This document shows positions 1 through 64,000 of a stretch of 64,000 nt of DNA, in pieces (within the stretch, counting starts at the first letter, position 1; every line of letters starts with the position of its first letter). Origin of the DNA: an uncultured Campylobacterales bacterium (GTDB taxonomy: Bacteria > Campylobacterota > Campylobacteria > Campylobacterales > Arcobacteraceae); assembly GCA_947503785.1 (NCBI GenBank), contig CANNFB010000008.1, positions 41,836 to 105,835 of the forward strand, written 5' to 3'. A program made the position numbers and the translations under genes. The notes beneath the pieces are model-generated. The model had not been told where the DNA came from. It saw nothing but the letters and a program-made list of their open reading frames with translations, and did not search any database.

Positions 1-1404
1 TGGTATAAAAAAGAATCGGCATCATGGGCTGCTAATGAAGCATTCATTATGAATAGAGTTGGGGATTTAGGTCTTCTTCTTGGTATGTTCTTAATTTATT
101 GGAACTTGGGCTCTTTACAATATTCACTTGTATTTGAAAATATTGCAAGTTTAGAAACTAGTACTATTGCGTGGATTGGAATATTATTATTCGTGGGTGC
201 CATGGGTAAATCAGCACAGTTTCCATTACATACATGGCTTGCAGATGCAATGGAGGGACCAACTCCTGTTTCTGCGTTAATTCATGCTGCTACTATGGTA
301 ACAGCTGGTGTTTACTTAGTTGTAAGATCACATGAATTATATGTTTTAGTTCCTGAAGTGGGTTACGGTATTGCTTGTTTAGGTGCATTTGTTGCTATTT
401 TTGCTGCATCAATGGCTCTTGTTCATAATGATATGAAAAGAATTATTGCATATTCAACATTATCTCAACTAGGATATATGTTCGTAGCAGCTGGCCTTGG
501 TGCTTATTGGGTTGCTTTATTCCATCTTGTAACTCATGCCTTCTTTAAATCAGTATTATTTTTAGGTGCTGGTAATGTTATGCATGCTATGAATGATGAG
601 CTTGATATTAGAAAAATGGGTGGCTTGCATAGTAAAATGAAGTCTACTTCGATTATTATGACAATTGCATCTGTTGCACTTGCCGGAATTTTTCCACTTG
701 CTGGTTTCTTTTCAAAAGATAAAATCTTAGAAGCTGCCTTTAATGGTGATGCTTATTTCTTATGGCTAGTTTTATGGATAACAGCTGGTTTAACTGCCTT
801 TTATTCATTTAGATTAGTTATGAAAGTTTTCCATGGAGAACAAAACTATTCAAATGAAGATTTCCATCCTCATGAAGCAAAAGGTTTTGTAATTGCAGCA
901 ATGATTCCATTAGCTATTTTAGCTGTTATTGCTGGATGGTTTGAGCATGCATTTATTGATTTTGCTACTAAAACTTTACCTACATGGGAAGCTAGTAATA
1001 CAACATATTCAACAGTTTGGATATTAATTATTGTAACAAGTGCTGTTGCAATCGCTGGTATTGCTTATGCTGTTTACAAATATAGAAATGGTGGCTTTAG
1101 TAAAGATTGGGAAGACAAAGGTATTTATAAACTTTTAGCTAACCAGTACTATATTCCACACTTTTATGAAAATTGTATTACAAAGCCATATTACAAATTT
1201 TCAGTTTGGGTATTTGAGGTTATTGAAATAAAAATTATTGACAATACAATCGAAGGAATTGCAAGATTAATTTATAAAGCTGGTGGAAAAGCTAGACTTA
1301 TTCAATCGGGTAATTTATCATCATCATTAAGACTTATGGTTTTTGGATTAATTCTAGGATTAGTTCTAGCTTTAGTGTTATCGTTATTTGGAGGAGTTAA
1401 GTAA
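1..1404 (+). CDS. nuoL: NADH-quinone oxidoreductase subunit L, 5'-truncated by window edge
   Basis: Frame is open from base 1 (WYKKESASWAANEAFIMNRVGDLG...); proton-pumping subunit motifs (GAMGKSAQFPLHTWLADAMEGPTPVSALIHAATMVTAGVYL); followed by nuoM and nuoN. Confidence 0.96.
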   Translation, partial: WYKKESASWAANEAFIMNRVGDLGLLLGMFLIYWNLGSLQYSLVFENIASLETSTIAWIGILLFVGAMGKSAQFPLHTWLADAMEGPTPVSALIHAATMVTAGVYLVVRSHELYVLVPEVGYGIACLGAFVAIFAASMALVHNDMKRIIAYSTLSQLGYMFVAAGLGAYWVALFHLVTHAFFKSVLFLGAGNVMHAMNDELDIRKMGGLHSKMKSTSIIMTIASVALAGIFPLAGFFSKDKILEAAFNGDAYFLWLVLWITAGLTAFYSFRLVMKVFHGEQNYSNEDFHPHEAKGFVIAAMIPLAILAVIAGWFEHAFIDFATKTLPTWEASNTTYSTVWILIIVTSAVAIAGIAYAVYKYRNGGFSKDWEDKGIYKLLANQYYIPHFYENCITKPYYKFSVWVFEVIEIKIIDNTIEGIARLIYKAGGKARLIQSGNLSSSLRLMVFGLILGLVLALVLSLFGGVK

Positions 1405-2931
1405 ATGGAAAATATCTTATCTATGCTGATATTTTTTCCAGCAGTAGCTGCTACTGTAGGATTTATGATTCACAAAGATTCTATGAGACAATTTGGTGTA
1501 GTTGTTACTATTGTTGAGTTTGTATTAGCTCTTTTATTATGGTATCACTTCGACAGTGATGTTGCACAAATGCAATTTGTTCAAACATTACCATTGATTA
1601 GCTCTTATGGTATTAATTATGTAGTTGGAGTTGATGGTGTATCATTATTCTTAGTTATTATGATTACATTTATGACTATGATTGCAGTAATTGGACTTAC
1701 AGAGAAAAAGGCAGTTAAAAACTTAATGATTACAATCCTTTACCTTGAAATGACAATGGTAGGGGTATTTGTATCTTTAGATTTAATTATGTTCTATATT
1801 TTCTGGGAATTAACACTTATTCCAATGTTTTATATCATTGGATTTTGGGGAGCTGAAAAAAGATTCCATGCAGCCATTAAATTCTTCTTATATACATTTA
1901 TAGGTTCTTTAATTATGCTTATTGGTATGTTATATTTTGGATATATTTACCACGAAACTACAGGTGTTTGGAGCTTCAATTTACTTGATTGGTATAGTGT
2001 TGTTTTACCATTTGATGTTCAATTATGGTTATTTATTGCATTTTTCTTTGGATTTGCTGTAAAAGTACCTATGTTTCCTTTCCATACTTGGTTACCTCTT
2101 GCACATAGTCAGGCGCCAACTATTGGATCTATTGTTTTAGCAGCTGTATTATTAAAAATGGAAACTTATGGATTTATTAGATTTTCTCTTCCATTATTTC
2201 CAGATGCAAGTGTATACTTTATGCCATTTATGGCGACACTAGGAATCATTGCTATTATTTATACGGCAATGGTTGCCTATGCACAAGAAGATATGAAACA
2301 AATGATTGCATATTCTTCAATTTCACATATGGGTGTAATTATTCTTGGAGTATTTGCATTAAATGCTGAAGGAATTACAGGAGCTGTATTTTTGATGATT
2401 GGACATGGTATTGTTTCAGGAGCACTGTTTATGAGTGTTGGTGTGCTTTATGATAGAAGAAAAACTAAGATGATTAAAGAGTTTGGTGGATTAGCAAAAA
2501 ATATGCCAATGTTCGCACTGGTTTATGCAGTTGTTCTAATGGCTTCTATTGGATTACCTTTAACAATTGGCTTTGTTGGTGAGTTTTTATCATTACTTGG
2601 ATTCTTTAAAGTTTCTCCAATCTTAACATTTATAGCATCTCTTACTATTGTATTAAGTGCTGTTTATATGTTAGCAATGTATAAAAGAACATTCTTTGGT
2701 GAATTAATAAAAGAAGAAAATAAAGAAATGAAAGATATTCATGGACGTGAACTGATAGCTTTAGGATCACTTGTATTTTTAATTATATCTTTAGGTATTT
2801 ACCCAAAAGTTATATTAGAACCTCTTGATGTTTCTGTTAAAAAAGTTATAAAAATTATGGATGTAAAATCTGTAGAAGAAAGAACAAAAGAAAGACTTCG
2901 TTCTTTAAATTCAATTGGGGAGGTTAAATAA
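1405..2931 (+). CDS. nuoM: NADH-quinone oxidoreductase subunit M
   Basis: 508 aa; FWELTLIPMFYIIGFWG, KVPMFPFHTWLPLAHSQAPTIGSIVLAAVLLKMETYG; operon position. Confidence 0.97.
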   Translation: MENILSMLIFFPAVAATVGFMIHKDSMRQFGVVVTIVEFVLALLLWYHFDSDVAQMQFVQTLPLISSYGINYVVGVDGVSLFLVIMITFMTMIAVIGLTEKKAVKNLMITILYLEMTMVGVFVSLDLIMFYIFWELTLIPMFYIIGFWGAEKRFHAAIKFFLYTFIGSLIMLIGMLYFGYIYHETTGVWSFNLLDWYSVVLPFDVQLWLFIAFFFGFAVKVPMFPFHTWLPLAHSQAPTIGSIVLAAVLLKMETYGFIRFSLPLFPDASVYFMPFMATLGIIAIIYTAMVAYAQEDMKQMIAYSSISHMGVIILGVFALNAEGITGAVFLMIGHGIVSGALFMSVGVLYDRRKTKMIKEFGGLAKNMPMFALVYAVVLMASIGLPLTIGFVGEFLSLLGFFKVSPILTFIASLTIVLSAVYMLAMYKRTFFGELIKEENKEMKDIHGRELIALGSLVFLIISLGIYPKVILEPLDVSVKKVIKIMDVKSVEERTKERLRSLNSIGEVK

Positions 2932-4430
2932 TGGAACCTATTTCAATTAATATTGACTCTTTAAACTTAGGAACTTTAGCACCAATGCTTATTGCAATAA
3001 TTGGTGCAATTAGTATTTTATTAACAGATTTATTTAATAAAGAAAAACATAAATCTTTATATGTGATTTTAGTAGTATTATTTTTAACATTTGATTTATT
3101 TACTCTTCTTGCATACAATGGTAAACCTGATGGTATGTTTGATTTAATGCTTCTTGATGGTATTGCGATATTATCTCAATGTATTATTATTGTAGGTGCT
3201 ATATTATTTATATTCTTATCTTTATCAAAACTAAGATTCCAAGAGTTTAGATATGCAGAGTTTTTTGCTCTTTATTTATTTACAGTTGCAGGATTCCAGT
3301 TTATGGTAAGTTCTGATTCATTAATTCTTATTTTTCTTGGATTGGAAACTGCATCTTTATCTTTATACACAATGATTGCAATGCATAATAAGATGACATC
3401 TATTGAAGCTGCTGTTAAGTACTTTACAATGGGTGCCTTAGCCGCTGCATTCTTTGCTTTTGGTGCGATGATTTTCTATGGTCTTACTGGTACTTTAGAT
3501 TTATCACAAATGTCAGAAATTATAGTTCAAGAAAATTTCTTATCTACTGATAATTATGCAAACTATGTATTTATCTTAACTGGTTTCGTATTTATGTTCG
3601 CAGCACTTGGATTTAAATTATCTTTATTCCCATATCATGTATGGGTTCCAGATGTATATAGAGGTTCAAGTTCTGCAATGGCTGGATTTTTATCTGTAGT
3701 ACCTAAAATGGCAGGTTTTGTTGTTGCAATTAGATTCTTTGATGTATTTATTGAAAGTAACGATATTATTATTCAAACTATGCTTTATGTGACTATTGTC
3801 TTAACAATAACAGTGCCAAACTTGATAGCCTTACACCAAACGGATATAAAAAGAATGCTTGCATATTCTTCAATATCAAATGCAGGTATGGCAATGGCTG
3901 CTGTTTATATAGGTACTACACAAGCAACTTCAGCACTGTTTTTATATTGGATTTTATTTACAATAACTAACTTTGGTGCCTTTGGTATGTTATGGTTAAA
4001 TAGAGGAAAAGAATCAAAAGATTACGAATCACCATATACTTTTGAAAAATATTCAGGATTAGTTCAAATTTCACCATTTGCAGCTTCAATTCTTGCAATG
4101 TTTCTTTTCGCTCTGACAGGACTTCCACCATTTGCATTATTCTGGGGAAAAATGTATTTAGTTGCAAGTGCAGTAAATGCAGGTCAAATTGCATTAGCTG
4201 TAATTATTGTATTAAACTCTGCAATTGCTGCTTATTATTATTTAAGACCAATTTCTTATATGTTCTTAAAAGACCCAATTGAAGGTGCTGATACTAAATT
4301 TATGCAAAATGCTTCAACTCCAATGAAATCAGTAATTGGTATTTGTGTATTTCTTGCAATTATATCAGTATTAACTGTAGAACCATTACTTCAAATTATT
4401 ACTTACTACGTTACTAGCGCAGGATTTTAG
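2931..4430 (+). CDS. nuoN: NADH-quinone oxidoreductase subunit N
   Basis: 499 aa; LFPYHVWVPDVYRGSSSAMAGFLSVVPKMAGF; overlaps the nuoM stop. Confidence 0.96.
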   Translation: MEPISINIDSLNLGTLAPMLIAIIGAISILLTDLFNKEKHKSLYVILVVLFLTFDLFTLLAYNGKPDGMFDLMLLDGIAILSQCIIIVGAILFIFLSLSKLRFQEFRYAEFFALYLFTVAGFQFMVSSDSLILIFLGLETASLSLYTMIAMHNKMTSIEAAVKYFTMGALAAAFFAFGAMIFYGLTGTLDLSQMSEIIVQENFLSTDNYANYVFILTGFVFMFAALGFKLSLFPYHVWVPDVYRGSSSAMAGFLSVVPKMAGFVVAIRFFDVFIESNDIIIQTMLYVTIVLTITVPNLIALHQTDIKRMLAYSSISNAGMAMAAVYIGTTQATSALFLYWILFTITNFGAFGMLWLNRGKESKDYESPYTFEKYSGLVQISPFAASILAMFLFALTGLPPFALFWGKMYLVASAVNAGQIALAVIIVLNSAIAAYYYLRPISYMFLKDPIEGADTKFMQNASTPMKSVIGICVFLAIISVLTVEPLLQIITYYVTSAGF

Positions 4431-4436
4431 GTAAAT

Positions 4437-4467
4437 ATTCTAAGCATTTATTTTAAATGCTTAGAAT
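4437..4467 (+). terminator. Perfect 14-bp hairpin after nuoN (attctaagcattta-ttt-taaatgcttagaat)
   Basis: Read directly: 14-bp inverted repeat, 3-nt loop, 6 bp after the nuoN stop; downstream U-tract is weak. Confidence 0.7.
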
Positions 4468-4517
4468 TATTGTAAAATCTTTGTAAAAAACAAATACTTT
4501 CTATGCTTTTATTCTCT
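4437..4517 (+). repeat. Left copy of ~81-bp imperfect direct repeat flanking the SBP/kinase/regulator cassette
   Basis: Aligns ungapped to 8701-8781 with about 12 mismatches by eye; 25-bp identical core ttagaattattgtaaaatctttgta (4461-4485 and 8725-8749). Confidence 0.85.
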
Positions 4518-4640
4518 TCTTATAAAATCTTTTATAGATAAATATAGTTATTATGGATATAATATTAAAGCTTATTTATAAAAAGTAAAAATAATTTTCT
4601 TTAAAAATAATTACTTACAACCCTATAGTAAAGGATTTTT

Positions 4641-5918
4641 ATGCAAAATAACAATCGAAGAGATTTTTTAAAGCATAGTTCTAAAATTGTATTAGGTGCA
4701 GCTTGTTCAATTGGATTTCCATCAATATTAACTGCAAAAAATAAAAGACCCACGATAAAAATTGTTGGTACTCATGTAACATTACAAGAAGAAATTCGAT
4801 TAAGAGCACAAAAAGAACTAGATATAAATATAGAATTTTATCCAGGAGGAAGTGCTGAAGTTTTATTAAAAGCGACGCTAGATCCTTCCTCTTTTGATAT
4901 ATATGAACAATGGTCAAATAGTATAAAACCACTTTGGTTATCTGACTCAATTGCAGCAATAGATACAAAAAAATTAAGCTATTGGGATGAAATAAATTCA
5001 TTATCTAAAACAGGTAAAATTTCTGACAATGCAAAAATAGGATTAGGTGATTCACCTAATAAAATACTTTATATCCAAGAAGACGGAAGCTTAGGCTCAA
5101 ATCCTAGCGAAGAAATTAGTTTTATGCCTTATGTTCATAATGTAGATTCCTTTGGATACAACACAGACTTTGTTAAAGAAGGTATACATTATGAGACTGA
5201 GAGTTGGGCTTGGTTATTAGATGAAAGTTATAAAGGAAAAGTTGCATTAGTAAATGATCCAACAATTGGACTCTTTGATGCAGCGCTTGCAGTAAAGGCA
5301 AAAGGTTTAATGGATTTTAAAGATATGGGAAATATGACTATATCTGAAATAGATAAACTTTTTGACATACTAATTGATTATAAACAAAATGGTCATTTTA
5401 GAGGTGTTTGGTCTTCAGTTCCACACTCTATTGAACTAATGAGAAGTAAACAAGTTTATATTGAAAGTATGTTTTCTCCTGCGGTATCTAGTTTAAATGG
5501 ACAAGGTATCCCTTGTCGATATGCAGCTCCAAAAGAAGGATATAGAGCTTGGCATGGAGTTATGTGCCTATCAAGTAATTCAAAAAATGAACAAAAAGAA
5601 GCAGCTTATAAATATATGAATTGGTGGCTTTCAGGTTGGGCAGGGGCTCATATTGCTAAACAAGGTTATTATATATCAAATCCACAACGATCAAAACAAT
5701 ATATGACCCAAGATGAGTGGGATTACTGGTATAAGGGAAAAAAAGCAGCTTCAAATCTAAAAGGAACAGATGGTAAAATATCAGTTTTAAAAGGTCAAAT
5801 TAGAAGTGGTGGTTCTTATCAAAAAAGATTTGAAAATATATCTATTTGGAACAGTGTTATGCCAAATTATGAGTATACATTAAAAAAATGGAATGAATTT
5901 GTTCTAGCAAGAGCATAA
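4641..5918 (+). CDS. Periplasmic extracellular solute-binding protein, twin-arginine signal (PotD-like)
   Basis: N-terminal NNRRDFLKHSSKIVLGAAC Tat-like signal; binding-protein fold features; no ABC permease/ATPase genes adjacent. Confidence 0.75.
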   Translation: MQNNNRRDFLKHSSKIVLGAACSIGFPSILTAKNKRPTIKIVGTHVTLQEEIRLRAQKELDINIEFYPGGSAEVLLKATLDPSSFDIYEQWSNSIKPLWLSDSIAAIDTKKLSYWDEINSLSKTGKISDNAKIGLGDSPNKILYIQEDGSLGSNPSEEISFMPYVHNVDSFGYNTDFVKEGIHYETESWAWLLDESYKGKVALVNDPTIGLFDAALAVKAKGLMDFKDMGNMTISEIDKLFDILIDYKQNGHFRGVWSSVPHSIELMRSKQVYIESMFSPAVSSLNGQGIPCRYAAPKEGYRAWHGVMCLSSNSKNEQKEAAYKYMNWWLSGWAGAHIAKQGYYISNPQRSKQYMTQDEWDYWYKGKKAASNLKGTDGKISVLKGQIRSGGSYQKRFENISIWNSVMPNYEYTLKKWNEFVLARA

Positions 5919-5927
5919 GGTGTAAAT

Positions 5928-8228
5928 ATGATATTTCCTTCTCTAAAAATAAAAAATAAAATTTATACTCTTAGTATATTAGCTGGGATATTCTTTATTA
6001 TAATAACTATTATAACATTTCAAAGCCTTCAAAAATTGGATAATGATTTTAATGAATATACAAAAATAAATAAAAATGCAAAAAACTATATTAACATGAC
6101 AAATGAAGTTGAAAAACTAAAAAAACATGTACAAGAATTTACAGATACTGGATATAAAAATGCAGCAAAAAAAGCAAAAGATGTTTATAAAAATATACTT
6201 CCTTTATTAGAGAATAATGAATCTTTAAATTATGAAAAGTTAAATGAAAATGTAAAATCTATAAAATTTCATCTTGATAGGTTTTATCAAAATTTCTTAA
6301 AGGTTGAAAAACAAAGAAGTAAAAGAGATAAGCAAAGAATTCAAATTAGAGATTATGCTAATTTGGTAGAAAAAGAGTTAAAAGAGATTATAAATATAAC
6401 AGAAGATACAAATAAAAGAATAAAAATATTTAAGCTACATATAAAAATACTTGAAAGTGAAAAGTCAGCATTTAAATACTTCGATTCCTTAAATAATAAA
6501 TATGTGCTCAATTCAAAAAAATCTTTAAAAAATATCAAGAATGATATTGATTTATATATAAAAATAGAAAAAAATCAATTAATAAAAATTAGACTAATAA
6601 AAGCAAGGCAATATTTAGAAAAGTATTCTAATATTTTTCTAAAATCTGTACAGCATACAAAAGGATATCTTTCTCTTACTAATGTTGTAATGGCAGCAGA
6701 AGCCTATGAAATAATCTTCCATGCAGAGAGAATAAGTATACAAGCCCAAAAAACTATGGACAATATACAAAATGATTTTGATGAAAAAATCAGTCAAAAC
6801 AATAAAGAACTTATTCTGGTTTTCCTACTATTTTTTGTTATTATGATAATAACATCTATATATATTACAAAAAGTATTATTAAGCCAATTAGAATATTAA
6901 GCCAAACTTTCAACTCTTTAAGCAAAGGAAACTTAAATATAAATATTCCTGAATATACTTTAAAAGATGAAATATCTGAATTATCTGAAGCGGCTGCAAC
7001 TTTTCAAAATAAAAATATTCAAACAGTAAACCTACTTGAAAAAGCAGACAAACTAACAGCTGAGCTTTTAAATAAAGATGAACAGCTAAATGTAGCAACA
7101 CAAAGTGCTCAAATTGGTATTTGGAACTATAATTTAAAAGAAAAAAAATTAATTATTGATGAAATAATGCATTCATTATATGGAATTAAAAATGATATAA
7201 ATAGTATTTCTGATTATAATAACTGGAAAGAGTGCATACATCCACAAGATAAAGATAATGTAATATCACTATTTAAAGGATTTTTAGAGAATAATGAGAA
7301 ATTTGACACTAAATTCAAAATTATAAAAAAGGGTACAAAAGAAATTAGATATATAAAAGCTTATGCAGTATTAACAAAAGATAAAGAAGGTTCTGTTTCT
7401 CATATTATTGGTGTAAACTATGATATTACTGATTTTGAATTACTTACAAATAAATTAGAAAAAAGAGTTGAAGAGGAAGTTTATAAACAAAGAGAGCAAG
7501 AGCAAGCACTTATTCAGCAATCAAAACTAGCCTCTATGGGTGAAATGATTAGTGCTATTTCTCACCAATGGAGACAACCTTTAAATGCAGTAGCTATATA
7601 TCTTCAAGATTTAATAAGTGCTCAAAAACATGGTGAATTAGATGTTACTTACTTAAAAGAAAGTGTAACTAAATGTAGAGAACAAATAAATTATATGTCA
7701 AATACAATTGAGGATTTTAGAAATTTCTTTAATCCCGTTTCAAATAATGAAGATATGAACTTAAAAGAGATTATTAAAATATCTGTTAACTTGTTTGAAG
7801 CTCAATTAAAAAATAACTCTGTTAAAGTAAATTTTAATTTTGATGAAAAGACAGATTATACTCTGTTTGGGAATTCAAATCACTTAAAACAAGCACTTGC
7901 GAATTTACTGAGTAATTCAATTTATTCTATAAAAGATAGAGAATCAAAAGACTTGGATAAAGAGTATAGAGGAAATATTATAATTCATTTAAATAAAACT
8001 TCAAAAGCAATGATTATTGAAGTTATTGACAATGGAATAGGTATTAAAAAATCTTCATTTAATAGGGTTTTTGAACCATATTTTACAACAAAGAAACAAG
8101 GAGAAGGTTCAGGAATTGGATTATATATGACCAGAACCATTTTAGAAAAATATTTTAATGGAAAAATAAGTTTAGAAGCTTTAGAAGAAGGAGTATCTGC
8201 TAAAATTGAACTTCCAATAAATAAGTAA
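5928..8228 (+). CDS. Membrane sensor histidine kinase (helical sensor, HAMP, PAS, HisKA, HATPase)
   Basis: N-terminal TM, SIIKPIRILSQTF HAMP, LASMGEMISAISHQWRQPLNAV H-box, VIDNGIGI and GEGSGIGLYM ATP-binding motifs. Confidence 0.92.
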   Translation: MIFPSLKIKNKIYTLSILAGIFFIIITIITFQSLQKLDNDFNEYTKINKNAKNYINMTNEVEKLKKHVQEFTDTGYKNAAKKAKDVYKNILPLLENNESLNYEKLNENVKSIKFHLDRFYQNFLKVEKQRSKRDKQRIQIRDYANLVEKELKEIINITEDTNKRIKIFKLHIKILESEKSAFKYFDSLNNKYVLNSKKSLKNIKNDIDLYIKIEKNQLIKIRLIKARQYLEKYSNIFLKSVQHTKGYLSLTNVVMAAEAYEIIFHAERISIQAQKTMDNIQNDFDEKISQNNKELILVFLLFFVIMIITSIYITKSIIKPIRILSQTFNSLSKGNLNINIPEYTLKDEISELSEAAATFQNKNIQTVNLLEKADKLTAELLNKDEQLNVATQSAQIGIWNYNLKEKKLIIDEIMHSLYGIKNDINSISDYNNWKECIHPQDKDNVISLFKGFLENNEKFDTKFKIIKKGTKEIRYIKAYAVLTKDKEGSVSHIIGVNYDITDFELLTNKLEKRVEEEVYKQREQEQALIQQSKLASMGEMISAISHQWRQPLNAVAIYLQDLISAQKHGELDVTYLKESVTKCREQINYMSNTIEDFRNFFNPVSNNEDMNLKEIIKISVNLFEAQLKNNSVKVNFNFDEKTDYTLFGNSNHLKQALANLLSNSIYSIKDRESKDLDKEYRGNIIIHLNKTSKAMIIEVIDNGIGIKKSSFNRVFEPYFTTKKQGEGSGIGLYMTRTILEKYFNGKISLEALEEGVSAKIELPINK

Positions 8229-8240
8229 TTATTGGAAGTT
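8209..8240. terminator. Palindrome shared by convergent genes (aacttccaataa-N8-ttattggaagtt)
   Basis: Perfect 12-bp stem, 8-nt loop, overlapping the 3' ends of both the kinase and the response regulator. Confidence 0.75.
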
Positions 8241-8594
8241 TTCCAAAATATATTGTTCTATTTCATCAACATCAATAGGTTTATTAAAGCACTTAACATT
8301 CATTCTTTCAAGTTCAGATAATTGTTCTGACGAGGATTCCCCCGTCATAACAATAATAGGCTGAATACTAGGGAAATTCTTTTTAACCTCTTTAATCAAT
8401 TCAACACCATTCATTCGAGGCATTACAATATCACTCATAATTAAATCTACTTCTTTACTTTCACATACTTTTAAAGCGTCAATTCCATCTTCAGCAACAT
8501 AACAGTCCCTAAAGACTCTTTTAAAAATCCTTTGCATACTATGTCTAATACTTTCAATATCATCAACTATTAATAAGGACTTATCGATTTTCAT
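8229..8594 (-). CDS. Single-domain response regulator (CheY-like receiver)
   Basis: 121 aa; LLIVDDIESIRHSM, DLIMSDIVMPRMNG, PIIVMTGESS, CFNKPID; no output domain. Confidence 0.9.
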   Translation of the reverse strand: MKIDKSLLIVDDIESIRHSMQRIFKRVFRDCYVAEDGIDALKVCESKEVDLIMSDIVMPRMNGVELIKEVKKNFPSIQPIIVMTGESSSEQLSELERMNVKCFNKPIDVDEIEQYILENFQ

Positions 8595-8700
8595 ATTTGT
8601 CTCTTTCTATTTTATTACTTTCATTATATTTTAATTTAAATTAAAAAGAAGCTAAAAAATAATTTAATTCTACATACCACGTTCTAGTTTTTGCTTAAAA

Positions 8701-8781
8701 ATTCTAACTATTAATCAAAAATGGTTAGAATTATTGTAAAATCTTTGTATGAAACAAATATTTTTTATACTTTTATTCTCT
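8701..8781 (+). repeat. Right copy of ~81-bp imperfect direct repeat; includes the start of the SLT gene
   Basis: See 4437-4517; offset constant at 4264 bp. Confidence 0.85.
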
Positions 8782-9237
8782 TTTTCTTTTTTATATTCAA
8801 ATTCATTAAAACTAAATTCTAATGACATAATAATTTTAAAAAAAATAAAATCTTTAACAAATGATAAGATGATGAAATATTCACTTATGGCAATTGCTAT
8901 AAAAGAATCTTCTTTAGGTAGATATGTAATTAATGCAAAGAGTGAAGATTACGGTTTATTTCAAGCAAATATAAAAACAGTACTTAGCCGTCAAAAAGTA
9001 AAAGATAATTCATATAATAGAAGTATCTACGCACAAAAACTTATTAATGATGTGGGTTTTGCAACTGCAAATGCAATCATAGAATTAGAATATTGGCAAA
9101 GTGTACATAAAGATAACTGGTTTAAAATATGGTCTAGCTATAATACTGGATGGAAATATAAAAGTAAAACAGGTATAAATTATGCGACAAAAGTATTTGA
9201 TATTATTAAAAAACTAAAGTTAGAATATAAACTATAA
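8749..9237 (+). CDS. Secreted transglycosylase SLT-domain protein
   Basis: Signal peptide; AIAIKESSLGRYVINAKSEDYGLFQANIKTV resembles the SLT ES/GLFQ motifs. Confidence 0.7.
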   Translation: MKQIFFILLFSFSFLYSNSLKLNSNDIIILKKIKSLTNDKMMKYSLMAIAIKESSLGRYVINAKSEDYGLFQANIKTVLSRQKVKDNSYNRSIYAQKLINDVGFATANAIIELEYWQSVHKDNWFKIWSSYNTGWKYKSKTGINYATKVFDIIKKLKLEYKL

Positions 9238-9293
9238 CCAAAAAATAAACCACAACTTGCTACAATCAGTTCAATAAAAACTAAGGACTGCTT

Positions 9294-10157
9294 TTGAAAA
9301 CTATAAGTGTTGCACATTCACCTGATGCTGATGATATATTTATGTACTATGCGATTAAATTTGGCTGGGTAACTCCAAATGATGCTAAATTTACTAATAT
9401 TGCTGATGATATTGAAACATTGAATAAGGCTACGTTACAAGGTGAGTATGATATTTGTGCTATTTCATTTGCTTTATATCCTTTTGTTAAAGATGATTAT
9501 GCTTTATTAAAAACAGCAGTTTCTTTCGGTGAAGGCTATGGGCCAAAACTTATAAAGAAAAAAGGTACTAGACTTAAAAAGAATTTTAAAGTAGCACTTA
9601 GTGGTGAATTTACTACTAATGGTCTTTTATTTAAGATAGCATATCCAAATGCAAGAATTACATATATGAATTTCTTAGAAATTGAACAAGCCGTAATTGA
9701 TGGTGTTGTTGATGCTGGAGTTTTAATTCATGAATCTATTTTGAATTTTAGTGATGAGTTAGAAGTTGAGAAAGAATTATGGGATATATGGGTTGAGTTA
9801 AGTGGTGGAGATTTGCCGTTACCACTTGGTGGGATGTGTATAAGACGTTCACTCCCTCTTCATAGTGCAATTGATTATGAAAATACATTAATCAAAGCAG
9901 TTGATGTTGCAAATAAAAATAGAAAAGTATTAGCTCCTATGTTACTAGATAAAGGACTAATTAGAGTTGATGCAGATACGTTAGATACTTATTTAGATCT
10001 TTATGCAAATGATAATTCAGTTGAATTAAGTGACATTCAATATAAAGCTTTAGATAAGTTGTTTGAACTTGGATATAAAAATGGATTTTATGAAAACTTA
10101 ATAAAATCACAAGATTTTTTAATCCCTAGTCTTTATAAAGAATTAAGAGCAAAATAA
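9294..10157 (+). CDS. mqnD: 1,4-dihydroxy-6-naphthoate synthase / MqnA-MqnD family menaquinone biosynthesis protein
   Basis: SVAHSPDADDIFMYYAI start and GGDLPLPLGGMCIRR motif typical of MqnD. Confidence 0.85.
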   Translation: MKTISVAHSPDADDIFMYYAIKFGWVTPNDAKFTNIADDIETLNKATLQGEYDICAISFALYPFVKDDYALLKTAVSFGEGYGPKLIKKKGTRLKKNFKVALSGEFTTNGLLFKIAYPNARITYMNFLEIEQAVIDGVVDAGVLIHESILNFSDELEVEKELWDIWVELSGGDLPLPLGGMCIRRSLPLHSAIDYENTLIKAVDVANKNRKVLAPMLLDKGLIRVDADTLDTYLDLYANDNSVELSDIQYKALDKLFELGYKNGFYENLIKSQDFLIPSLYKELRAK

Positions 10158-10163
10158 AAAAGA

Positions 10164-10943
10164 ATGGAAAATTATTTCAAAGAGTTAGACTTTTCAAGAT
10201 ATTCATCAATTAAAATTGGACCTAAAACAGAAGTTTTGGTAATAAATGAAATAGGTGATTATCCTGAATATCAAATACTAGGTCGTGCTAATAATGTATT
10301 AGTATCTCCAAATCATCCAAAGTTTGCAATTTTAGGTGAAGAGTTTGATTATATTAAAAAAGAAGGTGATTTACTTTATGTTGGATGTGCAACAACTTCA
10401 GGTAAACTTCTTACATATACTAGAAATAATGATATTGCAGATTTAGAGTTTTTAGCTAAGTTACCTGGAAACATGGGTGGTTTAGTTAAGATGAATGCAG
10501 GATTAAAATCTTGGGAAGTATTTAACTATGTTCATTCTATAAAAACAAAAGATGGATATATAAAAAAAGAAGATGTAGAGTATTCATATAGACATACAAA
10601 AATAGATACTATTGTTTATGAAGTGGTATTTAATATTTCTTATGGATTTTGTAAAGATAAACTAAAACAGTTTAATAAAATGAGAGATAATCAACCCCAT
10701 GTACCAAGTGCAGGTTCGTGTTTTATTAATCCAGAAGGTGATTATGCCGGACGATTAATAGAAGCAATTGGTTTAAAAGGTTTTGAAAAAGGCAATATGT
10801 CATTTTCTTCACAACATGCAAACTTTTTAGTAAACAATGGCAATGGAACATACGAAGATGCTGTGTATTTAATCGATTTAGCAAAGAGTAAAATTAAAGA
10901 GCAGTTTAATATAGATATAAAAGCAGAAGTAATAATTTATTAG
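10164..10943 (+). CDS. murB: UDP-N-acetylmuramate dehydrogenase
   Basis: SSIKIGP, LPGNMGGLVKMNAG, PSAGSCFINPEGDYAGRLIEAIGLKG, SSQHANFLVN. Confidence 0.93.
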   Translation: MENYFKELDFSRYSSIKIGPKTEVLVINEIGDYPEYQILGRANNVLVSPNHPKFAILGEEFDYIKKEGDLLYVGCATTSGKLLTYTRNNDIADLEFLAKLPGNMGGLVKMNAGLKSWEVFNYVHSIKTKDGYIKKEDVEYSYRHTKIDTIVYEVVFNISYGFCKDKLKQFNKMRDNQPHVPSAGSCFINPEGDYAGRLIEAIGLKGFEKGNMSFSSQHANFLVNNGNGTYEDAVYLIDLAKSKIKEQFNIDIKAEVIIY

Positions 10944-11002
10944 TAATATCATTTAATTTATGATAGAATGCAAAAATTCAAAATAATATAAGGTTTTTTT
11001 TA

Positions 11003-13414
11003 GTGAAGAATTTAGTAATAGTGGAGTCACCCGCAAAAGCGAAAACAATATCAAAGTTTCTTGGAAGTGATTACGTAGTAATGGCTTCAATGGGACATGT
11101 AAGAGATTTACCAAAATCAAAATTAGGGTTTGATCCAGACGATAACTTTAAACCTAAATACTTAATATCAACAGATAAAAAGAAAGTCATCACAGATTTA
11201 AAAAAACATATTAATAAAGACACTACAATTTACCTAGCGGCCGATGAGGATAGGGAAGGTGAAGCTATTGCTTGGCACTTAATCCCTGCACTTAAAATAG
11301 AGAATAATCCTATAAAAAGAATTGTTTTCCATGAGATTACAAAAGATGCAATTTTAAAAGCCTTAGAGAACCCTAGAGAAGTTGATCAACATTTAGTTGA
11401 TGCTCAGCAAGCAAGAAGAATACTTGATCGTGCAGTAGGATATGAGCTTTCTCCATTATTATGGAGAAAAGTTAGATATGGATTATCAGCAGGCCGGGTT
11501 CAAAGTGTTGCTGTAAAAATTATTGTAGATAGAGAAAATGAAATTAGAGCATTTAACCCAGAAGAGTATTGGAAAGTTAAATCTGAATTTTCAAATCCAG
11601 AGTTAAAATCAGAATTAGCAAAAATAAATGGAAAAACTGCAAAAATTAAAAACGAAGCTCAAGCTAAAGAAATTGAAGCTTCAATTAATATGGGCAATTT
11701 TGTATTAAATGATATAGAAGAAAAAGATTCAAAAAGAAATCCAGCAGCACCATTTACAACTTCAACATTACAACAAGAAGCAAGTAGAAAGTTAGGTTAT
11801 TCAGTTAAGCAAACTATGGTAATAGCGCAACAACTTTATGAAGGAAATGTAGGGAATATTCCAAATCATACAGGTGGTTTAATCACATATATGAGAACAG
11901 ATTCATTAAATCTTTCAAAAGTTGCAACTAGTGCTGCAAAAGATGTTATTGAAGCTGAGTATGGAAAAGATTATTCACTATCTAAACCTCGAACTTACAA
12001 ATCAAAAGCAAAAGGTGCTCAAGAAGCACATGAGGCTATTAGACCTGTAGATTTAAGTTTAAAACCTACTGACATAAAAGCATATGTAGATAGTGCTCAG
12101 TATAAACTTTACTCACTAATTTGGAAAAGAACGTTAGCTACTCAAATGGCTGCTGCCCAAATCGCAAATACTACATATAAAATAGAAGCAGGAAAAGATA
12201 AAGAGTATGAATTTCAAACAAAGGGACAAAGAATAATCTTTGCTGGATTTATGAAAGCTTATACAGAAGGTAGTGATAACCCAGAAGGGGCACTTGATAG
12301 TACTGAAAAAATTCTTCCTACAATTAAAAAAGGAACAGTTCTAGATTTAGAAAAACTAGATTTAGAACAATTATTTACAAAACCACCAGCTCGTTATACA
12401 GAAGCTTCTTTAGTTAAAAAACTTGAAGCTGAAGGTATTGGACGACCTTCTACTTATGCTCCAACAATTTCTACTATCCAACAAAGAGAATATGTAGTAA
12501 AAACAGAAGACAAAAAATTAACTCCAACACCAACTGGTGAAATAGTTAATAGCTTTTTAGCTGATCACTTCTCAGATGTTATCAATCTTGGATTTACTGC
12601 TAAAATTGAAGAAGAGTTTGATGAGATTGCTGAAGGTAAAATTGCTTGGGAACAAGTAATGCAAGAGTTCTATGGCAGTTTTAAAAAGACTATTATTGAA
12701 AAAGAAGAAACTGTAAATAAAGAAGATTATCTGCAAATTAGAGAAATGGGAACAGATCCAAAATCAGGTAAACCTATGAGTGCTAGAGTTGGAAGATTTG
12801 GTCCTTTTGTTCAAATTGGAACTAAAGATGATGAAGAAAAACCTTTATTTGTAGCAATTCCAAAGCATTTAAATATGGATACTATTACTATGGATGAAGC
12901 ATTGTTCTTATTCACACTTCCTAGAGTTGTTGGACAAGATAAAGATGGTGATGATATCAAAGCAAATATTGGAAGATTTGGGCCATATTTACAAGTAAAA
13001 TCTTCATATTATTCTTTAAAAGAAGATGATCCTTATAAAATTGAATTACCACGAGCTTTAGAAGTAATTCAAGAGTTAAAAGAAGCAAAAGCAAAAGCTA
13101 CTATAAAAGTTTTTGAAAAAGAAAAAATACATGTTTTAATTGGAAGATATGGAGCTTATATCAAACAAGGTAGAAAAAACTATAAAATTCCAAAAGGAAA
13201 AGTTGCAGAAGATTTAACTCTTGAAGAGTGTGAAGCAATTATTGCAAAAGATCCTAAATCAAAAACACCAGATAAGAAAACACCTGCTAAAAAAACTGCG
13301 GCAAAGAAAAAACCAGCAGCAAAGAAGCCAGCAGCAAAAAAAGCTCCTGCTAAAAAAACAGCAGCAAAAAAGCCAGCTGCTAAGAAAACTCCTGTAAAAA
13401 AAGAATCAAAGTAA
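11003..13414 (+). CDS. topA: DNA topoisomerase I with Lys/Ala-rich C-terminal tail
   Basis: GTG start; NLVIVESPAKAKTISKFLG, LAADEDREGEAIAWHL, ITYMRTDS; three GRFGP/GRYGA C-terminal repeats; tail of KKPAAKK-type repeats. Confidence 0.97.
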   Translation: MKNLVIVESPAKAKTISKFLGSDYVVMASMGHVRDLPKSKLGFDPDDNFKPKYLISTDKKKVITDLKKHINKDTTIYLAADEDREGEAIAWHLIPALKIENNPIKRIVFHEITKDAILKALENPREVDQHLVDAQQARRILDRAVGYELSPLLWRKVRYGLSAGRVQSVAVKIIVDRENEIRAFNPEEYWKVKSEFSNPELKSELAKINGKTAKIKNEAQAKEIEASINMGNFVLNDIEEKDSKRNPAAPFTTSTLQQEASRKLGYSVKQTMVIAQQLYEGNVGNIPNHTGGLITYMRTDSLNLSKVATSAAKDVIEAEYGKDYSLSKPRTYKSKAKGAQEAHEAIRPVDLSLKPTDIKAYVDSAQYKLYSLIWKRTLATQMAAAQIANTTYKIEAGKDKEYEFQTKGQRIIFAGFMKAYTEGSDNPEGALDSTEKILPTIKKGTVLDLEKLDLEQLFTKPPARYTEASLVKKLEAEGIGRPSTYAPTISTIQQREYVVKTEDKKLTPTPTGEIVNSFLADHFSDVINLGFTAKIEEEFDEIAEGKIAWEQVMQEFYGSFKKTIIEKEETVNKEDYLQIREMGTDPKSGKPMSARVGRFGPFVQIGTKDDEEKPLFVAIPKHLNMDTITMDEALFLFTLPRVVGQDKDGDDIKANIGRFGPYLQVKSSYYSLKEDDPYKIELPRALEVIQELKEAKAKATIKVFEKEKIHVLIGRYGAYIKQGRKNYKIPKGKVAEDLTLEECEAIIAKDPKSKTPDKKTPAKKTAAKKKPAAKKPAAKKAPAKKTAAKKPAAKKTPVKKESK

Positions 13415-13420
13415 AAATAA

Positions 13421-13933
13421 ATGAAAATTGGTATTCTCTCAGATAGTCACTTTAAAAGTGACTATACTAAAGAAGTAATTGATTTACTAAAAGAAAAGGG
13501 ATGTGAGTATTTAGTTCATGCCGGAGATTTATGTATTGAAAAAAATCTTCAATTATTAGAAGAATCAAAACTTCCTTATGTAAGTGTTTTTGGAAATAAT
13601 GATATGAGTTTATTCCCTCTTTCAAATAAATATGTAATAAAACAAGAGCCTTACTATTTTAAAATAAAAGAAAATAAGTTTAAATTAATGCACATGCCTT
13701 ATCACTTAAGTCCTGATAGTGATATCGTGATTTTTGGTCATACTCATATGTTTGAGTGTGAATATAAAAATAAAACACTCTTTATAAATCCAGGTGAAGT
13801 TTGTGCAAGAGAAAAGCCGCATATTGAATGTGCACTACTAGAAATTAATGAAAATGAGTATATAATCTCACACTATTTTAAAGATATAAATAAAAAAAAT
13901 TATGAAAAAGAAGAGTATAAATATGAAAGATAA
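13421..13933 (+). CDS. YfcE/MJ0936-family metallophosphoesterase
   Basis: GILSDSH, HAGDLC, VFGNND, VIFGHTHMF, FINPGE motifs. Confidence 0.9.
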   Translation: MKIGILSDSHFKSDYTKEVIDLLKEKGCEYLVHAGDLCIEKNLQLLEESKLPYVSVFGNNDMSLFPLSNKYVIKQEPYYFKIKENKFKLMHMPYHLSPDSDIVIFGHTHMFECEYKNKTLFINPGEVCAREKPHIECALLEINENEYIISHYFKDINKKNYEKEEYKYER

Positions 13934-14804
13934 ATTTAAAAATACAGATGAAATATTTTTATGTGCTATATGTAATGCCGAAAGTGGTACTTGTAATGAA
14001 GACTGTAAATTTTGTACGCAAAGTGTAAGATATAAAGCAGATATTCAAAGATATACATTAAAAAGTACAGAACAAATTATAAAAGAAGCGAAGGCTGCGA
14101 GAGCAAACGGTGCAGTTGGTTTTTGTTTAGTAACAGCTGGACTTGGGCTAACTGATAAAAAAACTAAATTTATTGCAGCAACTGCAAGAGCAATTAAAAA
14201 AGAAAACTTAGGACTTAGATTAATAGCATGTAATGGAACAGCTTCTGTTGAGCAGTTAAAAGAGCTTAAGGCTGCTGGAATAGATAACTATAACCATAAC
14301 CTTGAAACATCAAGAGACTTCTATCCTAGTATTTGTACTACACATCCTTGGGATGATAGATATCAAACATGTTTAAATGTTAAAGAAGCAGGTTTACAAC
14401 TTGTTTGTGGTGGTATTTTTGGAATGGGTGAAACTCAAGAAGATAGAATCTCTATGATTAAATCTATTGCATCTTTAGATCCAATGAATGTTCCTTTAAA
14501 CTTCTTCCATCCAAATGAAGCTTTACCAATTGTTGAAAATACAATTACAAGAGAAGAAGCTTTTGAACTAATTACACTTTCAAGAGAAATGATTCCAAAT
14601 GCACATAAAATTATGGTTGCAGGTGGAAGAGAGTTAATGTTTGGTGAAGAACAATATGAAATCTTTAACAGAGGTGCAAATGCATTTGTTATTGGTGATT
14701 ATTTAACTACAACTGGAAAAACTCCAAAAGATGATGTTGATGCACTTGAAGCCTTAGGATTTAAAATAGCAAAACACGTAGTTAAAATGGAAGACGAGAA
14801 GTAA
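13923..14804 (+). CDS. bioB: Biotin synthase (radical SAM)
   Basis: CNAESGTCNEDCKFCTQ cluster motif; start placed at internal ATG 13923 rather than 13902. Confidence 0.92.
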   Translation: MKDKFKNTDEIFLCAICNAESGTCNEDCKFCTQSVRYKADIQRYTLKSTEQIIKEAKAARANGAVGFCLVTAGLGLTDKKTKFIAATARAIKKENLGLRLIACNGTASVEQLKELKAAGIDNYNHNLETSRDFYPSICTTHPWDDRYQTCLNVKEAGLQLVCGGIFGMGETQEDRISMIKSIASLDPMNVPLNFFHPNEALPIVENTITREEAFELITLSREMIPNAHKIMVAGGRELMFGEEQYEIFNRGANAFVIGDYLTTTGKTPKDDVDALEALGFKIAKHVVKMEDEK

Positions 14805-14813
14805 GGCTGTTTA

Positions 14814-15971
14814 ATGAGTGAAGAAATATCAATAATTATTACAATATCTTTAATTATATTTACTTCACCATTAATTGCTAAGATATTAAGACTACCAACT
14901 ATTACAGTTGAAATAATGTTAGGTGCAGTTGCTGCATACTTTGCATTTATAATTGATCATGCAATTTTAGACTTAGCTTCAAAACTAGGATTTTTATATC
15001 TGATGTTTTTAGCAGGGTTGGAAGTTGACATGAAAAAAATCGTGAATATTTCCTCTACAATTTTAAAAAAATCCCTAATTTATAATGCAATACTTTTTTC
15101 ATTATCTGCACTAATTACCGTATATTTAGATATTGGATATATCTTTATCGTTATTTTACCTTTAATCTCTATAGGTCTATTAGCTGCTTTAAAAAAAGAG
15201 TATGGCGATGTAGAGTGGATCAGGCTTTCTATTTTAGTAGGTCTTATTGGTGAAATTGTTTCTATTTTTGCTCTTACAACTGTAACAGCAGGTCTAGAAT
15301 TTGGGATTAATTTTGAGTTTTACAAAGTAATGTTCTTATTTGTTATGTTCTTAATTTCTATGATAATTTTTTATAAAGTATTTCACAATCTAATTTGGTG
15401 GTTCCCTGAAATCAAAGCATATTTAATGCCTGAAAATGACCATCAAGAACAAGATATTAGAGTTTCTATGAGTATCTTCTTCTTGATGATTGCCGTTATG
15501 ATGATCCTGCAGTTAAAAGTTGCCTTTGGAGCATTTATTGCAGGAGCATTTATAACAACATTTTTTGAGCAACACAATAAGCAATTACCTCATAAATTAG
15601 AGCACTTTGGTTTTGGGTGGCTAGTTCCTATTTTCTTTATTTCTGTTGGGGCTTCGTTTGAATTAACAGCAGTATTTCAAGATGGATTATTTTTAAAAGC
15701 AATTCTAATAGTGTTAGCAATGGTAGGAATAAGATTTGTAGCTTCCCTGTTATTTGTAAAAGAGATGGGATGGAATAGGTTTTTTATGATTGGACTTTCT
15801 CACTCAATGCCAATTACGCTTTTAATAGCAGTAACAACAATAGCATATAACAATCACTCAATAACACAAGAATATTACTATGCGTTTATTCTAGCAGCTA
15901 TCTTAGAAGTATTAATAGTTATGATAGCTATTAGAATTTTATCTTATTTTATTACTTCAAAGAAGATATAG
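14814..15971 (+). CDS. Cation:proton antiporter (KefB-type Na/H exchanger domain)
   Basis: 385 aa multi-TM; LPTITVEIMLGAVAAYF, FLAGLEVDM, GAFIAGAF motifs. Confidence 0.88.
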   Translation: MSEEISIIITISLIIFTSPLIAKILRLPTITVEIMLGAVAAYFAFIIDHAILDLASKLGFLYLMFLAGLEVDMKKIVNISSTILKKSLIYNAILFSLSALITVYLDIGYIFIVILPLISIGLLAALKKEYGDVEWIRLSILVGLIGEIVSIFALTTVTAGLEFGINFEFYKVMFLFVMFLISMIIFYKVFHNLIWWFPEIKAYLMPENDHQEQDIRVSMSIFFLMIAVMMILQLKVAFGAFIAGAFITTFFEQHNKQLPHKLEHFGFGWLVPIFFISVGASFELTAVFQDGLFLKAILIVLAMVGIRFVASLLFVKEMGWNRFFMIGLSHSMPITLLIAVTTIAYNNHSITQEYYYAFILAAILEVLIVMIAIRILSYFITSKKI

Positions 15972-16698
15972 TAATTAAGTTATCTTTGTATTCAACTTTA
16001 TAATTACTTGGTTTCATAGATAGTAAGATTACTACTCTATAAAACTTTTCTTTTTTGTGATTTCCTACAGCAATTTTTTTAAAGTTTAACGAATCTAAAT
16101 CTTCTCTTTTAGTATAGAAATTTTTTCTAGCTTTATAATCAATAATAAGTTTATTTTCTTTATCAATATTAAACTTTTTTGAAATAGCATCTTTTGTATG
16201 AATGATTAATTTATTATCATTGTATTCAACTTTAATAAAATCTAAAAGTACTTTTGTTTTTGTAGTCATTTCATCTTCTATGATGTCAGTTCTAGGCTTT
16301 ACATAAACAATTTGTTTAGGTTCAATCATTTCTTTTTTTGCTAATTCTTTTTTTACAAGTCTTTTTACTTTACTTTCTGATTGAACTTGAGCTTTTTTAA
16401 TTAACTTTTTAACTTCTTTTTTTGTGTAAGTTTTTTCCACTTTTAAAGCAGGAGTTAATTTCTTGATAGCTTCTTCAACTTTTTTTTCATTTTCATTGAT
16501 TTTAGATACCTTTGACATTTTCTCTTGCATTTCTTGTATATAAGCAGATTCATTTATTGAATTATCATCAATTTCATTTTGCTCTATTATTCTTGCTGCT
16601 TCTTCTTCATAAGCATTTGTAGCTTCAAATGGATTCTCTCTAGCATTTAAGTTAAAAGCTAAAACTATTGTTAATGTAAATAAAAATAAAGTTTTCAT
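15952..16698 (-). CDS. Secreted AMIN-domain-like protein with coiled coil
   Basis: Signal peptide; C-terminal beta pattern (KVLLDFIKVEYNDNKLIIHTKD...YRVVILLSMKPSNYKVEYKDNLITI); synteny with FtsB-like and eno. Confidence 0.65.
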   Translation of the reverse strand: MKTLFLFTLTIVLAFNLNARENPFEATNAYEEEAARIIEQNEIDDNSINESAYIQEMQEKMSKVSKINENEKKVEEAIKKLTPALKVEKTYTKKEVKKLIKKAQVQSESKVKRLVKKELAKKEMIEPKQIVYVKPRTDIIEDEMTTKTKVLLDFIKVEYNDNKLIIHTKDAISKKFNIDKENKLIIDYKARKNFYTKREDLDSLNFKKIAVGNHKKEKFYRVVILLSMKPSNYKVEYKDNLITISSLK

Positions 16699-16937
16699 TC
16701 TTCAGGCTCCAGATTTTTTAATTCAAAATATTCTTTTTGCAAATAAGCATTATCTTCTTGAAGTCTTATAATCTCTTTTTCTAAGTAAATTTTCTTATGT
16801 TTTAAAGAGTTATATACTTCTAATGAATTAGCTCCAAAAAGAGTATTAGCTACGTGATAAGAAAGAAATATAGTAAGTGCAATAGAGGCTATTGCAATTG
16901 CTATAAATTTTCTATAATTACGTAAAAAGTTTTTCAT
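16695..16937 (-). CDS. FtsB/DivIC-like septum formation initiator family protein
   Basis: 80 aa, one TM then short coiled coil (LKHKKIYLEKEIIRLQEDNAYLQKEYFELKNLEPEE); adjacent to eno. Confidence 0.75.
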   Translation of the reverse strand: MKNFLRNYRKFIAIAIASIALTIFLSYHVANTLFGANSLEVYNSLKHKKIYLEKEIIRLQEDNAYLQKEYFELKNLEPEE

Positions 16938-16945
16938 AAATTATA

Positions 16946-18229
<1,284 letters not shown>

Positions 18230-18326
18230 CTATTCTTTATAATTTGTATGATTATATCTAAAATTTGATTTTTGTTTGCTTTGCTAAGCTAGTTTTTGTG
18301 TGTTTAAAAAAAGTAGTAAAAGAAGA

Positions 18327-18350
18327 ATCAAAGAGAAGAATCTCTTTGAT
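18327..18350 (-). terminator. Hairpin downstream of recA (atcaaagaga-agaa-tctctttgat)
   Basis: Perfect 10-bp stem, 4-nt loop; no strong U-tract. Confidence 0.5.
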
Positions 18351-18369
18351 TTAAAGAAAAAATTAGATT

Positions 18370-19413
18370 TTAATCGTCTTCATTTTCATCTTCTTGAGGT
18401 ATTGCACCTTTTAAGATTTCATCATTTACGCCCATTGCTTCTAAAATTTTATTTTCAATTTCAAGTGCGATTTCAGGATTATCTCTTAAGAATACTTTTG
18501 AGTTCTCTTTACCTTGTCCAATTTTTGCATCGCCGTATGAAAACCAAGATCCTGCTTTATCAACAATATCAAGTTTAACACCATAATCTACAAGTTCTCC
18601 CATTTTAGAAATACCCTCACCAAACATGATATCAAACTCAGCTAATTTAAATGGAGCAGCAACTTTGTTTTTTACAACTTTTACTTTTACTCTATTTCCT
18701 ATAGAATTTTCACCTTGCTTTAGTGTAGCAATTCTTCTAATATCAAGTCTAACAGAAGAATAGAATTTAAGCGCATTTCCACCAGTTGTAGTTTCAGGAC
18801 TACCGTAACCTGTCATACCGATTTTCATTCTAATTTGGTTAATAAAGATTACCGTACATTGCATTTTATTTAATAAACCAGTAATTTTTCTTAAGGCTTT
18901 ACTCATAAGTCTAGCTTGAACACCAACTTGCTGATCATCCATATCTCCATCAATTTCTACTTTTGGAGTAAGTGCTGCAACTGAATCTATAACAACTAAA
19001 TCTACAGCACCAGATCTAATAACAGTTTCTAAAATCTCTAGAGCTTGTTCCCCATAATCAGGTTGAGAAACAAGTAAGTTATCAATATCAACACCTAAGT
19101 TTCTAGCATACATAGTATCTAAAGCATGTTCTGCATCAATAAACGCACAAACACCACCGGCTTTTTGACATTCAGCAATTGCGTGTAGAGTAAGAGTTGT
19201 TTTACCAGAAGATTCAGGCCCATAAATCTCAATAACTCTTCCTTGTGGAAGTCCACCTACACCAAGTGCTAAGTCAAGTCCCAATGAACCAGTACTAATA
19301 GCTTCAGTAGGAACTACTTCTTTATCCCCAAGTCTTATTAAAGTACCTTTTCCAAATGCTTTGTCAATTTGTTTTATAGCTAAGTCTAGTGATTTTTTTT
19401 GATTATCATCCAT
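18370..19413 (-). CDS. recA: Recombinase RecA
   Basis: [52 protein letters not shown]. Confidence 0.99.
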
Positions 19414-19508
19414 GTTATTTCCTAATTTTTGTTTCTATTATTTATTTATGTGAGAATTTTAGCAGATTTATTTTGAATTGTTGATTTATATTGCAAATTG
19501 TAAGATTT

Positions 19509-19703
19509 TTATTTTTCTTCTTGAATCTTTTCAACTGTTTCAATAGTTTTAATGTGTGACTTAACTCTTTGTTTCATTGTAAAGGATTTAATATGCTTTG
19601 CTAGTATTTTTGTATATTTTTTATAATTTCTTGAGTCTTTTTCAAATGATGCTAATTTTTTTTGTATTTTTAATATATCTTGAGGGATTGTACTCTTTTC
19701 CAT
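19509..19703 (-). CDS. Small Lys-rich hypothetical protein
   Basis: 64 aa ORF on its own between recA and the flagellin; coiled-coil-like composition. Confidence 0.5.
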   Translation of the reverse strand: MEKSTIPQDILKIQKKLASFEKDSRNYKKYTKILAKHIKSFTMKQRVKSHIKTIETVEKIQEEK

Positions 19704-19773
19704 ATACTTGCCTTTTAAATACTTTGATAATTATTATTGCATATATCTTCTTAAAATAGTTTTTATACAAAAA

Positions 19774-19801
19774 AAAACTCAAGTCCGAAGACTTGAGTTT
19801 T
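19774..19801 (-). terminator. Intrinsic terminator of flagellin gene (C(UUCG)G tetraloop)
   Basis: On minus strand aaaactcaagtc-ttcg-gacttgagtttt followed by T-tract. Confidence 0.9.
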
Positions 19802-19824
19802 AGTGTTAAAGTTTAAAAGAATTA

Positions 19825-21981
19825 CTATTGTAATAATTTTAAAACATTTTGTTGAACAGAATTCGCTTGACTGATTGCATATGAACCAGCTTGAGAAATA
19901 ATGTTTTGTTTGTTGAAGTTTGCAGATTCTTGTGCATAATCAACATCTCTAATAATAGACTCAGCTGCTTTAACGTTTGTAGACTGTGTCATTAAGTTTC
20001 TAACAGCAGATTCAACTTGGTTTTGAGTTGACCCGATGTCTCCTCTATATCCATTCAGTTTAGTAATAGCATCATCTACTACAGCTTGGAATGAATCCGC
20101 ACTAGTTTTAGTTAATTCACCAGAATTAAGTGCCGCTAATTCACTTAATGCAGTTCCTCCATTACTTACTTCATTAGTTCCATCTCCATTTACAGTTAAT
20201 GTATTTGCAGAAGTATCATTGTTTTTAACAGACATTGTAGTTGATGTAGTTAATTCTAGTTTTGCATCAGCACTACCTGTACCTACATAAGAAGTAGCAT
20301 CATTACCAGTAACTGTTAAAGGTGTACCTGCACTTATTAGTGTTCTTTCGATACTAACTGTATCTGCTACACCTATATTAACATCTTGATCTGCGATAGC
20401 TTGGTATTTACCTCCACCTAAGTTTAGGAAGTTAGCTGATTCTAAAATATCTTCAGATAGTCCTGTCTCTGCATTATCTGCAAATGTTATAACATCACCA
20501 GCTTTAATTCCATAATCTTCAGCTGCAGTAGCACCAGTAACCGTAAATGATAAAACATCACCATTTTTAGCAGCATAAGCAGGGTCTGTATTTGCAACAG
20601 CTAATTCAGTAGCATCAGCTGTTGTTCTTACTAATGTTGTTCCGCCAAGGTCAAATGCAGAAGCAGTAAGATTTGTTGTATCAGCAGTAACACCTGCTAC
20701 AGCAACACCTTGTGTAATTGTAATTGATTCACCTGCTCCTATATTTAAATCTCCAGCTGTATAATCTCCAAGAACTGTAAATGTACCATCTGAATTATCT
20801 GTGAATTTTGAAGCATCTTTTAGTTCTAAATCAAGTAAACTACCTGTAGTTACAGTATCTGCACTTATTACATCTCCTGCATCAAATGTAGTTGCTGCTG
20901 CTCCTGATGCTAAGTTATTTAAATCAGAAACTTTAATTTCTTCACCTGTAGATATAGCAAGTGTTTGAGTAGATAACGCTCTATATGCACCATCTGCACC
21001 TTTTGCAAATTTTGTAGCATCTTCTAAAGTATCAAATAAATCACCTGATGTTGCTGTTGTTGTAACCATTTGTCCAGAAGTAATAGATTGAGTTGTTCCT
21101 GCACTTCCAGAAGTTGAGATATTTACTGTAGCTTGAACATCATCAACACTTGTTAATGATAATGATTGTCCTGCACCAGCAGTTGTAACTGTATATGATC
21201 CAGCACTTTCTGTTAAGTTTCCAGCAGTAACTGCAGCATCTAAAACAGTTTTAGTTGCTGCATTTGTATCACTAATTGTCATTCCAGTAGTTAGTTTTAG
21301 AGTATCTACATCTCCTGTAAGAGTAACATTTTCAGCAGCACCTGTATCAGTTGTAGTTTTACCTTCAATTGTAATTGCACCTAAACTTGATAAAGTTATT
21401 GATGCATTATTGTTAAGAACTTTATCTGCTTCATAAACATCTTTAGAACCTAATCCAACTGTATTAGATTGAACTGAAGCATTTGAGATAATATCATTTT
21501 TAGATTCACCAATTTGGAAAGATAATGAAGTTGATACTGATTTATCAGCATCTGTATCACCTGCAGCAGATTGAAGTAAAACATTACCATTATAGTTAGT
21601 TTGTTCTGCAATGTTATCTAATTGTTCAAGTAATTTGTTGATATCTTTTCTAATTGATTCTCTACCATCAGTAGAAGTAGTATCAGTATTAGCTTGAATT
21701 AATTTAGCTTTAATAGTATCAAGAATATTTGATTGTTCAGACATTGATTTATCAGCAATTTGAAGTAAAGTTACAGCTGAATTACCATTTGCAACACCTT
21801 GATCTATTGATGTAGCTTGTGTTCTAAGTTTATCAGCAATTGCTAAACCAGAAGCATCATCAGACGCTTTGTTAATTTTAAGACCAGTAGAAAGTTTTTC
21901 TAATGAACTTGAAATACTTTTACCTGTATTTGTAGCTGCTTCTTGAGCAGTAATTGATGAAACGTTAGTATTAATAATCAT
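19825..21981 (-). CDS. flaA: Flagellin with large variable central domain
   Basis: N-terminal MIINTNVSSITAQEAATNTGKSISSSLEKLSTGLKINKASDDASGLAIADKLR and C-terminal flagellin domains; 718 aa. Confidence 0.95.
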   Translation of the reverse strand: MIINTNVSSITAQEAATNTGKSISSSLEKLSTGLKINKASDDASGLAIADKLRTQATSIDQGVANGNSAVTLLQIADKSMSEQSNILDTIKAKLIQANTDTTSTDGRESIRKDINKLLEQLDNIAEQTNYNGNVLLQSAAGDTDADKSVSTSLSFQIGESKNDIISNASVQSNTVGLGSKDVYEADKVLNNNASITLSSLGAITIEGKTTTDTGAAENVTLTGDVDTLKLTTGMTISDTNAATKTVLDAAVTAGNLTESAGSYTVTTAGAGQSLSLTSVDDVQATVNISTSGSAGTTQSITSGQMVTTTATSGDLFDTLEDATKFAKGADGAYRALSTQTLAISTGEEIKVSDLNNLASGAAATTFDAGDVISADTVTTGSLLDLELKDASKFTDNSDGTFTVLGDYTAGDLNIGAGESITITQGVAVAGVTADTTNLTASAFDLGGTTLVRTTADATELAVANTDPAYAAKNGDVLSFTVTGATAAEDYGIKAGDVITFADNAETGLSEDILESANFLNLGGGKYQAIADQDVNIGVADTVSIERTLISAGTPLTVTGNDATSYVGTGSADAKLELTTSTTMSVKNNDTSANTLTVNGDGTNEVSNGGTALSELAALNSGELTKTSADSFQAVVDDAITKLNGYRGDIGSTQNQVESAVRNLMTQSTNVKAAESIIRDVDYAQESANFNKQNIISQAGSYAISQANSVQQNVLKLLQ

Positions 21982-22110
21982 AATAAATCCTTTTTAGTTA
22001 TGACGTCATTGTGAAATTAATCACACTTATCAACCTTCTTGTGTTACCAAGCATAGAAGAAAAATAGGTCTTTCTTCTTCGGAATCAATTGATACCTAAT
22101 TTGTATATGT

Positions 22111-22132
22111 AGAATTGTGACATACCAATTCT
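22111..22132. other. Inverted repeat upstream of flagellin (agaattg-N8-caattct)
   Basis: Perfect 7-bp arms between flagellin and trmA; function unknown. Confidence 0.4.
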
Positions 22133-22160
22133 TAAAGTTAGATTAAATAATATTTGACTT

Positions 22161-23285
22161 CTATTTCTTTTTTAAAATTAAACCAGATTCAATATGATGT
22201 GTATATGAAAATTGATCAAATAGCGCGAAGTTCTCAATCGTATGTGTTTTTGTTAGCTCTTCTAAATCTCTATGTAAAGTTTCGGGATTACATGACACAT
22301 ATATGATTTGTTCGAAGTTTTTTACTAATGCTCTTGTTGTATCATCAAGTCCAGCTCTTGGTGGATCTACAAAAATAGAGTCAAAATCATAAGCTTTTAG
22401 ATTTATATCTTTAAGTCTTGAAAATACTCTTTTTTCTTCTAAGGCTTCTACGAACTCTTCTGCACTCATTCTAATAAACTCTATTTTTGTATTGTTATTT
22501 AATTCACAGTTTGTTTTTGCAGATTTGATTGATGTTTTTGATATTTCCGTTGCTAGAACTTTTCTAAACTTTGAAGATAGAGGAATTGTGAAGTTTCCAC
22601 CACCACAGTATAGCTCACATAAATCTTTTGAAGAGTCTTTTATATTATTTAAAACCCATTCAATCATTCCTATATTTACTTTTGTATTTGGTTGAGTAAA
22701 CCCACCTTCTATATATCTGAAGTTATAAGTAGTATCATTGATATTTAGTTTCTCATCTATATAATCATTTTCAAGGATTACTTTTTGTTTTCTTGAACGA
22801 CCGATAATTTTGATATCAAACTTTTGTGATAATTCTAATGCGAGTGTATTCCAATCCTCTTCTAGTTTTCTATGATAGATTAAAGTTACTAACATATCCC
22901 CAGTAGTTGAGTTTAAAAACTCAATTGCAAATAGTTTAAATGAAAGTGTTTTGTTTTTTTGTATCTCTTCTAATAATTTTGGCATTAAGTTCGATATATC
23001 TTGGCTAACTATTTGACAAGATGATATTTCTAATACTGTTTTGTCAACACTTGTCATTGCATAAGAAAGTGTTGCTCTGTCTTCTTCATCGAAAGTTTTC
23101 CATATTTTAAATTCAGCTCTATTTCTGAAGTTTTGTTCATCACCTCTTACAATATCAAAATTTATATCTGTAAAGTTTGAAAAACGCTCTTTTTCTCTTT
23201 TTATTTTTAAATCTAATTGCCCTTCATATCCAATATCATGTATTGTACATGAGCCACATTTGCCAAAATATTCACAATTCATCAA
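22161..23285 (-). CDS. trmA: tRNA (uracil-5-)-methyltransferase TrmA-like
   Basis: DLCELYCGGGNFTIPLSSKF, DSIFVDPPRAGLD, QIIYVSCNPETL motifs; CEYFGKCGSC N-terminus. Confidence 0.9.
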   Translation of the reverse strand: MMNCEYFGKCGSCTIHDIGYEGQLDLKIKREKERFSNFTDINFDIVRGDEQNFRNRAEFKIWKTFDEEDRATLSYAMTSVDKTVLEISSCQIVSQDISNLMPKLLEEIQKNKTLSFKLFAIEFLNSTTGDMLVTLIYHRKLEEDWNTLALELSQKFDIKIIGRSRKQKVILENDYIDEKLNINDTTYNFRYIEGGFTQPNTKVNIGMIEWVLNNIKDSSKDLCELYCGGGNFTIPLSSKFRKVLATEISKTSIKSAKTNCELNNNTKIEFIRMSAEEFVEALEEKRVFSRLKDINLKAYDFDSIFVDPPRAGLDDTTRALVKNFEQIIYVSCNPETLHRDLEELTKTHTIENFALFDQFSYTHHIESGLILKKK

Positions 23286-23337
23286 CTATCCTCTATTATT
23301 TAATGCGATATTATATTCAATTGATTATAATACGCAC

Positions 23338-24951
23338 ATGAAAGAAAATTGGCAAGAACAACTACACACCTTATTAAACTGTGATTTAAAAGAATTATAT
23401 CCGCTAGCTCGAAGCTTAAATAGAAAATTAGAATTTTACGTGGGACCTACAAACTCAGGTAAAACCTACAATGCTATGCAAGAATTAAAAAAAGCAAATT
23501 CAGGACTTTATCTAGCTCCTCTTAGACTTCTAGCACTTGAAGGATATGAAGGCTTAAAAAAAGATGGTATTGAAGCTTCACTTATTACAGGTGAAGAACA
23601 GATGTTAAATGAAGATGCTGCTCATGTATGTTCAACAATTGAAATGATTGATTATGACTTAGATGTTGATGTTGCAGTTATTGATGAAGTTCAAATGCTA
23701 GCAGACATAGATAGAGGTTGGGCATGGGTTAATGCAATCATAGGTTGTCCTGCAAAAAAAGTAATAATGACAGGTTCTGTAAATGCACTTGAAGCTATTA
23801 AAAAAATAGCTGAGTACTTAGGCGAAGATTTAGAAGTAGTAAGACATAAAAGAAAAACAGAACTAGTAGTAAATGAAAAGTATACTTCTTTGGATAACTT
23901 AGAAGAAGGAACTGCACTTATATCTTTCTCACGTGCGGATGTTTTAAAACTTAGACATAAACTAAAGAAAAACTATACAGTATCTGTAATCTATGGAAAT
24001 TTATCACCAGAAGTTAGACGTGATGAAGCTAGAAAATTTAGAGAAAAGAAAAGCCAAATTTTAATAGCAACAGATGCAATTGCTATGGGATTAAATCTTC
24101 CTATCAAGACTATTTTATTTACAACTGATACAAAGTTTGATGGAATATCAAGAAGAAAGATAAATGTAAACGAAATAGTTCAAATAGCAGGACGAGCTGG
24201 AAGATATGGGCATTTTGAAGCAGGATTTCTAGGCGCAACTAGACGAGATATATTAAAGCATATTAGTGAAGAATACAAGCAACCTATTAAAACAATTAAA
24301 CCACCTTTTAGAGTTAAGATAAATGCACAACAGCTTGACTCTTTAGCCTCACATATAAAAACAACATCTTTAACAAAGATATTAAAATTCTTTGCAGAAA
24401 ACATGTCTTTTTCAGGCCCTTTTGTAGCTGCGAATATTTCATCAATGATTACAGCTTCAAAAATAGTTGATACAAGATTTTCAATGAAACTTGAAGATAA
24501 GTATTTACTTGCACAAGCTCCAATTACTACAAGATCTCCACTTATCTTGCAAGCTTATGAAGCATATATAGCTGCTGTTGTAAAACAAAAACTATGTCCC
24601 TATAAACCTTCGATTACCTTGCCTAAAAAAGCAGTAACTCAAAAAGACTTATTACTAGTAGAAGATGAAGTTAAAAAGATATCTTTATATCTATGGCTTT
24701 CATATAAACTGCCAGAGATATTTCCAGACCATGATAAAGCCTATATTTTAAGAAATAAATTTAACTCTTTTATTGAGACATCTTTAAAAGGTAAAATTAT
24801 TCAAATAGAAACACCAAGACGAAATGATTTTAAAAGAAAAACTAATGATGAAAGACCACGAAGAGATAACTCTTCTTCAAGAGATGAAAAAGAGTTAAGA
24901 CCAAGACGTGCAAGAAGTGAATTTAAACCACGAAGAAGAAAACGAGATTAG
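23338..24951 (+). CDS. SUV3-like superfamily 2 RNA helicase with Arg-rich tail
   Basis: FYVGPTNSGKTYNAMQELK, LAPLRLLALEGYE, VIDEVQMLADIDRGWAW, QIAGRAGRYG; start placed at ATG 23338. Confidence 0.85.
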   Translation: MKENWQEQLHTLLNCDLKELYPLARSLNRKLEFYVGPTNSGKTYNAMQELKKANSGLYLAPLRLLALEGYEGLKKDGIEASLITGEEQMLNEDAAHVCSTIEMIDYDLDVDVAVIDEVQMLADIDRGWAWVNAIIGCPAKKVIMTGSVNALEAIKKIAEYLGEDLEVVRHKRKTELVVNEKYTSLDNLEEGTALISFSRADVLKLRHKLKKNYTVSVIYGNLSPEVRRDEARKFREKKSQILIATDAIAMGLNLPIKTILFTTDTKFDGISRRKINVNEIVQIAGRAGRYGHFEAGFLGATRRDILKHISEEYKQPIKTIKPPFRVKINAQQLDSLASHIKTTSLTKILKFFAENMSFSGPFVAANISSMITASKIVDTRFSMKLEDKYLLAQAPITTRSPLILQAYEAYIAAVVKQKLCPYKPSITLPKKAVTQKDLLLVEDEVKKISLYLWLSYKLPEIFPDHDKAYILRNKFNSFIETSLKGKIIQIETPRRNDFKRKTNDERPRRDNSSSRDEKELRPRRARSEFKPRRRKRD

Positions 24952-25030
24952 TCTTAATAAAATATTTTAATTAAAAATTAGTTAAAATAATACTAATACT
25001 GCAAAGTTATATCTTATAAAAAGGAATCCG

Positions 25031-26980
25031 TTGTTTAATTTATTCAAAAATAGTACAAATGAATCATTTCAAAAAGAGCTATTTAGTGATGATATAAATA
25101 TAAATAAAATCCAAAAAGATATCGATAAAGGTATTGATATAAATACAATAGATGAAGATGGAAGAACCTTACTTTTTTCTCTATGTGTAAAGAAAAAACT
25201 TCAAGCAATAAAAATTCTAATGAAAAATGGCATTAATTTACACGTAGAAGATAAATATGGCCGAACTGTATTGGATGATGTAGTAAATCGTTCAGATGGC
25301 ATGATGATTAGATTTTTGTTAGAAAATGGTTTTGATATAAACCACAAAAACTCAAGTAATAGAACTATCTTACAAAATGTTGCACTAGAAGGTAACTATA
25401 AAATATTTCAAATCCTGATGTCTTTTAATCCAAATTATGACTTAATAGATAGTTATGGCCGAAGTGTATTATTTGATGCAGTTGAGGGTGGAAATATAAA
25501 AATCATAAGAGAGTTAGTAAATCATATAAAAGATATTGATCTTGTTGATGAAGATAATGAAACACCTCTTTTTAAAGCTGTTTTAAAAGAAGATAGTAAA
25601 ATAGCCGAAGTTTTAATTCTCTTTGGGATGGACTTAAATATCTTAGATAATCATGGAAGAAATGTCTTGTTTAATACTATGATATTGGGAATAAATAATA
25701 TAAATATCTTAAAGTTAATGATTAAGAAAAAAATAAATATTAATCAAATAGATGTAAATGGTGAAAATATTTTAGATGAAATTTTATATATCTTAGAGTT
25801 ACAACTTCAACCTGCTAAAAAATTACTACAACTAGAAGGTAACTACTCATTAATCACAAAAGAGACAAGGTACCTAGAATTAGCAAAAGTTTTAATAGAA
25901 AATGGTCTTGATATAAATAAAATGGATGAATATGGCATTACTACTTTAAGTAAAGAAGTTGAAAAGAAAAACTATGAACATGTAGAATTTTTAATAGATT
26001 GTGGTGCTGATATAAATAACAAAAATATAAATGGAAAGACTTTATTATTAAATGAAGTAATGAAGGGAAATTCCAATTATAAGATGATCAACTTTTTAGT
26101 TAAACATGGTGCTGATATTAATTTAAGAGATGGGGATGAGAAAACTATAATTGATGATTTAGTAGAAATAATGCTAATACAAAAGGGTTTTAAAGAAGAA
26201 AATTTTGAAAAATATCCCCAGATATATGAAGAAGAAAATTATGATTTATTATTTAAAAAGATGTTAGCTTTTAGACCTAACTTAGATAAAAAAAGATCAG
26301 ATGGAAGAAATATACTCTTTGACATAATTACTTATAATGACTTTGATACAATAAGGTTACTTTTAAATTATGGAATAAATCCTAATATTATCGATAATGA
26401 AGGGAATACTCCCTTATCTATCTTAGTAGACCATGGACTAAAACTTGAAGATACTAGTGAGCGAGAACTTTTTTTAGAGCGTTTAGTCTTCTTATTAAAG
26501 TTTAGAGTAAATGTAGATATTCAAGATAAAAATGGATATACAGTATTTCATAAAACCGTAATCGCAGATGATTTAGCTGTTGTTGAAAAACTGCTTACAA
26601 AAAAAGCAGATTTAACTCTCACAGATAAACAAGGAAGAACAGCACTTCATCATACACAATGGAATGGTAATTATAAAATTGCAAGATGGTTAATTGCAGC
26701 AGGTGCAGATATCAATCAAATAGATAAGTCAGGCTTCACTCTTTTAAATTATGCAGCCTTATTTGGACATATTGATTTAGTAGTAACTCTTATCAAATCT
26801 GGTGTTTTAATGTACAATAGAAAGAAGAAAAGTGTGAAAGTTGCCAAACTTTTAAAAGAAAGAGAAAAAAACCTCGATAAATTACTAATAAATAATATTA
26901 TAGATGATAAAATGCAAAATGCATTAGAAGAAGTAGTAGAAAATACAAAAAATGAAATTAACGAAGCATTAGAAGGATAA
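25031..26980 (+). CDS. Long ankyrin-repeat protein
   Basis: 649 aa, TTG start, many repeats such as DINTIDEDGRTLLF, ADINQIDKSGFTLLNYAALFGHIDLVVTLIKSG. Confidence 0.92.
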   Translation: MFNLFKNSTNESFQKELFSDDININKIQKDIDKGIDINTIDEDGRTLLFSLCVKKKLQAIKILMKNGINLHVEDKYGRTVLDDVVNRSDGMMIRFLLENGFDINHKNSSNRTILQNVALEGNYKIFQILMSFNPNYDLIDSYGRSVLFDAVEGGNIKIIRELVNHIKDIDLVDEDNETPLFKAVLKEDSKIAEVLILFGMDLNILDNHGRNVLFNTMILGINNINILKLMIKKKININQIDVNGENILDEILYILELQLQPAKKLLQLEGNYSLITKETRYLELAKVLIENGLDINKMDEYGITTLSKEVEKKNYEHVEFLIDCGADINNKNINGKTLLLNEVMKGNSNYKMINFLVKHGADINLRDGDEKTIIDDLVEIMLIQKGFKEENFEKYPQIYEEENYDLLFKKMLAFRPNLDKKRSDGRNILFDIITYNDFDTIRLLLNYGINPNIIDNEGNTPLSILVDHGLKLEDTSERELFLERLVFLLKFRVNVDIQDKNGYTVFHKTVIADDLAVVEKLLTKKADLTLTDKQGRTALHHTQWNGNYKIARWLIAAGADINQIDKSGFTLLNYAALFGHIDLVVTLIKSGVLMYNRKKKSVKVAKLLKEREKNLDKLLINNIIDDKMQNALEEVVENTKNEINEALEG

Positions 26981-26982
26981 AA

Positions 26983-28281
26983 ATGAACAATAAGTCAATA
27001 ATTATATTAGCAGCAGGTGCAGGTACTAGAATGAAGTCAACAACACCAAAGGTTTTACATAAAATCTCTGGGAAAGAAATGCTTTATTATTCTATAAAAG
27101 AAGCATTAAAATTAAGTGATGATATTACTGTTGTTCTTTTCCATCAAGCAGCACGTGTACAAGCTGCTATGGAAAAATATTTTTCAAATATAAATTATGT
27201 GATTCAAGATCATGAAAACTATCCTGGAACTGGTGGAGCTGTTATGGGAATAACTCCTAAGTATGAAGAAGTATTAGTTTTAAATGGTGATATGCCTTTA
27301 ATTCAAGCCCAAGAACTTAAAAAGTTTGATATTGAAGCAACTATTGTTATGTCTGTATTAGAGCTTGATAGTGCTGATGGTTATGGAAGAGTTATTGTTG
27401 AAAATGGAGCTGTAAAAAAGATTGTAGAACAAAAAGATGCAAATGAAGCAGAATTAGCAGTTACAACTGCAAATGCTGGAATTTATCAGTTTAATACAAA
27501 GTTTTTATTAGAAAACCTTCCAAAACTTTCAAATGCTAACGCACAAGCTGAATATTATATTACAGATTTAATTGAATTAGCAATTACTCAAGGTAAGGTT
27601 TTAAAACCACTTGCAGTTGATGTTGAGAACTTTAAAGGAGTTAATTCAAAGGTTGAATTAGCAGATTCTGAAGTTATTCACCAAAACAGAATTAAGCATG
27701 AGTTCTTAAAAGCTGGTGTTATTATGAGATTGCCTGATACTATCTATATAGAAGAAGGTGTTACTATTAAAGGTGAGTCTATTTTAGAAAATGGAGTTAC
27801 TCTTTTAGGTAATTCTGAGATTATAAATTCTCATATTAAAACAAACTCAATTGTAGAAGACTCGATTATTGAAGATTCTGATATTGGACCAATGGCAAGA
27901 GTTAGACCAGGATCACAACTAAATGGTACACATTTAGGAAACTTTGTAGAAACTAAAAAAGCAAAATTAAATGGTGTAAAAGCTGGGCATTTAACATATC
28001 TAGGTGATTGTGAAATAGATGAAGGTACAAACATAGGTTGTGGAACAATTACTTGTAACTATGATGGTGTTAATAAATATAAAACTATTATTGGAAAAAA
28101 TGTATTCGTAGGTTCTGATACACAATTTATTGCACCTGTTACTATTGAAGATAATACAATGATAGGTGCTGGAAGTACTGTAACATCTGATGTTAAAGAA
28201 GGTGAGTTATATACTACAAGAGCAAAGAAAAGAGTAGTTGCTGGATATTATGATAAACACTTTAAAGATTTAAAGAAATAA
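26983..28281 (+). CDS. glmU: Bifunctional UDP-GlcNAc pyrophosphorylase / GlcN-1-P acetyltransferase
   Basis: LAAGAGTRMKSTTPKVLHKISG; hexapeptide C-terminal half with GPMARVRPGSQL. Confidence 0.97.
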   Translation: MNNKSIIILAAGAGTRMKSTTPKVLHKISGKEMLYYSIKEALKLSDDITVVLFHQAARVQAAMEKYFSNINYVIQDHENYPGTGGAVMGITPKYEEVLVLNGDMPLIQAQELKKFDIEATIVMSVLELDSADGYGRVIVENGAVKKIVEQKDANEAELAVTTANAGIYQFNTKFLLENLPKLSNANAQAEYYITDLIELAITQGKVLKPLAVDVENFKGVNSKVELADSEVIHQNRIKHEFLKAGVIMRLPDTIYIEEGVTIKGESILENGVTLLGNSEIINSHIKTNSIVEDSIIEDSDIGPMARVRPGSQLNGTHLGNFVETKKAKLNGVKAGHLTYLGDCEIDEGTNIGCGTITCNYDGVNKYKTIIGKNVFVGSDTQFIAPVTIEDNTMIGAGSTVTSDVKEGELYTTRAKKRVVAGYYDKHFKDLKK

Positions 28282-28310
28282 AATAAAAATTTAAAATAAA
28301 GATATACGAT

Positions 28311-29582
28311 ATGCTATTAAAAGATAAAAAAATACTTGTTGGAGTTACTGGTTCAATTGCAATATATAAGAGTTTAGAATTAATTAGACTTTATATAAAA
28401 GCAGGTGCAAAAGTACGTGTAATCATGACAGAAGGTGCTAAGAAATTTATCTCACCTATAACTTTTGAAGCAATATCTCAATCTAAAGTATTAGAAGAAG
28501 CAAATGAAAATTGGGATAAAAGTCAAGATTATAATCATATAGATATAGGAAAATGGTCTGATATCTTTGTAATAGCACCATGTTCTGCTAATACTATTAA
28601 TAAGCTATCAAATGGACTTGCCGATAATTTACTTCTTCAGACAGCTTTAGCATATCCTAGAATCAAGTTATTAGCACCTGCTGCAAATACTATGATGCTT
28701 AAAAATCCAATTACTCAAGCTAGTTTAAAAATGTTGAATCTTTGTAATTTTGAAATTCTTTCTTCACAAACAAAAGAGTTAGTTTGTAAAGATGTAGGTG
28801 ATGGCGCGATGGCTGAACCTGAAGATATTTTTAATGCAACAGCAAGACAATTACTTAAAGATGAATATTGGGTAAATAGAAAAGTTGTGTTAAGTGGTGG
28901 CGGAACAGTTGAAAAGATTGATGAGGTTAGATATATCTCTAACTTCTCATCTGGAAAAATGGCCGCATCAATGGCAAAAGCTTTATATTTTAAAGGTGCA
29001 GATGTTTGCTTAGTTAGTTCACGTGGGTATGAAGAAATTCCAAAAGATATACATCTTATTGCTGTTCAAAGTTCAGATGAAATGAAAAACTTTTTAGTTG
29101 ATGCAATAAGAGTTGCCAAAAAAGGTACTTTAACAAAAGCTACACTTATGGACTCTTCAAGACCAGAATTGATAATAAAACGACCATTTTTATTTATGGT
29201 TGCAGCAGTAAGTGATTATATTCCATCTTTTCCACAAAGTGGAAAAATGAAAAAAGATATGATAGGGCAAACTTGGAATTTAGAATTAAAACAAAATATA
29301 GACATATTAGACTCCTTGGATAAAAATGATTTAATTACAATAGGCTTTAAAGCTGAAATGGATAAATCAAGTGCATTGACTTCTGCAAATCAAATGCTAG
29401 AAAAAAAGAAGTTAGATGGTGTGTGTTTAAATATACTAGAGGATTCAACTAGTTTTGGTTCAAATGACAATAAAATTGAGTTAATACTAAAAGGAAATTC
29501 TTCTAAATTTGAAGGTTCAAAACTAGATGTTTCTATAAATATTTTAACAAAATTAGAAAGTGAGTTTAGCCATTATGAATAA
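28311..29582 (+). CDS. coaBC: Phosphopantothenoylcysteine decarboxylase / phosphopantothenate-cysteine ligase
   Basis: GVTGSIAIYKSLELIRL, PAANTMM, VVLSGGGTVEKIDEVRYISNFSSGKM, MVAAVSDY. Confidence 0.95.
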   Translation: MLLKDKKILVGVTGSIAIYKSLELIRLYIKAGAKVRVIMTEGAKKFISPITFEAISQSKVLEEANENWDKSQDYNHIDIGKWSDIFVIAPCSANTINKLSNGLADNLLLQTALAYPRIKLLAPAANTMMLKNPITQASLKMLNLCNFEILSSQTKELVCKDVGDGAMAEPEDIFNATARQLLKDEYWVNRKVVLSGGGTVEKIDEVRYISNFSSGKMAASMAKALYFKGADVCLVSSRGYEEIPKDIHLIAVQSSDEMKNFLVDAIRVAKKGTLTKATLMDSSRPELIIKRPFLFMVAAVSDYIPSFPQSGKMKKDMIGQTWNLELKQNIDILDSLDKNDLITIGFKAEMDKSSALTSANQMLEKKKLDGVCLNILEDSTSFGSNDNKIELILKGNSSKFEGSKLDVSINILTKLESEFSHYE

Positions 29583-30258
29583 TATAGCACCAGCGCATAT
29601 AGCTATGATTATGGATGGAAATGGTAGATGGGCAAAAGAAAGAAATCTTAAAAGAACAGCGGGTCATAGTGCTGGTGCTGAAGTAGTACGAAATATAACT
29701 CTTCATTGTAGTAATATTGGAGTTAAATTTTTAACACTATATGCCTTTTCTACTGAAAACTGGCAAAGACCAAAACTTGAAGTTGAATTCTTGATGAAAC
29801 TTCTTGAGCGTTACTTAAAACAAGAGTTACCAGTTTATTTGGAAAATGGAACAAAACTTAGAACTATTGGAGATACTTCAAAATTCTCTAAATCTTTACA
29901 AAAAACTATTAAAGAAACAGAAGAAAAAACTGCACATGGCACAAAATTAACACAAGTTTTAGCTTTAAATTATGGTTCAAAAGATGAAATAGTAAGAGCA
30001 GTAAGAAGATTAAACTCAAAAAATCTTGAAGTAACAGAAGAAAATATAGAATCAAACCTTGATACAGCAGGTATGCCAAGCGTGGATATATTAGTTAGAA
30101 CAAGTGGTGAAGTTCGACTTTCAAACTATCTCTTATGGCAAAATGCTTATGCTGAAATGTTCTTTACAAGTACATATTGGCCTGACTTTAATCAAAATGA
30201 ATTAGATGATATTATAAGTGATTTTAACAATAGAGAGAGAAGATTTGGAGGTATTTAG
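29575..30258 (+). CDS. uppS: Undecaprenyl diphosphate synthase
   Basis: HIAMIMDGNGRWAKERNLKRTAGH, TLYAFSTENWQRP, RTSGEVRLSNYLLWQNAYAEMFF; ATG at 29575 preferred. Confidence 0.95.
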   Translation: MNNIAPAHIAMIMDGNGRWAKERNLKRTAGHSAGAEVVRNITLHCSNIGVKFLTLYAFSTENWQRPKLEVEFLMKLLERYLKQELPVYLENGTKLRTIGDTSKFSKSLQKTIKETEEKTAHGTKLTQVLALNYGSKDEIVRAVRRLNSKNLEVTEENIESNLDTAGMPSVDILVRTSGEVRLSNYLLWQNAYAEMFFTSTYWPDFNQNELDDIISDFNNRERRFGGI

Positions 30259-31015
30259 CTTCATCTTTGGTGTAGTTATCGGTTCCTTTTTAAATGTCTT
30301 AATACTACGTCTTCCTTTAAATAAATCTGTTGTTCTTCCACGAAGCTCTTGCCCAAACTGCAATCATATTATTGCTTGGTATTATAATATTCCTCTTTTA
30401 TCTTTTCTTTTTCTAAAAGCTAAATGTGCTTATTGTAAAACTAAAATATCCTCACAATATTTTATAGTTGAACTATTAAGCGGAATTTTAACGCTTGCTC
30501 TTTTTATAAAATTAGGACTTAGTCTAGGGTTTTTATATATGAGTTTATTAGTTTACGTAAGTATTACACTTTCTTTTATAGATTTTAAATATAAAGCAGT
30601 TCCTGATTATTTACTTTTAATCATGCTTTTTTTATCTTTTTTTGCTACATCTTTTTCTTTATTTGACTCTTTTAAAAATGCCTTTTTATTCGCTGGAGCC
30701 TTTGTATTACTTAATTTTATAATAACTTTTTATATCCAAAATATAAAAGCAAAGATTTTAAAAGATGAAGATTTGAAAGAACAAGAAGCTTTAGGTGAGG
30801 GTGATATTCCAATTATTGCAAGTATTGCAGTAATTTTAGGTATAAAAGGTGCACTTGTAGCTATATTTTTAGCAGCAATTTTTGCTATAATACCTTCAAT
30901 TTATTCTAATCTTGTAAAAAAAGATATACAAACACCTTTTATCCCTTATTTAATTTTAGGAATGTTAAGTGTTTATTTTCTTGATTTAGAAAATATTTTA
31001 AAGGTACTTTTTTGA
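30218..31015 (+). CDS. Prepilin peptidase (A24), possible start at TTG 30245
   Basis: GVVIGSFLNVLILRLP, CPNC...CAYC pairs, IDFKYKAVPDYL, GEGDIPIIASI. Confidence 0.88.
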   Translation: MILTIEREDLEVFSFIFGVVIGSFLNVLILRLPLNKSVVLPRSSCPNCNHIIAWYYNIPLLSFLFLKAKCAYCKTKISSQYFIVELLSGILTLALFIKLGLSLGFLYMSLLVYVSITLSFIDFKYKAVPDYLLLIMLFLSFFATSFSLFDSFKNAFLFAGAFVLLNFIITFYIQNIKAKILKDEDLKEQEALGEGDIPIIASIAVILGIKGALVAIFLAAIFAIIPSIYSNLVKKDIQTPFIPYLILGMLSVYFLDLENILKVLF

Positions 31016-32028
31016 AATTAAAACAATATTTATACTCACAATTAGCAATTACATTTTTCCCAATATTTTTAGGACTATATTTTATTACCTCTATAGTTTT
31101 TTTAGTGAAAATTGCTTCTTTGACATCTATTATTACTATTAACTTTTTGGAATTATTTACTTTATATTCGTATGTAATCCCTCAAATTTTATTTTATACT
31201 ATGCCTATATCATTTTTCATATCTTTAGTTATTACTCTTTCAAAACTATCAAGTGAATATGAGCTTACGGTTATTACTTCTTTTGGTTTAAATCCAGTAA
31301 AAATTTTAAAGATATTTTTGCCTCTAACACTTGTTTTATCTGCAGCACTTTTGGTTGTTTCTGTTGGATTGATTCCTAAAACAAAGTTTTTAACAAAACA
31401 GTTCTTAGATGCAAAAACAAAAGAAGCAAATTTTAATATTAAAGCTTCTGAATTTGGACAAAAGTTTGGGGATTGGCTAATTTATATAAAAAGTAAAGAA
31501 GATAAAACTTATAACGAAGTAAAACTATTTAAAACTGAAAAAGGAAAAGAACAATTTATCCTAAGTAAAACAGCAGTTTTGAGTAATGATAAAGGGGATC
31601 TTAGTTTTAAGTTAAATACCGGAAAAGCTTTTTATATAGATGAATCAGAAGTAAATCAAATTAACTTTAACTCTATGTATATCAATGATTCAATTGCAGG
31701 AAGTAAACTAGGTGTGTTTACTACAAGTTATGCATATTGGAAAGATAGATTACAACGTAATATTGATATTGATGATTTAAGCTTCTTTATTTTAACATCA
31801 CTTTTTCCTGTTTTATCACTTTTTTTAGTAATTACATTTGGTTACTTTAATCCAAGGTATGAGAAAAATAGAGCTGTTTCTTATTCTCTTGTATCTGTTG
31901 TTTTATATTATGTTCTAATAAAAGCAATTGGAGATTCAATTCTTTTACATGCTTTATATTTAATACCAATTCTTTGGTTATTGGGAACTTATTACTTATA
32001 TACAAAAACTGTTAAAAAAGAGTATTAG
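31012..32028 (+). CDS. LptF/LptG-family LPS export permease (YjgP/YjgQ)
   Basis: N-terminal KQYLYSQLAITFFPIFLG, TM topology and periplasmic beta-jellyroll-type domain. Confidence 0.85.
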   Translation: MKLKQYLYSQLAITFFPIFLGLYFITSIVFLVKIASLTSIITINFLELFTLYSYVIPQILFYTMPISFFISLVITLSKLSSEYELTVITSFGLNPVKILKIFLPLTLVLSAALLVVSVGLIPKTKFLTKQFLDAKTKEANFNIKASEFGQKFGDWLIYIKSKEDKTYNEVKLFKTEKGKEQFILSKTAVLSNDKGDLSFKLNTGKAFYIDESEVNQINFNSMYINDSIAGSKLGVFTTSYAYWKDRLQRNIDIDDLSFFILTSLFPVLSLFLVITFGYFNPRYEKNRAVSYSLVSVVLYYVLIKAIGDSILLHALYLIPILWLLGTYYLYTKTVKKEY

Positions 32029-32036
32029 AAGATTTT

Positions 32037-32759
32037 ATGAATTTAAAATTTCTTATATCTTATGATGGCTCTTTATATAAGGGTTCTCAAAAGCAACCTA
32101 ATAATCAAACAATTGAAAATAAATTATTACAAGCTTTTAAAAGAATAAATATTGATACAAAAATTATCTTAAGTGGTAGAACAGATAAAGATGTTCATGC
32201 AACAGGGCAAGTTTTCAATTGCATTATTCCAGATTTTTGGGATAACTTCTCAAAATTAAAAGCTACATTAAATCAACAACTTCCATCTTCAATTAGAGTT
32301 CATCATATAAAAAAAGTTTCAGAAGATTTTCACTCAAGATTTCATGCAAAAAAAAGAGTTTATAGATATCTTGTAACTACAAAGAATATCACTGCTTTTA
32401 ATAACAACTTTATTACACAAGTAAGAAGTATCGATGAACAAAAGATTCAAGAAGCTATAAAAGAGTTTATAGGCGTTCATGATTTTGAATATTTCCATAA
32501 GCAAGGAAGTGATAAAGACGTAACCATTCGAGAAATTTTTGATACAAAGTTTTATAAATATAAAGATATTTATGTATTTAAATTTACTGCTAACTCATAT
32601 TTAAGATCTCAAATAAGATTAATGGTAGGTTTTTTATTAAAAATTTCTGAAGGAAAACTAAGTCTTGAGGATTTAAAAACTCAACTTAAAAAAGAAAAAA
32701 ATATCCATAGATTGCCTGCTCTTGCAAATGGTTTGTATTTAGCTAAGGTGACATACTAA
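32037..32759 (+). CDS. truA: tRNA pseudouridine synthase A
   Basis: ISYDGSLYKGSQKQPNNQTIE, SGRTDKDVHATGQV. Confidence 0.95.
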   Translation: MNLKFLISYDGSLYKGSQKQPNNQTIENKLLQAFKRINIDTKIILSGRTDKDVHATGQVFNCIIPDFWDNFSKLKATLNQQLPSSIRVHHIKKVSEDFHSRFHAKKRVYRYLVTTKNITAFNNNFITQVRSIDEQKIQEAIKEFIGVHDFEYFHKQGSDKDVTIREIFDTKFYKYKDIYVFKFTANSYLRSQIRLMVGFLLKISEGKLSLEDLKTQLKKEKNIHRLPALANGLYLAKVTY

Positions 32760-32760
32760 A

Positions 32761-35298
32761 ATGTTTTTAAGAAAAAAGAAGTTTTATACTTTAAGTGACA
32801 TTAAAAATCAAATAGTTTATACCCCTTTAATTTTTGTAATTTTTTTAGCTTTTATATCTTCTTTAGCTGTTTTCTTTTTTTTTACTTATCAAGAAAAGAG
32901 TAAAACAAAGCTTTTAATCCAAAGTGAAACTTTCTATAAAAAAGAAGAATTGAAAAATTATATTAATAATATCAAATACAATACAAGTGCAAGTTTTGAT
33001 GATATAGAGATTGAATTAAGTAATAACGTTTATGAAATAAATGGTTATATAAAGTCTTCAAAATTTGAGAATAAAAATCTTGATACTAAAAAACTAAAAG
33101 AATATATTTCAAGTATAGAAAAACAAAAAGATATAAAGTTCTTGCTTTTTGATACTAAAAACTATGAAGTTTTACATGGAAAAGTATTAGTTGAAAATCT
33201 AGCTAGACTTACAAATTCTAAAATTAATACTGATAAATTTAGAAAACATATGTTAAATAATATTCAATATATGGGTGATAATAATCTAATGTATTGGATT
33301 GACAATAAAAAACAAAATATTCAACTAAGTTACTTTAAATATGTAAAAAACAAAGAACTGTTTTTAGGTGCTTTTTCAAAAGTTGATGATATGAATTTAC
33401 TTACGAAAAAAGTGATACTTGATACTATTCTTGCTAAAAGTAAAAATATAAATAATGCCTACTTTTGTTTCTATGATAAAAATAAAAAAACAGTTTTTAA
33501 CTATTATGGAAAAGGAAAAGAACTTTTTATTGAGAAAATTAGAAATTTTGATGCTATTAAGAATAAGAGTTTAACTTATACTTTTCAAAAATATGAGTAT
33601 GAAATATTTGTAAAAGAAACATTTTTAGAAGATGAAGTACGAAAAATAAAAGGTGATTATGAATATAAGATAATTATGAGTTTATTAACTATTATCTTTG
33701 TGGCACTTTTATTAATTACTACTTCAAATATTTTTGCTAGATTTATTAATACTATTTTTAATAGATATAATAAGAGAATAGAGACAAAAAGTAGTTTATA
33801 TAAAAAATGGAAAGATAGATATGGTTTAGCAATTATCGCTTCAAATGATGGTTTGTGGGATATAAACCTTGAAACAAATGAAATTTTCTTTTCTAATAAA
33901 TGGCTTGATATGTTTGGATACAAAAGAGATGATATCCAAAACTTTGATCAATGGCTTGCTTTAATACATAAAGATGACAAAGAAAAAGTACTTAAAAGAT
34001 TTCACTCTCATATTGATTCTAAAACCGCTCACTTTACTTGTGAATATAGATTAAAAACAAAGCAAAACCAATATAAGTGGATACTAGTTAGAGGGAAAGC
34101 TTTTAAAAAAGACAACTCAAATAGAATGTTAATGATGTCAATGGATATTGATAATAGAATGAAACTAACTAAAGAACTTAGAAATGTTGAGTTACTAACT
34201 GACTTTGGACGAATCGTTGTTTTTAGATGGCTTAATGATGAAAATTTAACTGTAAAATTTGTATCAAATAGTATTAATACTTACGGATATAAAGCAAGTG
34301 ATTTTATAAATAAAAATATTCAGTATCTAAAACTTGTACATAAAGATGATATTGTAAAACTTAAAGAGGTAATAAAAGAAGCAATTAAAAATGATACAAA
34401 CTCTTTTACAAATATACATAGAATAATTGATAGTTCAAATAATATTAAATGGGTTTATACTCGTACAATTTTAATTAAAGATGATCATGGAAAGGTTATA
34501 AGCTTATATGGGTATTTAAATGATATTACAAAAATGAAGTTAAATGAAGAAGAGTTAAAGCAAAAAGTTGAGATAGAAGTAGCTAAAAACATGAAAAAAG
34601 ATAGGCTTTTAGTACAACAAAATAAATTAGCTTCTATGGGTGAGATGCTAGGAAATATTTCTCATCAGTGGAGACAACCTTTAAATAATATCAATTTATT
34701 ACTATATTTTATAAGAGACAATTTTGAAAACTTTTCAAAAGAAGAGTTAAATGATTCAATTAAAAGTGCGAAAATACAAATAGACTATATGTCTCAAACC
34801 ATAGATGATTTTAGAAATTTTTATCAGCCAACTAAAGATAAAAAAATATTTGATATAAAAGATTCAATTACTAAAAGTTCTAAAATTATTCACTCTTTAT
34901 TTGAAAGAAATAATATAACTTTAGAAATAAATGGTATTGATATACAAATAGATAGTTATGAAAATGAGTTTGAACAAGTAATTGTAAATATTTTAAACAA
35001 TGCATGTGAAGCAAAACTAATAAAAGATAAAGAAGAAGAATTCAAAGCGAAAGTAATAATAGATGTTTCAAAAGATGATAAGTTTATAATTATCTCAATA
35101 TCAAACAATTGTGGAAATGCAAAAGAACAAGTTTTAGAAAAAATGTTTGAACCTTATTTCACAACAAAGTTTGAGAATCAAGGTACGGGTATTGGTCTTT
35201 ATATGTCACAAACAATTATTGAAAAAAACATGAAGGGTACTATTGATGCATTTAATAAAGATGATGGAGTTGAATTTATCATAAGATTAAAGTGTTAA
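32761..35298 (+). CDS. Membrane PAS-PAS sensor histidine kinase
   Basis: Periplasmic sensor between TMs, two PAS/PAC units, LASMGEMLGNISHQWRQPLNNINLL, FENQGTGIGLYMSQ. Confidence 0.93.
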   Translation: MFLRKKKFYTLSDIKNQIVYTPLIFVIFLAFISSLAVFFFFTYQEKSKTKLLIQSETFYKKEELKNYINNIKYNTSASFDDIEIELSNNVYEINGYIKSSKFENKNLDTKKLKEYISSIEKQKDIKFLLFDTKNYEVLHGKVLVENLARLTNSKINTDKFRKHMLNNIQYMGDNNLMYWIDNKKQNIQLSYFKYVKNKELFLGAFSKVDDMNLLTKKVILDTILAKSKNINNAYFCFYDKNKKTVFNYYGKGKELFIEKIRNFDAIKNKSLTYTFQKYEYEIFVKETFLEDEVRKIKGDYEYKIIMSLLTIIFVALLLITTSNIFARFINTIFNRYNKRIETKSSLYKKWKDRYGLAIIASNDGLWDINLETNEIFFSNKWLDMFGYKRDDIQNFDQWLALIHKDDKEKVLKRFHSHIDSKTAHFTCEYRLKTKQNQYKWILVRGKAFKKDNSNRMLMMSMDIDNRMKLTKELRNVELLTDFGRIVVFRWLNDENLTVKFVSNSINTYGYKASDFINKNIQYLKLVHKDDIVKLKEVIKEAIKNDTNSFTNIHRIIDSSNNIKWVYTRTILIKDDHGKVISLYGYLNDITKMKLNEEELKQKVEIEVAKNMKKDRLLVQQNKLASMGEMLGNISHQWRQPLNNINLLLYFIRDNFENFSKEELNDSIKSAKIQIDYMSQTIDDFRNFYQPTKDKKIFDIKDSITKSSKIIHSLFERNNITLEINGIDIQIDSYENEFEQVIVNILNNACEAKLIKDKEEEFKAKVIIDVSKDDKFIIISISNNCGNAKEQVLEKMFEPYFTTKFENQGTGIGLYMSQTIIEKNMKGTIDAFNKDDGVEFIIRLKC

Positions 35299-35346
35299 TT
35301 TAAGTTTTGATATAATCAATACATTATATAAAATGGAAGAAGAATA

Positions 35347-36066
35347 ATGAGTAATATGAAAACAAGAGTACTTTTAGTTGAAGATGAAGATGTTGCAAGA
35401 AAGACACTTGCTTTTTATTTAAATACTATTTTTGATGAAGTAGTTTTAGCTTGTGATGGAGAAGAAGGATTCTCTATTTTAAAAGAGAATATTGATAAGG
35501 ACCAAACTTTTGATTTAGTTTTAACAGATTTAAAAATGCCAAATGTTGATGGTATGGGAATGATTGATTTAATAAGAGAATTAATACCTAATCAAAGATT
35601 TATAATTGTAAGTGCTCATAAAAATGAAGAAGATTTATTAAAATTAATAAATTTACGAGTTCTAGGATATTTTTTAAAGCCTTTAAATATTGATAATATG
35701 ATGGAAATGCTAAAAAAAGCAAAAGAAGAAGTTTTAGAAGATAAAAAAGAATCTAATGCAAATTCAAACTTAGTAACTTTAAATAAAACATATACTTATG
35801 ACTTATCAAGTAATAAACTTTATAACAATGAATCTATTGTAAAACTTTCAAAAAAAGAGCTAGATATTTTACAAGTATTAATCAAAGCTATTGGAGAAGT
35901 TATCTCAGTAGAGAAGTTTAAAGAAGCAGTTTGGAATGATATTCAAACAAACGATTCTGCATTTAGAACAGTTATGAAAAGATTAAAGGATAAAGTTATT
36001 GATGATGACTTTATTATCTCTCATAAGGGTTATGGTTATATAATAGAAAAGCCATTTATAAAATAA
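35347..36066 (+). CDS. Response regulator with winged-helix (OmpR-type) output domain
   Basis: VLLVEDEDVARKTL, LVLTDLKMPNVDG, FLKPLN; C-terminal VISVEKFKEAVWND..FRTVMKRLKDKV..SHKGYGY. Confidence 0.93.
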   Translation: MSNMKTRVLLVEDEDVARKTLAFYLNTIFDEVVLACDGEEGFSILKENIDKDQTFDLVLTDLKMPNVDGMGMIDLIRELIPNQRFIIVSAHKNEEDLLKLINLRVLGYFLKPLNIDNMMEMLKKAKEEVLEDKKESNANSNLVTLNKTYTYDLSSNKLYNNESIVKLSKKELDILQVLIKAIGEVISVEKFKEAVWNDIQTNDSAFRTVMKRLKDKVIDDDFIISHKGYGYIIEKPFIK

Positions 36067-36093
36067 CTAGCTAAATATATAAAGAAAATAAGA

Positions 36094-37056
36094 TTATAAT
36101 AATCCTGCTTCTTTAAAGTATCTTTTTGCACCCTCGTGAAGTGGAGCAGATAAACCTTCTAACAAAGATTTCTTTGTTATATTACTATAAGCAGGATGAA
36201 GTTTTTTGAATTTATCAAAATTTTCTAAAATAGCTTTTACAGTAGTATATACAGCTTTATCACTTACATCATCACTTGTAACTAAAACAGCTTTTACTCC
36301 AAATGTAGGAATAGCATCTGGGTTTCCTTTATACATTCCTGCTGGAATATCTGCTTTTGCAAAGTATGGATATTTTTTAATTAACGCATCAATATATAAA
36401 CCTTCAAGTGGAGTAATTTTTACATCAACTGAATTTGTAGCATCTTTAATATTAGCAGTTGGATGACCTACCATATAAAAGTATCCATCAATTTTATCAT
36501 CTCTTAATGCATCTGGCATTTCAGAAGCCTTTAGAGTTCCTGCAAATTTTAAATCCTCTTTTTTAATACCACTTGCTCCAAATAAAGTCAAAGTAGTGGC
36601 TTCATTTCCAGAGCCTGGATTTCCTAAGTTAATTCTTTTATCTTTAATATCAGATATATTATTAATATTTGCATCTTTTCTAGTAACTAATGTTAATAGT
36701 TCAGGGTAAATAGCCATAACAGATTTTAATTTTTCAATTGATTTACCTTTAAAGTCTCCAGTTCCTTTTGACGCTTGATATACAACATCAGATTGAGCGA
36801 TACCAAAATCTAAATCGCCATCTTTAATAGTATTGATATTATAAACAGAACCAGCCGTTGACTCAACAGAACATCTTATCTTTGTTTCTTTCTTGTATTT
36901 ATTTACAAGTCTACAAATTGCACCACCCGTTGGATAATAAGTTCCCGTAACACCACCTGTTCCAATAGTTACAAATTCAGCCGCAAATGTAGGAATTATT
37001 AAGACTGATAAAAGAGATGTTGTAGCAAATATTTTCATTTTTTCTCCTATTTTCAT
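36094..37056 (-). CDS. TAXI-family TRAP-type solute-binding protein
   Basis: FVTIGTGGVTGTYYPTGGAICRLVNK signature of TAXI proteins; no TRAP permease adjacent. Confidence 0.9.
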   Translation of the reverse strand: MKIGEKMKIFATTSLLSVLIIPTFAAEFVTIGTGGVTGTYYPTGGAICRLVNKYKKETKIRCSVESTAGSVYNINTIKDGDLDFGIAQSDVVYQASKGTGDFKGKSIEKLKSVMAIYPELLTLVTRKDANINNISDIKDKRINLGNPGSGNEATTLTLFGASGIKKEDLKFAGTLKASEMPDALRDDKIDGYFYMVGHPTANIKDATNSVDVKITPLEGLYIDALIKKYPYFAKADIPAGMYKGNPDAIPTFGVKAVLVTSDDVSDKAVYTTVKAILENFDKFKKLHPAYSNITKKSLLEGLSAPLHEGAKRYFKEAGLL

Positions 37057-37221
37057 TTTCTAAAATAGCTAAATATATATTTTTAATTAAGTATATCATA
37101 TTTTTTTATTACTTTATTATAAGTTTTGTAATTCAATTATACAAAGTTTATAAAAATCTAATTCTATAAAGCCCGATTATTAGGACTTTTTATTGATAAA
37201 AAAACTTTTTATTAAAACTAC

Positions 37222-37251
37222 TTGACAAATATACACTCAATAGGTTATAAT
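37222..37251 (+). promoter_or_regulatory. Sigma70-type promoter of hrcA-grpE-dnaK
   Basis: TTGACA (37222-37227), 18-nt spacer, TATAAT (37246-37251). Confidence 0.8.
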
Positions 37252-37254
37252 TCT

Positions 37255-37281
37255 TTAGCAGTTTAAGACAATGAGTGCTAA
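37255..37281 (+). promoter_or_regulatory. CIRCE-like HrcA operator (TTAGCAGTT-N9-GAGTGCTAA)
   Basis: Right arm matches CIRCE consensus exactly; left arm matches 6 of 9 contiguous bases (TTAGCA); N9 spacing kept. Confidence 0.85.
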
Positions 37282-37301
37282 TAAATTAAAATGGTTGTAA
37301 A

Positions 37302-38093
37302 ATGATTGATAAGAAAGAGTTTTTATTACAGTCTATTATTAAAGCATATATAGAACACTTAGAGCCTATTGGTTCTACACAGTTAAAATCTATGTATGAT
37401 ATCACTTATTCTCCTGCAACAATTAGAGGATACTTTAAAAAATTAGGTGATGAAGGTTATCTGGCTCAAGAGCATATTAGTAGTGGAAGAACTCCAACAA
37501 CTGAAGCTTTAAAAGAGTATTGGAAAACAAGACTTAGTTTTAATGTTTCAGATATAAATTTAAAAGCATTACAATATTGTGCATCTGAAGTAGAAGTATC
37601 AGTTTTTATTAAAAAAGAGAAGTCTGATATATTAAAAGAGATTTTAAATGTTGAAGAAAAATATATGATATTAGAATTTTCTTCATTTGCAATATCTGTT
37701 AAGTTTTCAGACGCATTATATAGATTTTTACAAGATATGAGAGGATTAACTCTAAAAGACATCTTACGAATTTCAAAAGATGTTGGTGCATACGATGTAT
37801 GTGATGCAATAAATCAAACTTTACAAAATTCAGATTTTGAAATCTTTAATTATAAAGAGTTTTTAAATTTGGCATTAAGTTATGATTTTGATGAATTAAC
37901 TATAAATAGATTTTTAAAAGGTCAAATCTTAGATGATTTAGAAGAAGGTTTATATTTTGAAAACTTCTTACCAATTGGATATATAGGAATTTGTCATTAT
38001 TGCAAAATTGACAACGAAGATGTGAAGATGCTAGTAATTGGGCAACTTCCAAAAAATTATGAATATTTTTATAAAAAAATTACAACTTTTTAG
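37302..38093 (+). CDS. hrcA: HrcA-like heat-inducible transcription repressor
   Basis: N-terminal winged helix (YIEHLEPIGSTQLKSMYDITYSPATIRGYFKKLGDEGYLAQEHISSGRTPT); upstream of grpE-dnaK. Confidence 0.9.
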   Translation: MIDKKEFLLQSIIKAYIEHLEPIGSTQLKSMYDITYSPATIRGYFKKLGDEGYLAQEHISSGRTPTTEALKEYWKTRLSFNVSDINLKALQYCASEVEVSVFIKKEKSDILKEILNVEEKYMILEFSSFAISVKFSDALYRFLQDMRGLTLKDILRISKDVGAYDVCDAINQTLQNSDFEIFNYKEFLNLALSYDFDELTINRFLKGQILDDLEEGLYFENFLPIGYIGICHYCKIDNEDVKMLVIGQLPKNYEYFYKKITTF

Positions 38094-38102
38094 GAGAAGA
38101 AC

Positions 38103-38669
38103 TTGAGCGAAGAAAAAAAAGAAGAATTACAACAAGAAGAAGTTTTAGAAAATGAAACTGAAGTAATAGTTGAAGAAGAAACACCAGTTGAAGAAACAAT
38201 TGAAAGTGTAAAAGCTGATTTAGAAGAAAAACTTAAAGAAGCAGAAGATAAGTATTTAAGAGTTCATGCAGATTTTGAAAATATTAAAAAAAGATTAGAA
38301 AAAGAGAAATACAATGCTATTGATTATGCGAGTGAAAAGTTTGCAAAAGATTTATTAGCACCAATTGATTCTTTAGAAATGGCATTAGCAGCTGAAGAAG
38401 CTGGGAAAGATTTGCCAGTAGATGAATTATTAGCAAAATTAAAAGAAGGTGTTGAGTTAACAATTAAAAACTTCTATACAGCCTTTGAAAAGCATGATAT
38501 TACTGTAGTTGAAACAGATGGCGAGTTTGATCCAAACTTCCACGACGCAGTTATGCAAATAGATAGCCCAGATCATGAAGATGGACATATTGTGCAAAGA
38601 CTTCAAAAAGGTTATAAATTAAAAGAGAGATTATTAAGACCAGCAATGGTTTCTATTTGTAAAAAATAG
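38103..38669 (+). CDS. grpE: Nucleotide exchange factor GrpE
   Basis: TTG start; YLRVHADFENIKKRLEKEK, DPNFHDAVMQ, RLLRPAMVSICK. Confidence 0.95.
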   Translation: MSEEKKEELQQEEVLENETEVIVEEETPVEETIESVKADLEEKLKEAEDKYLRVHADFENIKKRLEKEKYNAIDYASEKFAKDLLAPIDSLEMALAAEEAGKDLPVDELLAKLKEGVELTIKNFYTAFEKHDITVVETDGEFDPNFHDAVMQIDSPDHEDGHIVQRLQKGYKLKERLLRPAMVSICKK

Positions 38670-38759
38670 ATTTAAGATGACGTTGACCGTAATGTCAAAA
38701 AACTAGAACATATTAATTAGACAAAAATAAAACAAAATAAAAAATGATAAGGAAGAAAA

Positions 38760-40652
38760 ATGAGTAAAGTAATTGGAATCGATTTAGGAACTACAAACTC
38801 TTGTATGGCAGTTTACGAAGGTGGAGAAGCTAAGATTATCCCTAATAAAGAGGGTAAAAATACAACTCCTTCAATTGTTGCATTCACTGATAAAGGTGAA
38901 GTATTAGTGGGAGATCCTGCAAAAAGACAAGCTATTACAAATCCTGAAAAAACTATTTATTCTGTAAAAAGAATTATGGGTTTAATGATGGACGAAGAAA
39001 ATGCTAAAGAAGCACAATCTAAAGTTGGTTATAAAATCGTTGATAGAAATGGTGCAGCAGCAATTGAAATTGGAGATAAAGTATATACTCCTCAAGAAAT
39101 TTCAGCAAAAATTTTAGGAAAATTAAAAGCTGATGCTGAAGAATATTTAGGTGCTCCTGTAACTGATGCTGTTATTACAGTACCAGCTTATTTTAATGAT
39201 GCACAAAGAAAAGCAACTCAAGAAGCTGGAACTATTGCTGGTCTTAATGTATTAAGAATTATTAATGAGCCAACAGCTGCTTCATTATCTTATGGATTAG
39301 ATAAAAAAGGTGAAGAAAAAGTTTTAGTTTATGATTTAGGTGGTGGTACATTTGATGTTACTGTTCTTGAAATCGGAGATGGAACTTTTGAAGTATTATC
39401 AACTGATGGTAATGCATTCTTAGGTGGAGATGATTTTGATAATGCAATTATTGATTGGTTAGCAAAAGAATTTAAAGACGAAAATGGTTTTGATATTAAA
39501 AATGACAAAATGGCACTTCAAAGATTAAAAGATGCTGCTGAAAATGCTAAAAAAGAACTTTCTTCAGCTGAGTCAACTGAAATTAACTTACCATTTATTT
39601 CAATGGGTTCTGCTGGTCCTGTTCACTTAGTTAAGTCATTAACTAGAGCTAAGTTTGAATCTATGACTGAGCACTTAATTTCTGAAACTTTAGAGCACAT
39701 CAAAACTGCACTTAAAGATGCTGGATTAGATAAAGATGAAATTCAAGAAATTATTATGGTTGGTGGATCTACAAGATTACCAAAAGCAAACTCTGTTGTT
39801 AGAGATTTTTTTGGAAAAGATTTAAACAAAGGTGTTAACCCTGATGAAGTTGTTGCTGCTGGTGCCGCTGTTCAAGCTGGTGTATTAAAAGGTGATGTTA
39901 AAGATGTATTATTACTAGATGTTACTCCATTATCTTTAGGTATTGAAACTCTAGGTGGAGTTTTAACTAAGTTAATTGAAAAAGGTACAACAATTCCAGT
40001 TAAGAAATCACAAGTTTTCTCAACAGCTGAAGATAATCAACCAGCTGTTTCTATTCATGTAGGACAAGGTGAAAGAGAATTTGCAAAAGATAATAAATCT
40101 TTAGGTATGTTTGAATTATCAGATATCCCAGCAGCTCCAAGAGGTGTTCCTCAAATTGAAGTAACATTTGATATTGATGCAAATGGTGTTTTAAATGTAT
40201 CTGCTAAAGATAAAGGAACTGGTAAAGAAAACAAAATTACTATTTCTGGTTCTTCTGGACTTAGCGATGAAGAAATCGAAAAAATGGTAAACGAAGCAGA
40301 AGCAAATAAAGAAGTTGATGCTAAGAAAAAAGAAGTAATTGAAGTAAGAAACCAAGCTGATGCATTATTACATTCAACTAAGAAAACATTAGAAGAAAAT
40401 CCTGATGCAGTTTCTGAAGAAGAAAGTAAAGCTATCGTTGATTCAGCTGCTGAGTTAGAAGAATTACTAAAAGATGAAAATGCTACTAAAGAGCAAATTG
40501 AAGAAAAAGTGAAAGCTTTAACTGAAAAATCTCATAAATTAGCAGAAGCTATGTATAAAAAAGAAGGCGGAGATCAAGCAGGTGCAGGTGCACAGCCAGA
40601 TAAAAAAGCTAAAAAAGACGATGACGATGTTATCGATGCTGAAGTAGAGTAA
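38760..40652 (+). CDS. dnaK: Chaperone DnaK
   Basis: [22 protein letters not shown]; full-length Hsp70. Confidence 0.99.
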
Positions 40653-40663
40653 AACTCTGCTTC

Positions 40664-40963
40664 ATGCAAACTATAATATTTTTACTACTAGTTTTTTTAA
40701 TAGTAATATTCTCAGTATTACAATACTTTAAAAGCAAAAAAACAAGAGAAGCAAAGCTAAATAGTGGGGAATGTCCTGACTGTGGAGCCAAGGCAAAAGT
40801 TTTTTTTGATGAAGCTACAAATACAAAATTTAAGTCTGAAGTGATAAAAGCAAAACTTTTAAAAAATCATGGTTGTTCAGGTGTTAGTGAGATTGAATTT
40901 AAATGCTCTGCTTGTGGATTAAAAGAAGTTCATCAAGTCTCTTCTGCTGGATGTAACTTATAA
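40664..40963 (+). CDS. Small membrane-anchored protein with paired CxxC motifs
   Basis: N-terminal TM, CPDCGAKAKVFF ... FKCSACGLKEVHQ. Confidence 0.65.
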   Translation: MQTIIFLLLVFLIVIFSVLQYFKSKKTREAKLNSGECPDCGAKAKVFFDEATNTKFKSEVIKAKLLKNHGCSGVSEIEFKCSACGLKEVHQVSSAGCNL

Positions 40964-40997
40964 AAAGATATAATCTTTAAAAAATTGGATTTATCTC

Positions 40998-42095
40998 TTG
41001 AAACATTATTTATTAATACTATTATCATTTATTATACTTGGATGTTCTAACAAAGAACAAACATTACCTACTGATTTAACACAAGAATCTACGACTAAAA
41101 CTGATGTAATAAAAACTGAATTTGAAAATTTAAATGGATTTTATGATGATGATTTAGATTTAGCTCTAGATGTATTTAAAGAAGCTTGCACAAAATCTAT
41201 TAAAAAAGATATGTTTAAACAAGTATGTGAAAACTCACAATATTACAATAATGGACAAGTGTTTTTTACAAAATACTTCACACCAAAAGTTCTAGTTTCA
41301 AATTCTGGAGATAAGGGTCTTATAACTGGTTATTTTGAACCTTTATTATATGGAAGTAGAATAAAAGATGAGATATATAAATACCCAGTATACAAAACAC
41401 CAAAAGACTTAGTAACAATAAAAAATAAAAAAAGATATCCAAACTTTAAAAGATTAAGATATAAAGCAAAAATTAGAAATGGAAAATATGTACCTTATGA
41501 TTCAAGAGAACAAATAGAAAACTCAAATAATTTTGAAGTAATTTGTTATGTAAGTGATCCCATAGACCTTTTTTTTATGCAAATTCAAGGTTCTGGACGT
41601 GTTCTCTTAGATAATGGGGAAACTATAAATATTGGCTATGCAAATCAAAATGGAAGAAAATATTTTGCAATTGGAAAATATTTAATTGAAGAGGAATATT
41701 TAACAAAAGAAGAAGTATCTTTACAAAGTATAAAAGAGTTTTTGCAATTGAACCCATCAAAAATGCAAGATATAATGAATTTAAATAAAAGTTATGTATT
41801 TTTCCATGAAAGTGAAAATAGTGCAACAGGAAGTTTAAATGTACCTTTAGTTGCAAAAAGAAATATTGCAGTTGATAGAAACTATATTCCTTTAGGAATG
41901 CCTGTATTTTTAGAAACTTTTAATCCAAAAACAAAAGAACCAATAAATAAACTTGTAGTTGCTGCTGATACAGGAGGGGCAATAAAAGGTGAAATTAGAG
42001 CTGATTATTTTACTGGATTTGGAAAAGAAGCAAAAGAACTAGCAGGTCTTATGAAAGAAGAAGGTCGACTTCATATGCTAATTCCTAAGATTTAA
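40998..42095 (+). CDS. mltA: MltA-type lytic murein transglycosylase
   Basis: Lipoprotein signal (LLSFIILGCSNKE); GLITGYFEPLLYGSR, FMQIQGSGRVLLDNGE, AADTGGAIKGEIRADYFTGFG. Confidence 0.92.
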   Translation: MKHYLLILLSFIILGCSNKEQTLPTDLTQESTTKTDVIKTEFENLNGFYDDDLDLALDVFKEACTKSIKKDMFKQVCENSQYYNNGQVFFTKYFTPKVLVSNSGDKGLITGYFEPLLYGSRIKDEIYKYPVYKTPKDLVTIKNKKRYPNFKRLRYKAKIRNGKYVPYDSREQIENSNNFEVICYVSDPIDLFFMQIQGSGRVLLDNGETINIGYANQNGRKYFAIGKYLIEEEYLTKEEVSLQSIKEFLQLNPSKMQDIMNLNKSYVFFHESENSATGSLNVPLVAKRNIAVDRNYIPLGMPVFLETFNPKTKEPINKLVVAADTGGAIKGEIRADYFTGFGKEAKELAGLMKEEGRLHMLIPKI

Positions 42096-42105
42096 ATTTA
42101 CAATT

Positions 42106-42131
42106 TGTAGTTAATAGTTTTATTAGCTACA
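42106..42131. terminator. Palindrome between convergent mltA and the Cys-rich gene (tgtagttaata-gttt-tattagctaca)
   Basis: 11-bp stem with one G-U-type mismatch; right arm covers the stop of the minus gene. Confidence 0.6.
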
Positions 42132-42362
42132 GCAACCATTTCCACAGCAGTTATCTCTTGCGTCACTGTAAAATGAGATAACAAAATTATTATACATTTC
42201 TTGCAAATCAAATTCATGTTTCTTACAAAAATCGTTATTCATTGTATCTTTCATTTCTATTGCTTTTAATAGTGCTTCATCTTTTGATTGAAATTTTAAA
42301 TTATTTTCTAAATCACTTTTTTTAAAGCAAGGGCATTGGTTTGAAACAATAATTTTATACAT
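42123..42362 (-). CDS. Small Cys-rich hypothetical protein (C-terminal CCGNGCCS)
   Basis: 79 aa ORF with NQCPCF near N-terminus and CCGNGCCS at C-terminus; isolated gene. Confidence 0.6.
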   Translation of the reverse strand: MYKIIVSNQCPCFKKSDLENNLKFQSKDEALLKAIEMKDTMNNDFCKKHEFDLQEMYNNFVISFYSDARDNCCGNGCCS

Positions 42363-42490
42363 CTATTTGTCCTTAATATTTTATAAAAATTTATTTTTTA
42401 GGGTAGCAAAAAATCACTTATTTCTTATTAAAGCACTTTAAGAACAAAAACTAGATAAAATATAACAATTAATAACACAAAAGGAAAAAA

Positions 42491-43297
42491 ATGCATATTA
42501 CAAATTTAATTTCTCAAAACTTTGGAAAGTTTGCTAAAAAAGAATTTCCATCATTTATTCAAAGAATTATTAACGCCTCTTACGTTAAATTCTTAGGTTT
42601 AAATATGAGTGAATTTAAAAATCCAAAGTTTTATAAATCTTTAAATGCTTTGTTTACAAGAGAGTTAGAGATTTCAAGAGAAATAAATGAAGATAAAAAT
42701 GTAGTAATATCTCCAACTGATAGTTTTATAACAGAATGTGGAAAAATAAAAGATGATATTGCCTTACAAATTAAAGGTATGGAATACAGTATTGAGGATT
42801 TATTAACTTACTATTGTAATGATAATTTAGAAAGAATTAAAAATGGTTCATTTATGAACTTCTATCTTTCTCCAAAAGATTATCATAGATATCACGCAGC
42901 GAGTGATTTTAAACTTAAAAAACTTATTCATGTTCCAGGAAAACTTTACCCAGTAAATTTAAAATATTTAAATAAAGAACTGGATTTATTTGTACAAAAT
43001 GAAAGAGTTATTATTGAGTGCGAAAAGAATGGAAAACTATTTTATATGGTATTTGTTGGAGCTTTAAACGTAGGTCAAATGGTATTTGAATTTGAGCCAA
43101 GAGTTGAAACAAATATAGATTCTCAAGAGATAAAAGTATATGAATATGAAAATTTAGAAATTTCAAAAGGTGATTGTTTAGGTTACTTTAAAATGGGTTC
43201 AACTGTCGTGATGTTATGGGAAGAAAATAGTGTTGAAATTGAAGAATTATTAAATCAAAATGTAAGATTTGGTCAAGTAATAGCTAGAGAGATTTAG
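42491..43297 (+). CDS. psd: Phosphatidylserine decarboxylase
   Basis: LSPKDYHRYHAASD, VHVPGKLYPV-like (IHVPGKLYPVN), C-terminal FKMGSTVVMLWE (GS cleavage site). Confidence 0.93.
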   Translation: MHITNLISQNFGKFAKKEFPSFIQRIINASYVKFLGLNMSEFKNPKFYKSLNALFTRELEISREINEDKNVVISPTDSFITECGKIKDDIALQIKGMEYSIEDLLTYYCNDNLERIKNGSFMNFYLSPKDYHRYHAASDFKLKKLIHVPGKLYPVNLKYLNKELDLFVQNERVIIECEKNGKLFYMVFVGALNVGQMVFEFEPRVETNIDSQEIKVYEYENLEISKGDCLGYFKMGSTVVMLWEENSVEIEELLNQNVRFGQVIAREI

Positions 43298-43362
43298 TTA
43301 TTTTAACTTACTATAAAAAATAATTTTGTTATAATCAAGTTATATTAAAAAGTGGAAAAATA

Positions 43363-45411
43363 ATGAATAATAAAATATTTCTAAAAATTGGCTGGATGCT
43401 TATAATAGCACTACTTGGCTATCTTTTCTTTGTTGTATTCTTTCTTTCACCTAAAGTAAATAACTACTTAAGTGATACAGAAATCAAAAATGAAAGATTA
43501 CAATTTAACAAAGTGGTCTCAATTATAAACGGCAAATCAAGAAACTTTGAAAATAAAGATATCTTAATTAAAGATGTTGAATTATTATTAAGTAGTATTA
43601 CTTTAGCAAAAACTGGACAAATTTATATATTTGATAGTTCAGGAAAAGTAGTAATTGATGCAAGTAATGAATTTGATTCAAAAGATATTTCAAAATTAAT
43701 TCTTCCAAATACAGAAAATAAATTATTTTTAGATGAAATTAAAAAATCTCATAATAGTAGAACAGCTTTTGAATATTTGTGGAATAAACAATATGATGCA
43801 TATAATTATGTATATCCAAAGATTTCATGGGTAGAGTATAATAAAACATTAGATTGGTATATAGTTTCATCAGTTTATAAAGAAGATTTTTCTACTTATG
43901 TCGAAGGAATTAATGCTTTAATTTTAAATATTTCTATTTTGTTATTTGTAGTTTTAGCAATAATTGGTATTTTTATTACAGTTAAAGTTATTGCACCTAT
44001 TAACAAGATGTTTTCAGAAGTTCAAAAAGCACAAGTTGAAACTAATGAATTTGAGTCAGGGCCTAAATCAAAAGATGAGATTGGTTTCTTAGCAAACCAA
44101 TTTAATACCCTTCTTGATCAAGTTGAAACTAATAGAAAAACATTAGATGACCATGTACAAAAGAAAACAAAAGAGATTAGTGATAAACTTTACTATGATG
44201 AACTAACAAATTTAAAAAATAGATACGCACTTCAAGAAGACATAAAAGACTCAGATTTTGTATCAGTTGCCTTGGTAGATATTGATTCTTTTGATGATAT
44301 TAATGAGCTTTATGGATTCTCAACAGGTAACTTAGTTTTAATAGAAACAGCAAATATATTAAATGAATTCAGTGCTAAATACAATGTAACAGTTCATAGA
44401 ATACATGGAAATGTTTTTAGTGTTACAGATAAAAGAATGATGGGCTTTTCTAAATATGATCAATTTATCACGGAATTATCAACATTATTTAAAAATAGAC
44501 CTATTATCGTTGAAGAACTTGATATTGAGATTTTTATAGATATTACATTAGGGATATCTATTGCACAAGAAGAGCCTTTAAAAACAGCTGGAATTGCTTT
44601 AAAGAAAGCTAAAAAAACAAATCAAAGATTCTTTGTTTACAATAATGAACTTGATACAAAAGAGATTATTGAGAAGTCTATACATTGGAGAGAAAAAATA
44701 AAATGTGCGTTAAAAGATAATACAGTAACACCATTTTATCAGCCAATTTTCAATAGAGAAAAAGAGATTGTTAAGTACGAAACATTAATGAGAATAAAAG
44801 ATATTGATGATGAAGGAAAAGAAGTTTTCTTACTTCCTTATTTATTCTTAGATGTTGCAGTTAAAACAAAACAGTATTTACAATTATCAAATCAAGTTAT
44901 TTCAAAAGCACTAGCTGATTTAAATAGAACAGAAAAACAAATATCGTTTAATTTAAGTTTTAAAGATATTCTAGATATAGATTTTGTAGAATCATTAGAT
45001 AAAAATTTAGATAAAATTGATAGTGTTAATAAGGAAAGAATAGTTTTTGAAATACTTGAAAGTGATCATATCTCTGATTATACAATTTTAGAAGACTTTA
45101 TTTTAAAATATAGAAATCAAGGTATAAAAATTGCAATTGATGATTTTGGTACAGGGTATTCTAACTTTGCACATATCTTAAAAATAAGACCTAATTATAT
45201 AAAAATTGATGGATCTTTGATTAAAAATATAGATACTGATAAAAATTCATTTGAAATGGTAAAATCTATAATAGAGTTTTCCAAAGCTTTAAATATTAAG
45301 GTTATTGCCGAGTTTATTCACTCTCAAGAAGTTTTTGATTTAGTTATGGATTTAGGTGTAGATGAGTTTCAAGGTTTCCATTTAGGAAAACCTGATGCAC
45401 ATATTGAGTAG
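43363..45411 (+). CDS. Cache/HAMP sensor with degenerate GGDEF and EAL domain
   Basis: GGDEF-like YYDELTNLKNRYAL ... RIHGNVFSV (degenerate); EAL-type YETLMRIK, AIDDFGTGYSNFAHILKIRPNYIKIDGSL. Confidence 0.92.
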   Translation: MNNKIFLKIGWMLIIALLGYLFFVVFFLSPKVNNYLSDTEIKNERLQFNKVVSIINGKSRNFENKDILIKDVELLLSSITLAKTGQIYIFDSSGKVVIDASNEFDSKDISKLILPNTENKLFLDEIKKSHNSRTAFEYLWNKQYDAYNYVYPKISWVEYNKTLDWYIVSSVYKEDFSTYVEGINALILNISILLFVVLAIIGIFITVKVIAPINKMFSEVQKAQVETNEFESGPKSKDEIGFLANQFNTLLDQVETNRKTLDDHVQKKTKEISDKLYYDELTNLKNRYALQEDIKDSDFVSVALVDIDSFDDINELYGFSTGNLVLIETANILNEFSAKYNVTVHRIHGNVFSVTDKRMMGFSKYDQFITELSTLFKNRPIIVEELDIEIFIDITLGISIAQEEPLKTAGIALKKAKKTNQRFFVYNNELDTKEIIEKSIHWREKIKCALKDNTVTPFYQPIFNREKEIVKYETLMRIKDIDDEGKEVFLLPYLFLDVAVKTKQYLQLSNQVISKALADLNRTEKQISFNLSFKDILDIDFVESLDKNLDKIDSVNKERIVFEILESDHISDYTILEDFILKYRNQGIKIAIDDFGTGYSNFAHILKIRPNYIKIDGSLIKNIDTDKNSFEMVKSIIEFSKALNIKVIAEFIHSQEVFDLVMDLGVDEFQGFHLGKPDAHIE

Positions 45412-45480
45412 TTTTAATTAAACAAAAGCTTATTCTTGTAAAATTAAGTAAGAAAACAAATTAAATAATAAGGGTATAAA

Positions 45481-45711
45481 ATGTCTACAATTACAGAACT
45501 TGGTTCATTACCATTAGCAGGTACAAAAAAAGGTGTTATTTCAGTTTCAAATGTTACAGAACCTTATGGAAAAGATACTCCAGATATTGTAAGTATTGGT
45601 GTTTCTTTAAATGGACAAGATATTCAATGGAAATCTCATCTTCCTTATGAGAATTTAGATGAAGTTATTGCTATTTTACAAAAAGCAAGCGAAGATAGAA
45701 AAAACTCATAA
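45481..45711 (+). CDS. Small hypothetical protein
   Basis: 76 aa ORF with good start context and a downstream hairpin. Confidence 0.6.
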   Translation: MSTITELGSLPLAGTKKGVISVSNVTEPYGKDTPDIVSIGVSLNGQDIQWKSHLPYENLDEVIAILQKASEDRKNS

Positions 45712-45718
45712 TAAATTT

Positions 45719-45749
45719 AGTAAACGTAAGGTTTTTTCTTACGTTTACT
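45719..45749 (+). terminator. Hairpin (agtaaacgtaag-gtttttt-cttacgtttact)
   Basis: Perfect 12-bp stem right after the small ORF. Confidence 0.7.
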
Positions 45750-45801
45750 TTCTACTAACCTTTTTTAGATATACTTATTTAATAAACTCAAAGGTTATAA
45801 C

Positions 45802-46203
45802 TTGAAAAAAATACTTATTATCATTACTCTACTTTCTTCACTTATAATTTCTTCAAATGCAATAGAATCAAAATCGCTTACAGTAGATGAATTGGAAGTT
45901 TACATGGATAAAAATATTATAGTAATTGATATTAGAGATGAAAACAAATGGAAAACTACTGGTATAATTCCACGTTCTTATAGACTAACATATAATAAAG
46001 AAAATGAGAAAAAATGGTTATATACTTTAATTAAACTAATAAAAGACAAAAAGAGAGCTTTTGTTTTAATATCAAAAAAAGGTAAAAAAGCAAAAGATTT
46101 GGCTTTTAAATTAGATGCAGATAAAAAAATAAAAAATGCAATGTATCTTGACGGTGGAATTGATGAGTGGATTGACTCAGATAGAAGAGTAATAAACTAC
46201 TAA
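45802..46203 (+). CDS. Secreted rhodanese-like protein lacking catalytic Cys
   Basis: Signal peptide; IIVIDIRDENKWKTTGIIPRSY, AMYLDGGIDEWI; active loop reads LISKKGKKA with no Cys. Confidence 0.85.
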   Translation: MKKILIIITLLSSLIISSNAIESKSLTVDELEVYMDKNIIVIDIRDENKWKTTGIIPRSYRLTYNKENEKKWLYTLIKLIKDKKRAFVLISKKGKKAKDLAFKLDADKKIKNAMYLDGGIDEWIDSDRRVINY

Positions 46204-46222
46204 ATTTAGTATTTAGTAGTTT
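46194..46222. terminator. Palindrome shared by the two convergent rhodanese genes (aaactactaaat-ttagt-atttagtagttt)
   Basis: Perfect 12-bp stem, 5-nt loop, containing both stop codons. Confidence 0.8.
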
Positions 46223-46559
46223 CTCTTAATTCTTGCTGCCATAAAGCCATACCGCCAAATAAATGAGCTGTATTTTTATATCCTTGCTCAATTAAAAAGT
46301 TTCCTATTGTTCTTGTTCTATTTGCATGAGCGCAGATTAACACAAAAGTTTGATCTTTTGATCTTACTATTTTTTCAAATTCTTTCATCCAATTTTCTAT
46401 ATCATGATTTCCGTATTCATCAAAAAATGTCATTAAATGAGCACTCTTTATAACTCCAGTTCTTTTAAATTCATCTTCTCTTCTTACATCAATCATTACA
46501 ATATTATCATCAATCATTTTTTCTACTATTCTAGGTTGTAAATCTACTAATTCATTCAT
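46206..46559 (-). CDS. Rhodanese-like domain protein with Cys loop
   Basis: NIVMIDVRREDEFKRTGVIKSAH, FVLICAHANRTRTIG, AHLFGGMALW. Confidence 0.9.
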   Translation of the reverse strand: MNELVDLQPRIVEKMIDDNIVMIDVRREDEFKRTGVIKSAHLMTFFDEYGNHDIENWMKEFEKIVRSKDQTFVLICAHANRTRTIGNFLIEQGYKNTAHLFGGMALWQQELRETTKY

Positions 46560-46709
46560 ATATATCCTTATGTTTAAAATAGAATTCTAACATAAAATTC
46601 TTAGAATCAAATATAATAAAATCTTATATTTGTACATATACAAATAAGGAATTAACAAACTCTTTACAAATTTTGAATATAATAATAAAAAAATATTATA
46701 GGACTTTAA

Positions 46710-48482
46710 ATGAAAAAAATATTATTACTACTATTTATGAGCTTTTATGCCTTTTCTTTAGAACTTCAGCAAGATTTCTTAGATCCAGATGATGCTTTTA
46801 AAAAAGAGTTTGTAAAACAAAAAGATAAAGTAGTTTTTACTTTAAATCTTGGGAAAAGTATTTATTTATATGATGATAAATTAAAAGTATTTATTTTAAA
46901 ACCTTCAAAAATAGAAATTACAGAAGAAGTTAATATTCCTAAGCCAGTAGAGTATGAAGAATTTATAGTTCATTTTGATAATCAAAAAATTGAGATTCCT
47001 TTTTCTTTATTAAAATCAAAAGTGGATTCAAGCTCTTATGAATTAGAAGTAAAGTTTCAGGGATGTTCAAAAGCAGGATTATGTTATGCCCCAATGAGTG
47101 CTAAGTATAATTTAGAATTAGACTCACCAAGTACAGCTATATCTACTAAAGTTGATATAAAAACTGATGCTAAAGTAGAAAACAATTCAATTGTATACGG
47201 TGATTTAAATGAAACTGATACAATCGCAAATACTTTAAAAACTGGAAATATGTTATTAGTATTAGCTACTTTTTTTGGCTTTGGATTATTACTTTCATTT
47301 ACACCTTGTGTTTTTCCAATGATTCCAATTTTATCATCTATTATTGTAGGTGCTTCGCAAAATGAAAAAATGACAGCAGGTAGAGGTTTCTTTTTATCAC
47401 TTATTTATGTTCTAGCAATGGCCATGGCTTATACGATTGCTGGTGTAATTGCAGGGTTATTTGGTGCAAACTTACAAGTGGCACTCCAAAATCCTTATGT
47501 ATTAACAGTATTTGCAGCTATTTTTGTTGCACTTGCCTTTTCAATGTTTGGATACTTTAGAATTGAATTACCTCAGAGTATTCAAAATAAAATAAATAAA
47601 TCAACAGACGGAAAAGAAAAACAAGGAGTTGTAGGAATTGCTATTATGGGATTCTTATCAGCACTTATTGTTGGTCCTTGTGTAGCACCTCCTTTAGCAG
47701 GTGCTCTTGTTTATATTGGACAAACAGGTGATGCAGTTTTAGGTGGCCTTGCACTGTTTGTATTAAGTATGGGAATGGGAATGCCATTATTACTAATAGG
47801 ATTAGGTGCAGGAAAATTCATGCCAAAACCTGGTGGTTGGATGGATTCAGTATCAAAAGTATTCGGTATTATCATGTTAGCAATTGCTGTGTGGATGTTA
47901 GATAGAGTACTAGATGCAAGTATTGTTATGTTTTTATGGTCAGCCTTATTTATAGGCGCTGCTATTTATTTAAATGTTTATAAACATATTATAGCTCAAA
48001 CTATAACTGTGATAATTTTCCTTTGTGGAGTTAGTTTATTCTTTGGAACAATTTCTGGTGCTACAAATCCTTTAAAACCTTTTGAAAAGTTTACACATGC
48101 CTCGGGAATAGCAGCTCAAAGTCAAGGTGTAAACTTTACTTATATTAAAAATATTAAAGAGTTAGATTTGGCTATTGCTGCATCAAGTAAACCAGTGATG
48201 TTAGATTTTTATGCTGATTGGTGTGTATCGTGTAAAGAGTTAGAACAGATTACTTTTAAAGACGCTGATGTAATTAAAAAGCTTCAAGGTTTTACTCTTT
48301 TAAAAGCAGATGTAACTCTTAACAACGATGATGATAAAGCTTTACAAAAAAAATATGGAATAGTTGGACCTCCTGGATTAATCTTTTGGGATGTAAACAA
48401 TAAAGAAGTAAAAGCTTCTAAAATTGTTGGATATAAAAATCCTAAAGATTTTCTAGAAATTGTAAATAAATATTTTAAATAA
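46710..48482 (+). CDS. dsbD: Thiol:disulfide interchange protein DsbD
   Basis: N-terminal DsbD-alpha-like region, CcdA-like TM domain (FTPCVFPMIPILSSII), C-terminal thioredoxin DFYADWCVSCKELE. Confidence 0.95.
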   Translation: MKKILLLLFMSFYAFSLELQQDFLDPDDAFKKEFVKQKDKVVFTLNLGKSIYLYDDKLKVFILKPSKIEITEEVNIPKPVEYEEFIVHFDNQKIEIPFSLLKSKVDSSSYELEVKFQGCSKAGLCYAPMSAKYNLELDSPSTAISTKVDIKTDAKVENNSIVYGDLNETDTIANTLKTGNMLLVLATFFGFGLLLSFTPCVFPMIPILSSIIVGASQNEKMTAGRGFFLSLIYVLAMAMAYTIAGVIAGLFGANLQVALQNPYVLTVFAAIFVALAFSMFGYFRIELPQSIQNKINKSTDGKEKQGVVGIAIMGFLSALIVGPCVAPPLAGALVYIGQTGDAVLGGLALFVLSMGMGMPLLLIGLGAGKFMPKPGGWMDSVSKVFGIIMLAIAVWMLDRVLDASIVMFLWSALFIGAAIYLNVYKHIIAQTITVIIFLCGVSLFFGTISGATNPLKPFEKFTHASGIAAQSQGVNFTYIKNIKELDLAIAASSKPVMLDFYADWCVSCKELEQITFKDADVIKKLQGFTLLKADVTLNNDDDKALQKKYGIVGPPGLIFWDVNNKEVKASKIVGYKNPKDFLEIVNKYFK

Positions 48483-48527
48483 GCGCATATTTGTTATACT
48501 TCCTAAAAATTAAATAAAAGGGTTCAA

Positions 48528-49592
48528 ATGAACTTTAATACTATTTTAGGAAGTGTAGATTTTCTTGAATACTTAAGAGGCAAAAAAGCCACTTTTTTAT
48601 TAGCTGGAAGTGTTACAAAAACAGCTGAAATACCAAATATCTCACAAGCTGGAATTCCTGGCAAATTATACTTAACTCCAACATTAGATGTAGAATTTTT
48701 ATGTTTAAAAGAAGTGAGGTCACTAGAAGGTATTGCACAAACTCCAAAAGGAGTTCCTACTCCTGCTTTAATTACAAGAGCAGTTCATGAACTTAAGCCT
48801 TTTTCAAATATTGAAATACTAGATTTAGGATTAGAAGTAAAACCTGAAATTAACTATTTTAAAATGCATGGCTTTGCAATAAAACCAAGTGCTAGAATTG
48901 ATGATGGTGCGAAAATAAACGCAATGGAAATCTTTCAAAAAGGTGTGGAATTTGGTACAAATTATGAAACATCTGATGATTATGTAATTCTTGCAGAATC
49001 AGTACCAAGTGGAACAACAACAGCAAATGCAACGGCTGAAGCTTTAGGTTATGATTGTGAGAATTGTTTTTCTAGCTCATTTAAAGAAGTTCCTAGTGAT
49101 ATAAAAAATAGTACAATCATAGAAGCATTAAAAAGAGTTCAAAAAGATGATGACGTGTTTACAAAACTATCAAATGTAAGTGATAATATGCTTATTTTTA
49201 ATGCAGGATTCATTTTAGGAAGTACATCCAAAAACTTAAAAGTAATACTAGCAGGTGGTACTCAAATGGCTACCGTTTTACTAGTGGTTAATTCTATTTT
49301 AGAAAGTATGCAAGGAAGTATTGATTCCTCAAATATTGCACTTTGTACAACAAAGTGGATAAGTGAAGATAAACACTCAAATATTAAGGCACTTTTAGAA
49401 CAATTGAGTTTTCCAATAAATGCCTATGCTTCTACTTTTGATTTTAACGAATCTTCTCATCGGTCTTTAAAACTTTACGATGAAGGTGAAGCAAAAGAAG
49501 GCGTTGGTTGTGGTGCTGCTTTATGTTATGCATCAATAAATGGAGTTAATAAAAAAGAGTTAACTTCAAAAATAGAAAGTTTTTTAGGATAA
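48528..49592 (+). CDS. cobT: Nicotinate-nucleotide-dimethylbenzimidazole phosphoribosyltransferase-like
   Basis: ESVPSGTTTANATAEALGY, LAGGTQMATVLLVV; leads into cobU/cobS. Confidence 0.85.
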   Translation: MNFNTILGSVDFLEYLRGKKATFLLAGSVTKTAEIPNISQAGIPGKLYLTPTLDVEFLCLKEVRSLEGIAQTPKGVPTPALITRAVHELKPFSNIEILDLGLEVKPEINYFKMHGFAIKPSARIDDGAKINAMEIFQKGVEFGTNYETSDDYVILAESVPSGTTTANATAEALGYDCENCFSSSFKEVPSDIKNSTIIEALKRVQKDDDVFTKLSNVSDNMLIFNAGFILGSTSKNLKVILAGGTQMATVLLVVNSILESMQGSIDSSNIALCTTKWISEDKHSNIKALLEQLSFPINAYASTFDFNESSHRSLKLYDEGEAKEGVGCGAALCYASINGVNKKELTSKIESFLG

Positions 49593-49596
49593 TAAT

Positions 49597-50196
49597 ATGG
49601 AATTATTTGTCTCAACATTTTTAAAAATGTTTTTTATTATGACACCATTTTTTGTGTTGTCAGTTTTTCTAACAGTAACACATGATGCAACATCTAAAGA
49701 GAGAAAAGCACTGGCTATCAAAGTTACAATATCAGTTATTGTGACTAGTTTAATATTACTCTTTTTTGGTAAGCATATATTTGATGTATTTGGAATAACT
49801 TTAGATGCCTTTAGAATTGGTGCAGGATCGTTGATGTTTTTATCTGCGGTTGAACTAATTCAAGGAAATAAAGCAACTGCAAAAGTTGGAGATAAAGATA
49901 TCTTAGATTTAGCAGTAGTACCACTTGCTATTCCTATTACAATAGGACCTGGAACTATTGGTATTTTACTTGTTATGGGTGCAACTTTTGAAGATACTTC
50001 ATCTATGGTAATGGGAAGCTTAGCATTAATATGTGCTGTTTTAGTTATTGGTATTATGCTTTATAGTTCAAGTATTATTGAAAAGATTATTGGTAAGCAA
50101 GGACTTTTAGTGATTTCTAAAATTACAGGTTTATTTCTAGCTGCATTATCTGCTCAAATTGTATTTACAGGTATTAAAAACTTTTTAGGATTATAA
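49597..50196 (+). CDS. MarC-family membrane protein
   Basis: 199 aa six-TM; VVPLAIPITIGPGTIGILLVMG. Confidence 0.88.
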   Translation: MELFVSTFLKMFFIMTPFFVLSVFLTVTHDATSKERKALAIKVTISVIVTSLILLFFGKHIFDVFGITLDAFRIGAGSLMFLSAVELIQGNKATAKVGDKDILDLAVVPLAIPITIGPGTIGILLVMGATFEDTSSMVMGSLALICAVLVIGIMLYSSSIIEKIIGKQGLLVISKITGLFLAALSAQIVFTGIKNFLGL

Positions 50197-50690
50197 TGAA
50201 AATATTATATTTTGGTGGACAAAAATCAGGTAAAACAAGTGTTGCTTCATTAAAAGCACTTGAATTATCAAAAAACAAAAAACCATATTATGTAGCAACT
50301 TATGATAACTCTTATAATGACTCTTCAATGCAAGATAGAATTAACAAACATTTAGAAGATAGAGTTGATGAGTTTTTAACTATTGAAGAAGCAAAAGATT
50401 TAGTAAAAGTTATTGAAGATAACAATACGTATTTAATTGATTGTATTTCTATGTGGCTTTTTAATAATCTACAACTTGATGAACTAAGTTTAAAAGAACA
50501 ATTAATAACTATATGTAAAACAAAAGCAAATATTGTATTTGTATTAAATGACGTTTCTTGTGGAGTAATCCCCTTTGATAGTGAATCTAGAAAATTTGTT
50601 GATTTTTCCGGACTTATTGGGCAAGAATTGGTAAAACTTTGTGATGAAGTATATGAAGTAAAGTATTCAATACCAAAGAGATTAAAATGA
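50196..50690 (+). CDS. cobU: Adenosylcobinamide kinase / phosphate guanylyltransferase
   Basis: YFGGQKSGKTSVASLKALELS P-loop; between cobT and cobS. Confidence 0.85.
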   Translation: MKILYFGGQKSGKTSVASLKALELSKNKKPYYVATYDNSYNDSSMQDRINKHLEDRVDEFLTIEEAKDLVKVIEDNNTYLIDCISMWLFNNLQLDELSLKEQLITICKTKANIVFVLNDVSCGVIPFDSESRKFVDFSGLIGQELVKLCDEVYEVKYSIPKRLK

Positions 50691-51433
50691 AACAAGTATT
50701 AAACGCTTTTTATTTTGCTCTTTCATACTTTTCAATTATTCCTGTGTTTGTAAAAGAAATGAAAATTGATAATGATACATATAAATATACTCTTGCTTTA
50801 TTGCCACTTGTTGGAGCTATTTTAGCTTGTCTTGTAATTGGATTAAATCTTCTATTAAATGAGTTTTTCAATCCTTTGTATTCTGCTTTTGTATCTTCTG
50901 TTATATATCTTTTTTTATATGGATTTCTACACTTGGAAGCTATTTGTGATGTAGTTGATGCATGGTTTGCTTCTTATTCTGGAAAAGATCCCTATGCGAT
51001 TATGAAAGACCCAACTATTGGTGCAATTGGTGGACTTTATGTTTTTTCATTTGTACTTTTAAAAGTTGCTATCTCTACTTATGTTTTATATGAACAGCAG
51101 TATGATTTGTTTTTTGTCGTTTTAGTATTTTCAAGATTAAACTTTATGTATTTACTTGATTTTTTCAAGTTTAGTAAAGATAGCTTTTTATCACTTGCTT
51201 TTCAAAGTGCAGGTGTTGGTAAACTAAAACTATATACTTTAATATATGTTGTAGTTGCGTGGTTTTTACTTCCAAGTGCAATTGTTTTATTACTTATTTC
51301 AATGATAACTTTCTATTTTGTATTAAAAGTGCTTAATAAAAAGTTCTCTTTTGTAAATGGTGACTGTTTAGGTTTCACACTTGAGCATACAGAGTTAGTA
51401 CTTTTAAATATTGGTCTGGCATTGATTTTATGA
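50687..51433 (+). CDS. cobS: Adenosylcobinamide-GDP ribazoletransferase
   Basis: FYFALSYFSIIPV, LEAICDVVDAWFASYSGKDPYAIMKDPTIGAIG, VNGDCLGFTLEHTEL. Confidence 0.93.
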   Translation: MKQVLNAFYFALSYFSIIPVFVKEMKIDNDTYKYTLALLPLVGAILACLVIGLNLLLNEFFNPLYSAFVSSVIYLFLYGFLHLEAICDVVDAWFASYSGKDPYAIMKDPTIGAIGGLYVFSFVLLKVAISTYVLYEQQYDLFFVVLVFSRLNFMYLLDFFKFSKDSFLSLAFQSAGVGKLKLYTLIYVVVAWFLLPSAIVLLLISMITFYFVLKVLNKKFSFVNGDCLGFTLEHTELVLLNIGLALIL

Positions 51434-52443
51434 AAACTTACGAACATGGAGGGCAAATCCAGAACTTTGCAGATGAGTTAAACTGCGAAGTAAAAGATAT
51501 AATTGATCTTTCTTCAAATATCAATTTTATTAAGCCAGAAATAAATATTGACTTCAATAATCTTGATATTTCTGCTTACCCAATATATGATAAGTTATAT
51601 GAAAAAATTGCAAAAAACTATAAAATAAACTCAAAACAAATAGAACTTTTTAATGGTGGAAGTTCTGCTATATTTACTCTTTTTAGACAACTTGATTTGA
51701 ATTACTGTACTATTTACTCTCCTGCTTATTTAGAATATAAAAAAGCTTGTATAAACTTTGGATATGAATTACGAACAATAAATAGATTTGAAAATATGAA
51801 TTTGCCAGTAAAAAAAGGAAGTTTTGTAATTTTTGTAAATCCATCAACACCTGATGGAACTTTTTATGATTTAGATATATTGATGAATTATTGGATTAAA
51901 CAAGAGTGTACAATTTTAATTGATGAGAGCTTTTTAGACTTTTGTGATGGAAAATCTGCTATTAAATATCTTAAAACTTATAATAAATTGTACATATTAA
52001 AATCAATGACAAAATTTTATTCAAGTGCAGGTATAAGAGTTGGTACTATAGTTTCAAATGAAAAGAATATTGATTCATTAAAACGGTTTGAGCCTATGTG
52101 GAAACTATCTCAATTTGATTCAAATTATTTGCAAGCTGCACTTGATGATGTAAACTTTAAGAGAATTTCAAAAGCAATAAATATAAAAAATAGAATAGAG
52201 TTAGAAAATGTCTTAGAAAACTCAAAACTAGTAGAATCAATATATCAAAGTAGGGCAAACTATGTACTGTGTAAACTAAAAAATATAAATGCAAAGCAGT
52301 TACAAGAGAAACTAAAAGCATATAAAATTATGATTCGTGATTGCTCAAACTTTGATTATTTAGATGAATACTATATAAGAGTAGCAGTAAAATCAAGAAA
52401 TTCAATACAAATACTTAAAAAAGCACTAGAAGAGATATGTTAG
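51430..52443 (+). CDS. PLP aminotransferase, CobC/CobD-like (threonine-phosphate decarboxylase type)
   Basis: EHGGQIQNFADELNCEVKDIIDLSSNINF; LKSMTKFYSSAGIRVG PLP lysine region. Confidence 0.85.
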   Translation: MKTYEHGGQIQNFADELNCEVKDIIDLSSNINFIKPEINIDFNNLDISAYPIYDKLYEKIAKNYKINSKQIELFNGGSSAIFTLFRQLDLNYCTIYSPAYLEYKKACINFGYELRTINRFENMNLPVKKGSFVIFVNPSTPDGTFYDLDILMNYWIKQECTILIDESFLDFCDGKSAIKYLKTYNKLYILKSMTKFYSSAGIRVGTIVSNEKNIDSLKRFEPMWKLSQFDSNYLQAALDDVNFKRISKAINIKNRIELENVLENSKLVESIYQSRANYVLCKLKNINAKQLQEKLKAYKIMIRDCSNFDYLDEYYIRVAVKSRNSIQILKKALEEIC

Positions 52444-53042
52444 TTCAAAACAAGTTTTTAAAATACTTTTCTATCTTTTTATCTTTTGTATTCATAGGAT
52501 ATTTAACCTATATGATAGTAAGTTCGTTTTACATAGTGAAAAAGCAATTTATAGACATAGGTGACTTAACTTATGTAAACCAAGTAAGAACGGATGATTA
52601 TACTTTAAAACTAGCCAATCATCTAACAAAAGATTGTCAAAACAATGAAGTATGTGAAGTTCAATCCATGCTTGATTTTGTAACAAAAATACCTTATAAA
52701 ATAAATGAAAGTATTGCAAGAAGCTCAAAACAAGTAGTAACACAAAACTTTGGAGATTGTGATGATAAGTCAAATCTTTTAATCTCAATGCTAAAAATGA
52801 AAGGTTATGAAGCCTATTTTGTATTAGTGCCTAAGCATATATTTGTAATAGTTAAATTAAAAGAAAAACTTAAAAGTAAAAAAGCACTATATGTAAATAC
52901 AAAACCTTTTTATATTTTGGAGTCAACTGCAACGCTTTCTCCTATAGGTTTTCCCTTAAAATATGGAATAAATGAGATTGAAGCAATTATTGATCCCTTT
53001 AAAAATAAACAATTATTTATAAATACTATTACTTATGAGTAG
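52437..53042 (+). CDS. Transglutaminase-like protein, membrane-anchored
   Basis: N-terminal TM; NFGDCDDKSNLLISMLKMKGYEAYFVLVPKHIFVIVK Cys/His pattern. Confidence 0.7.
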   Translation: MLVQNKFLKYFSIFLSFVFIGYLTYMIVSSFYIVKKQFIDIGDLTYVNQVRTDDYTLKLANHLTKDCQNNEVCEVQSMLDFVTKIPYKINESIARSSKQVVTQNFGDCDDKSNLLISMLKMKGYEAYFVLVPKHIFVIVKLKEKLKSKKALYVNTKPFYILESTATLSPIGFPLKYGINEIEAIIDPFKNKQLFINTITYE

Positions 53043-54588
53043 TTTTTTTATCATAAATAACAACTTTATTCTTACCACTATTTTTAGCTTCATATAAAGC
53101 TATATCAGCTTCTTTATATAAAGTTTCAATCTTAAGATCTTGTGTAGCTTTTTTAGTACATACTCCCATTGAAACAGTTATATTTTTACTGTTTTGGCTA
53201 TATTTATGCTTAATATTTAAATTATAAATTTTATCAATAATCTTTTGTGCAATTATTGGAGCACTTATTTTATTGCCTTCTTCAGTGATAAATATAGAAA
53301 ATTCTTCTCCACCCATTCTAAATGCAATATCAGAAGATCTCTTTAGTGAATTTAACAATACCTTAGATACTTTTTCTAAAACTAAATCTCCTTTTAAATG
53401 TCCATAATTATCATTGTATAATTTGAAAGAATCTATATCTATCATTATAAAGGATACATAGTTTTCATTTCTAATTGATTTTTGTAGTTCAATAGGTAAT
53501 TGCTTATTGAAATGTCTTCTATTATATAGATTTGTAAGTTGGTCAATCTTAGAAAGTTTGATAATAGATTTAGTAGATTTTTCTAACTGTTTTGTTGTTT
53601 TATCTAAAAAAAAGTAATAAATTGAAATGATAATTATTCCAATTACAAACAAAAAGCCACTTAAAAATAGTTGGCATTTTTCAAGAGATATTTGATTCTC
53701 TTCTAAGTTTGTAAGTGCAATAATTTTTCCAACTTCATTTTTTTCAATATCAAAAAGTTTTATAACTCCAATTTGATACTTGCTTCTTGCTTTTTCTTGA
53801 GTACTTTCAAGGTTTAAATAGCCATCAATTAGATTTATTAAATCCTTATTTATATACTGAATAGTTGAATTAACTATATAAAAATTGTTTGTTTCGACAT
53901 AAGTATTTATTTTTTTGTTCAAACTTTTTTTTATTTTTTCATCTTTGAAGTTTAGCAGCTCTTTTTTAATGGCTATTAAAACTTCTGCATTTAAAATATT
54001 TGACAAATAAGGTGTAAGATAATCTATATCTTCTCCTAGTTCTAAATATCCTACTAGTTTATTATCAATATAATAAGGCGAAACGAACCTACTTGTAAGA
54101 TTATGACTAATACCAAACTCTACACCAAAAGAGTCTTTTTTTGTCTTCATTGAGTTATTTAAGGTAAATCTATTTAATAAATCAGAATGTTTTTTTGGAT
54201 TATGAACTCTTAAAAATACTTTTTTATCAAGTCCATGAAAATAAAAATGTGTTATACCAAAGTTATCATTTAGTCTTTTATACAAATCTTTTGTAACTGA
54301 ATAAAGTTTATCTCTATCTTTTTGTAAAAATACTTTTGAAATATCAGGATTATTTTGGACATTTATCAATAACTCTTTATATATTCTATTGTTATCATTA
54401 AGTTTATTATTATAGATACTTTTTATATTATGGATAATTTCTTGAGTTCTAATATGTTGATACTCTACATACATTTGATTTAATGATAAAAATGATGTAA
54501 TACCAATTATTAAAAAGCCTAAGACAAAAGGGATAAATGTCTTGATAAATAAATACTTGTATCCTTTCATAATATATCCTTCTTTCAA
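53029..54588 (-). CDS. Membrane diguanylate cyclase (GGEEF)
   Basis: Two TMs with periplasmic sensor; LTNLYNRRHFNKQL, FRMGGEEFSIFI, EADIALYEAKNSGKNKV. Confidence 0.93.
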   Translation of the reverse strand: MKEGYIMKGYKYLFIKTFIPFVLGFLIIGITSFLSLNQMYVEYQHIRTQEIIHNIKSIYNNKLNDNNRIYKELLINVQNNPDISKVFLQKDRDKLYSVTKDLYKRLNDNFGITHFYFHGLDKKVFLRVHNPKKHSDLLNRFTLNNSMKTKKDSFGVEFGISHNLTSRFVSPYYIDNKLVGYLELGEDIDYLTPYLSNILNAEVLIAIKKELLNFKDEKIKKSLNKKINTYVETNNFYIVNSTIQYINKDLINLIDGYLNLESTQEKARSKYQIGVIKLFDIEKNEVGKIIALTNLEENQISLEKCQLFLSGFLFVIGIIIISIYYFFLDKTTKQLEKSTKSIIKLSKIDQLTNLYNRRHFNKQLPIELQKSIRNENYVSFIMIDIDSFKLYNDNYGHLKGDLVLEKVSKVLLNSLKRSSDIAFRMGGEEFSIFITEEGNKISAPIIAQKIIDKIYNLNIKHKYSQNSKNITVSMGVCTKKATQDLKIETLYKEADIALYEAKNSGKNKVVIYDKKTTHK

Positions 54589-54752
54589 AATAATTTATAA
54601 AAATCCGTATAATAAACAGTATAGTCTATAAATAATTAAAAAATGAACTTAATATCTTTAATATAAATTATGTATTGTTGACAATAAATATAATAAGCAA
54701 TATAATAAACCGAAAATGAAAAGAAAAAATAGTGTTAAAAATAGGATAGATA

Positions 54753-55997
54753 GTGCCTGAAAAAACAAATCAAGATAGAATAAAAGAATATTTAGTTGGT
54801 TATGAAAAAGATAATAAACATATTGATGGCTATTTAGAAAAAGATATTTCAAATGGTAAAGTTATTATGCTTTCTGGAAAGTGGGGAAGTGGTAAGACTC
54901 ATTTTTGGCAGAATATTATAGAAAAAGAATTAACAAATAATCAAACAAAAAAACAAAAAGCTTATGTTTATAGTAGTTTATATGGAAATAGAACGATAGA
55001 TAAAATAGAAGATAATATTTATGCACAAGCTTATCTTTGTTCTGTTGGTGGGAAAAATGCTGTAATATCAGGCTATGAAAAAATAAAAGATTTTGGAAAA
55101 AGATTTGGAAGTTTTTGCTCTCTTCTTGATGTATCAAAATTAGTTGATGGTTTAGAGGATATACAACAAAAAAATATTAAAAGAAGTGCATTATCTTATC
55201 TTGAAAATGGTGGAATCGTTTGTTTTGATGATTTTGAAAGAAAATCAAAAGATATAGATTTAAATGATTTATTTGGTTTTATCTCTCATTTGGCCATTGA
55301 TTTAAATTGTAAAGTCGTGATTATTTTAAATGATGATGTTTTTGAGGGCGTTGAGAAAGATGTATTCTCAAGAGTAAAAGAAAAAAGTGTATCTAAATTT
55401 TTGAAATATGAGCCAAGTATAAGAGAATTATTTAAATCTATAATTTTTGAGAGAGAGAAAGAAGATGATAAAAAATTAAAATATTCAGAATTAAGAAAAT
55501 ATATAAAAATCATTTTAAAAACAATTGAAGAAACAGAAGAACTTAATGCAAGAATTTATATTCAAATCTTGGATAATTTGGTAGAATGGGTTGATAAGAA
55601 TGAAGAGATAGATGATGATATTTTAAGATGTTTAATTCTAGTTAATATTAATTTTATTTTATATCATACTATTTTAAATAGACAATCTCGGTTTACGGAT
55701 GAAGAAGTTTTATATTATGTATATTCAATTGATGGAAGTCCTATGAAAACATATAATAGGCTTAGTATTTCTAATAGTTTTTTTGAGTATAAAGTAAAAG
55801 TAATTGATAATATAAGTAGCAAAAAAAATATTCCTGATGAAAATATAAAACATGAAATCAAATTTATTGAAGATAATTTAAATGATTTTGAAAGTTTATA
55901 TTTTGCTAATAAATTAATGCGACCGATAGTAGTAGGCGATGCCACTTTTCATAACATAAACAACTTCATAGAAACAGGAATTCTAATTAATGAATAA
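54753..55997 (+). CDS. KAP-like P-loop NTPase
   Basis: MLSGKWGSGKTHFWQNII Walker A; YSSLYGNRTIDKIED; GIVCFDDFERKSKDI Walker B (DDFER); GTG start. Confidence 0.75.
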   Translation: MPEKTNQDRIKEYLVGYEKDNKHIDGYLEKDISNGKVIMLSGKWGSGKTHFWQNIIEKELTNNQTKKQKAYVYSSLYGNRTIDKIEDNIYAQAYLCSVGGKNAVISGYEKIKDFGKRFGSFCSLLDVSKLVDGLEDIQQKNIKRSALSYLENGGIVCFDDFERKSKDIDLNDLFGFISHLAIDLNCKVVIILNDDVFEGVEKDVFSRVKEKSVSKFLKYEPSIRELFKSIIFEREKEDDKKLKYSELRKYIKIILKTIEETEELNARIYIQILDNLVEWVDKNEEIDDDILRCLILVNINFILYHTILNRQSRFTDEEVLYYVYSIDGSPMKTYNRLSISNSFFEYKVKVIDNISSKKNIPDENIKHEIKFIEDNLNDFESLYFANKLMRPIVVGDATFHNINNFIETGILINE

Positions 55998-57381
55998 CAT
56001 ATCAATACTAGGTACAAGCTCAGACGCTGGAAAATCAACGATAACTTTTGTAATAGCAAAAATATTACAAGACTTAGGTTATAGTGTTGCACCTTTTAAA
56101 GCACAAAACGTTTCAAACAATTCACATGTATGTGATGATGGAAGTGAAATAGCAATAGCACAGTACTTTCAATCTGAAGTATTAGGCGTTGAGACTTCTT
56201 ATCATTTAAATCCAGTTCTTTTAAAATCTGGTAGGGGAAGTTCAGCTTCTTTAATAGTTGAAGGTCAAGTAGTAGCCAATAAGCATGTATTAGAATACTA
56301 TAGAGATTTAGACTTATTAAAACCAGCAGTTAAAAGATGTTATGAATACTTAGATGAAAAGTATGACTGTATAGTAAATGAAGGGGCTGGAAGTCCAGTA
56401 GAGTTAAACCTAATGGATAAAGACTTATCTAATGTATTTATCTCTTCACATTACGATACAAAGGTTATATTAGTAGCTGATATAGAAAAGGGTGGAGTAT
56501 TTGCTTCTATATATGGTGTGTATCACTTATTACCCGAACAAATGAGAAACAATATCATTGGTGTGATAGTAAATAAATTCAGAGGTGACCTATCTTTATT
56601 TGATGAAGGTATTAGAATCATTGAAGAAGATTTTAAAATACCAGTATTAGGAGTACTACCTTATATTCCATTTAACTTAGGATTTGAAGACTCAGCTTCA
56701 CTTAAAAACTTTGTGCAAAACCCTAAAAAGAAAAAACTAGATATTGCAGTTATATCTTATCCTTATATGAGTAACTACAATGATATAGAACCTTTAATAT
56801 GTGATGATGAGGTATTTGTTGAGTTTATTGATTATAACGTTTCTCTTGAAAAGTTTGATTTAGTAATTCTTCCAGGTTCAAAGCTTGTGATAAAAGATTT
56901 GAAGTGGTTAAAAGACAATGGTTTATTTGAACAAATAAAAAATTATAAAAAAGATATATGTTGTATTTGTGGTGGATATGAGATGATGTTTGAAACACTA
57001 GATGATAAGTATGCTTTGGAAAACAATGAAGCTTTAATAGAAGAGGGCTTTGGAAAGATACCTGCAAGTATTGTATTTGAAAAACAAAAGATATTAGAGA
57101 AGAAAACTTATGATTTATTTGATAGCCAAATAGAAGGCTTTGAAATACATCATGGAATGTGTGATGAATATCCTTTATCATACGAGTGTGATAAATTTAA
57201 AGGTACTTTTGTACATGGTATTTTTGATAATGATAAGTTTAGAACAAACTATTTTAAATCAATAAATCCTTTATATATAGGATATGGTTTTGAAGAGTAT
57301 AAAAGAACAACAATTGATACTTTTGTAAATACAATGAAAGAAAAATTAGATGTTCAAAGAATAGTAGACAATGTTTTATAG
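55990..57381 (+). CDS. cobQ: Cobyric acid synthase
   Basis: SILGTSSDAGKSTITFVIAKIL, PFKAQNVSNNS, VNEGAGSPVELNL, CICGGYEMM. Confidence 0.95.
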   Translation: MNNISILGTSSDAGKSTITFVIAKILQDLGYSVAPFKAQNVSNNSHVCDDGSEIAIAQYFQSEVLGVETSYHLNPVLLKSGRGSSASLIVEGQVVANKHVLEYYRDLDLLKPAVKRCYEYLDEKYDCIVNEGAGSPVELNLMDKDLSNVFISSHYDTKVILVADIEKGGVFASIYGVYHLLPEQMRNNIIGVIVNKFRGDLSLFDEGIRIIEEDFKIPVLGVLPYIPFNLGFEDSASLKNFVQNPKKKKLDIAVISYPYMSNYNDIEPLICDDEVFVEFIDYNVSLEKFDLVILPGSKLVIKDLKWLKDNGLFEQIKNYKKDICCICGGYEMMFETLDDKYALENNEALIEEGFGKIPASIVFEKQKILEKKTYDLFDSQIEGFEIHHGMCDEYPLSYECDKFKGTFVHGIFDNDKFRTNYFKSINPLYIGYGFEEYKRTTIDTFVNTMKEKLDVQRIVDNVL

Positions 57382-58258
57382 TGTTGCCTTAATAGCCTAT
57401 ATCCTTGATAATATCTTTGGAGAGTTTGAAAAACTAAAGTTTATCAAACATCCTATTATATTTATGGGTGATTATATTTCATGGTTTCAAAAGAAGTTTT
57501 ATGAAGACTCAATTTTAAGAGGTGGAATATTAACTGCTTCATTGATTGTGATTGTTTATCTTATCACTTCATGGTTGGCAAGTTTTGATAATATTTTGTT
57601 TCAAGGATTTTTGGCTTCTTTCACACTTGCTAGTAAAATGTTATATGATAGTGTAAAAGATGTAGTATCAAGCGAAGATTTGAGTGTCAAAAAAGAAAAA
57701 ATATCTATGTTGGTAAGTCGTGATACAAGTGATATGAATAATTCAGATGTTAATAAAGCAGCAGTTGAAACCTATGCAGAGAACTTGAGTGATGGAGTAA
57801 TTGCTCCTTTGTTTTATTTACTTTTATTTGGAATCGTTGGTGCTTTTATCTACAAGGCTATTAATACATTAGATTCAATGGTTGGATACAGAAATGAAAA
57901 GTATGAAAATTTTGGAAAAGTATCTGCAATATTAGATGATATTGTAAATTATATTCCAGCACGAATAACAGCTATTCTTATTGCTTTTCTTTTTTTTAGT
58001 AAAAAAGCTTTATTAGAGTTTTCTAAATATGGCACTAAACATGAAAGTCCAAATGCAGGATTGCCAATATCTGCAATGGCTTTAAGTATAAAAGTAAAAC
58101 TAGGTGGTCCTACTTCTTATTTTGGGAAAACTAAAGATAAATCTTTTTTTGGAATTGGAAAAGAAAATATTGAAAATGCAGATGTTTTAAAGACACTTTC
58201 GTTAAAGTATCGCCTAGATATATTTATAATAATTGTATTAATTTTAGGAGTACTATGA
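57371..58258 (+). CDS. cbiB: Adenosylcobinamide-phosphate synthase CbiB/CobD
   Basis: VSRDTSDMNNSDVNKAAVETYAENLSDGVIAPLFYLLLFG, KAINTLDSMVGYRNEKYENFG. Confidence 0.94.
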   Translation: MFYSVALIAYILDNIFGEFEKLKFIKHPIIFMGDYISWFQKKFYEDSILRGGILTASLIVIVYLITSWLASFDNILFQGFLASFTLASKMLYDSVKDVVSSEDLSVKKEKISMLVSRDTSDMNNSDVNKAAVETYAENLSDGVIAPLFYLLLFGIVGAFIYKAINTLDSMVGYRNEKYENFGKVSAILDDIVNYIPARITAILIAFLFFSKKALLEFSKYGTKHESPNAGLPISAMALSIKVKLGGPTSYFGKTKDKSFFGIGKENIENADVLKTLSLKYRLDIFIIIVLILGVL

Positions 58259-58680
58259 TGACTTATGACGAATGGTTTATCCAACAGGGTAACCTTCATG
58301 CAAAGGTAATGAAAAAATTAGAAGATAAAAGTGTTGATGAGGTTATTGAATATTTTAAATTTGAAAATATGGTTAAAAATGAACCAGATTTCTGTCCTTT
58401 ATATAAAGATAATAAAAAATGTCATGATATGGAAGATTTAAACTGTTATTTATGTGCCTGTCCTAACTTTAGATTTAAAACAGAAGGTTTTGAAAAAACA
58501 GATGAAGGTAAAACTTTGTTCTCTGTATGTAATATTAAATCAAGAGATGGTGCTCAGTATATAGGTGAAGATTATATTCATCAAAATTGCTCAGGCTGTA
58601 TAGTACCACATAGAAGAAAATATATTAAGAAGCATTTTAATCGTTCGTGGTTTGAAGTTATGAAAGATGTAAGAGCTTAG
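58255..58680 (+). CDS. Cysteine-rich small-domain protein (PF04071-like) at end of cobalamin operon
   Basis: FCPLYKDNKKCHDMEDLNCYLCACPNFRF ... HQNCSGCIVPHRRKYIKKHF; overlaps the cbiB stop. Confidence 0.7.
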   Translation: MMTYDEWFIQQGNLHAKVMKKLEDKSVDEVIEYFKFENMVKNEPDFCPLYKDNKKCHDMEDLNCYLCACPNFRFKTEGFEKTDEGKTLFSVCNIKSRDGAQYIGEDYIHQNCSGCIVPHRRKYIKKHFNRSWFEVMKDVRA

Positions 58681-58698
58681 GCTTTACATCTTTATAAC
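58657..58698. terminator. Palindrome shared by convergent Cys-rich gene and kinase (gttat-g-aaagatgtaa ... ttacatcttt-ataac)
   Basis: 10-bp plus 5-bp stem with one bulged G; loop contains both stop codons. Confidence 0.75.
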
Positions 58699-59901
58699 AA
58701 AATAGTTTTTTCCATCTTTATAATGATGAGTAAATTTATAACCGTGTAAATTTACAATAGTCTTTACAATATATAATCCCAATCCAAAACCATCACTTCT
58801 TTTTTCTTCTTGTGAAAAAGCTTCAGTATAATAATCCAAATCATATTTTAAAGGCTCACCTAATGAACTAATCTCGATTTGCTCTTTAGAAGCATTTATA
58901 ATTGCTTTATTATTAGGAGAGAATTTAATTGCATTATCAATTAAGTTTTTAAGTGCAATTGAAAACATAGATACATCAACTTCAAATTGGAAACCTTTTA
59001 TTTTAGAAGCAATATTTTCAGGAGTAACCATCATAATTTCTAAAGTTTTAGTATAAATATTGAAAAAAGATGTCTGTTCTTTATACATCATACTATTAGC
59101 AGATGTGAGTTTTTCAACAGTAGCAAGCTCTTTTATAATATCATCCATTCTTTTAAAAGCGCGCTGAAGGTTATCTCTTGTCTGTTCATTATCTAGAGTT
59201 TCTGCAATAAACATAGCTTTTGTAATAGGTGTTTTAAGTTCATGCATCATATTTCTCATAAATAAATCTTTTGATTTACCTTGATTATTTATAAGAGTTA
59301 TTGCTTCATTAAAGCTTTTAGCAATTGTTCCTATCTCATCATTGCTAATGGCTTTAATTTTTATATCTTTATTTCCATTTGAAAATTCAATAATCTGTTT
59401 ATTCAGTAGTTTAAGTGGTTTTAGTTTTCTTTTTAAAATTGCGTATAAGAAAAAGATAGTAATAAGTGAAAGAACAAACGCCGATATAATAATCACCATA
59501 CTGTAGTTGCTATTTCTTATATCTTTTAACATCAAGTTATACCCATGTTGTTGCACATAAATATAATATTGTTTATCAAATCTATAAACTCTATATGTTC
59601 CTAAATAGTTTTGAGTGATTGTTAATTCTTGTGCATTCTTAATAATTTTAAGTTTTTCATCTCTATCTTCTAAAGGTCTTACATGAAATTTTTTAAATAG
59701 TTTTATTAAAGATTCTGCTGTTGGTAAATTTTGAAAAGTACTTAAAAAATTTTCTGCAATTAGTTCATATCTATTTTGTTGATTAATTTCATGTTTTTGT
59801 TTATCAAAGCTAATAAATAAAGAAAATGTTATTAATGTAGCAATAAAAGCTAATGAAAAAATGATATTAATAAACGCCGAAATAGAGATATTTCTTATCA
59901 T
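58684..59901 (-). CDS. Sensor histidine kinase, CprS/ArsS-like
   Basis: HAMP region; FMRNMMHELKTPITKAMFIAETL; GFGLGLYIVKTIVNLHG; synteny RR-htrA. Confidence 0.9.
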   Translation of the reverse strand: MIRNISISAFINIIFSLAFIATLITFSLFISFDKQKHEINQQNRYELIAENFLSTFQNLPTAESLIKLFKKFHVRPLEDRDEKLKIIKNAQELTITQNYLGTYRVYRFDKQYYIYVQQHGYNLMLKDIRNSNYSMVIIISAFVLSLITIFFLYAILKRKLKPLKLLNKQIIEFSNGNKDIKIKAISNDEIGTIAKSFNEAITLINNQGKSKDLFMRNMMHELKTPITKAMFIAETLDNEQTRDNLQRAFKRMDDIIKELATVEKLTSANSMMYKEQTSFFNIYTKTLEIMMVTPENIASKIKGFQFEVDVSMFSIALKNLIDNAIKFSPNNKAIINASKEQIEISSLGEPLKYDLDYYTEAFSQEEKRSDGFGLGLYIVKTIVNLHGYKFTHHYKDGKNYFVIKM

Positions 59902-60572
59902 ATTAGCTGATACCCAATACCTCTAACAGATTTTATATAAGTTTTTGTACTATCTATTTTTGATAGTTTTGATCTTATTCTTGAAACAATTACATCAATA
60001 TTTTTTAATGATGAATCATCTTCAATACTATCACTAGCATAGATGAAATCTTCTCTAGCAATTACTCCACCATTTCTTTTGATTAGTAATTTTAAAATAT
60101 CATATTCTGCAAGAGTAAGAGTAAGAGAAGTACCTTTAAAAGATATTTGCATATCATCTTCTTTTACTATAAAAGGAGAAGCATTTTCATCTTTTTTTGC
60201 CTCAGGAGCATCTACTCTTTTTAAAATAGTTTTTATTCTAGCTTGAAGTTCTCTTGGATTGTAAGGTTTTGGCAAGTAATCATCCGCACCTCTTTCTAAA
60301 CCCATAACTTTGTCCAAAATATCATCTCTAGCTGAACTTATAATAATTGGTATTTCTGATTTTTCTCTAATTTTTGGAAGAAGTTCTAATCCATCAATCT
60401 CAGGAAGAGTTAAATCTAAGATAAGTAGTTTAAAATCTTTATTTATACTTAACATAGATAACCCATTATATGGGCTATCTGTATTTGTAACTTCAATATC
60501 AAATGATGATAAATAGTCTGTAATTATTTGAGCAAGTTCTAAATCATCTTCGATCATTAATACTTTTATGAT
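59898..60572 (-). CDS. OmpR-family response regulator, CprR-like; probable non-AUG start at 60572
   Basis: KVLMIEDDLELAQII, LLILDLTLPEIDG, DYLPKPYNPRELQARI; C-terminal winged helix SVRGIGYQLI. The supplied ATG start (60557) cuts off the beta1 residues. Confidence 0.9.
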   Translation of the reverse strand: MIKVLMIEDDLELAQIITDYLSSFDIEVTNTDSPYNGLSMLSINKDFKLLILDLTLPEIDGLELLPKIREKSEIPIIISSARDDILDKVMGLERGADDYLPKPYNPRELQARIKTILKRVDAPEAKKDENASPFIVKEDDMQISFKGTSLTLTLAEYDILKLLIKRNGGVIAREDFIYASDSIEDDSSLKNIDVIVSRIRSKLSKIDSTKTYIKSVRGIGYQLI

Positions 60573-60583
60573 GGTAAATCCTT

Positions 60584-62002
60584 TTATTTTATTACAAATA
60601 GAATAGTTTGACCATATCTATTTACATAAACTCTTTTGTGTTTCTTTTTATATTTTGTTAATGCTTTCTCAACATTTTGGAAGTTTTTTACTTCAATATC
60701 TTCAATTTGAATTATAATATCTCCAGCTTGGAATCCAGCTTTTTCTGCTTTACTCTTAGGTTCTACATCTGAAATTAAAAGACCTTTTGTATCTGCTGCT
60801 AATCTAAATTGTTTTTGCATTGCAGGAGTAATTGCATTTAATTTTAATCCACCTAAAACTCTACCACTATTTGATTGAATATGAACTAAACTTGTTCTAT
60901 TTCCTAAAACTATATTAAGTTCAATGTCTTTTTTATCTCTTTCAACATTAAGAACTATTTTTTGGTTCGGTTTAAATGATGCAACCATATTTTGTAAGGC
61001 TGTTCTATCTTTTATAGGTTTATTATTTATAGCATAAATTAAATCACCTCTTTTAACACCATATTTAGATGCAGGAGTATCAACTGATACATCTAAAACT
61101 AATGCACCTTTTTTATGAGTATAAACTTTTGCTGTTTCTTTATCTAAATCACTAATAGCAACACCTAAATAACCACGAGTTACTTTTCCATCTGTTACTA
61201 ATTTTTTTACTACATCTTTTACCATTGCAACAGGAATAGCAAAACCTATTCCATTATTTCCACCACTTTTAGAGATAATAGCAGTATTAATCCCAATTAA
61301 TGCACCTCTTGAATCTACAAGTGCACCTCCAGAATTCCCTGGATTAATTGAAGCATCAGTTTGAATATAGTTTTCATATCTATTTATTCCAACTTTATTT
61401 TTATTAAGTGCTGAAATAATACCTTGTGTTACAGTACTTCCAATTCCAAAGGGATTTCCAATTGCAAATATAACATCTGCAATTTCTAACTCTTTAGAAT
61501 GACCAAATTTAATAGGTGTTAGGTTATTTGACTCTATTTTAATTACAGCTAAATCACTATCAGAATCTTTTCCAATTAACTTTGCATTGAACTCCGTAGT
61601 GTCATTTCCAATAGTTACAGTTATTTCATCAGCATTTTCAATTACATGATTATTTGTAACTATATATCCATTTTTAGAAACTATAACACCAGAACCTAAA
61701 GATCTTTGTACTTTATTTTGTTTAAATTGATTACCAAATTGATCTCCAAAAAATCTTTTGAAAAATGGATCATTGAACATTTGAAGTGGTAAGTTTTCCA
61801 TTGATGAATCTACATGTCTTTTTGTAGAAATATTAACAATAGAGTGCATTGATTGTTTAATAGCACCATTAAAAGATAAAATTTGATTGTTTGTATTTGG
61901 TGATATTCTAGTTGGATTTTTATCCATAATATCGAAATTTATTGATTCAGCAAATAATTGAGTTGCAATTAGTGTTGAGGCTAATAAAAGTTTTTTCTTC
62001 AC
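60584..62002 (-). CDS. htrA: Periplasmic serine endoprotease HtrA/DegP
   Basis: GSGVIVSKNGYIVTNNHVIENADEITV, DSDLAVIKI, QTDASINPGNSGGALVDSRG; two PDZ domains. Confidence 0.97.
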   Translation of the reverse strand: MKKKLLLASTLIATQLFAESINFDIMDKNPTRISPNTNNQILSFNGAIKQSMHSIVNISTKRHVDSSMENLPLQMFNDPFFKRFFGDQFGNQFKQNKVQRSLGSGVIVSKNGYIVTNNHVIENADEITVTIGNDTTEFNAKLIGKDSDSDLAVIKIESNNLTPIKFGHSKELEIADVIFAIGNPFGIGSTVTQGIISALNKNKVGINRYENYIQTDASINPGNSGGALVDSRGALIGINTAIISKSGGNNGIGFAIPVAMVKDVVKKLVTDGKVTRGYLGVAISDLDKETAKVYTHKKGALVLDVSVDTPASKYGVKRGDLIYAINNKPIKDRTALQNMVASFKPNQKIVLNVERDKKDIELNIVLGNRTSLVHIQSNSGRVLGGLKLNAITPAMQKQFRLAADTKGLLISDVEPKSKAEKAGFQAGDIIIQIEDIEVKNFQNVEKALTKYKKKHKRVYVNRYGQTILFVIK

Positions 62003-62091
62003 AATATATCCTTTGGGTTTTTTGATTAAGTAATTGTAAAGTAAAAGCGTAAACTATTTTTCAATCAATAGTTAACGCTTTATTAATAAAA

Positions 62092-63780
62092 TTATAAGTC
62101 TGTTTTTAACATAGCTCCGTTACTTGCATTTGTAACTAGTGCTCTATATTGTCCAAGCCAGCTAGAAGTTAGTGGTTTTTTAAGAGGTTTGAAATTTGCT
62201 TTTCTTTTTGCTATTTCTTCATCACTTAAATCTACTGATAATAAATATGCATCAACATCGATATTAATAATATCTCCATCTTCTAATAATCCAATCATTC
62301 CACCTTCAGCAGCTTCTGGTGAAACGTGACCAATTGAAGCACCTCTTGTAGCTCCTGAGAATCTACCATCAGTAATAAGTGCAACAGTATCACCAAGACC
62401 CATTCCCATAATAAGTGAAGTTGGTGCAAGCATTTCTTGCATTCCTGGACCACCTTTAGGACCTTCATATCTAATTACAACAACATCACCATGAGTAACT
62501 TTTTTACCAATAATACCTGCAATTGCTTCTGCTTGACCATTAAAACATACAGCTTTACCAGTTAGAGCTCGTGCTCCTGTAATTCCTGCAGTTTTAATAA
62601 CAGCACCTTCTTGGGCTAAATTACCGTATAAAATAGCTAATCCACCAACATCAGAATAAGGATTATCAATAGTATGAATAATATTTGTATCTTTAATATA
62701 TGCATCAGCAATTTTTTCTAAAGTAGTTTCACCTGTAATTGTTAAGTTATCAAGTAAAATATCATCACCACGTTTAGTCATTTCTTTCATTACAGCATTT
62801 ACACCACCAGCTTTATTAATATCTTCCATATGAATAGTAGATAAAGATGGAGAGATTTTTGCAATATGTGAAACTCTTTTAGAAATCTTATTAATATCTC
62901 CTAAATTAAAATCAACCTTAGCTTCTCTAGCGATTGCTAACATATGTAATACAGTATTTGAAGAACCACCCATTGCCATATCAACAGCAAAAGCATTTCT
63001 AACTGCATTTTCATTTAAAATATTTCTTAGTTTGAATTTTTCTCTAGATGCATTGTCTTTAGCAATTTCACAAATTCTTTTTGCAGCTTGTCTATATAAT
63101 ACTTCTCTCTCAGGAGTTAAAGCTAATATTGTTCCATTTCCAGGAAGTGCAATACCCATAGCTTCCATAAGTGTATTCATAGAGTTTGCTGTAAACATAC
63201 CAGAACATGAACCACCACTTGGACATGCATTACATTCAATATCAGTTAATTCTTCTTCTGTAATATCACCAGCTTCAAATTTACCAACAGCTTCAAATGC
63301 AGTTGCTAAATCAATTGGCGTACCATCTTTAGTATAACCTTTTTCCATTGGTCCACCAGATACGAAGATTGTAGGAACATCAACTCTTAATGCACCCATA
63401 ATCATACCAGGTACAATTTTGTCACAGTTTGGAATTGCAATCATTGCATCTAATTTATGTGCATTCATAACAGTTTCTATTGAGTTTGCTATTAATTCTC
63501 TTGATGGTAATGAAAATAACATACCATCATGTCCCATTGCAATACCATCATCGACACCAATTGTATTGAATTCAAATGGAACACAACCATTTGCTTTAAT
63601 TTCGTCTTTTATAATTTCAGCAACTTTATTTAAAAAGAAATGTCCTGGAATAATTTCTATAAAAGAGTTTGCTACTCCAATAAATGGTTTCTTAAAATCT
63701 TCGTCTTGTAATCCTGTGGCTCTTAGAAGAGACCTATGAGGCGCTCTGTCATAACCTTTTTTAACTTCATCACTTCTCAA
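62092..63780 (-). CDS. ilvD: Dihydroxy-acid dehydratase (probable TTG start at 63780)
   Basis: [46 protein letters not shown] is preceded by an AAAGGA-like RBS, unlike the longer ORF start at 63840. Confidence 0.96.
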
Positions 63781-63893
63781 TTTTAATCCTTTAAATATAT
63801 TAATATTTTTTGCAATTATTATACATTTATTGCTGTTCATATCTTATTAAAATCACAAAAAAAAATAAAATTCAATATTTCTTCAAAAAATAC

Positions 63894-63922
63894 TTGACAA
63901 ACAATAATTAATCTATTATAAT
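63894..63922 (+). promoter_or_regulatory. Sigma70-type promoter of tRNA-Leu
   Basis: TTGACA (63894-63899), 17-nt spacer, TATAAT (63917-63922). Confidence 0.85.
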
Positions 63923-63971
63923 TCCACTCCAATTTAAGAATAACATCTTAGATTCTACCAATAAAAAATGT

Positions 63972-64000
63972 GCGAGTGTGGCGGAATAGGTAGACGCGTT
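63972..64000 (+). tRNA. tRNA-Leu, 5' part only (cut by window end)
   Basis: gcgagtgtggcggaataggtagacgcgtt matches the acceptor/D-arm of class II tRNA-Leu; promoter upstream. Anticodon not visible. Confidence 0.85.

Follow-up and report, generated by a model that had tools for sequence, protein, structure and literature searches.

How does a block of new genes come to stand between two neighbours in a compact bacterial gene string while both neighbours apparently keep working? The question is raised by a three-gene sensing cassette that lies between nuoN and an SLT gene in the window (the whole 64,000-nt stretch of Arcobacteraceae DNA analysed here) and that is bounded on both sides by copies of the same short sequence. 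A preliminary description of the locus had proposed that nuoN-terminator-SLT was the ancestral order, that the cassette arrived by an insertion or duplication that copied the junction, and that each copy afterwards kept only the part still needed. By comparing the locus with its relatives, we arrive at a related reading, to which we give a probability of roughly 0.88: once this lineage had split from the sampled sister species, a foreign sensing cassette entered between nuoN and SLT, with about 82 bp of the junction being duplicated. The duplicated piece would have held the 3' end of nuoN together with the SLT promoter and start, leaving both neighbours working.

Results

Two diverged copies of one junction flank the cassette

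A gap-free alignment of the two flanks, 4437-4517 and 8701-8781, shows 12 mismatches among 81 positions and contains an identical core of 25 bp, just as first described. We place the full extent of the repeat at 4437-4518 and 8701-8782 (~82 bp, direct orientation, 85% identity between left and right copies; Table 1). Its edges are sharp, with about 5 of 10 positions matching per block outside the repeat and 6-10 inside. The flanks score 55 in their best ungapped alignment and 300 dinucleotide shuffles gave nothing above 21.5, which rules out chance similarity. Nowhere else in the window, scanned on both strands, are at least 50 of the 81 positions matched; furthermore, a genome scan with 131 bp of the left copy returned no third copy, the only extra match being the reverse complement of the left hairpin itself. 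With two copies genome-wide, a dispersed element, which the preliminary description had set against its own proposal, is ruled out. The remaining elements of that description were also borne out: the SLT start position reads AAA at 4485 in the left copy and ATG at 8749 in the right, and Pfam domains were found for all three proteins encoded between the copies, namely the solute-binding protein (SBP), the kinase and the regulator.

Table 1. Features of the nuoN-SLT locus, in window coordinates
Feature	Position	Strand	Basis
nuoN, NADH:quinone oxidoreductase chain N, upstream neighbour	2931..4430	+	Pfam PF00361
Left copy of the duplicated nuoN-SLT junction	4437..4518	+	85% identical to 8701-8782; sharp homology end
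nuoN 3' hairpin, left copy, 14 pairs, ancestral sequence	4437..4467	+	Fold, covariation, match to closest congeners
TAAAAT, -10-type box of the ancestral SLT promoter, intact in left copy	4473..4478	+	Conserved in relatives
Remnant of SLT codons 1-11, start ATG changed to AAA	4485..4518	+	Copy alignment
Inserted cassette, unique sequence, ~4.18 kb	4519..8696		Absent from relatives' empty site
TATAAT, candidate own -10 of the SBP-kinase operon	4558..4563	+	Promoter scan 10/12, 17-nt spacer; consensus match only
Solute-binding protein, twin-arginine type N-terminus, PotD/PotF fold	4641..5918	+	Pfam SBP_bac_8
Sensor histidine kinase: N-terminal sensor, HAMP, PAS_3, HisKA, HATPase_c	5928..8228	+	Pfam domains
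Single-domain response regulator, convergent with kinase	8229..8594	-	PF00072
Right copy of the duplicated junction	8701..8782	+	Alignment with left copy, shuffle score
Right-copy hairpin, diverged, still folding	8701..8731	+	RNA fold, 13 pairs
TAAAAT, predicted -10 of leaderless SLT promoter, 6 nt 5' of ATG	8737..8742	+	Conserved in relatives
SLT gene, lytic transglycosylase-like, intact via right copy	8749..9237	+	PF01464; orthologs directly 3' of nuoN in relatives

Relatives carry a single junction and no cassette

Across the 16 relatives aligned, the junction keeps one order: nuoN stop, short spacer, a hairpin of ~13 pairs, a TATTGTAAAAT-type box, 5-6 nt and the ATG. The eight nearest relatives having SLT all present an empty site, with the SLT start ~60 bp after nuoN; six belong to the same genus (G001, G002, G003, G005, G008, G009) and two to the same family outside it (G011, G026). 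In genus g10, 14 genomes have an SLT match directly after nuoN and no cassette, the spaced hairpin junction being absent from three of them (G064, G070, G086). G004 and the g10 genomes with ~130-bp gaps (G063, G080, G081, G083) no longer have SLT. The empty site in relatives carries exactly one junction copy. Read across these genomes, the comparison shows single-copy nuoN-hairpin-SLT to be the ancestral junction, in agreement with the order first proposed: nuoN runs straight into SLT, with one copy of the repeat, and the cassette is not found in deep branches. In G006 (locus L157), only a fragment of SLT without its start codon is left after nuoN, and an unrelated gene of ~260 aa comes next; this decay is an independent event at the same site as the window locus.

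The three cassette genes are absent from these one-copy relatives. The SBP is present in 1 of 104 family genomes and in 4 of 399 genomes of the order, no other family genome sampled has a kinase match at 1e-60, and the regulator has no close homolog, the best match among 40 relatives being 40% identical. In a tree, the window SBP pairs with that of Ca. Thiovulum of the same order (SH-aLRT 96; its contig was identified with order member G177), which also supplies the only full-length kinase match, at 31%. Plasmids gave no DNA match to the cassette and only SBP matches below 60% identity, and phages gave no SBP match, so a plasmid or phage source was rejected; the plasmid search likewise yielded no candidate donor that carries a piece of the junction. 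Empty one-copy sites together with this distribution uphold the claim that the cassette arrived by an insertion that copied the junction.

Shared sites point to a duplication within this lineage

Six sites set both copies apart from the four closest congeners, and at three of these no member of the 16 relatives has the shared state; four of the six fall in the SLT part. These shared derived sites trace both copies to a junction belonging to this lineage itself, and on their evidence the duplication lies inside this lineage, after its split from the four closest congeners. The comparison uses one genome per species, and the event is placed on the branch of one genome only. The identity between left and right copies (85%) lies within the range of congeneric species pairs (84-89%), and the event is therefore not recent. 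A FastTree of the repeat also joins the two copies, with a support of just 0.77 and G011 misplaced, so the argument rests on the shared sites.

The copies have changed in different places. Among the polarised changes, the 5 derived in the right copy are confined to the hairpin and the 4 derived in the left copy to the region of the SLT start, a split with P = 0.008; a further 3 differences between the copies are of undecided polarity. The alignment shows that the left copy has kept the ancestral hairpin and lost the SLT start, and that the right copy has kept the -10 box and the SLT frame. To this extent the complementary decay proposed earlier, with each copy keeping only what it needed, holds up; however, the pairing of the right hairpin is preserved, the RNA still folding well, and the left -10 box is intact although nuoN needs none.

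The neighbouring proteins add a further asymmetry. The nuoN protein has 90-94% amino acid identity to its closest congeners, and the window SLT protein is 83-85% identical to those of G001, G003 and G005, which are 90-91% identical among themselves; unlike SLT, nuoN shows no extra divergence of this genome from its three closest congeners. Given the extra SLT divergence beside a normal nuoN, the right side of the locus may have a more complex history.

The nuoN 3' hairpin varies fast and keeps its pairing

The left hairpin has the perfect 14-pair stem that had been described (-14.6 kcal/mol, z -5.2), although its description as a terminator is less secure: the hairpin has no clean U tract, and a consensus scan reports no canonical intrinsic terminator there, so that "nuoN 3' hairpin" is the safer name. 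The right hairpin had been called decayed to about 8 bp, which is correct for its uninterrupted Watson-Crick pairs at the DNA level (8); as RNA, however, it forms 13 pairs including one U-G (-11.9 kcal/mol, z -5.8), and one stem pair has both bases exchanged relative to the left, from G-C to C-G, a double compensatory change. The right hairpin is diverged and not a decayed remnant, and fits relaxed decay poorly. Covariation across 18 junctions agrees with a maintained stem, with 97% of cells paired, 16 double-change cells observed against 5.6 expected, and a score of 0.232 against 0.107 that was reached in 0 of 500 shuffles, slid registers all being far worse. By edit distance, the right hairpin lies 2-4 from hairpins of genus g10 and at least 6 from those of its own genus, and the left hairpin lies 3 from one g10 hairpin; the hairpin sequences are fast-varying. 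In G004, which has lost SLT, the hairpin is retained with one changed stem pair and the box is altered to TTATTCTAAAG, a pattern that fits the hairpin as belonging to nuoN and the box to SLT.

The box predicts a leaderless SLT transcript

A TAnAaT-type box stands 5-6 nt before the SLT ATG in 16 of 16 relatives aligned. In C. jejuni, leaderless mRNAs have been mapped with gnTAnaAT promoters (PMC3847290); as box and spacing both match these, we predict that SLT is probably read from a leaderless mRNA. The intact box of the left copy could provide an extra promoter for the cassette, and the left copy may now act as a leadered one. Were its ATG restored, a leader peptide of ~18 codons (4485-4541) would be read from the left copy; the change of ATG to AAA abolishes this putative peptide, and the -10 box stays.

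The cassette encodes an SBP of a family paired with sensors

A structure model of the SBP (pLDDT 87.5) finds its best PDB match in VcPotD1 with norspermidine (TM-score 0.64 by query length, 15% identity), and the fold matches VcPotD1 and PotF at 13-18% identity; a polyamine-like ligand is, on this modelled likeness, no more than a lead. SBP-related loci number 71 in named genomes of many phyla, and in 64 of the 69 other loci that could be assessed, the SBP gene is followed, at a median gap of 9 nt, by one with the same sensor domain. By motif, the outputs of these paired sensors are mostly kinases or hybrid kinases with few GGDEF proteins (Pfam finds GGDEF in L073 and kinases in six others); the window version joins the common sensor domain to a PAS-kinase. 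Such regular pairing suggests that this SBP family is probably dedicated to signalling. At one locus (L063, in G059), the SBP is an orphan beside an unrelated gene.

The nuoN-mqn interval holds other inserts

The nuoN-mqn distance is ~560-630 bp in most SLT-bearing family genomes, and 1.2-10 kb in eight others (G006, G002, G086, G101, G105, G108, G103, G113). Genes other than SLT are found in this interval in G002, G006, G086 and several genomes of genus g19; the enlarged intervals hold differing genes, several of them for signalling proteins (at loci including L157 in G006, L158 in G002 and L159-L164). In genus g19 (L159, L160, L161), the interval has a different sensor cluster, consisting of a large binding-protein-like gene, a kinase and a regulator; in G108 and G103, such a cluster is accompanied by a putative molybdopterin-oxidoreductase-like gene with a twin-arginine signal, identified by eye. 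At eight other inserts in the interval, the search for a flanking repeat returned only chance-level matches (7.5-13, against 55 here).

Discussion

The geometry of the locus and the shared ancestry of its copies fit a single-crossover insertion-duplication, the route that we favour from the sequence comparison: circular or recircularised DNA with the cassette and a junction fragment would most likely have integrated by a single crossover, natural transformation being one possible path by which the donor DNA entered. Indeed, single-crossover insertion-duplications of 109-950 bp have been documented experimentally in E. coli (PMC3240628), and natural transformation is known from Aliarcobacter butzleri, a member of the wider Arcobacter group (PMC8308473). 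As in the E. coli recombinants, the foreign DNA here is flanked by a short direct duplication of the target (~82 bp); the window event differs from them in being natural, older and read from sequence, with shorter homology, both copies diverged and no vector sequence (PMC3240628).

A different account of the same geometry sees in the copies no decay but the reciprocal products of one crossover inside the 25-bp core, in which the host junction recombined with an incoming, already diverged one, such that the left copy would join the host hairpin to an incoming SLT stub and the right copy an incoming hairpin to the host SLT. The differences do split cleanly at the core, with the 5 right-copy changes on one side and the 4 left-copy changes on the other; moreover, the right hairpin is intact with its double compensatory change and lies nearer to g10 than to its own genus, so it could have arrived with the insert. 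Yet the four of six shared sites that fall in the SLT part make the right half of the left copy closest to that of the right copy, and the account would require an incoming junction that was near the host's in its SLT part and g10-like in its hairpin. Hairpins vary fast, the left one itself being no farther than 3 from a g10 hairpin, and the core is also the boundary between two functions, where separate decay predicts the identical split. We consider this account unlikely, albeit the strongest competitor, and slightly less likely still the corollary that a one-step crossover in the 25-bp -10 core made the hairpin-promoter core a landing site at which a cassette costs neither side its function. 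An improbable alternative is that a tandem duplication of hairpin and SLT came first, the first SLT body being later replaced by the cassette with an 82-bp stub left behind. SLT decays in place beside an unrelated insert in G006, such that loss at this site does occur; against this, the scheme needs two events, and no convincing SLT body or 3' end lies between stub and cassette or before the right copy, a search inside the insert for a lost SLT body or nuoN end having returned only weak AT-rich matches.

Site-specific integration shares with the locus an insert between direct repeats and an intact adjoining gene, and perhaps the repeat is the att core of an integrase-driven island that later lost its integrase, one copy keeping the start of the interrupted gene as an attL/attR pair would. 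But the cassette has no integrase, the genome's 7 integrase-family (PF00589) matches all lie on contigs other than that of the window, the insert measures only 4.2 kb, the site is an ordinary gene junction, the repeat is just 85% identical, and other inserts in the same interval stand without flanking repeats; we regard an att origin as highly improbable. The cassette has three genes only and no mobility gene. Target duplications of transposons are usually far shorter than 82 bp, and with no transposase present, a transposon target-site duplication is ruled against. A clean site can be regained when direct repeats recombine, and the cassette might on those grounds be ancestral and cleanly lost in all relatives; this we find barely credible, as it needs independent losses family-wide (the SBP is absent from 103 of 104 genomes), and the six sites shared by the copies and not by close congeners make the duplication younger than those splits. 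Insertion of a foreign cassette with duplication of the junction thus stays our preferred reading.

As for the function of the cassette, we propose a co-receptor step in which the periplasmic PotD-type protein would bind a small ligand, possibly a polyamine-like amine, and would then dock on the periplasmic domain of the kinase; the kinase would in turn phosphorylate a receiver, plausibly the single-domain protein at 8229-8594. By fold and gene order, a close parallel is NspS-MbaA, a polyamine sensing pair of Vibrio cholerae and Sinorhizobium meliloti (PMC9993111), where a PotD-type periplasmic protein likewise adjoins a membrane sensor that has a HAMP domain and a portion in the periplasm; the window partner is a HAMP-PAS-HisKA-HATPase kinase, whereas MbaA has GGDEF-EAL. 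Adjoining genes for a periplasmic binding protein, a sensor kinase and a regulator also recall TorT-TorS-TorR and AioX-AioS-AioR, in which AioX is related to PhnD, and LuxP/TorT are distinct again (PMC5908839). In contrast to these systems, the window SBP, an SBP_bac_8 protein of PotD/PotF fold, belongs to neither the TorT nor the AioX family, and the regulator consists of a receiver alone, encoded on the other strand and convergent with the kinase.

The locus clearly exemplifies an insertion after which both neighbours apparently still work, and is not a new type of element. As a clean case whose changes can be polarised, it shows how a compact bacterial gene string can take up new genes with the neighbours unbroken: the duplicated segment is exactly the 3' hairpin of the upstream gene plus the promoter and start of the downstream one. 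Within the family, it adds to the repeated uptake of inserts by the nuoN-mqn interval; beyond it, the cassette points to a widespread and apparently dedicated SBP-sensor pair.
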